Source: a virus
DNA: 39,186 nt
Virus record (IMG/VR): IMGVR_UViG_3300026077_000010
Span: 1 to 39,186 of that record
Direction: 5' to 3' (one strand)
Part shown: positions 1-39,186 of the stretch, in pieces
How the letters are laid out: every line of letters starts with the position of its first letter
How positions within the stretch are numbered: the stretch's first letter is position 1
Program-made: the position numbers and the translations under genes
The notes under the pieces: generated by a model
The model's database searches: none
Seen by the model: the letters and a program-made list of their open reading frames with translations, nothing else
Told to the model about the DNA's origin: nothing

Positions 1-2
1 CA

Positions 3-3000
3 TACGTATTCAACTGCTCTATCCGTTCAACATGGGGTATTTGTGGTATCTGGGCAAATGGTTTGAAAGCCACTGGTTTCAAATCAATGGTTATCGCTCA
101 GTATACTGGTGTATCTCTACAGAAAGATGATAGATCATTCATTAGATATGATGAGTATAGTAATACTTGGAACCAAGCATCACTTGTAGATGCATTTGCA
201 ACAGTACCTTATCACACTAAGGGTGATAGTTACTGGAAGGATGAGTGGAGAAACTTCCACGTTCGTGCTTCAGAAGATGCATTCATTCAGTGTGTTAGTA
301 TCTTTGCTGTTGGTTATGCTGATCACTTCCTAATGGAAAGTGGTGGTGATATGAGTATCACTAACTCTAACAGTAACTTTGGTAATACATCACTACATGC
401 TATTGGTTTCAAAGGTTTCGCCTTTAACCAAGATAAGGGTGGATATATCACAGACATTATTCCACCACAAGTAATTTCTACTGACGCTGCTAATATCAAG
501 AAGACTCAGTATTATACTATTGATGTTCAAGGCACAGTTGCTGATACAAACAACTTTACTAAGTTGTTCCTAGGTAGTGATGATATTGCAGATCCATTAA
601 ATCGTCCTGCTGTATCAATTGGTGGATATAGACTTGGTGCTAAGGGAGGAGAAAAACTATATGTTAAATTAGATCCAGCAGAAGCTGGTGGTACAGAAGA
701 GTTTAATGTATCTTTAGAACCAACTGGTTTCGTTAAGTATATTGCTGCAGCATCTATTCTCAATCCTTCTGGATTTGCTTACAATAGCATATATGCTGAC
801 GCTGCTAACTTAATTGAAAGCAACCGTAAGATGATCCAAGAGGAAGTCTTTGGTTATATTATTGAGAAATTCCCTGCATTACAAGATCTTTCTTATGTTA
901 ATCCTGGTAGAGATCCTAATGCAAACCGTTACAATGATGCACGTAATCTCATCATCAGTAACAGACAAGATATTGTTAATGATACATTAACATCACTTAC
1001 TGCTTTTGAGCCTACTTCAACAGTTACTGCTGAAGATATAGGTGAGATGGTTGATGCTATTGCAGAAGACCTTAGAGATGGTGGTAACTTTAATGTTATT
1101 ACTTTAATTCAGTCATATTTTACTGGTAGTGGTACTTTAGTTAAGTATAACGGTGAGCAAGAGAATATTATCTGGGCAATGAACAGATGTAGAGATCTGT
1201 GTAAGCAAGCATCATCTAACTTGTTAGCAGTTAAGGCAGATCTATTTGATCCAGACTCAGCTAGTTTACTTGCTCCTTATGGTGGACTACCAATCGGTAC
1301 TATCACTGCTGGTAAGACTGGTTCACAAGCAGAGGAAGATGGTGACACAACTAATGGTCTTACTCTTGATCCTGCACAGAAGATTGATCCTGGTGCTAGG
1401 TTCAGAGATACCTATAGATTAATTAATAACAACAGAGATTATATCTTAGACAATGCACTTGCTGAAATTACAGTATATGATGAGGCTCCATTCTTCTACT
1501 TCCCTGGTGATCCACAAGAGACACAGTATTCAAGATTTAAAACTGCATATCGTTTGATAAGACGTAACAAGGCAGGTGCATTGGATGCAGGTATTGCAGC
1601 AATTCAGTCACAATATCCAGCATTCCAATTCATAGGTGGTTCACCTGAGAAGTGTAAGAGAGACCTAGGAATATTTGTTGATGCAATTGCAATGGACGTC
1701 TTCTTAGGCGGTAACGAGTGGACTATTACATTCATCGAGAAGTATTTCAATGGTGGTGGTGCTTGGATTGGTGGTGGATTAGAAGGAGAAGAGAACGAAT
1801 CTATTACTGGTTTCAATGGTGCTAGAGATTATCTACAGGAAGCAGTATCTAACCAACTCTCCAGTGGTTATCAAGATAACACCCTATCACCAGGTGAATC
1901 TGTTTATGGTGATGGTAATGGTGATGTAAGTAATACAGATCCTACTGCATGTGCTGACGTACAGAACGCAATTGCTACACTAACTTCTATTGTTACTCAG
2001 GTTATTAATGATGGTGATCCTGATACAGTTAGAAATCCTTCTAACCCTAACTACGTAAGTCCACAATCTCGTGTTCTACAAACAAACGAGAGTAAGTGTC
2101 GTAGAGACATTTCTTACATTGTTGATGCAGTAATGCAAGATTTATGGTTCGGTGGTAATGCTTACTCTATCTCAATGGCAAAAACGTTCTTTGATCGTTT
2201 TGGCAATCCAATTAATAATGGTTTAGTTGGTGAGGAAGCACAAGCAATCACTGCATTCAGACGTGCTGCTAATGCTATCAACGATGCTATTAACAACCAA
2301 CTATATTATTCTGATCAAGGAATTACTCTTGACACTGTAGGTGATCCCCCAATTGTATCTGATACTAATGCAGACGCAGCTCGTTTACTTGATGGTAACA
2401 AAGAGTGGTTAGCAGAGGAAGCATACGAGCGTATGATTGCTAATCCATTATACTCTTCTTATGAACCACAAGCCCAGAATACTAAGCAAGATTGTTTAGA
2501 TGACATTGTTAATATCCTTGAGCAAATTACGTATGATATTAAGTATGGTGGTAACGCTAAGACTTATGATTCTGCAGAGATTTACGTTACTAACGTCATG
2601 CCTTGGTTTGGTACTGACAAGAAGCGTAAGCAATTCACTCCAACAAATGTAACTTATGATCCTGCTACTGGTGAATTAAATTTAACTATTCCTGGTCATG
2701 ATATGACTCTGGGTAACTATGTTAGATTTGATGACAATTGTTTCACCTTTACTTGTGGCATGGATAATAACCAGTCACAGAAAACTTATCCTCGTGCTGG
2801 TGCAGATCCTTCTGCTGGTAACTGGGTTCAAATTACTTCTGCTACTGCTAGTAACATAACATGTAACGTTGGTGCAACTGGACCTAACGTTAGTTACACT
2901 CCTACTAACATAGTATACAACTCCACTTCTGGAGCGATGGAAATTACTATCGGTTCAGGTCATGGATTGAGTGTTGGTGAAGGTGTGATGATTGCTAACA

Positions 3001-6000
3001 ACTCTCTAACATTTACATGTGATCAAGATAGTAACCAAACTAACCACACATATCCTCGTGTTGGACAGGATCCTTATGCAGAACAATCCTTTACTATTAC
3101 TGCAATCAGTGTTAGCACTATTACTGTTAATGTTGGTGTTGCAGGAACTGCAGCTGGTGTACCACACACATTCATAAGTGCTTTAGCTGGTTGTATTACT
3201 CATTCACCACGGACTACACATACATTTGTATCTGCAACAACTAACTGTGTTAACTATGGTTTAGCAGCTGCAACATTCATTGATCCTGAGCGTGATGAAG
3301 CAAGAGAAGTATTTAATCAGGTAAGAGCTCTTGTTCCTGATGTACTTAGAAATATTGAAATTATCAATACTGGTTCTAATACATTACAACAGTTTACTGA
3401 TTCTGCTATTGTTACTGACTGGGGTGAAACTGAAGTTGGAACTCCTACTGATGCTTCATATAATCCTGTAACTGGTATTCTTGAAGTAACTGTTACTGGT
3501 CACGGTCTTTCAAATGGAGATAGGATTCAATTCCTACAAGAATCTTTAACATTCACATGTGAGTGTGATGGTAACTATGAGAATCAAGTATATCCACGTA
3601 CATCTGACCCTTCATTTGATACATGGTTAGAGGTTACTAACGCAACTGCAGATACTTTTGAAGTTAATGTAGGTACATCACCTTTTGTTAACTACAACGT
3701 AACTAATGCAACATATGATGCTGCTACAGGTCTTCTTAATCTTAACATTGGTTCTGGTCATGGTTTAACAACCAATACAAAGATTAAGATTGCTGATAAG
3801 TCATTGAAGTTTAAGTGTTCAATGGATGATTATGGTTCAGTACATCATTATCCTAGATCAACTGACCCTGCAGCTGGTGAAGCATTAAACATTGTAGCAA
3901 CAACATTTGAAACTATTACTGTTAATGTTGGTGCATCACCTCTTGTCACATACACTCCAACTAATGCTAGTTACGATCCTAATCTAGGATTGATGAACTT
4001 AACTATTGGTGGTCACGATCTACGTGCTGCTGATAGATATACTCCTAGTAACGTGCTTTATAATCCTACTACAGGATTCATGACAATGACCATTGCAGAC
4101 CATGGGTTTGTAGATGGTGAAGTTATTCAAATTACTGATCTAGGATTAACCTTTAGTTGCCCTGCTGCTACTGGTCAACACCAATTCCAATCTGGTACTA
4201 CTAATGGTATTATTGATCAAAACTTAGCAGGTTATACTGCAGGTGCTGGAACTACTTACAATCCTACTACTGGTGAATTGGTATTGGAGATTGGAGCACA
4301 TAGCATAAATGCTGGACAGAATATATCAATTTCTAATAATGCTGTTACATTTAGATGTGAGGCTGATAATTATAGCACTGATCATTCCTATCCACGTGCA
4401 ACTGACCCTGCATCTAACACACCTCTTTCTGTTAGTGCTGTAACTGCTACAACTCTTACAGTTAACGTTGGTGCAGCATCTCAGAATAGTGGTCAAAGTT
4501 CTTATCCACGTGCTTCTGACCCTGTAAGTGGAATGTGGATTCCTATTACAAATATAACTCAGAACACATTTGATGTACAGGTACTAAGGGATGCTCCTTC
4601 TACAAACCAACAAGTCCATACATTTATAAGTGCTGCAACTGATTGTATTGTTAAACCTAATAGCACTATTAAGTTAGCTGATAATGCTGTTACATTCAGA
4701 TGTACATATGGTAATGGAGTTCATACATTTGTAAGTGGAACTTCTGGAGGAATTACCCCTAACGTTGGTGCTGCAGTAACAGCAGCAACAGGAACAACTT
4801 ATGATCCTTCTAATGGAAACCTTGAAATAGAGATTGGATCTCATACTCTAACTACTGCTAATACAATTCAGATTGCTAATGGTGCTATCACATTTACTTG
4901 TGATGCTGATAACAATGCAACACAACATGCATATCCACGTGCAACTGATCCTGTATCTGGTCAGACCCTTAACATCACTGCAGTAACTGCTACAACCATC
5001 ACAGTTAACGTTGGTATCACCAACGGTAGTTTGAGTGCTAAGTCTTATCCTAGAACTACTGTTGAGAATACTACAGTAACTTTTGCTGATTATGATCCTC
5101 AAACTGGTATCATGGAACTTACTGTTCCTAACCATGGATTTAATAACGGTGAACAAGTTAAGATTGGAACTGGTTCATTAACCTTTACTTGTGCTCAAGA
5201 CGGTGATCAAACACAACACACATATCCAAGATCTTCTGACCCTGTAAATCAGAAGTGGTTGAAGATCTTTAATGTACAAACAAATACTTTCCAAGTACAG
5301 GTATTAGATTCCATACCTTCTACTAACGTAACTAATCATACATTTGCAAGTGCAACTACTGATGGTCTAACATATAAGAAAGACCCATTCTATGATAACT
5401 CTATCTACGTTTGGGATGTTCCACAGACTGCTCTTACAGTAAATAATGCAACATACGATCCTGCTACTGGTGTAATGCTAATCACCAGTAATGGTTGGGG
5501 TGGAACAAATGGTACTAGAGTTAAGTTTGCACCAGGATCTCTAACATTCAGTTGCACAAAAGATGGTAACAATTCAAACCATAGTTACCCACGTACAACA
5601 GACCCATCATATGATGAGTGGTTATCTGCTTATGATTCTGATATTAATGGATTTAAAGTTAATGTTGGTATTTCTGGTGTTAATGATCAGTATGCACACC
5701 AATTCGTTAGTGCTACTTCTCAGGGTTTAATTAAACAGGATCCATCTATCACAGTATTCATTGGTAAGTCTCCTACTGCTACTCAACCTCATACATTTGT
5801 AAGTGCTCTTGCAGATTCAGTTGAAACTGGTGGATCATATACTCACGAGTATACTGGTGGTGTTGCAGCCAATGCAGTAATTTCAGGTGGTAACTATCCA
5901 CATACATTCATATCTGCAACCAATGGTGCTGTTAAGAAACAGAACGCTGCAGTTTGTGCTAACGTTATCTCTGCTGTGCAGTCTAACTTAGACACCATCA

Positions 6001-9000
6001 TGCAGGCAATAGGATCTGACTCTGGTGTTGGTAACTTAACTGGTATCACTCGTACAACTCCTACTCAACCAGTAAGTAATATTCAGAACGGTGTTGACCA
6101 AGCATATGTTGCTGGTAATTGTGCTGATGTTATTTCTGCTGTTAACTCACTGGTTGATATTACTGTTGAGGCACTCCTTGCAGGTAATACAACTGGTCTA
6201 CCACCAGTAGATAATGGTCTCTATGATTGTGCTAACGTTCGTAGTAGTATTGAGAACCTATTTGATATCGCTGTTGATGCATTCAAAGTAAGTAATCTAT
6301 CTCTATTACCTGTTCTTAATAAAGGATCCTTTACCAATGATGCTGAAGTATCTACATGTTATCGTGACGTTGCATACATTGTTGATGCTATTGTTGGTGA
6401 CCTTAGACTTGGTGGTAACATCAACTCTGTACAGGCTGGTGAAGCATATTACGTAGGTAATAGTCTAGCCTTCATTGATAGTGAGAAGACTGAAACTCTA
6501 GATGCATGGAACTACGTTGGACAGATGGCAACTGCTGCCATGAGGAACTTCGATTTCCTTGCATATAATTGTTCAACTACTGCTGGATCAGCAGTTGTTG
6601 ATGTTGGTGATACTCGTGGTATCATCATTGGTATGACAGTAACTGAGTATGATGATACTGATCCTTCTGCTCCTGCATATGTTAACGGTGTTCTACAAAC
6701 AGGTTCAACTGCTGTCTACACTACAATCCCCCAGAATGTATATGTTAAGAGAATTATTAACAATACAGAGATTGAACTTGGTGTAGAGAATTCTAGACTT
6801 GACTTCGGTCAGACTATAAACGCACTACAGTCTAGTGGAACTATTGATCTGTTCTTTGACTACCCTAAAGGTCAGTGGGCAGACACACTTCCTAAGACAG
6901 TTATCGTTGGTCCTGAAAGTATTAGTCCAGATATTATTGCTGATACAACTACTGGTAATATCATCACCGATCCCGCTGATCCTAATGTTGGACAGCAGAT
7001 CAGAGAGTGTGCTGGTACTGTAAATGCAATTGAGACATTAGTTAGTAACATCAATACAATTATTAACTCTGGTCCTGGTGCTGTCACTAGACAAGAGCAG
7101 ACAGCAAATGTATCTCTCTTCTCACAAAGAGGAACAGTATTTACTATTAATACCTCTGGTTATGGTGGATCCAACCCACATCAATTTGAAACTGGAACAC
7201 CAGTTAGACTGGTCCCACGTCCTCGTTTTGATGTTGATCTTGGTAAGTATGTTGATGTTGATAAGCGTCTTATCAGATTACCTGATGGATTTGAAACTAA
7301 CCAAACTTACTATGTAATTGCACCAGGTAGAAAGACACAACCATTTGATTACTCTAACACTACATTCTTTAATGGTAGTGATCAGACAAAACTGATGCTT
7401 GCAACCTCTAGAGAGAATGCAGCAGCAGGTATCTTCATCTATGCATCTGAAGCTGATAGCATCGATCCTAATGTAGAGATTGACATCTATCAGTTTATAC
7501 TTGATGAAGATTATGATTTACATCGTTATAAGTGTGTACTTGATGGAACAGTTAACGCTGGTATTAGAACAGATGTTCCACACATCTTTGATGTACCATT
7601 CTCTTCTGTAACACCACACAAAGTATTCTTCAGATCACTTGCACCAGATGATCTACCAACTATAGGTGAGCAAGAAGATGATAATCCAGAAGTTACTACC
7701 ACTGATATTAATGATGATAACTTTGGTAGATTGAATCCAGTTAAGGAATTCTATGCACGTTATCAAACTGCTAGAGTCTTTACAATTCATAAGACACATG
7801 CTGATGCGATCAACAATGCTGATCCTATTCAATTTACTGCTGGACAAACTGATGAATTTAATGTATTCTGTAACAAACGTCGTTCACCTGTAAAGTATGA
7901 CCCAACATTTAGTGTTGGTATTGCTACTGAAGGTAAGTGGTATGTTAATTGTGTTGATGAAGCATCAACAAATATTTCAGTAGGAATTAGGAAGAAAAAT
8001 ATTATTTGGAGAATAAAACAAGACGATTACTCTGATAGACCTAAGACTACTGATACATGGTTCACACGTCTCGATGATAGTCGTCCTGCAGATGACAGAA
8101 CATATAAACTACGTTATGTTATTCCTTCTTATCTTGAGAACGCAAGAGATCCTATCAATGGATTTGTTCTTAAGACAAGAACTGACGATACACGTAAGTT
8201 AGTACCACAGAAAGTTCTACTAAAACCTGTTGCTGGTGAAGTATATGGTGCTCGTTTTGAGAACCCAGTACAAGCTGGTGAATACATTGGTTACAATTCA
8301 AATCAATTCCTTGGTAATGGATTAAATGAAGAAGATGCATATGATCCTTATAAGAATGATACCACTGGACAAGGTATTGAGTACAAGGCATATGCCAGAT
8401 TCAATTCTGGTATTCAAGCAACCATTCAATCTGCTCGTTATGTACAAGATCCATTAGTTCAAACTATTAGTTATCTAGAACTTGATCTGGTTGATCACAC
8501 AGTTGATATTAAGAACTTCCCTGGTCTTAAGAATGAGCAGTTTACTACAGTTCAGATTAATGCACCACAAGGCGGTGATTGGGTAGTCAATAAGACTGCT
8601 AGTATCACTGCTAACCAGGTCGAATGGACTGGTAACTCTTCAGGTATTGCAAATATCCATGGGTATTACGAAAATGCGGGTTCACATTACCTAATTCTGA
8701 AAAATATTCGCGGCGGAAAATTAGAGTTCTCAGAGTTTTATAACACTAGATTTACTCAAGGTAGCACATTTGCTGATATGCTTGAGGATCAGGATATGGG
8801 TAAATCCCTACCACTCAAGACTCTTATTAAGAAGGGATATCCTGAGTATTATTATAGACAAAATGGTTCTAATGTTTACACCATTACTCCTGGTGATAGG
8901 ATTCAGGATAGTGCAGGTGTTGAATATTATGTTGCTAGTGTTGAAGATACTGGTATTATCGAAGATACATTCTACATCTTTAACTACGAGACACTACAGA

Positions 9001-12000
9001 AGAGAATTTCAGGTCAGCAAGATGGTATTTACTACCTATCTTGTCTGCGTGGTAACATTTCACCATTACCTCAAGGTGCTGGTGCAGGTGGTAACTTCCG
9101 TGACTTCCAGTTCTCTCAACCAGTTAGCAGTCTCTATCCTCTGAACTATAAGAACGATCCTCTTTGGTTCCAAAAGGCAGGTACAACTGCAGAAGAGAAG
9201 AATGTTAAACAACAATTAATTGATCCACCAGCAACATATTCTGCTGCTGATAACTATACTCATGGTCTAGTTAGAACTAACGATTACAAGAACTCTGTAA
9301 CAAGAGAACTTGTCGAAGACTTTATTATACAACCAGCATTTATTGAAAATGATTATGAGGGCACAACTGCTATTAGAGCACTTCCTGGTAATGCAACTTC
9401 AGGATCTGAAGATCGTAGAATACCGATTTCTGGTGATAGCACAGTTCTTGTAGATCAGAAGTATTATGTTGAACTTAGACGACCATCTATCGCAAGAGCT
9501 GGTAACCACACATTTGAATATCTTGGTTTTGGTCCAGGTAACTATTCAACTGGTCTTCCAGCACGTCAGGAGATTGTTCTAAGTCCTACAGAGGACTTCT
9601 ACGCCCAAAGTAAGAAACAGAACGCTGGTATCGTCTTCTACACGGGTCTAAACTCTAATGGAGATCTTTATATCGGTAATAGAAAGATTAATGCTATTAC
9701 TGGTCAAGAAACATTCTTAGAGGCAGCAGTTCTTAAGGATAGTGATGATGATAATGAGGATATCGGTGATCTAGTTACATCATTTGATACCCCTGTAACA
9801 TTCAATGAGAATATTACAGTTGTTGGTGGTGATGGATCACTTCAGAACGTATTCCAGTCTCCTTTAGTTGTATCTGTTCAGGATAATGATCTAACTCAGT
9901 CTAGAGATGCATTAATTATTAGATCTAATGTATCATCTGTTGATCCTGTAACTAACTTACAACAAGATGAAGGACTAGACAGAACTGCATGGACTGGACC
10001 TGGTAATCCTTTAGATGGTGATATTCGTATCAGTAAGAACAGAGTAGATGCTGCAGTATTTGGATTCAATTCTAGAGGTAAGGGTCAGAAGTATCAGATT
10101 CAGACACATACGAGCTCTGGTCTGCCTTCTAATATTACACCTAACCAAAATGATCTTGTCAATATTGATCCTAATACAGGTATTAATCTTGGTGGAAACA
10201 GAGTAGAAGCTAATCAGAGAGTAGACTATGGTAGTGTTCAACCAAAATCAGGTGACATTCTACTTAAGGGTCTAGAAGTTGGTAAGACTGGTTCACTTGG
10301 TTGGATATATGCTAACTACTTTAATGAAATACCTGCAAACAATATCTTTACGATTGAGTTTGATGGTACTAACGTAGTTAAATTTACATTCAAGGATGCA
10401 CAAGGAAATAATATTTCTAACGCTTCGATTGGTATTAGTGATGTATCACAGATTAAATTAACTAATTTCAGTAATCCATTATTGAATTCTTCATGGTTAA
10501 TATACTCTCCTAATGGTGATGCATTCGATTCTTCCAATAACTATGTTCACTTCCAAGTTAATAATGGTATTGGTATTGATGTTCTATCTTGGAATGGTCC
10601 TGGTGGTGTAATTGATACTGCTCAGTCAAATGGAAATCCAGTTCCTATAGTTGAGTATTCTAACTCCAATTGGAAAGAGTATGGTGTACTTGGTGCTGAA
10701 GCACTTAGAACTGAAACTGAAACTATTGGTGATTACAAACTTGGTGTTAACACTGTTGCAAGAACTGAACATCCATCTGCTCTTAAGGCATTTACTAGTG
10801 ATGAGGCAACACCTAGAGCAAACTTAGATGTTGTTGGTACTGCATTTGTTAGTGGTAAGACTATTAATAGTTACCTAGCAGATACAACTATCAATAAGAC
10901 TGAGACTGCTGAAGATAACGCATTCTTGGTTGGTGGCGATAGCACTGATCCTGATGATAGTGCAACTTTACGTGTCATGACCACTAACGCTGGTCGTGTT
11001 GGTGTTAATACTAAAATAGAGGATACTGTTAACCCACAGAATGAATTAGATAGAAACTTCGTTGTTGTTGGTAATTCTAGATTCACTGGCGATTCAATGT
11101 TCATGACTGACATTGAAGTTAATGGTGGAGATATTACTACTACTAACACTGCATTCAACTTCGTTAATAGTAATGCAAACATCCTGAACTGGGCAGGTGA
11201 TGGTCAGATATTGACTCTGATGAACAATTCGACCTCTCCTCAGACATATACAATAGGTGGATCTTCACCAACCTCAACATGGTTGATCAATGAAGCTGCA
11301 GCAACTACTAATCTGTATTTTGCGAGAAATACCACTAAGTTTAAGTCAGTAATTGGTACTGTTGCTGAGTCATTTACTTCAGAGTGTGAAATTACACTTG
11401 GTGGTGGTTTCGCAACTAGCTCACCTGGTAAGTCAAACACTAAGATTGGTACATTCTACACTGGTGTTGCTGGACAATTTGAATTTGGGTACGGTTATGG
11501 AGCTGGTACAAGTTCATCTAGAATATTCTCTCAAACGAGAGAAGTTAATGCATTTGATGGTTCATCCACTAACACTGTTAACCTCGCAACAAATGCAACT
11601 CAATTTACATTAGGTTCAACTGGTGGTAATACTACAATCAGAAATACTCTGAATGTTCTTGCATCTACAATCGTTGAAGGTAATATCAGACTAGACGGTG
11701 GTCTAAATGCTGGTATTGTTGAGATAGGAAGAGGTAAGTTTGGTACATCAACTATTGGACATCAAATTGGTGGTTTAGAGAATCCAAATATTGATTTCTA
11801 CAAATATGAATCAACTGGTAGAAGAATTGATACTGCTGGTGTTGCACCATGGGGTTCAACTCTATTCTTACAAGGTGGTGGTCAGATTGCATCTGTTGAT
11901 AACATTGTTAATAATGGTTCTACTTTAAGAACACCTGGCATATATCAATTCCTTGATGCAACTGGATCATTGAATGGTGCTGGTGCAGCATTTACAATTC

Positions 12001-13634
12001 TTATCCGCTTTGACTTTACAATCGACGTTACGATTGAGTCTGGTGGTGAAGGATATGCAGACAATGAGACTCTAACTATCACTGACGCCCAATTAGGTGG
12101 CGGTGGCGGTGGAGACCTTACCTTCCAAGTCAATGGTGTTAACCAAGCAGGTAACAATTACTACCTACCAATTACTACACCATCTGTTAATGATTTCCAA
12201 CTTGGTGATCTTCTCTTAATTGATAGACAGGTTGGTCCTCAAGATGCTACTGGTCAACCTATTGCAGGTTACACATCTGATGAATCTAAATCTGAAATTG
12301 TTCAGGTTGTTGGTATTGATAACATTAGTAACCCTAATGACCCACAAGGTTTCAGATTGATTGTTACAAGAGGAGTTGATGGAACTACATCTGCTACTGA
12401 TCACCCTGATAGCTGTGTCATAGCAAAACTTGATAAGCAGTCTAATTCTTCATATATTACTGGTTCTGACCTTGATGGTAACGGTGTATTAGATGAACCT
12501 CTAACTGGTATTGGTTCTGACCCTGCTAATGTTAACATTGGTGTTGCAGAATTTGGTGGTACTATTACTACACAAGACTACTTTAGATTATCAGGACTTG
12601 AATTCTGTTCTATTGAGCAACTAATTAGCACTTCACCACAGTCTTTACAGGTTAATGATGGTGGTGATCCTGCTGCTATTGTATTCAATGTTGAGTCTAC
12701 AACTGGTAATACTCAGATCTTTGGTAATATTACTGCTGGTTCTGGATTTAATAAATTCACCATGGATTCCAATAGTGGTAATACTGCTATTGCTGGAACA
12801 CTCACTGTTGAGGATACCTTTACTGTTAATGGTTCTACCATCGAAGGTCAGCAGTGGTTTAGATTAACAAATGGTGGTGCAACTGGCATCCCATTAAGAA
12901 CAACTCTAGAAGTTGATACTGCATCTGGTGATCTAACGATCAACGGTGGTGACATTAATATCTTCGGAACTGATGAAACTACACCAAGATTGACCTTTAA
13001 TAATTCATCTGGTGACTTTACCACTTATGGTTCGTTCTCTGCTCTTGGAACAGGAACATCTACATTTGGTGGTGATATTGATGTTACTGGTGATGCATTT
13101 ATTCGTGGTGGAGATCTCACAGTATATGCTGGAGAGAACACTTCATATGCAACTGCAGGTGATGAAATCTTCGGTATTGATAACAATGGTGCAGTTAAGA
13201 TTGCTGGAATTGAGAATTACTTCTCCCAGACTGGAGCACGTAAGTGGCTCTATGAGGCAGAATCATTCCTTGCTGAAGCAAATGTTAACTACTTTGTTAA
13301 CTGTACTGGTAATACTCTAATCAAACTTCCTGCAGCACCTGAAATGGGTGATATGATTCGCATTATAGATATTAGTGGTAGTCTATCATACAACTTAAGT
13401 ATGGTTGTTAGAGCACCTGATAATGTTAAGGTGCAAGGTGAATCATCTAATACTGGAACTACTGTTCTTCCAGGTATTGCACCATCAACCTTTGTTGGAT
13501 ATGAAGCTGGTGGTGAACTAGTTGTACAGACTCCAAACGCAGCGTTCAGTCTCGTTTATGCTGGTAATGCCACACCAGACGGAGGGCCTGGCGCACCATC
13601 ATCCTTAGTTGGTTGGTATCTCACAGACGTATAA
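3..13634 (+). CDS. Giant repeat-containing virion structural protein (5' truncated)
   Basis: The reading frame is open from the first bases of the window, so the true start lies upstream; a TTG at 63 is only an internal codon. About 4543 residues are visible. The N-terminal part (to about nt 2620) is helical and repeats a motif like C(R)RD-x3-(I)VDA-x3-DL-x2-GGN near nt 1036, 1650, 2098 and 2490, with a fifth copy near 6358. Between copies four and five lie about ten beta modules (nt 2638-5940). The middle is beta-rich. From about nt 10700 short G-x-L-x-V-x-G type repeats suggest a fibre shaft, ending in a compact domain (nt 13210-13631) that finishes WYLTDV. Family knowledge: T4-like cyanophages carry very large virion proteins in the baseplate and tail-fibre cluster. 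Inference: an extended tail or baseplate fibre. The four downstream structural genes support this. The exact T4 counterpart cannot be told from sequence alone. Confidence 0.85.
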   Translation, partial: YVFNCSIRSTWGICGIWANGLKATGFKSMVIAQYTGVSLQKDDRSFIRYDEYSNTWNQASLVDAFATVPYHTKGDSYWKDEWRNFHVRASEDAFIQCVSIFAVGYADHFLMESGGDMSITNSNSNFGNTSLHAIGFKGFAFNQDKGGYITDIIPPQVISTDAANIKKTQYYTIDVQGTVADTNNFTKLFLGSDDIADPLNRPAVSIGGYRLGAKGGEKLYVKLDPAEAGGTEEFNVSLEPTGFVKYIAAASILNPSGFAYNSIYADAANLIESNRKMIQEEVFGYIIEKFPALQDLSYVNPGRDPNANRYNDARNLIISNRQDIVNDTLTSLTAFEPTSTVTAEDIGEMVDAIAEDLRDGGNFNVITLIQSYFTGSGTLVKYNGEQENIIWAMNRCRDLCKQASSNLLAVKADLFDPDSASLLAPYGGLPIGTITAGKTGSQAEEDGDTTNGLTLDPAQKIDPGARFRDTYRLINNNRDYILDNALAEITVYDEAPFFYFPGDPQETQYSRFKTAYRLIRRNKAGALDAGIAAIQSQYPAFQFIGGSPEKCKRDLGIFVDAIAMDVFLGGNEWTITFIEKYFNGGGAWIGGGLEGEENESITGFNGARDYLQEAVSNQLSSGYQDNTLSPGESVYGDGNGDVSNTDPTACADVQNAIATLTSIVTQVINDGDPDTVRNPSNPNYVSPQSRVLQTNESKCRRDISYIVDAVMQDLWFGGNAYSISMAKTFFDRFGNPINNGLVGEEAQAITAFRRAANAINDAINNQLYYSDQGITLDTVGDPPIVSDTNADAARLLDGNKEWLAEEAYERMIANPLYSSYEPQAQNTKQDCLDDIVNILEQITYDIKYGGNAKTYDSAEIYVTNVMPWFGTDKKRKQFTPTNVTYDPATGELNLTIPGHDMTLGNYVRFDDNCFTFTCGMDNNQSQKTYPRAGADPSAGNWVQITSATASNITCNVGATGPNVSYTPTNIVYNSTSGAMEITIGSGHGLSVGEGVMIANNSLTFTCDQDSNQTNHTYPRVGQDPYAEQSFTITAISVSTITVNVGVAGTAAGVPHTFISALAGCITHSPRTTHTFVSATTNCVNYGLAAATFIDPERDEAREVFNQVRALVPDVLRNIEIINTGSNTLQQFTDSAIVTDWGETEVGTPTDASYNPVTGILEVTVTGHGLSNGDRIQFLQESLTFTCECDGNYENQVYPRTSDPSFDTWLEVTNATADTFEVNVGTSPFVNYNVTNATYDAATGLLNLNIGSGHGLTTNTKIKIADKSLKFKCSMDDYGSVHHYPRSTDPAAGEALNIVATTFETITVNVGASPLVTYTPTNASYDPNLGLMNLTIGGHDLRAADRYTPSNVLYNPTTGFMTMTIADHGFVDGEVIQITDLGLTFSCPAATGQHQFQSGTTNGIIDQNLAGYTAGAGTTYNPTTGELVLEIGAHSINAGQNISISNNAVTFRCEADNYSTDHSYPRATDPASNTPLSVSAVTATTLTVNVGAASQNSGQSSYPRASDPVSGMWIPITNITQNTFDVQVLRDAPSTNQQVHTFISAATDCIVKPNSTIKLADNAVTFRCTYGNGVHTFVSGTSGGITPNVGAAVTAATGTTYDPSNGNLEIEIGSHTLTTANTIQIANGAITFTCDADNNATQHAYPRATDPVSGQTLNITAVTATTITVNVGITNGSLSAKSYPRTTVENTTVTFADYDPQTGIMELTVPNHGFNNGEQVKIGTGSLTFTCAQDGDQTQHTYPRSSDPVNQKWLKIFNVQTNTFQVQVLDSIPSTNVTNHTFASATTDGLTYKKDPFYDNSIYVWDVPQTALTVNNATYDPATGVMLITSNGWGGTNGTRVKFAPGSLTFSCTKDGNNSNHSYPRTTDPSYDEWLSAYDSDINGFKVNVGISGVNDQYAHQFVSATSQGLIKQDPSITVFIGKSPTATQPHTFVSALADSVETGGSYTHEYTGGVAANAVISGGNYPHTFISATNGAVKKQNAAVCANVISAVQSNLDTIMQAIGSDSGVGNLTGITRTTPTQPVSNIQNGVDQAYVAGNCADVISAVNSLVDITVEALLAGNTTGLPPVDNGLYDCANVRSSIENLFDIAVDAFKVSNLSLLPVLNKGSFTNDAEVSTCYRDVAYIVDAIVGDLRLGGNINSVQAGEAYYVGNSLAFIDSEKTETLDAWNYVGQMATAAMRNFDFLAYNCSTTAGSAVVDVGDTRGIIIGMTVTEYDDTDPSAPAYVNGVLQTGSTAVYTTIPQNVYVKRIINNTEIELGVENSRLDFGQTINALQSSGTIDLFFDYPKGQWADTLPKTVIVGPESISPDIIADTTTGNIITDPADPNVGQQIRECAGTVNAIETLVSNINTIINSGPGAVTRQEQTANVSLFSQRGTVFTINTSGYGGSNPHQFETGTPVRLVPRPRFDVDLGKYVDVDKRLIRLPDGFETNQTYYVIAPGRKTQPFDYSNTTFFNGSDQTKLMLATSRENAAAGIFIYASEADSIDPNVEIDIYQFILDEDYDLHRYKCVLDGTVNAGIRTDVPHIFDVPFSSVTPHKVFFRSLAPDDLPTIGEQEDDNPEVTTTDINDDNFGRLNPVKEFYARYQTARVFTIHKTHADAINNADPIQFTAGQTDEFNVFCNKRRSPVKYDPTFSVGIATEGKWYVNCVDEASTNISVGIRKKNIIWRIKQDDYSDRPKTTDTWFTRLDDSRPADDRTYKLRYVIPSYLENARDPINGFVLKTRTDDTRKLVPQKVLLKPVAGEVYGARFENPVQAGEYIGYNSNQFLGNGLNEEDAYDPYKNDTTGQGIEYKAYARFNSGIQATIQSARYVQDPLVQTISYLELDLVDHTVDIKNFPGLKNEQFTTVQINAPQGGDWVVNKTASITANQVEWTGNSSGIANIHGYYENAGSHYLILKNIRGGKLEFSEFYNTRFTQGSTFADMLEDQDMGKSLPLKTLIKKGYPEYYYRQNGSNVYTITPGDRIQDSAGVEYYVASVEDTGIIEDTFYIFNYETLQKRISGQQDGIYYLSCLRGNISPLPQGAGAGGNFRDFQFSQPVSSLYPLNYKNDPLWFQKAGTTAEEKNVKQQLIDPPATYSAADNYTHGLVRTNDYKNSVTRELVEDFIIQPAFIENDYEGTTAIRALPGNATSGSEDRRIPISGDSTVLVDQKYYVELRRPSIARAGNHTFEYLGFGPGNYSTGLPARQEIVLSPTEDFYAQSKKQNAGIVFYTGLNSNGDLYIGNRKINAITGQETFLEAAVLKDSDDDNEDIGDLVTSFDTPVTFNENITVVGGDGSLQNVFQSPLVVSVQDNDLTQSRDALIIRSNVSSVDPVTNLQQDEGLDRTAWTGPGNPLDGDIRISKNRVDAAVFGFNSRGKGQKYQIQTHTSSGLPSNITPNQNDLVNIDPNTGINLGGNRVEANQRVDYGSVQPKSGDILLKGLEVGKTGSLGWIYANYFNEIPANNIFTIEFDGTNVVKFTFKDAQGNNISNASIGISDVSQIKLTNFSNPLLNSSWLIYSPNGDAFDSSNNYVHFQVNNGIGIDVLSWNGPGGVIDTAQSNGNPVPIVEYSNSNWKEYGVLGAEALRTETETIGDYKLGVNTVARTEHPSALKAFTSDEATPRANLDVVGTAFVSGKTINSYLADTTINKTETAEDNAFLVGGDSTDPDDSATLRVMTTNAGRVGVNTKIEDTVNPQNELDRNFVVVGNSRFTGDSMFMTDIEVNGGDITTTNTAFNFVNSNANILNWAGDGQILTLMNNSTSPQTYTIGGSSPTSTWLINEAAATTNLYFARNTTKFKSVIGTVAESFTSECEITLGGGFATSSPGKSNTKIGTFYTGVAGQFEFGYGYGAGTSSSRIFSQTREVNAFDGSSTNTVNLATNATQFTLGSTGGNTTIRNTLNVLASTIVEGNIRLDGGLNAGIVEIGRGKFGTSTIGHQIGGLENPNIDFYKYESTGRRIDTAGVAPWGSTLFLQGGGQIASVDNIVNNGSTLRTPGIYQFLDATGSLNGAGAAFTILIRFDFTIDVTIESGGEGYADNETLTITDAQLGGGGGGDLTFQVNGVNQAGNNYYLPITTPSVNDFQLGDLLLIDRQVGPQDATGQPIAGYTSDESKSEIVQVVGIDNISNPNDPQGFRLIVTRGVDGTTSATDHPDSCVIAKLDKQSNSSYITGSDLDGNGVLDEPLTGIGSDPANVNIGVAEFGGTITTQDYFRLSGLEFCSIEQLISTSPQSLQVNDGGDPAAIVFNVESTTGNTQIFGNITAGSGFNKFTMDSNSGNTAIAGTLTVEDTFTVNGSTIEGQQWFRLTNGGATGIPLRTTLEVDTASGDLTINGGDINIFGTDETTPRLTFNNSSGDFTTYGSFSALGTGTSTFGGDIDVTGDAFIRGGDLTVYAGENTSYATAGDEIFGIDNNGAVKIAGIENYFSQTGARKWLYEAESFLAEANVNYFVNCTGNTLIKLPAAPEMGDMIRIIDISGSLSYNLSMVVRAPDNVKVQGESSNTGTTVLPGIAPSTFVGYEAGGELVVQTPNAAFSLVYAGNATPDGGPGAPSSLVGWYLTDV
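2638..5940 (+). repeat. About ten tandem beta-module repeats within the giant protein
   Basis: The translated segment repeats a module of roughly 90-100 residues. Its landmarks are Y(D/N)P-x-TG near the start, L-x-I-x(2)-H-x-L, SLTF(T)C in the middle, (H)TYPR-x2-DP, then TITVNVG and H(T)F(V/I)SA at the end. Y-D-P starts lie near nt 2652, 2912, 3457, 3712, 3970, 4058, 4257, 4798, 5089 and 5453. Some copies are partial or fused (the pair near 3970 and 4058 is very close). The copies differ at the DNA level, so the expansion is not recent. The conserved Cys in TFTC is shared by most copies. Confidence 0.85.
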
Positions 13635-13638
13635 GAAA

Positions 13639-14967
13639 ATGCCTTTTTACCAAGAAACAAGAACAATGAAAGCTGCCGTTATCGGCACAATCATGCCTTG
13701 GTCAGGGGGCGTTAGTGAAGTTCCTGACGGGTGGATTGTTTGTGATGGAACAACACCTGATGCAAAAGATTATCCATTGCTGGTACAAGTTATTGGTGAT
13801 ACTTATAATCAGGGAACATCGAATTTAGGAGGAGCATTTCCAGCATATACTGGACAATTTGTTCTTCCTGATTTGGTTGCTGGTAAAACATTGATGGACA
13901 TTGAAGGTAGTTACTTTAATGCTATATCTGGTACTGGTGATCCAATTGATTCTGATCCTGATGCTAGACCAATAATTGAACCATTTATAGGAGAGAATAC
14001 TGATAATGGTATTCCTAGTGTCTTTAATGATGTAAGAACTGACGTTGAGTTTACACTTAACGATAGAAATGGTTATACTGGTTCTATTACTGGAAATACT
14101 ATTATTGATGGTACAGGTGAAAAACTAGTTTTTATTGCTGGCAGAAAACTAGGAAATCAACATATTAGACCTCATGCTCATCCTGGTGTTTATGATACAT
14201 TACAGAATGCGGATCCAACTAAACCAGGACTTGGTGTTGTCCCCTATGATAACATCACTATGAAATATACCTATGCTTCTTTTGATAGAAGAGATCTTCC
14301 AAACATATTCAATAGTAATGAATTTGATGAGGCAAGATTTAGTTTGAGATGGTATAAGAACGCAACTCCTGAAACTGAAACTATTGAGTTATTAGATTCA
14401 ACTATTTGGGGTCAAATTTCTTCCTATAGTGGTGCTGGTGCGGGTTTGCCAGGTAGAACAATTATGGAAGTATTATCTGAGGATCCAGCGGATCAGGATT
14501 TTGGTCCAAGAGGTGTAACAAAGAGTAGTATCACTGACAAAGATGAGTTTATTAGTGATAAGGTTAGAACTGGTAGACCTTATGGTGGAATGCGGAGTGG
14601 TGATGTTATTCCTTATGGTTCATATGGAAGTAACTATACAATTCCTGTAGGTCAGAGGAATTATAGTCCTGCTCCTGATGCTGGTGGAGATCCAGCTGGA
14701 GCATGGAGCGTAAATTATGGTACATTTGTAAGTAATATTGGTAGTGCTTTAGATTGGCAAAGCACTGATATTCAAGCACATTCACATGATCCAATATCTA
14801 TCTTTTATGATCAAGCTAGTTTAAAACCTCAGTCTAGATTGACTGCTGATGTTAATATTCCAGTCACTACTATACTAGATAATGTAAGTAATGTTGGTGC
14901 ATTAGAAATTAGTATGAACACCAGTCAACCTTCATTAACCGTTTTGTATATTATCAGAGCATACTAA
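13639..14967 (+). CDS. Tail-collar-domain fibre protein (442 aa)
   Basis: The N-terminus holds a phage tail collar domain: GTIMPW near residue 13, then VPDGWIVCDGT, DYPLL, IGDTY and FVLPDL, the usual G-W-x-x-C-D-G ... L-P-D layout. Two HxH motifs follow (PHAHPG near residue 178 and AHSHD near 381), which in T4 short tail fibres hold metal ions in the trimeric tip. The ATG at 13639 lies 4 bases after the stop of the giant gene; a TTG at 13609 would overlap that gene and is not preferred. An internal ATG at 13666 just before the collar domain is the alternative start. Its stop overlaps the next start (TAATG). Role inferred: receptor-binding or baseplate-attached fibre. Residues 90-440 are beta-rich and specific to this protein. 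Confidence 0.8.
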   Translation: MPFYQETRTMKAAVIGTIMPWSGGVSEVPDGWIVCDGTTPDAKDYPLLVQVIGDTYNQGTSNLGGAFPAYTGQFVLPDLVAGKTLMDIEGSYFNAISGTGDPIDSDPDARPIIEPFIGENTDNGIPSVFNDVRTDVEFTLNDRNGYTGSITGNTIIDGTGEKLVFIAGRKLGNQHIRPHAHPGVYDTLQNADPTKPGLGVVPYDNITMKYTYASFDRRDLPNIFNSNEFDEARFSLRWYKNATPETETIELLDSTIWGQISSYSGAGAGLPGRTIMEVLSEDPADQDFGPRGVTKSSITDKDEFISDKVRTGRPYGGMRSGDVIPYGSYGSNYTIPVGQRNYSPAPDAGGDPAGAWSVNYGTFVSNIGSALDWQSTDIQAHSHDPISIFYDQASLKPQSRLTADVNIPVTTILDNVSNVGALEISMNTSQPSLTVLYIIRAY

Positions 14968-15854
14968 TGGCAAATTATACTAATCAAAGAGGAAGATACG
15001 GTGGGATGGTAGGAAGTATCATTGTACACACTACTGATGCAATTGCAGGAGGAAATGATCCTAGTTCTGCAAACTTTAAACAAGTATTACCTGCAGGATA
15101 TTTAAGATGTGATGGATCTAAACTTCAAGCAAAGGATTTTCTAGCATTATCACGTGTGTTGGGTGTTGGTGATAATTCAAGGTTTAAAAAAGAGGATACA
15201 CAATTGAGGAATGAAGATCTATCAACTGGAGATCTGGGTGAGTTTCAACTGCCAGATATGGGATCGAAAGTAATTACTGGTGGTAGAGGTACAGGTGCGT
15301 ATTCAAATGATTTTATTGATACTGGATTGATTGGTCAGGCAAAAGTTAATAGAGTTGGACCACAGATTGAAGTTATTAGTAATTTTGGAGATACAATATC
15401 TGCTAGTTATCTTGGTAATGTGAGGATTGTACCTTCTGGTGATCTTGCTTTCCTAGGAAATCCTAGATATAATCTAGCCAGATCTACCACTGAAACTGAG
15501 TTAAATATTGAAAATTTTGAAGGTCATGCACATACATCTAACCAAAGGTATCTAAATTACACTGGTCAACATGAAATAGGTTATACTGGTGGTAAAGACC
15601 TTGATGCACAAACTGCTAATTCAGGTGCTCAGAACTCAGCAGAGTACACTTCAATAGGAGGTAGGGAATCTATACACAAACATAGTATTACCAGACCTAC
15701 AACATATGCACATAATTTTGTATATTCATATGATCAAAAAGATGTTGATATGACTGGAGTAGAAGCATATGTTGACGTTGATATTTCTAATGATGAAAAA
15801 TTAGATCAACTTGTAACACCATTCACCCTTGTAGAATATCTAATTAAGATATAA
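14967..15854 (+). CDS. Second tail-collar-like fibre protein (295 aa)
   Basis: The start overlaps the previous stop by one base. A collar-like segment is seen in the first 105 residues: LPAGYLRCDGS near residue 41, AKDFLALSRVLG, then FQLPDMGSKV. The C-terminal half has two HxH motifs (GHAH near 186 and HKH near 237) and ends FTLVEYLIKI, a style of ending also seen in the neighbouring fibre proteins (VLYIIRAY and KYMIKAY). It is shorter than its neighbours and lacks extra beta domains. The likely role is a small tail fibre or a fibre-tip subunit working with the flanking collar proteins. Confidence is good for a virion fibre function and low for the exact position in the tail. Confidence 0.72.
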   Translation: MANYTNQRGRYGGMVGSIIVHTTDAIAGGNDPSSANFKQVLPAGYLRCDGSKLQAKDFLALSRVLGVGDNSRFKKEDTQLRNEDLSTGDLGEFQLPDMGSKVITGGRGTGAYSNDFIDTGLIGQAKVNRVGPQIEVISNFGDTISASYLGNVRIVPSGDLAFLGNPRYNLARSTTETELNIENFEGHAHTSNQRYLNYTGQHEIGYTGGKDLDAQTANSGAQNSAEYTSIGGRESIHKHSITRPTTYAHNFVYSYDQKDVDMTGVEAYVDVDISNDEKLDQLVTPFTLVEYLIKI

Positions 15855-15858
15855 TAAC

Positions 15859-16182
15859 ATGAATAAACCATCTCAACAATCTTTCGATCCAATACCACCA
15901 TTATCTTTAGAATTTGTTTATGCAGATGAGAGTAATTGTGTTGTTGAATTAGAATATAAACAGAGAGAACCAGATCAAGATTTGCAGTTGCAGATCCTTT
16001 TAACTGCTGATAATGATTATAAGTGGGTTGAAGAGGAATACTTTAAGGGTGAAAATAGATCTAAAGGTAAATTCACTCATCGTCATCCAAAGAAATTAAA
16101 AGAAATTCATTATGCTCTTGTGGGTATACCTAATGAACCATCAGACATACCCAAACTAGTCACTCGTACAGTAGAATTCTAA
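15859..16182 (+). CDS. Small hypothetical protein in tail-fibre operon (107 aa)
   Basis: It begins 4 bases after the collar protein and its stop directly abuts the ATG of the next structural gene, so it is surely co-transcribed with them. It is a charged protein with a predicted beta-sandwich-like alternation (LSLEFVYAD, VVELEYKQ, LQLQILLTAD) and no membrane segment or signal. I do not recognise the family. The position between two fibre genes suggests a small virion component or assembly helper, but nothing in the sequence proves this. Confidence 0.6.
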   Translation: MNKPSQQSFDPIPPLSLEFVYADESNCVVELEYKQREPDQDLQLQILLTADNDYKWVEEEYFKGENRSKGKFTHRHPKKLKEIHYALVGIPNEPSDIPKLVTRTVEF

Positions 16183-19100
16183 ATGGCATTTCAAGACGGT
16201 CACTACTACGTATATGGACAGACTTGTACCAATGGAGTTCCTGGAGATCCAACATCCTCTGATAGATTTTGGTTTCCAGGTGGTACTAGTAGTGATCCTA
16301 GCCGTCCTATTACGTGGGTTTTTAATGAAATAAGTTATTGGTATGATCAATTCTTTGGTAGGTATGCTGAAGAAGGTGGTGCAAACTATTGGTATGATGG
16401 ATTTACTGCTGCAAGTAACAATTTTGTTGATGGTGGAAATGGTGCTTCTAGTTCGTATACGACTTCTTTATACATATTCATCTATAATGGTGGTGCTACA
16501 GAAAGACAACTAGTTGCTACTAATGGAAGGCATACAGGTATGGCAACTGGTAATTGTCCTATTTTTGGGTGTACCAATCCACAAGCAACAAACTATAATC
16601 CAAATGCAGATACAGATGATGGATCTTGTATACTCCCTACAGGATGTACTGACCCATTAGCAAATAATTATGATCCAGGTGCTACAATTGATGATGGCAG
16701 TTGTACATATAATGCACCACAAATTGTTTTTAATGCAAGTCCATCAACTATAATTAACGGACAACAGTCTACTGTTTCGTGGTATTGTGTAAATCCAACA
16801 ACCAGTTTTGGTTTTACTTCTGGTACTATTAGTAGTACAAATCAAACAGGTAATCAGATTGTAGTACCTAGTGATACATCAACATATTGTGCTCAAGCTT
16901 TTGGTCCTGGTGGTGGTTCTGGAACTACTTGTGTTACAGTTACTGTGTTGCAACCACCAACATGTTCATTAACTCTTCCTGGTTTTGGAACTGTAATGTA
17001 TGGAGATTCTACTTATACCATAGGATATGAAACAATATATGCTACAAATGCTATCCAAATAACACCAACATATAATTATTTGGATGGTAGTCAAGTTGTT
17101 GGTACTACTGTTAATATTTCACCAGCAACATCTTCAGAGTTGGGTGATCCAGCATCATCTACAGAGAGAAATGGTACTGTTGATATTTCTATGCCATGGA
17201 ATAATTATGGACCTGAGTCAGTTGCGGTTAGTTTAAATGTTAGTGGTACTACCACTACATCAGATTCTGGTAATTTTGATACTGTCATAGACAGAGAACC
17301 TGATAACTTTTCAATTCCAGAATCAATAGATAAATTTGTAGACGAAGACCCAGTTATCTCACCAGAGACTGAAGTTCTTAGTGAGAAGATATTAATAGAT
17401 GACATTGACATTCCAGTAGAAATTATTGCAAATTATCCTGTACTGGTAGATAAAAATTCCCAGGATGTCTGGCAGGGAGTAAGACAGATTGGTACAACTG
17501 CTGGTGGAAATAGCACTTTTGATGAGAATGAAGGAATCGTAAGTAGTGATTCCAACCACTCTATTATGCGTAAGGTTGCTGCAGCAGATGATCCAAATCC
17601 AGAATTTCAATTTAATGGTAGTAATGAGTTTAGTCGTGAAGTATTTTATAGTGATGATCCTAATGAGGAACCACCATTAATTGCAAAGATTTCAAATGCA
17701 CAACTTGCTCAGTTAGTTAACTGTATCTCTCTTATTGACGAGGTATCTCCATCAGTACAAACTATGTTTAATGACTGGGCTTCTTTTCGTAGTAACTTCC
17801 CATTTAGAACATTCTGGTTGCTACAAGCAGTTCTACAATCTAATGGTGGTGTAAGGTATCCACTCAGTAGATTGAAAATGCCATCAAACTATTTGAGTGA
17901 TCCATATGCAAATGGTGGTATTCAAGTTAGACGTGATGATGGTGATGTTAATTTTACCTCTAGTTGGTTTGACATTTGTAATCTAGCAAATGTGCCTGAG
18001 GGTACATATGTATCACTATGGATTGATATATCTGGTAGTATGGTATACGCTACTATTCAGGCATCTTACGATGAATTCGTAGCAGACTGTAATGCTAATG
18101 GTGTTAATATTATTCTTGAGACTAGTAACAGTGGAGAAAGATGGATTCCAGGTCATAATAAAACTCTACCACCAAGTGCTAACTTTAAGATCATTGCTCC
18201 TAATGGTAGTGCTGTTGAAACATTAGAAATTCAATCTGGTCAAAGTGTTACATTAGCATGGATCGTGTTTGGTGATGTTAATAATATTGTAGTTGCTCCT
18301 GGTATTATTAATACTAATGATAGTAATTTCTTCTATGCTCAGACTACAGTTAATCCAGTATCGGACACAACATATACATTGAATGCTACAGGACCAGAAG
18401 GAACAGTTACACTTACTGTTTCAGTTACTGTCTTCTCACCACCAACATTCTTTCTTAGTGCCAATCCATCAAGTAGTATTGTTGTTGGACAATGCACTAA
18501 TATAGAGTGGTACTTTACTGGTGATGCTGATACACTCGTATGGACACAAGGTACTATTACTAATGGGAATCTTACTAGTCAACAAAATGTATGTCCTGGT
18601 GATACCACAACTTATTGTGGTTACGTAACTGGTACTGCTGGTGATTCTCCTACTGAATGTATTACTATTAATGTATCTCAATTCCCAACATGTAGTATTG
18701 ATTCACCTGTTAGTATTAATTACGGTAATGATAATTTTGATATCGAATATGAAACAAAATATGCAACTACATCCATTCAGATAACACCAACCTATTATTA
18801 TCTTGATGGAAGTAATACTGTTGGTTCGGTTGTTGTTCTCAATCCCGCAACTTCATCTGAATTGGGAGGTACTCAAGGACAAACAGATAGAGATGGTGTT
18901 ATTGACTGGAGCACTGTTGGTGTACCATGGAACAACTTTGGTCCAAATAGCATATCATGGACAATTCAAGTACAAGGTGCTGGTGGAACCACGTCAGATT
19001 CCACAACAACAGGAGTAATAATTGATAGAAGACCTGACAACTTTATAATACCACCATCTGATGATAAAGTTAGAGATGAGGAACCTGTAGAGTCACCAGA

Positions 19101-19227
19101 TACAACTGTTTTGTCGGAATTAATATTAGTTGATGGTATTGACATTCCAGTTGAGGTTAAAGCAAACTATCCAATTCAGGTAGATAAGAATCTAGAAGAC
19201 AATTGGAACGGTGTGAGAGAGATCTAA
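16183..19227 (+). CDS. Ig-like/VWA-like duplicated structural protein (1014 aa)
   Basis: The start codon directly follows the upstream stop. Residues 124-174 hold two copies of a G-C-T-(N/D)-P-x-A-x-N-Y-(N/D)-P ... DDGSC motif, a Cys-rich repeat common in marine secreted and phage proteins. Ig-like segments lie near 179-257, 665-750 and 752-820. A segment of about 180 residues occurs twice (261-440 and 835-1014): both copies contain a QITPTY motif, PATSSELG, PWNN(Y/F)GP, DR-x-PDNF and DIPVE. Between them residues 615-620 read D-I-S-G-S-M, the metal-site signature of von Willebrand factor A domains, preceded by a hydrophobic strand (YVSLWI). Inference: a surface-exposed virion protein for adhesion. 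The remaining VWA metal residues could not be placed with certainty. Confidence 0.75.
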   Translation: MAFQDGHYYVYGQTCTNGVPGDPTSSDRFWFPGGTSSDPSRPITWVFNEISYWYDQFFGRYAEEGGANYWYDGFTAASNNFVDGGNGASSSYTTSLYIFIYNGGATERQLVATNGRHTGMATGNCPIFGCTNPQATNYNPNADTDDGSCILPTGCTDPLANNYDPGATIDDGSCTYNAPQIVFNASPSTIINGQQSTVSWYCVNPTTSFGFTSGTISSTNQTGNQIVVPSDTSTYCAQAFGPGGGSGTTCVTVTVLQPPTCSLTLPGFGTVMYGDSTYTIGYETIYATNAIQITPTYNYLDGSQVVGTTVNISPATSSELGDPASSTERNGTVDISMPWNNYGPESVAVSLNVSGTTTTSDSGNFDTVIDREPDNFSIPESIDKFVDEDPVISPETEVLSEKILIDDIDIPVEIIANYPVLVDKNSQDVWQGVRQIGTTAGGNSTFDENEGIVSSDSNHSIMRKVAAADDPNPEFQFNGSNEFSREVFYSDDPNEEPPLIAKISNAQLAQLVNCISLIDEVSPSVQTMFNDWASFRSNFPFRTFWLLQAVLQSNGGVRYPLSRLKMPSNYLSDPYANGGIQVRRDDGDVNFTSSWFDICNLANVPEGTYVSLWIDISGSMVYATIQASYDEFVADCNANGVNIILETSNSGERWIPGHNKTLPPSANFKIIAPNGSAVETLEIQSGQSVTLAWIVFGDVNNIVVAPGIINTNDSNFFYAQTTVNPVSDTTYTLNATGPEGTVTLTVSVTVFSPPTFFLSANPSSSIVVGQCTNIEWYFTGDADTLVWTQGTITNGNLTSQQNVCPGDTTTYCGYVTGTAGDSPTECITINVSQFPTCSIDSPVSINYGNDNFDIEYETKYATTSIQITPTYYYLDGSNTVGSVVVLNPATSSELGGTQGQTDRDGVIDWSTVGVPWNNFGPNSISWTIQVQGAGGTTSDSTTTGVIIDRRPDNFIIPPSDDKVRDEEPVESPDTTVLSELILVDGIDIPVEVKANYPIQVDKNLEDNWNGVREI
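16963..17500 (+). repeat. Copy A of long intragenic duplication (about 180 residues)
   Basis: This segment encodes residues 261-440 of the 1014-residue protein. It aligns along its whole length with the C-terminal segment at 18685-19224. Shared landmarks in order are PTCS, YG, Y-E-T-x-YAT, QITPTY, YLDGS, PATSSELG, PWNN, DR-x-PDNF, LSE and DIPVE, ending VRQI versus VREI. Confidence 0.8.
18685..19224 (+). repeat. Copy B of long intragenic duplication (C-terminal)
   Basis: It encodes residues 835-1014 of the same protein and ends at its last codon. The two copies have diverged in DNA sequence but keep order and spacing of motifs, so the duplication is old. The Ig-like, VWA-like and Ig-like segments lie between the copies. 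Confidence 0.8.
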
Positions 19228-19230
19228 ATA
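19223..19230 (+). promoter_or_regulatory. T4-type late promoter motif (TCTAAATA)
   Basis: TCTAAATA overlaps the last codons of the preceding gene and lies 34 bases before the ATG of the 1141-residue collar protein. Cyanomyovirus late promoters resemble (N)ATAAATA or CTAAATA and are read by the phage sigma gp55. The gap of 37 bases here is larger than at neighbouring junctions, which agrees with a promoter. Confidence 0.55.
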
Positions 19231-19264
19231 TAATATGACTGGAATAATATCTGTATAGCCCAGA

Positions 19265-22200
19265 ATGACGTATTCATACTCAAATACCCCATTATATGTT
19301 GATGAGGGTGATTATATTCAGTTTAAGTTTAAAGCACCACCATCGTGGAGTTCTACTCAAACTATTACAGTACAGATTGGTACTCTTACACAGTTTTGGT
19401 TGATTTCAACCATAGCTGAAGACTTTTCACCAGATCCGTTCCCACTGATACCTGTTGAGGGTGCGTCATTAAATACTTTGTATACTTATGCTGATGGTAC
19501 TAGACCAAATGAAAGTTTAATTACAGTTAGTGGATTATCATCTGGAACAGATGCAGCAATATCATTAAGTTCTAATGAGGCTGGTGGTACAGATAAATGG
19601 TCGTTGAGAATTGATACTGATGGTGATGGCAATTGGGATACTGGGTGGATTCAACCTAGTGGTAATGTGACTGTACAGAATGGTGCTAAAATTCAGATTA
19701 GAGGAACCACCAGTGCTTTAAACAATAGTGTTCTTAGACTTACACTGGTTATTGGTACATCAAATGAAACTTGGCGTATAACAAATGAAGCATTACCTTT
19801 AAATGAACCAATACCATTTCCCGTATTTACTGACTTAGAAGATCTAATTATAAACAAATATGCATATAGTGAGGTTATTAGAATTCAGGGAATGACCACT
19901 ACTGGTAACATTTCACTTACTGGTATTGGTGAGTGGGCAGTTGCATCTGTTAATACTACTACAACAAATGCTGATGGTTTTGATGTATTAGATGGTGTAA
20001 CATTTAGTCCTAACCAAGGAACTGTTAGTAATGGTGATTATTTACAAATAAGAATGCTTACAGCAGCAACAGGAAATACCCCAAGATCAACAGATTTGAG
20101 TATTGGTGATGTTTCTGGTGGATCCACGTGGACCATTACTACTGGAGCAAATCTATCTTCATCACCTGATGCATTTAGTTTTACTGATGTTAATAATGCT
20201 GAAGCAGATGCACTCATTGGATCAGATGAACAACCCTCAGGTGGTATTACTGGACTAGGTGCTGGTGTATCAGTACCTGTAGATGTTATATCTACTGATG
20301 CTAGTCTTGTGAGAGTTAAGAAAAACAGTGGTTCTATTGGTGTATTTCCAACAGATGTAACAAATGGTGATACATTAACCATTTACTTACAATCATCTAC
20401 ACTGTTTGGTGATCCTAAAGAATTACAAATTAATGTTGGTTCTAGAACTATCCCAACATGGACTGTTGTAACGAATAGTGGACCAGATACTGATGCAGCA
20501 TTCTTACCACCAGCAGATAAAACTAATCAAATACCAGATACTTTTATCTCTAGTGCTCCTGTAACTATTAGTGGTATTAATCTACCAGTTACTATTCAAT
20601 CTATTGGTGGATATAATGCATTGATTTCTATTGACTTTGATACACCAGTAGAAGGACCAAGAACATTTGATCCTGCACTTAACACCAGTTTCAATCTTAT
20701 TATTAAATCTGCTACACAGTTAAGTACACCAGAGTTTACACAAATCAGTGTTGGTACTGGTTCAATTAATAATCCATTTACATGGACAGTAACAACATAT
20801 GCTGTTGTACCACCACCATCTACTAATCTAGGTAAGTGGTATAGTAAAAAGACTGAGAAGTTTGATGGTTATCCTGTTGGTACAGTTATTCCTATTCTAA
20901 AGGAAGGTGCTACTTCAACATATGGTACTACAGATGGTTCTCTTGGTAGTAGATATGCTGGATTTATTGCATGTGAAGGTCAACAACTTGATGTTATACA
21001 ATACTGGGCATTATTTGATGTCATTGGTAATACCTATGGTGGTACTGGTGATAGACAGTTGGACATTAATGGTACAGCAACATATAGTGGTGTGTTTAAC
21101 TTACCTGATTATAGGAACAGAAGACTGTGTGGTGTTGGATTAGTGGACTCTTCTAGAGGTGGTTCAGCATTCTTGCCTGTATCTACAGCTGGTAAAACTT
21201 TCAATGATGTTGGTGCTGAGGGTGGATATTGGTACTTTGATAAAGTTGATTCTTTTGGTGTACAACCACTAGAACAGATTCAAGGACCATCTACAAATGA
21301 GACAGGTCTTAATTCACAGTTCTTCTCTCTTGGTACTGTAAGATTACGAGGATTGGAAACTGTTACTGATGATATTGTATTTGGTATTCAAGGTATAGTT
21401 ACTGCACAGATTGGACCTTTGCAAGAAGTAATAGTTAAACCACCAGAGCATGATCATTTATACATTTCTGCTACAGTAGAGTCAGAAGGAAATGGAAATG
21501 ACCCATGTATTCCATGGGGTCGTAATACTTTGTTTAGAACAGGAGACCCTGCGATAACTGGAACACAAGATGAATGGGGTCAAGGTGATACTCCTGGAGA
21601 TGCATGGAGAACTTGGTTACAAAGTCTCGGTGCCTTCCAAGTAGAATTGCAACTATATTTTGGTAACAGTTTTAATATCGATACTTGGATCAGTGAAAAT
21701 CTGAATCTTGGATACCCAGTAAACGAAGAGACAAATACAAACTGGTTGGGTTTTGGATCAACTGACTTTGGTCCATTGGATGAGGATGATAAAGGAGTAG
21801 TTGATTTCTTAACATGGTGGATTTCTCCTGCAACTATCCTAAATGGTCAAACATTACAATCAACTGGTCTAACAGGTGGTGCTGATACAGGAATAGTAGC
21901 TGGAGTTGTTGACACAGAACCAACTAAATTTATAGTTGATGTATATACTTCTCCTGGTATTTCAGGAACACTTACACACTCACATATGATTACTGAATCT
22001 ATTCTCTCTAATCCTAACACAGATTTCACTGGTGGTAACGTAGCAGGTTTAGGTAATGCAAATGCACCTGAAGGTTCTGGTTTAGGTGGAGGTATTACTG
22101 GAGGATTACAAACATTTGAACTTTGGGCAGACAGACTTAATACTGCTGCATTGAATACTGCTGCATGGCAAGGTACAATTCTTGGTGAGTGGAAATATCG

Positions 22201-22690
22201 TTTAACAGGTAGCAATTCGTATTGGACTGATCCTGATGATAACGTCACTGTTGATGTGAATATGGTTTATGCTAGTGGTTCGTCTGGAACAGGTAACGGT
22301 ATGATATTAAATGTTACTATGACACCTTGGCCAACTTTAGATGCTACTCCTGTTGTAACTGGTGATACGAGAGTAAGGATTAATTCAATTGTCAGTCCTG
22401 GACAAAATTATAATGCTGGTGATGAACTAACATTCGATTTTTGGAATACTAATTTTGGCGGATCATTCCTTAGAGTCACTGCAGTTTCTCCTGCTGGTAC
22501 TGGTGGTGCTGCAGGAACACTTCAAGTATCATTCACACAGAATGATATATTCATGGATATGACAGAAGCTGAGTTTAAATTGACTAGTAACTTCAAAAAA
22601 CCAGTCCCAGATGTTACAATGAGACCACAACGACAAGTCCCAATAATAAACCCTTTCCATAAGACTAAATATATGATCAAAGCTTATTAA
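19265..22690 (+). CDS. Large tail-collar fibre protein with beta-sandwich repeats (1141 aa)
   Basis: The first 530 residues hold about four beta-sandwich modules of around 110 residues, each with a motif like (I)xVSGL or ISGI then W-x-(I/V)-x-T and ending T-W-(R)-(I/V)-T. A collar domain begins near residue 536 (YPVGTVIPI, then F-I-A-C-E-G-Q-Q, IGNTYGG, FNLPDYRNR). Paired HxH motifs follow (EHDH near 728 and THSH near 904). The protein ends KYMIKAY. It is the largest of the three collar proteins here and is preceded by its own late promoter motif. Role inferred: a main tail fibre or receptor-binding adhesin. The N-terminal beta modules probably form the shaft and the collar/HxH part the tip. 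Confidence 0.78.
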   Translation: MTYSYSNTPLYVDEGDYIQFKFKAPPSWSSTQTITVQIGTLTQFWLISTIAEDFSPDPFPLIPVEGASLNTLYTYADGTRPNESLITVSGLSSGTDAAISLSSNEAGGTDKWSLRIDTDGDGNWDTGWIQPSGNVTVQNGAKIQIRGTTSALNNSVLRLTLVIGTSNETWRITNEALPLNEPIPFPVFTDLEDLIINKYAYSEVIRIQGMTTTGNISLTGIGEWAVASVNTTTTNADGFDVLDGVTFSPNQGTVSNGDYLQIRMLTAATGNTPRSTDLSIGDVSGGSTWTITTGANLSSSPDAFSFTDVNNAEADALIGSDEQPSGGITGLGAGVSVPVDVISTDASLVRVKKNSGSIGVFPTDVTNGDTLTIYLQSSTLFGDPKELQINVGSRTIPTWTVVTNSGPDTDAAFLPPADKTNQIPDTFISSAPVTISGINLPVTIQSIGGYNALISIDFDTPVEGPRTFDPALNTSFNLIIKSATQLSTPEFTQISVGTGSINNPFTWTVTTYAVVPPPSTNLGKWYSKKTEKFDGYPVGTVIPILKEGATSTYGTTDGSLGSRYAGFIACEGQQLDVIQYWALFDVIGNTYGGTGDRQLDINGTATYSGVFNLPDYRNRRLCGVGLVDSSRGGSAFLPVSTAGKTFNDVGAEGGYWYFDKVDSFGVQPLEQIQGPSTNETGLNSQFFSLGTVRLRGLETVTDDIVFGIQGIVTAQIGPLQEVIVKPPEHDHLYISATVESEGNGNDPCIPWGRNTLFRTGDPAITGTQDEWGQGDTPGDAWRTWLQSLGAFQVELQLYFGNSFNIDTWISENLNLGYPVNEETNTNWLGFGSTDFGPLDEDDKGVVDFLTWWISPATILNGQTLQSTGLTGGADTGIVAGVVDTEPTKFIVDVYTSPGISGTLTHSHMITESILSNPNTDFTGGNVAGLGNANAPEGSGLGGGITGGLQTFELWADRLNTAALNTAAWQGTILGEWKYRLTGSNSYWTDPDDNVTVDVNMVYASGSSGTGNGMILNVTMTPWPTLDATPVVTGDTRVRINSIVSPGQNYNAGDELTFDFWNTNFGGSFLRVTAVSPAGTGGAAGTLQVSFTQNDIFMDMTEAEFKLTSNFKKPVPDVTMRPQRQVPIINPFHKTKYMIKAY

Positions 22691-22691
22691 T

Positions 22692-23357
22692 ATGACTGAA
22701 ATTCCTGATTATAGACCACTTGAATTGATGCTAGACCCAAAGATAACCAAAGTCGAATTCGACGACTTTATTGGTGTGTGGCCTAATTTCATGCCAAAAC
22801 CATTATGTGATAGTATCATTGATTACTCTAAGAAGATTTCAAATATAGGTTGTACTGTTAACTATGAAAATACTGATTACTTATCTGATGGAGAAACAGT
22901 ATATAAATCAGAAGATTTTTATAATGGTGCTCTTAACAGACAAGATTTTTCATTTCTATTAAACTATTCAAATAGAGAACTTGTTATACAAATCAATCAA
23001 GTTCTCAAATCATGTGCTAACCATTATATAACCGAGTATCAGGCATTAAAGAAACAAGCATTGACGTCTGTTGATATTAAGGTGCAACGAACTCCACCAG
23101 GCGGTGGTTATCATCTATGGCATCATGAAAATGCTGACATGGCACATTCTCAAAGAGAATTGGTGTGGATGATTTATCTAAATGATATGCCAGATGGAGA
23201 AGCAGAGACTGAGTTTTTATATCAAAGACGTAGAATCAAACCAACTGCAGGTACTGTTGTTATTTGGCCTGGTGGATTTACTCATACACATAAAGGAAAT
23301 ACAGTCATGACTCAAGATAAATACATAGTAACAGGATGGTACATCAAAGGTAAGTAA
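22692..23357 (+). CDS. 2-oxoglutarate/Fe(II)-dependent oxygenase (221 aa)
   Basis: A double-stranded beta-helix oxygenase of the prolyl-4-hydroxylase type. The N-terminal part starts with a conserved style (FDDFIGVWPNFMPKPLCD). The metal site can be read as Y-H-x-W-H-x-E (residues about 139-146), with the distal His in GGFTHTHKG near 197 and a basic 2-oxoglutarate contact after it. GTVVIWP before the distal His is the usual strand. It starts one base after the 1141-residue fibre gene and lies in the late virion block, so it may modify a virion or host protein. The substrate is unknown. Such enzymes are frequent in T4-like cyanophages. Confidence 0.8.
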   Translation: MTEIPDYRPLELMLDPKITKVEFDDFIGVWPNFMPKPLCDSIIDYSKKISNIGCTVNYENTDYLSDGETVYKSEDFYNGALNRQDFSFLLNYSNRELVIQINQVLKSCANHYITEYQALKKQALTSVDIKVQRTPPGGGYHLWHHENADMAHSQRELVWMIYLNDMPDGEAETEFLYQRRRIKPTAGTVVIWPGGFTHTHKGNTVMTQDKYIVTGWYIKGK

Positions 23358-23362
23358 TTCTC

Positions 23363-24298
23363 ATGGCATTTCTAGAAAGAAAACTATTACTTGAAGCTGA
23401 TTTTATAAATGGAAGTTTCTCTAATCATGATACAGAAAGGTTAGGAGCTATAGCAGTACCAAGAACTCAAGTGGATCAAGAATTAATTACAAAGTTTTTT
23501 GAAACTAAAGTTGATGATTTCTGGCACAGTGATAAAGATCAACTTCAATACATTCAGTTCTTTAATGATGGCACGTATTTTTGCCAAAGAGTTAAAACTA
23601 TATACAATTTCTCTAATAACACATCATATCCTAGAGCATATAACTTCACCTCAGCAACAAAGCAACAAGCAGAAGAATTTTATACTGAAGTTAAAGACTT
23701 CTTTACTGTTGTTAAACAAGTTAAAAGTCTACAGGTAGAAGAAAAAGTATACAAAATTGATAGTGAAGTAGTTTTCTGGGAGGAGAGATGGCGTAAACTT
23801 CGTAGACAGAAAATTAATATGTTATCACTATCTGATTGGAGGGTATTGCCAGACATTACAGAAAAGTATACAGGTGAGAAAGACGACTGGGTTGCATGGA
23901 GACAATGGTTAAGGGATAAATCATTACCATCACCAACTGATGCTCAGTTTGAAGGATCAGGTTTAAAGTATTTTAAGTATACACATGAACTTAAGTTCCC
24001 AATTGACCCATCAAACTATAGGAAACTATATCCAAATGGTAAGTTGGATGATGGAGTAACAGATGCTCCTGCATTCATGGATGAGAATGATGCTAATCAG
24101 TGGGTTGAGACTCAGGGTGAAGCAAGTAATGATTTCTGGAATAATAACGAAGAGAATCTAAAGAGACTTGCTCAACGTGGTGAATCTGCTTCAAGGAAAG
24201 TCACAGATACTGTTCTACAACTGATGAAAGATTTGCATGTTGAGGATCTTGTTCCAGTAGATTGGGATAAGTTCTATACTGATGAATCTGAACTATAA
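23363..24298 (+). CDS. Fibre-cluster protein with tail-assembly (APC-like) segment (311 aa)
   Basis: Residues about 145-195 read RRQKINMLSLSDWRVLPD, then D-W-x-x-W-R-Q-W-L-R-D. This matches the pattern of the Phage_tail_APC family (L-x-x-(S/T)-DW-x-x-LPD ... W-x-x-Y/W-R-Q-x-LRD) seen in many phage tail-fibre assembly proteins. The N- and C-terminal parts are unlike that family and are not recognised. The C-terminus is charged and probably helical. Its place after the fibre genes fits a chaperone or a fibre-attached protein. Function is inferred from a short motif only. Confidence 0.6.
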   Translation: MAFLERKLLLEADFINGSFSNHDTERLGAIAVPRTQVDQELITKFFETKVDDFWHSDKDQLQYIQFFNDGTYFCQRVKTIYNFSNNTSYPRAYNFTSATKQQAEEFYTEVKDFFTVVKQVKSLQVEEKVYKIDSEVVFWEERWRKLRRQKINMLSLSDWRVLPDITEKYTGEKDDWVAWRQWLRDKSLPSPTDAQFEGSGLKYFKYTHELKFPIDPSNYRKLYPNGKLDDGVTDAPAFMDENDANQWVETQGEASNDFWNNNEENLKRLAQRGESASRKVTDTVLQLMKDLHVEDLVPVDWDKFYTDESEL

Positions 24299-24306
24299 AG
24301 AGTAAC

Positions 24307-24654
24307 ATGAATAACTACAACACTTTCTATCTTGATAATTTCATTGAGAAGTATGCTGCTCAATTGGGCAAGCCTGTACTATACTTAAGATCAACTGGTT
24401 GGAATGCTAGTTCTGATGTTGATGCCATCAATACATCATACACCAAGTATCAAGGCATTCTACCAAATGATTTGTGGACAGCACTAAAGAATTCAGAGTT
24501 TGTATTTTCTGAAATAGATGATGATGTTGCTGACACTATGGAGTGGTTAGAGGATAATTTTCCATCATCACAAGCATCAACTGCAATACCAGAGGATTAT
24601 ATATTTTATTCTCTTGTTAATGCAGAAGGACAACAAATTGCGAGCAACGAGTAA
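24307..24654 (+). CDS. Hypothetical acidic protein (115 aa)
   Basis: An acidic soluble protein with no motif I recognise. It begins 8 bases after the upstream gene and its stop overlaps the next ATG (TAATG), so it is translationally coupled to the 299-residue protein. Residues 60-85 are rich in Asp, Glu and Trp and probably helical. It ends the late virion block together with its neighbour. It may be a fibre-associated factor, but no direct evidence is visible. Confidence 0.6.
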   Translation: MNNYNTFYLDNFIEKYAAQLGKPVLYLRSTGWNASSDVDAINTSYTKYQGILPNDLWTALKNSEFVFSEIDDDVADTMEWLEDNFPSSQASTAIPEDYIFYSLVNAEGQQIASNE

Positions 24655-25553
24655 TGATCTTTACCGAAGACTATAATATTGCTGATAAGTACCGTCTATC
24701 AGACGGAGAGAAGGTATCAACCGTTGAGATGATGCCTGCAAGGTTTACTAGTCTCGATAGTTCTCAGTATGGTCCTGTACTAGATGATGCTGTTAGATAT
24801 ACAATTAACAAGTATTTTCATTTTGAACTACCTACTGTCAAAGATCCACATTTGGATGATGATAATGATTTGTATGTCTATCACTTAGATGGTGTGTATC
24901 AAGAGTTCTTTTGTAAGAAGTTCTATGAATATAAAAGTGTAGGAACCAATCCATCTCTTTGGAAACTATTTGTTGATGGTATCGGACAACCTAAGTTTAA
25001 TGATGTAAGACAGAAAATAGATAAATTTACTAGTGTTACTGATGAAACACGTACTTATTTTACTGGTATAACACTGTCACCAACTGGTGATCTGATTAGT
25101 ATTAGAGTATATGATTCACTGTATGATCTATCAGAAATAGAAGACAATGACTTCTTAAGTAGAGTCAATGATATTGCTTTAACATCTAACGATCTTGGAT
25201 TATATCGTACTCCAATATGTAAAGGATCAATTGATGTTTATCCTGATAGTGATTTAATCACATATAGATTGAACTTTAAGTATGCCAAATTATATGATAG
25301 TGATTATGAAGGTAAAGGAATTATAAGATACACACCAAACTTGAAAGAATATGCAAAGTCATATCTAGATTTACTGTCACGTGATGGTGGTGTACAGGTA
25401 TTAACAGGAGATCAGGTGGCATTCATTACCTCTAAACTGGTGGGTGAATCATATTTCAACTTAGAGTATGATGTCAACCCTGATGGGACAGTTGCTGAAG
25501 TGTATGCATACATCCACACAGTTCATGAATTTAAAGACTTGACAACTCAGTAA
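24654..25553 (+). CDS. Unrecognised protein, possibly alternating beta fold (299 aa)
   Basis: The start overlaps the previous stop by one base. The protein is acidic, without signal peptide or membrane segment. Several stretches look like long antiparallel strands (YFTGITLSPTGDLISIRVYD, IDVYPDSDLITYRLNF, YFNLEYDVNPDGTVAEVYAY). The repeated strand pattern with aromatic and Tyr residues is compatible with an enzyme barrel or with a virion protein. I cannot name a family. The halogenase operon begins right after it, and a promoter (TTGACA/TATGCT) overlaps its 3' end, so it is probably the last gene of the structural block and not part of the halogenase transcript. Confidence 0.65.
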   Translation: MIFTEDYNIADKYRLSDGEKVSTVEMMPARFTSLDSSQYGPVLDDAVRYTINKYFHFELPTVKDPHLDDDNDLYVYHLDGVYQEFFCKKFYEYKSVGTNPSLWKLFVDGIGQPKFNDVRQKIDKFTSVTDETRTYFTGITLSPTGDLISIRVYDSLYDLSEIEDNDFLSRVNDIALTSNDLGLYRTPICKGSIDVYPDSDLITYRLNFKYAKLYDSDYEGKGIIRYTPNLKEYAKSYLDLLSRDGGVQVLTGDQVAFITSKLVGESYFNLEYDVNPDGTVAEVYAYIHTVHEFKDLTTQ

Positions 25554-25575
25554 TTATTTGGTATGCTATAGCATA
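25539..25575 (+). promoter_or_regulatory. Sigma70-like promoter with 14-bp palindrome over the -10 box
   Basis: TTGACA at 25539-25544, a 17-base spacer and TATGCT at 25562-25567 form a host-type promoter. The -10 box is the left half of a perfect palindrome, TATGCTATAGCATA (25562-25575), a likely operator. The -35 box lies inside the end of the 299-residue gene. It would drive the 61-residue gene at 25590 and the halogenase. Confidence 0.6.
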
Positions 25576-25589
25576 AGAATTTTATTGGT

Positions 25590-25775
25590 ATGGAATTGCC
25601 TGACGCTGACCAGTTGAAACATCTACAGATACAAGCGATGCTACGTGAGAATGAATTTCCAGAGGATGAGTTGAAATATCTGGGAGAACGTGATGGTCAA
25701 CACTACTATCTTATAGCAGGTGAACATGAGGTGCCAGTATCGGATATAATTAGTTGTGATCAAATATCATCATGA
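25590..25775 (+). CDS. Small acidic protein upstream of halogenase (61 aa)
   Basis: A short acidic protein with a helical first half (LKHLQIQAMLRENEFPEDEL) and a beta-like second half (YYLIAGEHEVPV). Its stop overlaps the halogenase ATG (ATGA), so the two are translated together. I do not recognise the family. It has no Trp. It could be a partner or regulator of the halogenase; a role as a peptide substrate is only a speculation. The start is the first ATG after the promoter, about 15-20 bases from the expected transcription start. Confidence 0.6.
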   Translation: MELPDADQLKHLQIQAMLRENEFPEDELKYLGERDGQHYYLIAGEHEVPVSDIISCDQISS

Positions 25776-26896
25776 AGAAGAAAATAGCAATAGTAGGTGC
25801 TGGTAATGCTGGATGCATAACTGCACTGAATTTTGGATACTACGGTCAGAATTTGTTTGACATCGATATGTACTACGATCCAGACACTCCAATGGAGAGA
25901 GTTGGACAAGGTACTACTCCTGATGTGTTGTCATTAGCAGCTGCTAGTCTTAATATAGATTGGTGGAATAATGATATTGGTGCAACAATCAAGACTGGTA
26001 TATTATATGAGAAATGGGGACAGAAGCAAGAGAAATTTTTTCATAAGTTTTACATGGATAATGTTGCAATGCATTTCCAGACACATGAATTATCAAGAAA
26101 GGTTAGAGAATCACAGTATGTGAATGTAATTGAGAAGAATATAATAGATCCTGAAGCAGAGATTGATGCTGACTACATCTTTGATTGTAGAGGTAGGTCT
26201 GGTAATGATTATAATGAATATAATACTCTCATCAATCCATTGAATGCAGTTCTATTATGTAAGCAAGGTGGTAGAGATCCAGATCTAACACATACTAGAT
26301 GTGTTGCAACACCTGATGGTTGGACATTTGTAATACCAAATCATGATAGTGTATCATATGGGTATCTTTACAATAATAACATAACATCTAAGGATGAAGC
26401 AACATTTAATATGCATGAGATCTTTAATGTAGTTCCTGATGATTATCTAACATTCAGAAATTATGCTGCTAAGAGTATGTGGAAAGGAGATAGAACTATA
26501 CTTAATGGTAATAAATTTTGTTTCTTAGAACCACTGGAAGCAACGTCAAGCACATTCTATAAGTATATTGCTTGTCATGCATGGCAACATATTGTAAATG
26601 ATAGACCAAAATACATGTGTGATCATAGTGTAGGCAGGTGCATGAAACGAGTTGAGACATTTGTTCTATGGCATTATCAGTTCGGATCTGCTTATGATAC
26701 TCCATTCTGGCAGTATGCCAAGAGTCTACCATTTGAACCAGATGTGGATTTCCGCATTTATAGTGAGCAGTCTTTACGAACAGACTATCCCGTGCTAAAC
26801 TCCAAAGAACACGCAAAAAAGGAGTATGGCATTTGGCCATTAATGTCATTTAAAACATGGCATGATGGTATGAACCCTACCCACCAACACAACTAA
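25772..26896 (+). CDS. Flavin-dependent tryptophan-halogenase-like protein (374 aa)
   Basis: The N-terminal Rossmann motif is GAGNAG (residues 8-13). GATIKTG near residue 70 matches the segment with the catalytic lysine of tryptophan halogenases. FLEPLEATS matches their conserved E-P-L-E-(S/A)-T region. The usual W-x-W-x-I-P motif, which in these enzymes keeps the flavin from monooxygenation, is read here as W-T-F-V-I-P, so the second Trp is Phe. At 374 residues it is much shorter than the usual 500 or more. Family knowledge: halogenase-like genes (prnA-type) occur in several T4-like cyanophages. Whether this enzyme halogenates, and on what substrate, is open. It would need reduced flavin from the host. 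It follows the 61-residue gene in one operon. Confidence 0.8.
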   Translation: MKKKIAIVGAGNAGCITALNFGYYGQNLFDIDMYYDPDTPMERVGQGTTPDVLSLAAASLNIDWWNNDIGATIKTGILYEKWGQKQEKFFHKFYMDNVAMHFQTHELSRKVRESQYVNVIEKNIIDPEAEIDADYIFDCRGRSGNDYNEYNTLINPLNAVLLCKQGGRDPDLTHTRCVATPDGWTFVIPNHDSVSYGYLYNNNITSKDEATFNMHEIFNVVPDDYLTFRNYAAKSMWKGDRTILNGNKFCFLEPLEATSSTFYKYIACHAWQHIVNDRPKYMCDHSVGRCMKRVETFVLWHYQFGSAYDTPFWQYAKSLPFEPDVDFRIYSEQSLRTDYPVLNSKEHAKKEYGIWPLMSFKTWHDGMNPTHQHN

Positions 26897-26897
26897 A

Positions 26898-27086
26898 ATG
26901 GATTGGAACACTACTAAAGAAGAAAAACGTCGTGATGCACTTGGTCTCTTTATTGAGTCAGTGCATAAACCAGACTCAAAGTTACGTGGGTGTGCTCACA
27001 ACCAGCAGTGTTACCATGAACTGATGGAGTGGCGTCAAGAAATCCTTGCTTACCTAGAAACTCGTCGTAGCGAGGAATTCTCATGA
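26898..27086 (+). CDS. Hypothetical small protein (62 aa)
   Basis: It begins one base after the halogenase stop and its own stop overlaps the next ATG (ATGA). It is a helical, charged protein with two Cys (GCAHNQQCYHE). These could bind a metal with the His residues, but no known motif is complete. No function can be assigned. It belongs to a run of small overlapping genes typical of cyanophages. Confidence 0.6.
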   Translation: MDWNTTKEEKRRDALGLFIESVHKPDSKLRGCAHNQQCYHELMEWRQEILAYLETRRSEEFS

Positions 27087-27325
27087 ACAGACCTGTATTA
27101 ACTAATCCAAATTATGTACCCGACCAAGAGTATGCAAAACAACGTAAGATCCGTATGCAAGACGCTATCGAAGATTACCTTCAGGATGAAACTATCTCGT
27201 CACGAGGAATATATGAGGAGATGTTATCTTGCATCGATGATGTAAACTCTGATCGTGCTGATGAACTTAGGTCATTAATGCATGGTTACTTACAAATGAA
27301 ACAAAGTATTCCTAGTAGGTACTAA
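27083..27325 (+). CDS. Hypothetical small protein (80 aa)
   Basis: It overlaps both neighbours by 1-4 bases (ATGA at the start, TAATG at the end). The protein is predicted mostly helical and is rich in Glu, Asp and Arg, with no motif I recognise. The tight overlaps and length resemble small conserved cyanophage proteins of unknown function. Confidence 0.65.
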   Translation: MNRPVLTNPNYVPDQEYAKQRKIRMQDAIEDYLQDETISSRGIYEEMLSCIDDVNSDRADELRSLMHGYLQMKQSIPSRY

Positions 27326-27570
27326 TGAACAAAAAAACAAGACTTCTTAGTGCATTAGCACAAATAAATAACGTCACGCAACTCATTAAAGATAATGAGT
27401 GGGAACACCATTTACAACAACACCTTTGTGTGGTAGAATATGAACTCCAACGCCAATTATCACTGATCAACGAAAATGAAAGAGGAAGATTTCAAGTCAG
27501 CAATACAAAACTTTTTGATGCTGCAAAACAACAACGATCACAACTTTCAGATTCTGCAGAAACAAATTGA
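27325..27570 (+). CDS. Hypothetical helical small protein (81 aa)
   Basis: Coupled to the previous gene by TAATG. The first 50 residues are helical (LLSALAQINNVTQLIKDNEW ... LQRQLSLI) and look like the functional part. The last 31 residues are encoded in the 95 bases shared with the next gene in another frame and are of low complexity (Q, S, N), so the C-terminus may be just a by-product of that overlap. Function unknown. Confidence 0.6.
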   Translation: MNKKTRLLSALAQINNVTQLIKDNEWEHHLQQHLCVVEYELQRQLSLINENERGRFQVSNTKLFDAAKQQRSQLSDSAETN

Positions 27571-27694
27571 TAATCTGCAGCAACAACTGAATGATCTCAA
27601 TGATCTGAAACAAATGTTCAGACTACCTAATCCAGCAAACGCTAATCGCAAGTTGTTCGATGAAGACAAATCAGACACGACTGACGAAGAATGA
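27476..27694 (+). CDS. Small coiled-coil protein, overlapping the previous gene (72 aa)
   Basis: The ATG lies inside the previous gene and the two frames overlap by 95 bases. Residues 20-45 form a coiled coil (FQILQKQIDNLQQQLNDL) with hydrophobic residues at heptad spacing. The tail is acidic. The coiled coil lies largely outside the overlap, which supports it as a real gene. Likely self-associating; function unknown. There is no clear ribosome-binding site, so it may depend on upstream translation. Confidence 0.55.
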   Translation: MKEEDFKSAIQNFLMLQNNNDHNFQILQKQIDNLQQQLNDLNDLKQMFRLPNPANANRKLFDEDKSDTTDEE

Positions 27695-27701
27695 TTTTCA
27701 A

Positions 27702-27995
27702 ATGCTACAACCAGTCGCATGGCGTGACGTTGTAGGTTACATTTCTTTTATTGATGATGCTTATCTCACAATATGTTTCATTGATCAACCTCTACCCAAG
27801 AGTGCAAACTCTAGGTGGGGACGCCATTACGCATCAATTCTAGTATACCCTAATTATTGGCATGAAATACGCTGTCGTTTGGATGAAAAAGACGAAGAAG
27901 AAGGGCACATCCCGCCAACAAGCGACCTTCTTCAATTTGGACGATGCCGCTCAGTGGGAGCAGCACATAAACAAAACAGAACACGCAAAAACTAA
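27702..27995 (+). CDS. Conserved-type cyanophage small protein (97 aa)
   Basis: The ATG at 27702 gives VAWRDVVGYISFIDDAYLTI near the start, a beta-rich segment like those of small T4-like cyanophage proteins (recalled, not searched). An in-frame ATG at 27660 would overlap the previous gene by 35 bases and is less likely. The last 113 bases overlap the 45-residue gene in another frame; there the protein is a charged, unpatterned tail. Function unknown. Confidence 0.6.
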   Translation: MLQPVAWRDVVGYISFIDDAYLTICFIDQPLPKSANSRWGRHYASILVYPNYWHEIRCRLDEKDEEEGHIPPTSDLLQFGRCRSVGAAHKQNRTRKN

Positions 27996-28020
27996 CATCA
28001 TTCCTATCTTCAATGATTAA
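27883..28020 (+). CDS. Very small conserved-type protein (45 aa)
   Basis: ATG at 27883 to TAA at 28018-28020. The protein starts with a Lys-rich segment, then QQATFFNLDDAAQWEQHI and ends NIIPIFND. This layout (TFF-x-LDDA-x-WE-x-H ... I-P-x-F) is one I associate with tiny cyanophage proteins. Its stop overlaps the ATG of the next oxygenase gene (TAATG), which supports it as coding. It overlaps the 3' end of the previous gene by 113 bases. Function unknown. Confidence 0.65.
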   Translation: MKKTKKKGTSRQQATFFNLDDAAQWEQHINKTEHAKTNIIPIFND

Positions 28021-28577
28021 TGTATGTTGACCCAACTGCTATTGATATCACACTTCCACCCAATATAATTGAGTATCTTGATGATACCTCAATATTTAAG
28101 AAAGGTAGGGTGTGGGGTGATAAAGAAAAACACATTCGCTCTACTGATATATGTTTTCGTGATCAGCGTGATTGGGTTGGAAGATTCTGTAGGGATCATG
28201 TACAATCTGTCAATGATGATGTGTACAAGTATCAATTGAATGATGAATTTCATAATAACGCTTATCAGTATGCACACTATCATGTGAATGATCATTATGG
28301 ATGGCATATTGATTACATACGTGCTGGTGATAAAAAGAGACAATTCCATCGTAAACTATCCTTCTCATTATTATTGAATGATGATTATGAGGGAGGAGAG
28401 TTAGAATTTGTTTTACCTCAGTATGGTATGGAATTGAAATGGAATAGAATAGCATTAGAACCAAAGGCGGGTTCATTGATAGTATTTCCATCAACTCTAG
28501 GTCATAGAGTTAAACCTGTAACTAAAGGTATCAGAAAGAGTATTGTTGGGTGGTGTGTTGGTAGACAGTTTACGTAA
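28020..28577 (+). CDS. 2OG-Fe(II) oxygenase, PiuC/prolyl-hydroxylase type (185 aa)
   Basis: The metal site is clear: WHID near residues 94-97 (H-x-D), the distal His in LGHRV near 161, and R-K-S before the last strand for 2-oxoglutarate binding. SLLLNDDYEGGELEF is the usual strand-turn of P4H-like enzymes, and GSLIVFPS precedes the distal His. The start overlaps the 45-residue gene by one base. It is the last gene before a 154-base regulatory gap. Substrate unknown; phage members may hydroxylate proteins or nucleobases. Confidence 0.85.
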   Translation: MYVDPTAIDITLPPNIIEYLDDTSIFKKGRVWGDKEKHIRSTDICFRDQRDWVGRFCRDHVQSVNDDVYKYQLNDEFHNNAYQYAHYHVNDHYGWHIDYIRAGDKKRQFHRKLSFSLLLNDDYEGGELEFVLPQYGMELKWNRIALEPKAGSLIVFPSTLGHRVKPVTKGIRKSIVGWCVGRQFT

Positions 28578-28590
28578 TGTCACACACCCC

Positions 28591-28620
28591 TTGACAAATA
28601 TTCAATAGTATGTCATTATA
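28591..28620 (+). promoter_or_regulatory. Sigma70-type promoter for the methyltransferase
   Basis: A perfect -35 box TTGACA (28591-28596) is followed by CATTAT (28614-28619, spacer 17) or ATTATA (28615-28620, spacer 18). Transcription would start near 28627, right where a long inverted repeat begins, and leave a leader of about 100 bases before the ATG at 28732. Confidence 0.65.
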
Positions 28621-28625
28621 CTTTC

Positions 28626-28714
28626 AGGAAAACAAACGAGTTCCTGACTAGTCTGACTTAGAAGCAGACACATGACCGTTGGGGTAATGCACTGACCCTC
28701 AGTTTTGTTTTCCT
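28626..28714 (+). ncRNA. Candidate structured leader RNA upstream of the DNA methyltransferase
   Basis: A perfect 11-bp stem closes the element: AGGAAAACAAA (28626-28636) with TTTGTTTTCCT (28704-28714). Inside lie GTCTG/CAGAC (28651-28655 with 28665-28669) and GGGGT/ACCCT (28681-28685 with 28695-28699, one G-U pair). This is a three-way junction starting at the predicted transcription start and ending 17 bases before the start codon. It does not end in a T run, so it is not a simple terminator. I could not match it to a known riboswitch class. Confidence 0.5.
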
Positions 28715-28731
28715 TCACCAATTTTTAGAGC

Positions 28732-29682
28732 ATGAAAGACACTATTCTATTTGGAGACTGTCGTGATACACTTGATGCATTCTTACCAGAGAGTGCAAGG
28801 ATGTGCGTCACATCACCACCATACTACGGACTAAGAGACTATGGTGGTGAGGATGACCAGATAGGTCAAGAGCAATCACCAGAAGAATATGTTGAAGAGA
28901 TGGTACAAGTCTTCCGTAAGGTACGCAATGTACTTACGGAGGATGGTACACTATGGTTGAACATTGGTGACTCATACTATAATTACAGAAAGGATGGGTG
29001 CATACCTAAGCAGACATTCTCTAACAACAGACAAGACCTACCTAAGACTACACCAAGAAGATCCAACAAACTCCAAGGATATAAGGATAAGGATCTGATT
29101 GGTATACCATGGATGCTTGCATTCGCATTACGTGCGGATGGATGGTATCTAAGGCAAGATATTATATGGCATAAACCAAACCCTATGCCAGAGAGTGTAA
29201 GAGATAGATGTACAAAGTCTCATGAGTATATCTTTCTCTTGAGTAAGAGTAAGTATTACCACTATGACAATGAAGCAATCAAAGAACCAGCAAAAGATTG
29301 GGGAACAAGAGACAGATCAAAAGGAAAGTACCACAATCCAGGAACAGGACTCCAACCGCATTCGGGTCTTACAAAATCATATACAAAACGCAATAAACGC
29401 TCTGTCTGGACAGTAAACAAGAAACCATACAAGGGAGCACACTTTGCTACGTATCCTGAAGAACTGATCAAACCATGTATCCTTGCTGGTAGTGAGAAGG
29501 GTGACATTGTACTTGATCCATTCATGGGCAGTGGCACAACAGCAACAGTTGCAAAATCACTCGATAGGTATTATATTGGGTGTGAATTACATGAGGATTA
29601 TGGTGATTTAATTCAAAAGAGAATTAATACACTTCCTGAGACCCCTCTACAAGCGTCTACAAGCATCTTGAACCACTTATGA
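28732..29682 (+). CDS. Site-specific DNA methyltransferase (N4-cytosine/N6-adenine type, 316 aa)
   Basis: Motif IV, TSPPY (residues about 28-32), comes before motif I, DPFMGSGTT (about 263-271), the order of beta-class amino methyltransferases that use S-adenosylmethionine. GDCRDTL at the N-terminus, LW(L)NIGDSY and IIWHKPNPMPESV are further conserved blocks of this family. S-P-P-Y is common in N4-cytosine enzymes but also seen in some N6-adenine ones, so the base is not certain. There is no restriction endonuclease beside it: an orphan phage enzyme, likely for protection from host restriction or for regulation. It has its own promoter and structured leader. Its stop overlaps the next ATG. 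Confidence 0.88.
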   Translation: MKDTILFGDCRDTLDAFLPESARMCVTSPPYYGLRDYGGEDDQIGQEQSPEEYVEEMVQVFRKVRNVLTEDGTLWLNIGDSYYNYRKDGCIPKQTFSNNRQDLPKTTPRRSNKLQGYKDKDLIGIPWMLAFALRADGWYLRQDIIWHKPNPMPESVRDRCTKSHEYIFLLSKSKYYHYDNEAIKEPAKDWGTRDRSKGKYHNPGTGLQPHSGLTKSYTKRNKRSVWTVNKKPYKGAHFATYPEELIKPCILAGSEKGDIVLDPFMGSGTTATVAKSLDRYYIGCELHEDYGDLIQKRINTLPETPLQASTSILNHL

Positions 29683-29849
29683 TTGAACAGACTACCCAAG
29701 TTGATCTAACACCATCTCAGATCCGATTTATAATGGATATGATGATGGTAGCAGACTCCAAATCTTTCTACCACAAATCTGTGGATGATGGGACACTTTA
29801 CAACCAGTTATCAAACTGTCTACCATCACGCCACACTGCATCAAACTGA
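29679..29849 (+). CDS. Hypothetical small protein (56 aa)
   Basis: ATG at 29679 overlaps the methyltransferase stop (ATGA), and its own stop TGA shares a base with the next ATG at 29849. The protein is helical with a run of four Met (FIMDMMMVAD) and ends SRHTASN. Such overlaps on both sides make it a likely gene although it is very short. Function unknown. Confidence 0.55.
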   Translation: MIEQTTQVDLTPSQIRFIMDMMMVADSKSFYHKSVDDGTLYNQLSNCLPSRHTASN

Positions 29850-30043
29850 TGTATATTAATGAAGTCGTCAAGGAACACACCATGAACCAAGTCACCTCAA
29901 CAACAAGAAGTGGAACCAATGGTAAGATCATTGTGTGTCCTTGTTGTGATCAACCATCCAGAGTATATCACTTTGCATGGTCAGCACTATCATGTGCTCA
30001 CTGCGACGAATCTATTAACAAACTTGATTGGTTTTTACTATGA
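29849..30043 (+). CDS. Zinc-ribbon-like small protein (64 aa)
   Basis: Two pairs of Cys in C-x-x-C form (V-C-P-C-C near residues 29-32 and C-A-H-C near 50-53) suggest a single zinc ribbon of 25 residues. The start at 29849 is chosen because it overlaps the upstream stop; an ATG at 29882 would give a 53-residue protein with the whole ribbon. The stop overlaps the next start (ATGA). Small zinc ribbons in phages often bind nucleic acids or host polymerase, but the partner is unknown here. Confidence 0.65.
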   Translation: MYINEVVKEHTMNQVTSTTRSGTNGKIIVCPCCDQPSRVYHFAWSALSCAHCDESINKLDWFLL

Positions 30044-30180
30044 ACGAAGTAATGTTAGATCGCTGGTTACTCCAGAATCTAGACAACGCAGAACAAGAAT
30101 GGCAGAGTGACACTCCATTCTTAACTGACGATATGCCACAAGAGCAATTGTCACGTGAAGCATTGGATCTTCTGCGGTAA
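30040..30180 (+). CDS. Hypothetical small acidic protein (46 aa)
   Basis: ATG at 30040 overlaps the zinc-ribbon gene stop (ATGA); TAA at 30178-30180. The protein is acidic and helical (LDRWLLQNLDNAEQEW at the N-terminus, LSREALDLLR at the end). No family is recognised. It is the last gene of the methyltransferase operon before a promoter region. Confidence 0.55.
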   Translation: MNEVMLDRWLLQNLDNAEQEWQSDTPFLTDDMPQEQLSREALDLLR

Positions 30181-30205
30181 AGGTGCGGAGTGTGCCACTT
30201 GAATA

Positions 30206-30249
30206 AGTGTACACTAGTGGTTGTTTCATACCACATTCCGCGTTATACT
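30206..30249 (+). promoter_or_regulatory. Promoter with upstream palindrome
   Basis: TTGTTT (30221-30226), spacer 17, TATACT (30244-30249) form a sigma70-like promoter 24 bases before the ATG at 30274. Just upstream lies a perfect 10-bp palindrome, AGTGTACACT (30206-30215), flanked by CCACT and AGTGG. It could be an operator or a weak hairpin. Confidence 0.5.
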
Positions 30250-30273
30250 TAATTCATCAACACAAGAGACCTC

Positions 30274-30675
30274 ATGACCACTGCAACAATCACTGAAAAC
30301 ATACTCACTCACACTCAAGGGTTATGTGATGCACTCAAGCAGAACTACATCAATGATTCAATCAGACATCATGAGAGATCAATTGTTAAAGATGGTAACA
30401 GTAAGTACCACGTTGAAAGAATTAATGAACTTAAGTCAGGTGTATGCGACTACGACTTCGTTATAGAGTCTGGTCGCAAGTATCACAAGATCGTGATGGT
30501 TAACAATCAGCGTAGTGTTCACGCATTCATTGATAAGAAGACTGGTCAAGTGTACAAACCAGCAAGTTGGAAGTCTCCAGCAAAGCATGTACGCTATGAT
30601 CTCAGACTTATCAAAGATCGTGAATATTTACTAGCAAATGCTGACTGGGCGGGGGGATATCTCTACATGCGTTGA
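30274..30675 (+). CDS. Conserved-type hypothetical cyanophage protein (133 aa)
   Basis: It has a helical N-terminus followed by a beta-rich core (YDFVIESGRKYHKIVMV, VHAFIDKKTGQVYKPASWKS) and ends ADWAGGYLYMR. The V-H-x-F-I-D-x-x-T-G-x-V-Y-K-x-A-S-W-K block is one I associate with a family found in many T4-like cyanophages without known function. It is read from its own promoter. Soluble, without a signal peptide. Its 3' end contains the -35 box of the next promoter. Confidence 0.7.
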   Translation: MTTATITENILTHTQGLCDALKQNYINDSIRHHERSIVKDGNSKYHVERINELKSGVCDYDFVIESGRKYHKIVMVNNQRSVHAFIDKKTGQVYKPASWKSPAKHVRYDLRLIKDREYLLANADWAGGYLYMR

Positions 30676-30700
30676 CAAACGCTCTAATACATAGTATACT
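30672..30700 (+). promoter_or_regulatory. Near-consensus sigma70 promoter
   Basis: TTGACA (30672-30677), a 17-base spacer and TATACT (30695-30700) lie across the stop codon of the preceding gene. Transcription should start near 30707, so the ATG at 30726 would have a leader of about 20 bases. This rules out the upstream TTG of the same frame at 30672 as a start. Confidence 0.8.
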
Positions 30701-30725
30701 TTATTCACTTGCTTCTCTCACTCCC

Positions 30726-30956
30726 ATGACTGTTCCTAGTTTCTATATCGTTGCTGATGGCAACGCATATGCAATGGATGATGAAGGTTATATGTTCGGT
30801 GCTCCAGTTTTTCAAGATAACACTGTCGATTGGGACAGTGCTTATGATTTTGAACCATGTGAAGAGGATGTAGAGTATGTTGCACATATGTGTAAGATGC
30901 TACTAGACATCAAATCACTTCAAGTAGAACACACTAGTGAGGTATTCTCAAAATGA
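30726..30956 (+). CDS. Hypothetical small acidic protein (76 aa)
   Basis: The ATG at 30726 lies just after a strong promoter. The protein begins MTVPSFYIVADGNAYAMD and has a beta-hairpin-like N-terminus with acidic residues, followed by a helix with two Cys (HMCKMLLDIKSL). Stop overlaps the next ATG (ATGA). Function unknown. Confidence 0.65.
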   Translation: MTVPSFYIVADGNAYAMDDEGYMFGAPVFQDNTVDWDSAYDFEPCEEDVEYVAHMCKMLLDIKSLQVEHTSEVFSK

Positions 30957-31201
30957 ACATGCTTCAAGAACACATCAAAGAGTACATCAATCCGTACCCT
31001 AATAGATACTCTCGTGGACAGTTTGAAATTCGCATACTGCCACGTGAAGATCTAGATTATGAAGGAGAACAGAAGTATAGGCGAATGTTTAAGAAGTTTC
31101 CAAATGACTTCGCCGCTGCTGCTGCATCTCTACTACCAAAGGATGTACAATTCATCCAGTATGACCACCTCACCAACATTCTATTCGCTGAAAAACTATG
31201 A
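30953..31201 (+). CDS. Hypothetical small protein (82 aa)
   Basis: Overlaps both neighbours by 4 bases (ATGA). Basic and helical, with an alanine stretch (DFAAAAASLLPKDVQF) in the second half. No known family recognised. It is the second gene of the transcript that starts near 30707. Confidence 0.6.
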   Translation: MNMLQEHIKEYINPYPNRYSRGQFEIRILPREDLDYEGEQKYRRMFKKFPNDFAAAAASLLPKDVQFIQYDHLTNILFAEKL

Positions 31202-31404
31202 ACAACGAAGACACACTAAGGATCTCACAACAACGTGATGACATCTACGTATGGGTGACAGAACGCTTCAAGCAATTGATGTCAGAAGAGAGAGTTGATG
31301 ATGCACTATGTTTTGCTGATGAATTCTTTGAGTGGTTAGATCCTAACCAATTAGACACAGAAGAAACCTTATTCAGTGACTATGGACTCGGACAACTCAA
31401 CTGA
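31198..31404 (+). CDS. Hypothetical small acidic protein (68 aa)
   Basis: Starts inside the previous stop (ATGA). Acidic, helical (ERFKQLMSEERVDDALCFAD, FFEWLDPNQLD). The 3' end overlaps the next gene by 23 bases in another frame. Function unknown. Confidence 0.6.
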   Translation: MNNEDTLRISQQRDDIYVWVTERFKQLMSEERVDDALCFADEFFEWLDPNQLDTEETLFSDYGLGQLN

Positions 31405-31540
31405 TTATCAACTCAGTGATGCTATGCGTAAGTTAATCATTGATTACATGACTGCATGTAATGAACAGAAACACGCACTAGCAGAAGAACTACTCCTACA
31501 AATCAAGGAGCAAGGTAAGATTGACCAAGAAAACTCATGA
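31382..31540 (+). CDS. Hypothetical small protein (52 aa)
   Basis: ATG at 31382 overlaps the 3' end of the previous gene by 23 bases; the stop at 31538-31540 overlaps the ATG at 31537. The protein is one long helix with AMRKLIIDYM and HALAEELLLQIKEQGK, probably a coiled coil or helical pair. The chain of overlaps supports it. Function unknown. Confidence 0.55.
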   Translation: MDSDNSTDYQLSDAMRKLIIDYMTACNEQKHALAEELLLQIKEQGKIDQENS

Positions 31541-31824
31541 TCGAATTTATTGACGACGCTAATGGCATCCACATCAACTGGGACGAGAAAGACCCCATCG
31601 AAAAAGTCTTCAACGACTGGGAGGAGGAAGACTTCATCAACGCACTCCGCAAAGACTGTTTCTACATTCTCAAAGAGCGTGGAGAACTTGAATTCTGGGA
31701 TCCAGCAGCGATCAACAAAGAACTCCTCAAAGAAGGGTACGACTACAACGGTCGCCTCAAAGTCATCGCAGAAGAAGAGAGTAAGGGAAACCGCACCAAA
31801 GGTAACGAACTCAAGGAAACTTGA
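31537..31824 (+). CDS. Hypothetical small protein (95 aa)
   Basis: The start overlaps the preceding stop (ATGA). Acidic and Trp/Phe-containing (INWDEKDPIEKVFNDWEEED), helical, with a Lys/Glu-rich tail. The codon use in this stretch is GC-richer than in the flanking genes, with long runs of C-ending codons. Function not recognised. Confidence 0.6.
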   Translation: MIEFIDDANGIHINWDEKDPIEKVFNDWEEEDFINALRKDCFYILKERGELEFWDPAAINKELLKEGYDYNGRLKVIAEEESKGNRTKGNELKET

Positions 31825-31825
31825 G

Positions 31826-31999
31826 TTGTTCCCGCATCTCCCTAGATTTCCTTACGCATTCATACCATGTAAGGAGAGAAGTGATCAACTAAACAAGGCA
31901 TGGTTCGATGACCTTGATAGGATAGAAGATCACATTAAACGATACAAACTCAAGCAGAGTGAGTATCAAGCATACCATTACACTGGCAAGAGGAAATGA
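31826..31999 (+). CDS. Small basic protein with TTG start (57 aa)
   Basis: In this frame a TTG at 31826 has an AAGGA ribosome-binding site (31813-31817) 8 bases upstream. The protein reads FPHLPRFPYAFIPCKERSDQ and ends YHYTGKRK. The same frame is open further upstream over the previous gene, but that part is a Ser/Thr/Lys-rich shadow and is rejected. The stop overlaps the next ATG. Function unknown; the start is a judgement based on the ribosome-binding site. Confidence 0.45.
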   Translation: MFPHLPRFPYAFIPCKERSDQLNKAWFDDLDRIEDHIKRYKLKQSEYQAYHYTGKRK

Positions 32000-32178
32000 A
32001 GAACAAAGAACAGTTCTTTAGAGACCTAGACAACTGGCAGCAAGAGTATTCTACCATGCCAGTTGATAGAACGACAAGAGAAGAAGAACTTCTCAGTGGT
32101 GCTGACATCAAATCCCATGAGGGTATGATGTATGGTAGAATGTATTCTGATTGGAAAAGGAGGAAAGGTTATGACTGA
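31996..32178 (+). CDS. Hypothetical small protein (60 aa)
   Basis: Starts in the previous stop (ATGA). Charged and helical (FFRDLDNWQQEYSTMPVDR), with Met-rich GMMYGRMYSDW near the end. The final 8 bases overlap the next gene. Function not recognised. Confidence 0.6.
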   Translation: MKNKEQFFRDLDNWQQEYSTMPVDRTTREEELLSGADIKSHEGMMYGRMYSDWKRRKGYD

Positions 32179-32311
32179 TTGGACAGACAGAGAGAGTATC
32201 CGTAACCATGTACGGCATGAGAATAAAATCATGAATAAGAAGTTTAAGTTTGAAGAACCAATGAAGATCAAAAACCCTAGAAAACCCAAGAGGAACAAAA
32301 CAAATGACTGA
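32171..32311 (+). CDS. Small basic protein (46 aa)
   Basis: ATG at 32171 overlaps the previous gene by 8 bases; TGA ends at 32311 and overlaps the next ATG at 32304 by 8 bases. The C-terminal half is strongly basic (MKIKNPRKPKRNK), which may bind nucleic acid. The regular pattern of short overlaps supports it as a gene. Function unknown. Confidence 0.5.
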   Translation: MTDWTDRESIRNHVRHENKIMNKKFKFEEPMKIKNPRKPKRNKTND

Positions 32312-32441
32312 ACGTGAAGAACGTATTGTTACTAGGTTAGGTGAATTGTCAACACTACTAGGTGGTGAAATGACTAAATGGTATACAAAGAACTCAGTGG
32401 GAGAAGAAACCACTAAGTTTGTCATTACTATACCAAAATGA
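32304..32441 (+). CDS. Hypothetical small protein (45 aa)
   Basis: ATG at 32304, stop TGA at 32439-32441 overlapping the purN start (ATGA). The protein has a helical N-terminus (REERIVTRLGELSTLLGGE) and a beta-like end (TTKFVITIPK). No family recognised. Its coupling to purN by overlap may make translation of the two proportional. Confidence 0.55.
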   Translation: MTEREERIVTRLGELSTLLGGEMTKWYTKNSVGEETTKFVITIPK

Positions 32442-32986
32442 GACTAGGAGTCATGTGTTCAGGAAATGGTACTAATTTCCAGAACATCGTTACAAATCCA
32501 ATTTGTAATACCAATGAGGTTGTGTTAATGATACACAACACTAAGGAGTGTGGTGCAGTCAAACGTGCTGCCAAGTATGGTATTCCTCACTGTAGGATAC
32601 CACATAAGGAAGAGGATAAGATGATCATGCTCATGGAAGTGTACAAGGTTGATCTTATCATATTAGCAGGTTATATGAGGGTGATTAAACATCCTGATCG
32701 ATTCCCTGCCCCTATGATTAACATTCACCCATCCTTACTACCTAAGTATAAGGGACTACATGCAATAGAACAAGCACTTGAATCAGGTGATGAAAAGACT
32801 GGTGTTACAGTACACTATGTCAATGAAGAACTTGATGGTGGTGAGATAATCATGCAACAAGAGGTACAAATCCTGCCCGATGATAATATCAATACACTAA
32901 CCAAAGCAATCCAAAGAATAGAGTATGCAATCCTACCTACAGCAATCGAACAAATCAAACATGATAGACTCAGAGTTACTGTATAA
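32438..32986 (+). CDS. purN: Phosphoribosylglycinamide formyltransferase (PurN)
   Basis: The enzyme transfers a formyl group from 10-formyl-tetrahydrofolate to glycinamide ribonucleotide, step three of purine synthesis. The visible motifs are SGNGTNFQ (residues 8-15) at the substrate phosphate, INIHPSLLPKYKG with the catalytic Asn and His, and HYVNEELDGGEII with the catalytic Asp. At 182 residues it is slightly shorter than bacterial PurN. Phage purN genes are known in T4-like cyanophages, with other pur genes, and are thought to raise nucleotide supply for phage DNA. The start overlaps the previous small gene. No other pur gene is in this window. Confidence 0.93.
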   Translation: MRLGVMCSGNGTNFQNIVTNPICNTNEVVLMIHNTKECGAVKRAAKYGIPHCRIPHKEEDKMIMLMEVYKVDLIILAGYMRVIKHPDRFPAPMINIHPSLLPKYKGLHAIEQALESGDEKTGVTVHYVNEELDGGEIIMQQEVQILPDDNINTLTKAIQRIEYAILPTAIEQIKHDRLRVTV

Positions 32987-33062
32987 GATCTACTATAGGG
33001 CAACACGTCCAATGAAACCCAAACCAGTGAGAAAGCATTACAATGTCACAACCTTCGGTTAA
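32961..33062 (+). CDS. Possible tiny protein between purN and the oxygenase (33 aa)
   Basis: ATG at 32961, TAA at 33060-33062. It overlaps the 3' end of purN by 26 bases and the start of the oxygenase gene by 20. The peptide is basic (RPMKPKPVRKHYNV). The length and lack of a visible ribosome-binding site make it uncertain; it fills the 56-base gap between two genes and may be chance. Confidence 0.25.
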   Translation: MIDSELLYKIYYRATRPMKPKPVRKHYNVTTFG

Positions 33063-33636
33063 AGCATTATTCCCAACACTATTACAGACATTCAATTATG
33101 AACCCCCAGATGGTTTAATTGAACGATGTTATGATGTGCAGAATAAACAAAAGTATACTGCACGTCAACGATCAAATAGATTAGGGTTTCAATCAAATGT
33201 AATTCCATTTGTTGAATTAACACCAGTAAGGAAGTACATTGATGAACATACTATAACAGGTAAGTTGAAACATGGTAGAGCATGGGTTAACATTAATCCT
33301 TTAGGAGGATATAATGTAGGACATACACATCCTAATAGTGATTACACATTTGTATACTATTTGACTGAATCAACAGTACCAATAGTATTAAGTCATCCAC
33401 ACCAATTTGAACAGTTTAACCATGCAGTATCAGTAGATGAACAGTATGGTAGACAGTATGGACTTGCTTCAATACACAAGATTGAACCTAAGAGAGGAGA
33501 CATACTTATGTTCCCATCTTATGTGCCACATCATGTAGAATCTAACACTGTAAGTCAGGATAGAATCAGCATAAGTTGGAACTCTGATGTGTATAGTTTG
33601 AGAGGTCCACAGTCATGGGCAGAGAAGGTTGGATAG
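33043..33636 (+). CDS. Putative 2OG-Fe(II) oxygenase (197 aa)
   Basis: The pattern AWVNINPLGGYNVGHTHPNS (near residues 85-104), FVYYL, RGDILMFPS and PHHVESNT followed by DRISISWN fits the 2OG-FeII_Oxy_5 family, a group of putative oxygenases in marine bacteria and cyanophages. The proximal His are in G-H-T-H-P, the distal His in P-H-H-V and the 2-oxoglutarate-binding Arg in D-R-I-S. It is not closely similar to the other two oxygenases in the window. Substrate unknown. It is the last gene before a 450-base gene-poor region. Confidence 0.78.
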   Translation: MSQPSVKALFPTLLQTFNYEPPDGLIERCYDVQNKQKYTARQRSNRLGFQSNVIPFVELTPVRKYIDEHTITGKLKHGRAWVNINPLGGYNVGHTHPNSDYTFVYYLTESTVPIVLSHPHQFEQFNHAVSVDEQYGRQYGLASIHKIEPKRGDILMFPSYVPHHVESNTVSQDRISISWNSDVYSLRGPQSWAEKVG

Positions 33637-33698
33637 TATAGGATAGTATCCTTGTACCACAGTAGTCCGCACATTGCTATCACAGGGTTCTTTGAGTA

Positions 33699-33739
33699 TT
33701 CCACAGAGGTTGTGGAAAACCTTTATTAATTGTGGAATA
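33699..33739. promoter_or_regulatory. Cluster of DnaA-box-like sites and hairpin
   Basis: TTCCACA (33699-33705) and TGTGGAAAA (33711-33719) form an inverted pair with a 5-base loop; TGTGGAATA follows at 33731-33739. TGTGGAAAA is the reverse complement of TTTTCCACA, the DnaA box reported for cyanobacteria. Two more copies (34201-34209 and 34209-34217) lie in the next gene. The pair could also act as a simple hairpin. Confidence 0.45.
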
Positions 33740-33865
33740 AATGTGTTTAGGTTCTGTGAAGATAGTGTGAAGGTACTCTGGTTACGCTACCTTAGCCCGC
33801 AACCTACCGATTTGTCAAGTATGTGTGTGCCAGTTCGCAAAGTGTCCCCAAAACCTCAAAAATAC

Positions 33866-33894
33866 TTGCAAATCCCTGCGAATTCTGTTATTAT
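33866..33894 (+). promoter_or_regulatory. Sigma70-like promoter (TTGCAA/TATTAT)
   Basis: TTGCAA (33866-33871), a 17-base spacer and TATTAT (33889-33894). The next ATG (33901) is only 6 bases after the -10 box, which would give a leaderless message. The promoter probably serves the KTSC-like gene at 34087 after a long AT-rich leader. Confidence 0.55.
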
Positions 33895-33900
33895 ACGTTC

Positions 33901-33966
33901 ATGAGACTTACAGAAACCCTGAAAGTCTTAAAAAGTCAAAAAAACAGAAGTTTAAAGACTTTATAA
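33901..33966 (+). CDS. Possible leaderless 21-residue leader peptide
   Basis: ATG at 33901 sits exactly where transcription from the upstream promoter should begin; TAA ends at 33966. The peptide is basic (LKVLKSQKNRSLK). It is too short to judge by composition. It is listed because its promoter-to-ATG spacing equals that of two other genes in the window (34950 and 38239). Confidence 0.25.
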   Translation: MRLTETLKVLKSQKNRSLKTL

Positions 33967-34086
33967 AACTCAGAAAGTTCACTTTTTAAGTTTTTTGAGT
34001 TTTTAAGAAAGATTTAAAGTTAAAACTTTAAGTATTTCGCGTTTTTTTGCGTTTTTTCTTTTTAAAAGACCCCATTTAACTCAAAA

Positions 34087-34332
34087 ATGTCTAAAATGTA
34101 TGACAATTTAAACTCTAGTGCTATAAAGAGCATTAATTGTGAAGAAAAGGATGTAATAGTAGTGTATAATAGTAATATTAACAAAGAATATACATTTAAC
34201 TGTGGAAATGTGGAAAACTTTAGGAATGATCTCTGTAAAGAACTATTATCAGTCGAAATGAAGACTGGAGGCAGTGTTGGTCGTTTCATTCACAATCAAA
34301 TCAAAGAGGGGGTTTTAGTCGAATCTAAATAG
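34087..34332 (+). CDS. KTSC-domain-like small protein (81 aa)
   Basis: The sequence follows the KTSC layout: LNSSAIKSI at the start, V-I-V-V-Y-N-S strand, E-Y-T-F strand, then F-x-x-D-L helix, a Gly-Ser motif (GGSVGRFIHNQIKEG) and a short end. KTSC proteins of about 70 residues are common in phages and bind nucleic acids or partner enzymes in some cases; the role is not settled. It follows a long AT-rich leader. An alternative ATG lies at 34096. Confidence 0.65.
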   Translation: MSKMYDNLNSSAIKSINCEEKDVIVVYNSNINKEYTFNCGNVENFRNDLCKELLSVEMKTGGSVGRFIHNQIKEGVLVESK

Positions 34333-34367
34333 TCATCCATTTAAGTATACCATTGCAACCAGGACTA

Positions 34368-34514
34368 ATGAGCAAACGTTCATCGGACCAAGACAATTCA
34401 ATAGACCATGAAATCGATGACCTAGGATACAATATCAAAGGGGTCAGACGATCTAATAAAAAGAAGGTAACAAAATATAAGAAATATGAGAAGTGGGAAG
34501 AGGACAGTTATTAA
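34368..34514 (+). CDS. Small basic hypothetical protein (48 aa)
   Basis: ATG at 34368, TAA at 34512-34514. The first half is acidic, the second strongly basic (VRRSNKKKVTKYKKYEKW). AGGA at 34361-34364 lies before the ATG. Its 3' end carries a copy of the recurrent GGACAGTT/AAACTG element. A nucleic-acid-binding role is possible from the charge alone. Function unknown. Confidence 0.55.
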   Translation: MSKRSSDQDNSIDHEIDDLGYNIKGVRRSNKKKVTKYKKYEKWEEDSY

Positions 34515-34542
34515 ACTGACACACTCACCAACACACTGAGGT

Positions 34543-34581
34543 CCTGAGCATGTACAATGTGTATATGTTCAGGATTTTTTT
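34543..34581 (+). terminator. 14-bp hairpin with T7 directly before an ATG
   Basis: The arms 34543-34556 and 34560-34573 pair over 14 positions (two G-U pairs) with a 3-base loop, followed by A and seven T (34575-34581). This is a textbook rho-independent terminator, but the ATG of the next gene is the very next base. AGGA (34571-34574), the only ribosome-binding site, lies in the 3' arm, so the hairpin may also hide it. Confidence 0.75.
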
Positions 34582-34869
34582 ATGATCAACTTCGATGAGT
34601 TCTTTGAGTACGTCTTCTCATTCTATGGACAGGGTGGACTATACGACCAAGGACGCACAAGGGAACAGATAGCATTTGCAACATGCAGATATCTGGACCT
34701 CATCGCAAAGGGTGATCTTGAGCATATCCACTGGGCATGGGGAGAGGGTGACAGTCTAGACCGTGAGCGGGTCAGAGATATCATGAACGATCTCTACGAC
34801 GACACCACACAGTCTCAATTGGATTTCTACCCCGCTGTCCTATGTGCTAATGCTAGAGACCTCTACTAA
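34582..34869 (+). CDS. Hypothetical acidic protein (95 aa)
   Basis: The ATG follows the T run of a strong hairpin. The protein is acidic, aromatic-rich at the start (FDEFFEYVFSFYGQGGLYD) and helical, with HIHWAWGEGDSLDR in the middle and no known motif. The base composition is GC-richer than in the late genes. If the hairpin terminates, the gene would be expressed only by readthrough or from a site inside the hairpin. Function unknown. Confidence 0.6.
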   Translation: MINFDEFFEYVFSFYGQGGLYDQGRTREQIAFATCRYLDLIAKGDLEHIHWAWGEGDSLDRERVRDIMNDLYDDTTQSQLDFYPAVLCANARDLY

Positions 34870-34887
34870 AAAAAGTAAGCCGCCGTC

Positions 34888-34917
34888 GGACAGTTGAGAA
34901 ACTGTCCATTTTTTTGC
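34888..34917 (+). terminator. Rho-independent terminator
   Basis: GGACAGTT (34888-34895), loop GAGA, AACTGTCC (34900-34907), an 8-bp perfect stem, followed by A and seven T (34909-34915). It ends the transcript of the 95-residue gene. The stem is a member of the recurrent palindrome family, here improved into a true terminator. Confidence 0.85.
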
Positions 34918-34949
34918 CCATTTGCTCTGAAATCGTTTATATTAAGGAC
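34914..34949 (+). promoter_or_regulatory. Promoter with -10 TATATT close to the ATG
   Basis: TATATT (34938-34943) is followed by AAGGAC and then ATG at 34950. A weak -35, TTGCCC (34914-34919), lies 18 bases upstream in the T run of the terminator. With 6 bases between the -10 box and the ATG the transcript would be leaderless or nearly so. Confidence 0.5.
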
Positions 34950-35135
34950 ATGAACATTTCAGACCAATTTCAAATCACGCTCACGTCTGAGCAATATGAC
35001 CTACTCAACGAGGTCATGTCCTTTGCTTACTCAATGGATTTTGAAGAGCATCACGACGAGTCAGTTTTCAACAGCACTTGGGATGTAATCTCAAACGCTG
35101 ATCACAACATTTCATTTGAAGAGGTCACAAAATGA
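34950..35135 (+). CDS. Hypothetical small acidic protein (61 aa)
   Basis: The ATG at 34950 is chosen because the promoter's -10 box ends at 34943, which excludes a TTG of the same frame at 34914. Helical and acidic (ITLTSEQYDLLNEVMSFAYS, FEEHHDESVF). Stop overlaps the next ATG (ATGA). Function unknown. Confidence 0.65.
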   Translation: MNISDQFQITLTSEQYDLLNEVMSFAYSMDFEEHHDESVFNSTWDVISNADHNISFEEVTK

Positions 35136-35308
35136 ACGAATCCAATTTCCAGGAATTCTTTCCACAATTATCTCAAAAGGGTTACACCCTCAGAGAATGT
35201 GTTCACGGGCAAGGGTCACAGACACCCGCTCAAGTCAAACCAGAATGGTTCAACGGGTCTTACGATGAATACGTTGACGCCATGCACGATTTTTTAAATG
35301 GACTCTAA
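35132..35308 (+). CDS. Hypothetical small protein (58 aa)
   Basis: ATG at 35132 overlaps the previous stop; TAA at 35306-35308. The protein starts MNESNFQEFFPQLSQKGYTL and ends DAMHDFLNGL. It is acidic and aromatic-rich. Its last codons form the left arm of the terminator at 35300. Function unknown. Confidence 0.6.
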   Translation: MNESNFQEFFPQLSQKGYTLRECVHGQGSQTPAQVKPEWFNGSYDEYVDAMHDFLNGL

Positions 35309-35321
35309 CGAGTCCTTTTTT
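35300..35321 (+). terminator. Rho-independent terminator overlapping a stop codon
   Basis: GGACT (35300-35304), loop CTAACG with the stop codon, AGTCC (35311-35315), then six T (35316-35321). It ends the two-gene transcript that starts near 34950. Confidence 0.75.
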
Positions 35322-35360
35322 ATTATATGCATAAAGCGCGGCGGCCTGAATTTTTGAAAC

Positions 35361-35413
35361 CAGTTGACAAAGTGTCCACTGTTTCACCCATTGGTTGTAA
35401 TCTTTGCTATATT
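35361..35413 (+). promoter_or_regulatory. Duplicated intergenic promoter block
   Basis: TTGACA at 35364-35369 sits in a copy of the recurrent palindrome, and TATATT at 35408-35413 is the likely -10 box, followed by AAG as in the block before 34950. The TTGACA is too far (38 bases) for a -35 box; no good -35 is seen at 17 bases. Transcription from here would give a leader of about 20 bases for the ATG at 35440. Confidence 0.45.
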
Positions 35414-35439
35414 AAGACAGTCAAACGAATTCGACACTT

Positions 35440-35691
35440 ATGACAGCAACTGCAACCAAGGCACCACGTAAAACAGTACGTAAACCAAGGAAAGCAGCAG
35501 CACCAAAGGTCACCACACCAAAGAGACCTAGCAGTGCTAAACTCATCAGTCCATCACGCTACGTTGACGACGCAAAGCAGAGATGGGCAATTCATGAGTA
35601 CGAGGTCAACGCCCTATTCCAGGATATATCCAAAGGATACAAGGCAACCTCATCATATGTTAAAGAGTCCTATGTAAGGGCATTTAACTAG
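35440..35691 (+). CDS. Small protein with histone-like basic N-terminus (83 aa)
   Basis: The first 35 residues are rich in Lys, Arg, Ala, Pro and Thr (KAPRKTVRKPRKAAAPKV), like histone tails or DNA-binding tails. The rest is a helical domain (YVDDAKQRWAIHEYEVNALF). Likely to bind nucleic acid. It is the only gene between its promoter and the next terminator. The 3' end abuts a recurrent palindrome. Identity is unknown; similar Lys/Ala-rich tails exist in other cyanophage proteins. Confidence 0.65.
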   Translation: MTATATKAPRKTVRKPRKAAAPKVTTPKRPSSAKLISPSRYVDDAKQRWAIHEYEVNALFQDISKGYKATSSYVKESYVRAFN

Positions 35692-35714
35692 GACAGTTCA
35701 CAAACTGACCACTG

Positions 35715-35747
35715 ACCCCTTCACTGGGGTTTTTTCATGTGTATAAT
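35715..35747 (+). promoter_or_regulatory. Composite terminator-promoter
   Basis: ACCCC (35715-35719), loop TTCACT, GGGGT (35726-35730) and a T run (35730-35735) form a terminator. TATAAT lies at 35742-35747, and the loop bases TTCACT (35720-35725) are 16 bases upstream in the position of a -35 box. Transcription would start near 35754; the ATG is at 35769. Confidence 0.7.
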
Positions 35748-35768
35748 TATAGTAATCACATCACACAC

Positions 35769-36074
35769 ATGATTAGATTACAAATGGCAATGGGTAGAAA
35801 CATTCCCGATGCTGGCACCGTAGATGATGAGATGTTCGATGAGTTCATGCAATCAGACATCATGCCTCTTCTAGACTATGGCACAATCATCGACGGCATC
35901 GGATTCTGGAAAGGGGAGCAAGAACAAACCAAGATCCTCTATGTTGAAATTCCAGAGTCTGAGTTCAAGGCAATGTACAAAGTGTTCGTAATGATCGCGG
36001 CAGCATACAAAACAGCATTCAGACAGGATGCAGTCATGATCTCACAAATCCAAACCGAGATGGCACTAGTCTAG
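35769..36074 (+). CDS. Hypothetical protein (101 aa)
   Basis: The ATG at 35769 follows a promoter (-10 at 35742), so an in-frame GTG at 35739 is excluded. Met-rich (MIRLQMAMGRNIP), acidic, with a beta strand (TKILYVEIPESE) and a C-terminal helix (VFVMIAAAYKTAF) that is moderately hydrophobic but too charged around it to be a sure membrane segment. Function unknown. Confidence 0.65.
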   Translation: MIRLQMAMGRNIPDAGTVDDEMFDEFMQSDIMPLLDYGTIIDGIGFWKGEQEQTKILYVEIPESEFKAMYKVFVMIAAAYKTAFRQDAVMISQIQTEMALV

Positions 36075-36098
36075 ACAGTTCACAAACTGGTACACACA

Positions 36099-36121
36099 GC
36101 ACCCCACAGGGTGCTTTTTTT
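36099..36121 (+). terminator. Rho-independent terminator
   Basis: GCACCC (36099-36104), loop CACA, GGGTGC (36109-36114), then seven T (36115-36121). TATTAT and TATAAA boxes follow at 36124-36134, so a promoter for the next gene probably lies right after it; TATAAATG there also resembles a late motif. Confidence 0.8.
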
Positions 36122-36197
36122 GTTATTATATAAATGTGGGCAAGGATCTATGGTTGTCTGGATTCAGTTCAGAAATTACGTCCTTTAAGTCCTACAC

Positions 36198-36263
36198 GTG
36201 GTCATCTGCAGTAACTGATGGGCATCCCATAAGCAACTGCTATCATCTGCAGTAACTGACCAC
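36198..36263 (+). repeat. Direct repeat and hairpin in a long 5' leader
   Basis: TCATCTGCAGTAACTGA occurs twice (36202-36218 and 36243-36259, period 41). The whole is closed by GTGGTCA (36198-36204) pairing with TGACCAC (36257-36263), and contains a hairpin ATGGG-CAT-CCCAT (36218-36230). It sits about 25 bases before the ATG of the YubB-like gene and may be an RNA control element or a protein-binding site. Confidence 0.6.
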
Positions 36264-36287
36264 ACCCCAAACCTTATAGGAGAATCT

Positions 36288-36743
36288 ATGCCAAACTGGT
36301 GTCACAATCGAGTTTCATTCTACTCAGACAATGAGGAGCAACTGAAACAAGTTTATGAAATCTTTGACAATGATGAACCATTCCAGCATATAGTCCCTGC
36401 ACCTGATTGGAAGACCACACCCAACGAGAAAGGCGAATTGCCAATCAAAAGGGAACATAAGAACCCAGATGGTAAAGTAGTCTACACTACATACGATTTT
36501 CCAGATGGAAAGAATGACGACAGATGGTATTCCTGGAATGTTGCCAACTGGGGGACTAAGTGGGAAATTGACAAAGGATGCTGTGACCATCTGGATGAGA
36601 ATAGTTTTGAATGTGAGTTTGAAACTGCATGGTCACCAGCAGAGGGAATATTCTACGCATTACGAGAGAAATTCCCTGATGTTGATTGTACATGGTTTTA
36701 TGATGAACCAGGCATGATGGTTGCAGGTTACCTGGGACAATAA
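36288..36743 (+). CDS. DUF1281/YubB-like protein with ferredoxin-like fold (151 aa)
   Basis: It starts MPNWCHNRV and contains F-x-H-I-V-P-A-P near residue 31, then WYSWNVANWGTKW, TAWSPAEGIFYALREKFP and a final G-Y-L-G-Q. This is the signature of DUF1281 (YubB-like) proteins, found in plasmids and phages, with unknown role. A clear Shine-Dalgarno AGGAGA (36278-36283) precedes the ATG, unusual among the genes here. The leader is about 150 bases and holds a repeat/hairpin element, so the gene seems to be regulated on its own. Confidence 0.82.
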   Translation: MPNWCHNRVSFYSDNEEQLKQVYEIFDNDEPFQHIVPAPDWKTTPNEKGELPIKREHKNPDGKVVYTTYDFPDGKNDDRWYSWNVANWGTKWEIDKGCCDHLDENSFECEFETAWSPAEGIFYALREKFPDVDCTWFYDEPGMMVAGYLGQ

Positions 36744-36757
36744 GAAAAGTGTCTACC

Positions 36758-36791
36758 GACCCCTTCACAGGGGTCTTTTTATGTGTATAAT
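36758..36791 (+). promoter_or_regulatory. Composite terminator-promoter
   Basis: GACCCC (36758-36763), loop TTCACA, GGGGTC (36770-36775) and five T (36776-36780) form a terminator. TATAAT lies at 36786-36791. The loop TTCACA (36764-36769) differs from TTGACA at one base and is 16 bases from the -10 box. The leader to the ATG at 36818 is about 20 bases. Confidence 0.75.
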
Positions 36792-36817
36792 GAATACATA
36801 CAACACATAAGACGCCC

Positions 36818-36997
36818 ATGAGTTTTTTCAAGCACGTTCAACTTCACGAGTACGACATCACAGATGCAGGTATTACCTCTGCATGTTATGATGAACTAGT
36901 TGCCGACGGGAACAATTCAGACCCTAAGCAGTTAGAAATTCTAGCACGTGCTATGTGTGAAGAGTTCAAAGACTACATGCGTCCACTGTTCAGTTAA
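36818..36997 (+). CDS. Hypothetical small acidic protein (59 aa)
   Basis: ATG at 36818, TAA at 36995-36997, which lies inside a recurrent palindrome copy. The protein starts MSFFKHVQLHEYDITDAG and has a helix (LEILARAMCEEFKDYM) at the end. It stands alone between two composite terminator-promoters. Function unknown. Confidence 0.65.
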   Translation: MSFFKHVQLHEYDITDAGITSACYDELVADGNNSDPKQLEILARAMCEEFKDYMRPLFS

Positions 36998-37013
36998 CAA
37001 ACTGGCACACATT

Positions 37014-37049
37014 GACCCCACTTTCACTGGTGGGGTCTTATACTATAAG
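37014..37049 (+). promoter_or_regulatory. Composite terminator-promoter
   Basis: GACCCCAC (37014-37021), loop TTTCACTG, GTGGGGTC (37030-37037) form an 8-bp stem. TATACT (37039-37044) and TATAAG (37044-37049) follow at once. TTTCAC/TTCACT in the loop is 15-16 bases from TATAAG. The T run is weak (TT), so termination may be poor. The leader GTACAACACACA precedes the ATG at 37069. Confidence 0.65.
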
Positions 37050-37068
37050 AGTACAACACACATCACAC

Positions 37069-37248
37069 ATGTCAGTTTTACATCACGAATCTTTACTTGA
37101 AACATGCTTTGAAGAGGCATGGGATGATTTTAGAGCATCCAACAAACTAACTCTAGAACAGATGGAAGAGTTATGGGATTTCTCACGTGGCACACGTGAC
37201 GCCATAGAATCCACAGCACGTAAACTATTCACGGAGGCATGTAGATGA
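37069..37248 (+). CDS. Hypothetical small acidic protein (59 aa)
   Basis: ATG at 37069 is the first after the promoter; an earlier in-frame TTG at 37012 is upstream of the transcription start. Helical, acidic (SLLETCFEEAWDDFRASN, LEQMEELWDFSRGTRD). Overlaps the next gene by ATGA. Function unknown. Confidence 0.65.
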   Translation: MSVLHHESLLETCFEEAWDDFRASNKLTLEQMEELWDFSRGTRDAIESTARKLFTEACR

Positions 37249-37472
37249 TCAATCATTGGAACATCATCTCATTTCTTAATGATAAAGAGATGAGCGACAT
37301 TTGGGAGATCATGGACAAAGCGTTAGACCGTCATGGTTACGTGGGAATGTTTGAAGAGGGTGAATTGTCCATCCGTTTGTATGATGAGAATCTAAAACAG
37401 AATCTCGATGCAGACATGGAATATGACCCCGAACCATTTGAACATGATCACCCATTCTTTCACGTCACTTAG
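37245..37472 (+). CDS. Hypothetical small acidic protein (75 aa)
   Basis: Second gene of the transcript starting near 37055; its ATG overlaps the previous stop. Acidic (EYDPEPFEHDHPFFHVT at the end, rich in Asp, Glu, His, Phe). The stop lies inside a short hairpin GTCAC-TTAG-GTGAC. No family recognised. Confidence 0.65.
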   Translation: MINHWNIISFLNDKEMSDIWEIMDKALDRHGYVGMFEEGELSIRLYDENLKQNLDADMEYDPEPFEHDHPFFHVT

Positions 37473-37502
37473 GTGACAGTTCACAAAGTGGCACGAGGTT
37501 GG

Positions 37503-37530
37503 TTGATATCCTCCCTCGCTGCCCTATAAT
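37503..37530 (+). promoter_or_regulatory. Promoter (TTGATA/TATAAT)
   Basis: TTGATA (37503-37508), a 16-base spacer and TATAAT (37525-37530). The leader AGAGTACAACACACA resembles that before 37069. No clear terminator with a T run precedes it. It drives the gene at 37557. Confidence 0.7.
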
Positions 37531-37556
37531 AAAAGAGTACAACACACAGGACACAC

Positions 37557-37877
37557 ATGAGATTGATTGAACGCCAAATGAACGAAGCAATCAGAAACAA
37601 TTCTGATTTCAGAAAGGATAACACAGAGGTTATCAACATCAGAGGCAACGCCTTCGTTTATCTACACGGCAATCATATCGCAACTGTGAGCAACGATTCA
37701 TTACAAGTCTTTGACGGCGGATGGCAATCCAACACCACCAAATCAAGATTGAATGCGTTATGCTATGAGTTTGCATATGGGTGCGGGGTGTTTCAAAAGA
37801 AATTTGAGTGGTTCATTTCATCACGGGCGGGCACCGTTGATTTTGTTGACGGTTACGAGTTCGCCTTAACTACATAA
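37557..37877 (+). CDS. Conserved-type phage hypothetical protein (106 aa)
   Basis: The layout RLIERQMNEAIRNN at the start, VYLHGNHIA, FDGGWQSNTTKSRLNAL and VFQKKFEWFI is that of a family of about 100 residues that I associate with many phages, including T4-like cyanophages; no function is known. The Trp-Gln/Thr-Thr-Lys-Ser-Arg-Leu-Asn block is its best mark. It is a single-gene transcript, with its own promoter and a terminator 7 bases after the stop. Confidence 0.78.
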   Translation: MRLIERQMNEAIRNNSDFRKDNTEVINIRGNAFVYLHGNHIATVSNDSLQVFDGGWQSNTTKSRLNALCYEFAYGCGVFQKKFEWFISSRAGTVDFVDGYEFALTT

Positions 37878-37883
37878 CACAGC

Positions 37884-37907
37884 GGGGGGCAACCCCCTTC
37901 TTTTTTT
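37884..37907 (+). terminator. Rho-independent terminator with GCAA tetraloop
   Basis: GGGGG (37884-37888), loop GCAA, CCCCC (37893-37897), then TTC and seven T (37901-37907). A G-C stem closed by a GNRA loop is very stable. It ends the 106-residue gene's transcript. Confidence 0.85.
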
Positions 37908-37991
37908 CCCCATTGGCACACTACAACATGCCCCACCTTGAAACAATAGGTGAAGGTCCATTATTCAAACTCCTAAAACATTTTATCACAC

Positions 37992-38207
37992 ATGGCACAA
38001 AGAAATCAAAACACATGGGCAGTTCAACCAGCGGCGTGGGCAAAGTTCGATGAGCACGGCGCCGTGTATTGTGAAAGCATCGAGGCAGCTTATCAAGTCT
38101 GTAAGCAAATTGCAGGCGAAGGCGACCAGATGATTTTTAAAATGACCACAGGCAAACCAATCAAATGGGTGCGTGTGACAGGCAACGAACTGGTCCAATC
38201 TGCATAG
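37992..38207 (+). CDS. Hypothetical small protein (71 aa)
   Basis: Starts MAQRNQNTWAVQPAAWAKFD and continues with a strand-helix-strand pattern (VYCESIEAAYQVCKQIAGEG, MIFKMTTGKPIKWVRV). Soluble, no motif recognised. The promoter is not clear: TTGAAA (37938-37943) and a weak TTATTC (37961-37966) are the best match. The stop is followed by an ACCCCTTCACCC stretch, a degenerate form of the composite terminator. Confidence 0.62.
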   Translation: MAQRNQNTWAVQPAAWAKFDEHGAVYCESIEAAYQVCKQIAGEGDQMIFKMTTGKPIKWVRVTGNELVQSA

Positions 38208-38226
38208 ACCCCTTCACCCTATGCCC

Positions 38227-38238
38227 TATAATAAGTAC
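38227..38238 (+). promoter_or_regulatory. -10 box TATAAT giving a leaderless start
   Basis: TATAAT (38227-38232) is followed by AAGTAC and ATG at 38239. This is the same layout as TATATT-AAGGAC-ATG at 34938-34952. No -35 box at normal distance is seen; TTCACC (38213-38218) is too close. Confidence 0.55.
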
Positions 38239-38415
38239 ATGAACAAAACAAACGAACTCAAATCTTATTACGGCGGACGTGTTCTTGCTAATCAATCAGC
38301 AATGAAAGACCCCGCAGTCCTTGCAGCATTGGAAGCAATGCAGCAGAGAAACTGGGAAGACCTAAAGACGCCCAGTGGACACTATGGATACTGGAACATA
38401 AGCGACAGACATTAG
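38239..38415 (+). CDS. Hypothetical small protein (58 aa)
   Basis: The start at 38239 is preferred to an in-frame ATG at 38221 because the -10 box TATAAT lies between them. The peptide has a central helix (DPAVLAALEAMQQRNWEDL) and ends YGYWNISDRH. Its last codons are the left arm of the hairpin at 38398. Function unknown. Confidence 0.6.
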   Translation: MNKTNELKSYYGGRVLANQSAMKDPAVLAALEAMQQRNWEDLKTPSGHYGYWNISDRH

Positions 38416-38433
38416 TCGCTTATCCATTATAAT
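38398..38433 (+). promoter_or_regulatory. Hairpin over a stop codon followed by TATAAT
   Basis: ATAAGCGAC (38398-38406) pairs perfectly with GTCGCTTAT (38415-38423), and the stop TAG is within the loop. No T run follows, but TATAAT lies at 38428-38433, followed by AAGTACAT. The -35 box is not clear. The leader to the ATG at 38459 is about 20 bases. Confidence 0.55.
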
Positions 38434-38458
38434 AAGTACATACCAAACACATCAGCAC

Positions 38459-38713
38459 ATGACCTTTTCAACCTATCAAACTCAAATCGAAGACACCACA
38501 TACAATGGGTGGACAAATTATGAGACTTGGAATGTTGCCCTATGGTTAGGCAATGATGAGGGTATGTATTCACTAGCACGTCGCAAGAATTCATATGATG
38601 AACTCATCCCAACACTTGAGGCATTCTATGGACAAATCACACCCGACGGCGTTAGATGGATGGACCCCAGCGTCAACACATGTGAACTTGACGAGATGAT
38701 CACAGAAATGTGA
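38459..38713 (+). CDS. Conserved-type phage protein (YNGWTNYETWNVALWLGND, 84 aa)
   Basis: The GWTNYETWNVALWLGNDEG block (near residues 18-36) is a motif found in small proteins of many phages and in some bacteria, with no known function (DUF7249-like). The rest is acidic and helical. It is the last gene of the small-gene region and is followed by an inverted repeat and a strong terminator. Confidence 0.75.
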   Translation: MTFSTYQTQIEDTTYNGWTNYETWNVALWLGNDEGMYSLARRKNSYDELIPTLEAFYGQITPDGVRWMDPSVNTCELDEMITEM

Positions 38714-38715
38714 TC

Positions 38716-38798
38716 GACCTAGGCATCCGTAAGTCTGGCAGGGGTGAGCACATCAGTTGTTCTTTAAGTCGAACCTCAGCAAACATAAGTCCTAGGTC
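38716..38798 (+). ncRNA. Candidate structured RNA, closing 8-bp stem
   Basis: GACCTAGG (38716-38723) can pair with CCTAGGTC (38791-38798), enclosing 67 bases. There is no tRNA-like T-arm before the 3' strand. A terminator with T7 at 38817-38843 is 18 bases downstream, so the segment could be the tail of the upstream mRNA or a small RNA. The open frame through it from 38710 is not convincing. Confidence 0.3.
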
Positions 38799-38816
38799 AT
38801 GTGTGTTAAATCAACA

Positions 38817-38843
38817 GGGGGCAGTAATATGCCCCCTTTTTTT
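38817..38843 (+). terminator. Rho-independent terminator
   Basis: GGGGGCA (38817-38823), loop GTAATA, TGCCCCC (38830-38836), then seven T (38837-38843). It separates the small-gene region from the late promoter downstream. Confidence 0.88.
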
Positions 38844-38914
38844 GCCTAAGCGGGGCGCCAAGCGGGTTTGGGACTCCTACCCCTTCCCTAACCTACAAAA
38901 GTATCCAGACGAGA

Positions 38915-38922
38915 GATAAATA
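38915..38922 (+). promoter_or_regulatory. T4-type late promoter motif (GATAAATA)
   Basis: GATAAATA agrees with the (N)ATAAATA late promoters of T4-like cyanophages. It lies 58 bases before an ATG at 38981 and after a strong terminator. The AT-rich leader between them has an AAGGAAAAAAA ribosome-binding-type stretch, though it is more than 20 bases from the ATG. Confidence 0.6.
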
Positions 38923-38980
38923 TATTTTGAAAATGGTTTTTTCAAAACCTTGAAAAGGAAAAAAATTTCCCAGTAAAAAA

Positions 38981-39186
38981 ATGCCTGAAAAAGTCGATTT
39001 TAAAAACTACGACCAGATCCTTGATAACTTCGACGCCTTCTGCGACGAGTTTGAGTCAAGGGCATCCGAATCATATCAAAGAGGTGACCAAAATGATGGA
39101 AGAGTCCAACAAGCCGCCGCAGAACATGGAGAGGGTACTCCTGAAGCTGTCCGAGAGGTTGACGAGCCTGGAGCAACGAGTGGCAG
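38981..39186 (+). CDS. First gene of a new late operon (3' truncated)
   Basis: ATG at 38981 runs open to the end of the window (68 codons). It starts MPEKVDFKNYDQILDNFDAF and is acidic. From about 39093 another frame (MMEES-) gives a helical coiled-coil-like sequence (MERVLLKLSERLTSLEQRVA) that looks more like a protein than the first frame there, so a second overlapping gene may start at 39093. The GC content rises at this end. Identity cannot be judged from the part visible. Confidence 0.5.
   Translation, partial: MPEKVDFKNYDQILDNFDAFCDEFESRASESYQRGDQNDGRVQQAAAEHGEGTPEAVREVDEPGATSG

Follow-up and report, generated by a model that had tools for sequence, protein, structure and literature searches.

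The short gaps between a series of small genes in this viral fragment are probably compact cyanomyovirus promoters of the sigma-70 type that accommodate the Rho-independent terminator of the gene before them. The fragment, a 39,186-base record referred to in full as the window, is assigned to a cyanomyovirus. It is closest at the DNA level to Synechococcus cyanomyoviruses, e.g. S-CAM4 and ACG-2014j/e, and its PHROGs matches are to T4-like tail-fibre and cyanophage genes (short tail fibre, phosphoribosylglycinamide formyltransferase and 2OG-Fe(II) oxygenase). The small genes, most of them without known function, lie in series at 34.5-38.7 kb and are separated by short gaps. What recurs most regularly in these gaps is a dyad of 24 bp that stands 30 nt ahead of the -10 element, which was missed in the preliminary description of this DNA.

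The proposed architecture runs from the 24-bp dyad through an interval of 29-31 nt to TATAAT, with a YR start about 12 nt downstream of the first base of this box. At promoters that the upstream gene runs into, a GC-rich hairpin may cover the -35 position and its T run would fill the -35/-10 spacer, while the loop, at times together with inner stem pairs, would be kept -35-like (TTGACA, TTGACG, TTTACA or TTCACA). Such a -35-like loop would allow region 4 of sigma to contact it as DNA while the transcript folds into a terminator. The upstream message would thus end in the T run, and the downstream message would begin at the YR step. In the promoters that carry the dyad, the dyad probably recruits the polymerase and the -35 contributes. 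Termination, initiation, use of the loop as a -35 and binding of an activator at the dyad are what we infer from the layout of the sequence.

Two gaps represent this arrangement in the window, and the elements of gap 1 and gap 2 are as follows.

35689..35712, + strand: 24-bp dyad of gap 1, TAGGACAGTTCACAAACTGACCAC, 14/20 consensus positions, sharing bases with the stop codon of the gene upstream
35714..35735, + strand: predicted intrinsic-terminator hairpin of gap 1, GACCCC[TTCACT]GGGGTT with T run, -10.1 kcal/mol
35742..35747, + strand: -10 of gap 1, TATAAT, spacer of 16 from TTCACT
36733..36756, + strand: degenerate dyad of gap 2, TGGGACAATAAGAAAAGTGTCTAC, 14/20, 30 nt before TATAAT 36786
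36758..36780, + strand: predicted terminator of gap 2, GACCCC[TTCACA]GGGGTC with T run, -12.5 kcal/mol
36786..36791, + strand: -10 of gap 2, TATAAT, spacer of 16 from TTCACA

Gap 1 reads GACCCC-TTCACT-GGGGTT-(T run)-CATGTG-TATAAT and gap 2 reads GACCCC-TTCACA-GGGGTC-(T run)-ATGTG-TATAAT. The exact succession of stem, TTCAC(A/T), stem, T run and TATAAT that had been described for these gaps is indeed present at 35714-35747 and 36758-36791, with a spacer of 16 in both. The hairpin proper occupies 35714-35731 in gap 1 and 36758-36775 in gap 2, and the T runs are T6 (35730-35735) and T5 (36776-36780), respectively. The candidate -35 elements are the loops TTCACT (35720-35725), with 4/6 matches to TTGACA, and TTCACA (36764-36769), with 5/6. 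The final base of the gap 1 dyad is exactly 30 nt before TATAAT 35742. From the start-site signature of the aligned promoters, transcription is predicted to start near 35754 (a T/A step; ATG at 35769) in gap 1 and near 36798 (a C/A step; ATG at 36818) in gap 2. We take 35714-35747 and 36758-36791 to be the window's examples of a terminator fitted into a sigma-70-type promoter. The candidate use of the loop as a -35 is best supported where the hexamer is a perfect TTGACA, in the hli promoter discussed below and in similar cases, and is weaker for TTCACT and TTCACA. The T4 late promoter, which has TATAAATA as its -10 and no -35, is not matched here, TATAAT being followed by TATAGT, GAATAC or AAAAGA.

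The third gap, which had been grouped with these two, differs from them in layout, so that the composite sites number two rather than three.

36986..37009, + strand: dyad of gap 3, CTGTTCAGTTAACAAACTGGCACA, 15/20, 30 nt before TATACT 37039 and 35 nt before TATAAG 37044
37014..37037, + strand: hairpin of gap 3, GACCCCAC-TTTCACTG-GTGGGGTC (loop TTTCACTG), without T run, -17.6 kcal/mol
37039..37044, + strand: preferred -10 of gap 3, TATACT, 10 nt after TTCACT

At 37014-37049 the strong hairpin and the TATAAG 15 nt after TTCACT are present as described, but the U run is missing and a better -10 lies at 10 nt. GC-rich stable hairpins occur in gaps 1, 2 and 3, and a U run adjoins the stem only in gaps 1 and 2; likewise, TATAAT is exact in gaps 1 and 2 and is TATACT in gap 3. 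TATACT 37039 is favoured since the dyad lies exactly 30 nt upstream and since it aligns with the promoter at 37525, whereas TATAAG lacks the nearly invariant final T of the -10. The loop cannot be the -35 of TATACT because the spacer is only 10 nt. The hairpin, absent from the list of the terminator scan, is probably a poor terminator, and we assign 37014-37049 as a putative dyad promoter with a hairpin in which the -35 is not in the loop. The proposed degenerate form, ACCCCTTCACCC, is located at 38208-38219, between the dyad at 38174-38197 and TATAAT 38227; its reading as a relic of the composite finds no support in spacing or folding, as TTCACC is 8 nt from TATAAT and the RNA hairpin amounts to only -1.9 kcal/mol.

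Seven further promoters with the dyad are predicted in the window.

34500..34558, + strand: dyad 34500-34523 (16/20), -10 TACAAT 34553
34886..34943, + strand: dyad 34886-34909 (15/20), -10 TATATT 34938 (29 nt)
35356..35413, + strand: dyad 35356-35379 (13/20), -10 TATATT 35408 (29 nt)
36071..36129, + strand: further composite, dyad 36071-36094 (16/20), terminator 36098-36115, -10 TATTAT 36124
37472..37530, + strand: dyad promoter without terminator, dyad 37472-37495 (18/20), TTGATA 37503-37508, TATAAT 37525-37530
38174..38232, + strand: dyad 38174-38197 (16/20) within the end of a gene, TATAAT 38227
38375..38433, + strand: dyad 38375-38398 (14/20), hairpin 38399-38422, TATAAT 38428

The dyad lies exactly 30 nt before the -10s at 34553, 35742, 36124, 36786, 37039, 37525, 38227 and 38428, and 29 nt before those at 34938 and 35408; all dyad scores in the window are 13-18/20. 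The loop of the terminator at 36098-36115 is formed around CACA and is not -35-like, while the hairpin at 38399-38422 has CAGACA at the -35 distance and no T run. The TTGACA-like centre of the dyad, AGTTGACAAAGTG, was considered as a -35 and rejected, there being no TATAAT 16-18 nt from it at 35364.

The same region holds other structures. At 34886-34916 the arms of the dyad pair perfectly around GAGA (GGACAGTT-GAGA-AACTGTCC) and a T run comes next, so that this box, which looks like a protein site, could also act as a terminator. A terminator-like hairpin of 41 nt at 34538-34578 encloses TACAAT 34553 of a dyad promoter, and here the promoter is nested in the terminator in a different manner. 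A direct repeat, TCATCTGCAGTAACTGA, is found at 36202-36218 and 36243-36259 in the gap of ~160 nt (36130-36287) that follows a dyad promoter; a small RNA or a leader is possible there.

The dyad is not peculiar to the window. Blastn searches with gaps 1 and 3 were uninformative on conservation, the sequences being too short and too diverged, and the comparison was made with 17 cyanomyovirus genomes, T4 and T5 from public records, in which terminators were listed by rule. The consensus derived from the alignment is TGTGMCASTT-N4-AASTGKCACA, a palindrome of 24 bp. All 17 cyanomyovirus genomes contain the dyad, and together they hold 95 copies that end 29-32 nt ahead of a TATAAT, against ~1.6 expected (0.4 per position); the distance is exactly 30 nt in 52 of the 95. 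When the dyad promoters are aligned, the YR start step falls where a start is expected. The freshwater phage S-CRM01 also carries the dyad (11 matches, and 0 with a reversed-pattern control), and none was seen in T4, T5, pelagiphage HTVC008M, podovirus Syn5 or siphovirus PSS2. The two S positions vary independently of each other (left-right pairs: G-C 51, G-G 50, C-C 31, C-G 25; P = 0.62). The reading of the dyad as an RNA stem was rejected in the absence of compensatory covariation between the arms, and the symmetry is therefore one of DNA, as for a dimeric protein. The dyad, whose centre is near -53, probably binds a dimeric activator.

Of 198 dyad promoters, 40 have a hairpin between the dyad and the -10; shuffled sequences gave 3.7 +/- 1.8 and flanking stretches 1-4. 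The majority of the 40 hairpins are centred over the -35. The -35 of dyad promoters is generally weak; its mean match is 3.5/6 with a T-run hairpin and 3.1 without a hairpin, compared to 2.4 in shuffled sequences. The excess of -35-like loops over permuted offsets is modest in this set (5/24, P = 0.023).

The relation between the loop and the -10 was also counted over the terminators as a whole. Among 238 deduplicated cyanomyovirus terminators, a -10 is found at a spacer of 16-18 in 60, 50, 33, 9 and 10% of those whose loops match TTGACA at 6, 5, 4, 3 and 2 positions, respectively. A loop -35 of at least 5/6 is present in 15 of the 74 terminators with a -10; permuted -10 offsets gave a mean of 7.2 and never reached 15 in 1000 permutations. 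The register of the TTGACA-like hexamer varies from -1.5 to +1.5 nt about the loop centre, and the spacer is 16 or 17 nt in 17/20. The expectation that the pattern occurs more often than by chance held in the 17 genomes, in which 38 hairpin-flanked hexamers lie 15-18 nt before TATAAT, compared to 2-4 in simulations (five Markov-1 sets); 17 of the 38 match TTGACA at 4/6 or better, compared to 0-1 in the simulations. The earlier suggestion that the loop serves as a -35 thus stands in so far as -35-like loops are enriched at 16-18 nt in cyanomyoviruses, and is tempered by the 4/6 and 5/6 matches of the window's own loops. At least 5/6 matches were seen in 0/22 terminator loops of T4 and 0/23 of T5. 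An overlap of terminators and promoters in T5 was considered and rejected, since the sole T5 composite, in both terminal repeats, has the loop ATAATC.

Metagenomic viral sequences from IMG/VR extend these counts. When a free six-base loop was sought before TATAAT, the commonest loops were TTTACA (the top one), CGAAAG, TTCACA, TTGACA and TACACA; TTNACA and TACACA lie mostly 16-17 nt from TATAAT and tetraloop forms mostly 14-15 nt. A scan that did not require a -10 found one at 16-18 in 19/28 deduplicated cases with loops of at least 4/6, compared to 9/42 of the others (P = 1.6e-4). With the rest of the frame fixed, the loop TTGACA was found in 33 contigs and the scrambled TAGTCA in 0 among 2.9 million viral contigs. 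Composites with loops unlike a -35 (CGAAAG, TTCG, CACA) are numerous, so the loop need not contain a -35.

The nested form also occurs elsewhere. The pattern CCCTTGACAGGG-T5-TATAAT was found in 13 contigs among 84,980 bacterial and archaeal species; the named ones are mostly Firmicutes, and none of the 13 is labelled as a cyanobacterium. At seven loci in Oscillospiraceae-type Firmicutes chromosomes, AATTCCCC-TTGACA-GGGGAATT-T run-TATAAT is followed after 24-56 nt by a conserved ORF (MELLDKLNILADAAKYDAACTSSGLDR...), an independent bacterial case of the nesting. In P-SSM2 near 48617, in CCCTTGACAT-ATT-ATGTCAGGGG-TTT-TATAAT, a perfect TTGACA is located in the 5' arm of the hairpin, not in the loop, and the stem ends 3 nt before the -10.

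The promoter of phage hli (high-light-inducible protein) serves as a natural experiment, of which the independent events are few. In S-CAM4 and S-MbCM7 it reads TTGACA-N17-TATACT-ATGTAAAGATT without a hairpin, and the upstream gene is on the opposite strand (divergent). In S-SM2, Syn1 and nine metagenomic contigs, the -35 (TTGACG in Syn1, TTGACA in the others), the 17-nt spacer, the -10 and the start region are kept, and a T-run hairpin surrounds the -35 with stems that vary (GGAACCC, AGAGGG, GCACCCC, TCCCCC, TTCCCC, GGACCC). S-SM2 and Syn1 have an annotated upstream gene in the same direction, and in the nine contigs a co-directional ORF, as called mechanically, ends 22-30 nt upstream of the tested point. 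The hairpin is found only with a co-directional upstream gene, which matches the prediction of a terminator fitted around an existing -35.

It may be asked whether the loop sequence matters at all. If a terminator and a dyad/-10 promoter merely share a short gap, the hairpin necessarily falls on the -35 position, and dyad and TATAAT would suffice whatever the loop. The weak -35 of dyad promoters in general, the several composite loops without a -35 match and the 4/6 of the window's TTCACT agree with such simple packing. We nevertheless regard it as rather unlikely, since the loop sequence predicts the presence of a -10 beyond permuted offsets, the -35 and -10 of hli are kept with or without the hairpin, and the -35 at T-run hairpins of dyad promoters matches at 4/6 or better in 53%, as opposed to 11% in shuffled spacers.

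A preference of RNA structure could also produce TTNACA loops, as a UNAC-type tetraloop closed by a U-A pair and selected for stability, the likeness to a -35 being accidental. UNAC loops resemble GNRA loops. The form U-[UNAC]-A covers TTTACA, TTCACA, TTGACA and TTAACA, the first of which is also the most frequent loop in IMG/VR. On the other hand, the hexamer occurs in other registers ([CTTGA]CA, [TTG]ACA, [TTGACG], [ACTTGACA]) with the -35/-10 spacing kept, and such loops are absent in T4 and precede late-type TAAATA sequences in only 1 of 34 cyanomyovirus terminators, where UUCG, GNRA and other loops are found instead; this explanation is very unlikely. We also note that terminators adjoining late-type CTAAATA, at six loci among others, have GNRA loops (CGAAAG, CGCAAG) and not TTNACA, as is expected if late promoters need no -35. 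That the hairpin is no terminator but an inverted repeat acting as DNA, such as an operator or a cruciform that covers the -35, or else a signal for processing or for the 5' end, appears extremely improbable: 21 of the 40 hairpins between dyad and -10, including 37014-37037, are without a T run, yet the stems differ freely among orthologues, the hairpin tracks a co-directional upstream gene, and gaps 1 and 2 have canonical U runs. A promoter with a fitted terminator is thus the reading we prefer.

The elements of this promoter resemble several known systems. Early and middle promoters of T4-like cyanophages have been reported as sigma-70-like in Ma-LMM01 (PMC5780444). The -10 TATAAT, the -35-like hexamer at 16-18 nt and the YR start signature are common to sigma-70/SigA promoters (-35 TTGACA and -10 TATAAT, 16-18 nt apart), from which the present ones differ in that the -35 is in the loop of the upstream terminator and that many have the fixed-distance 24-bp dyad and a weak -35. 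Sullivan et al. predicted cyanomyovirus promoters (BPROM) and terminators (TransTermHP) separately (PMC3037559). The GC-rich stem, short loop, U run and position just after the stop codon are shared with Rho-independent terminators (PMC3037559), whereas here the loop is -35-like when a -10 follows and the U run also serves as the spacer of the promoter. Like T4 MotA middle promoters, the dyad promoters keep TATAAT and have an upstream protein site, putative here, that replaces or supports the -35. T4 middle promoters are activator-dependent and have a single MotA box near -30. No such box was found as the conserved upstream element, which is instead a 24-bp dyad centred about -53 and ending 29-32 nt before the -10. 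The outer bases TGTG...CACA are shared with CRP/NtcA-type sites. A CRP-type site is TGTGA-N6-TCACA; the dyad does not match it, having 14 bp rather than 6 between TGTGM and KCACA and a centre near -53.5. A search of the open-access literature returned no earlier account of the dyad or of terminator loops that carry a -35; the main Syn9 transcriptome and TSS paper was outside that search, for which reason novelty is provisional, and the dyad is apparently undescribed before.

E. coli polymerase can remain on DNA after intrinsic termination and restart nearby, as observed in vitro with single molecules (PMC6978380). The composite element would put the sites of termination and restart at zero distance, which, by way of speculation, could help reinitiation. 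A regulatory nesting, in which a polymerase terminating in the T run is captured on the spacer of the next promoter and a dyad-binding factor decides between capture and release, is nonetheless distinctly unlikely. If it were true, consecutive small genes would be transcribed as separate short messages in relay and not as an operon.

Terminators and promoters are usually annotated apart, and here one element of ~35 bp would be both, with the hairpin loop as the -35. The constraints of RNA folding and of DNA recognition would be met by a single stretch of DNA, on which it could be tested whether polymerase is recycled at zero distance. For the cyanomyoviruses, which are abundant ocean viruses, the dyad provides a promoter signature that can be searched for in any genome and may lead to the factor that reads it.
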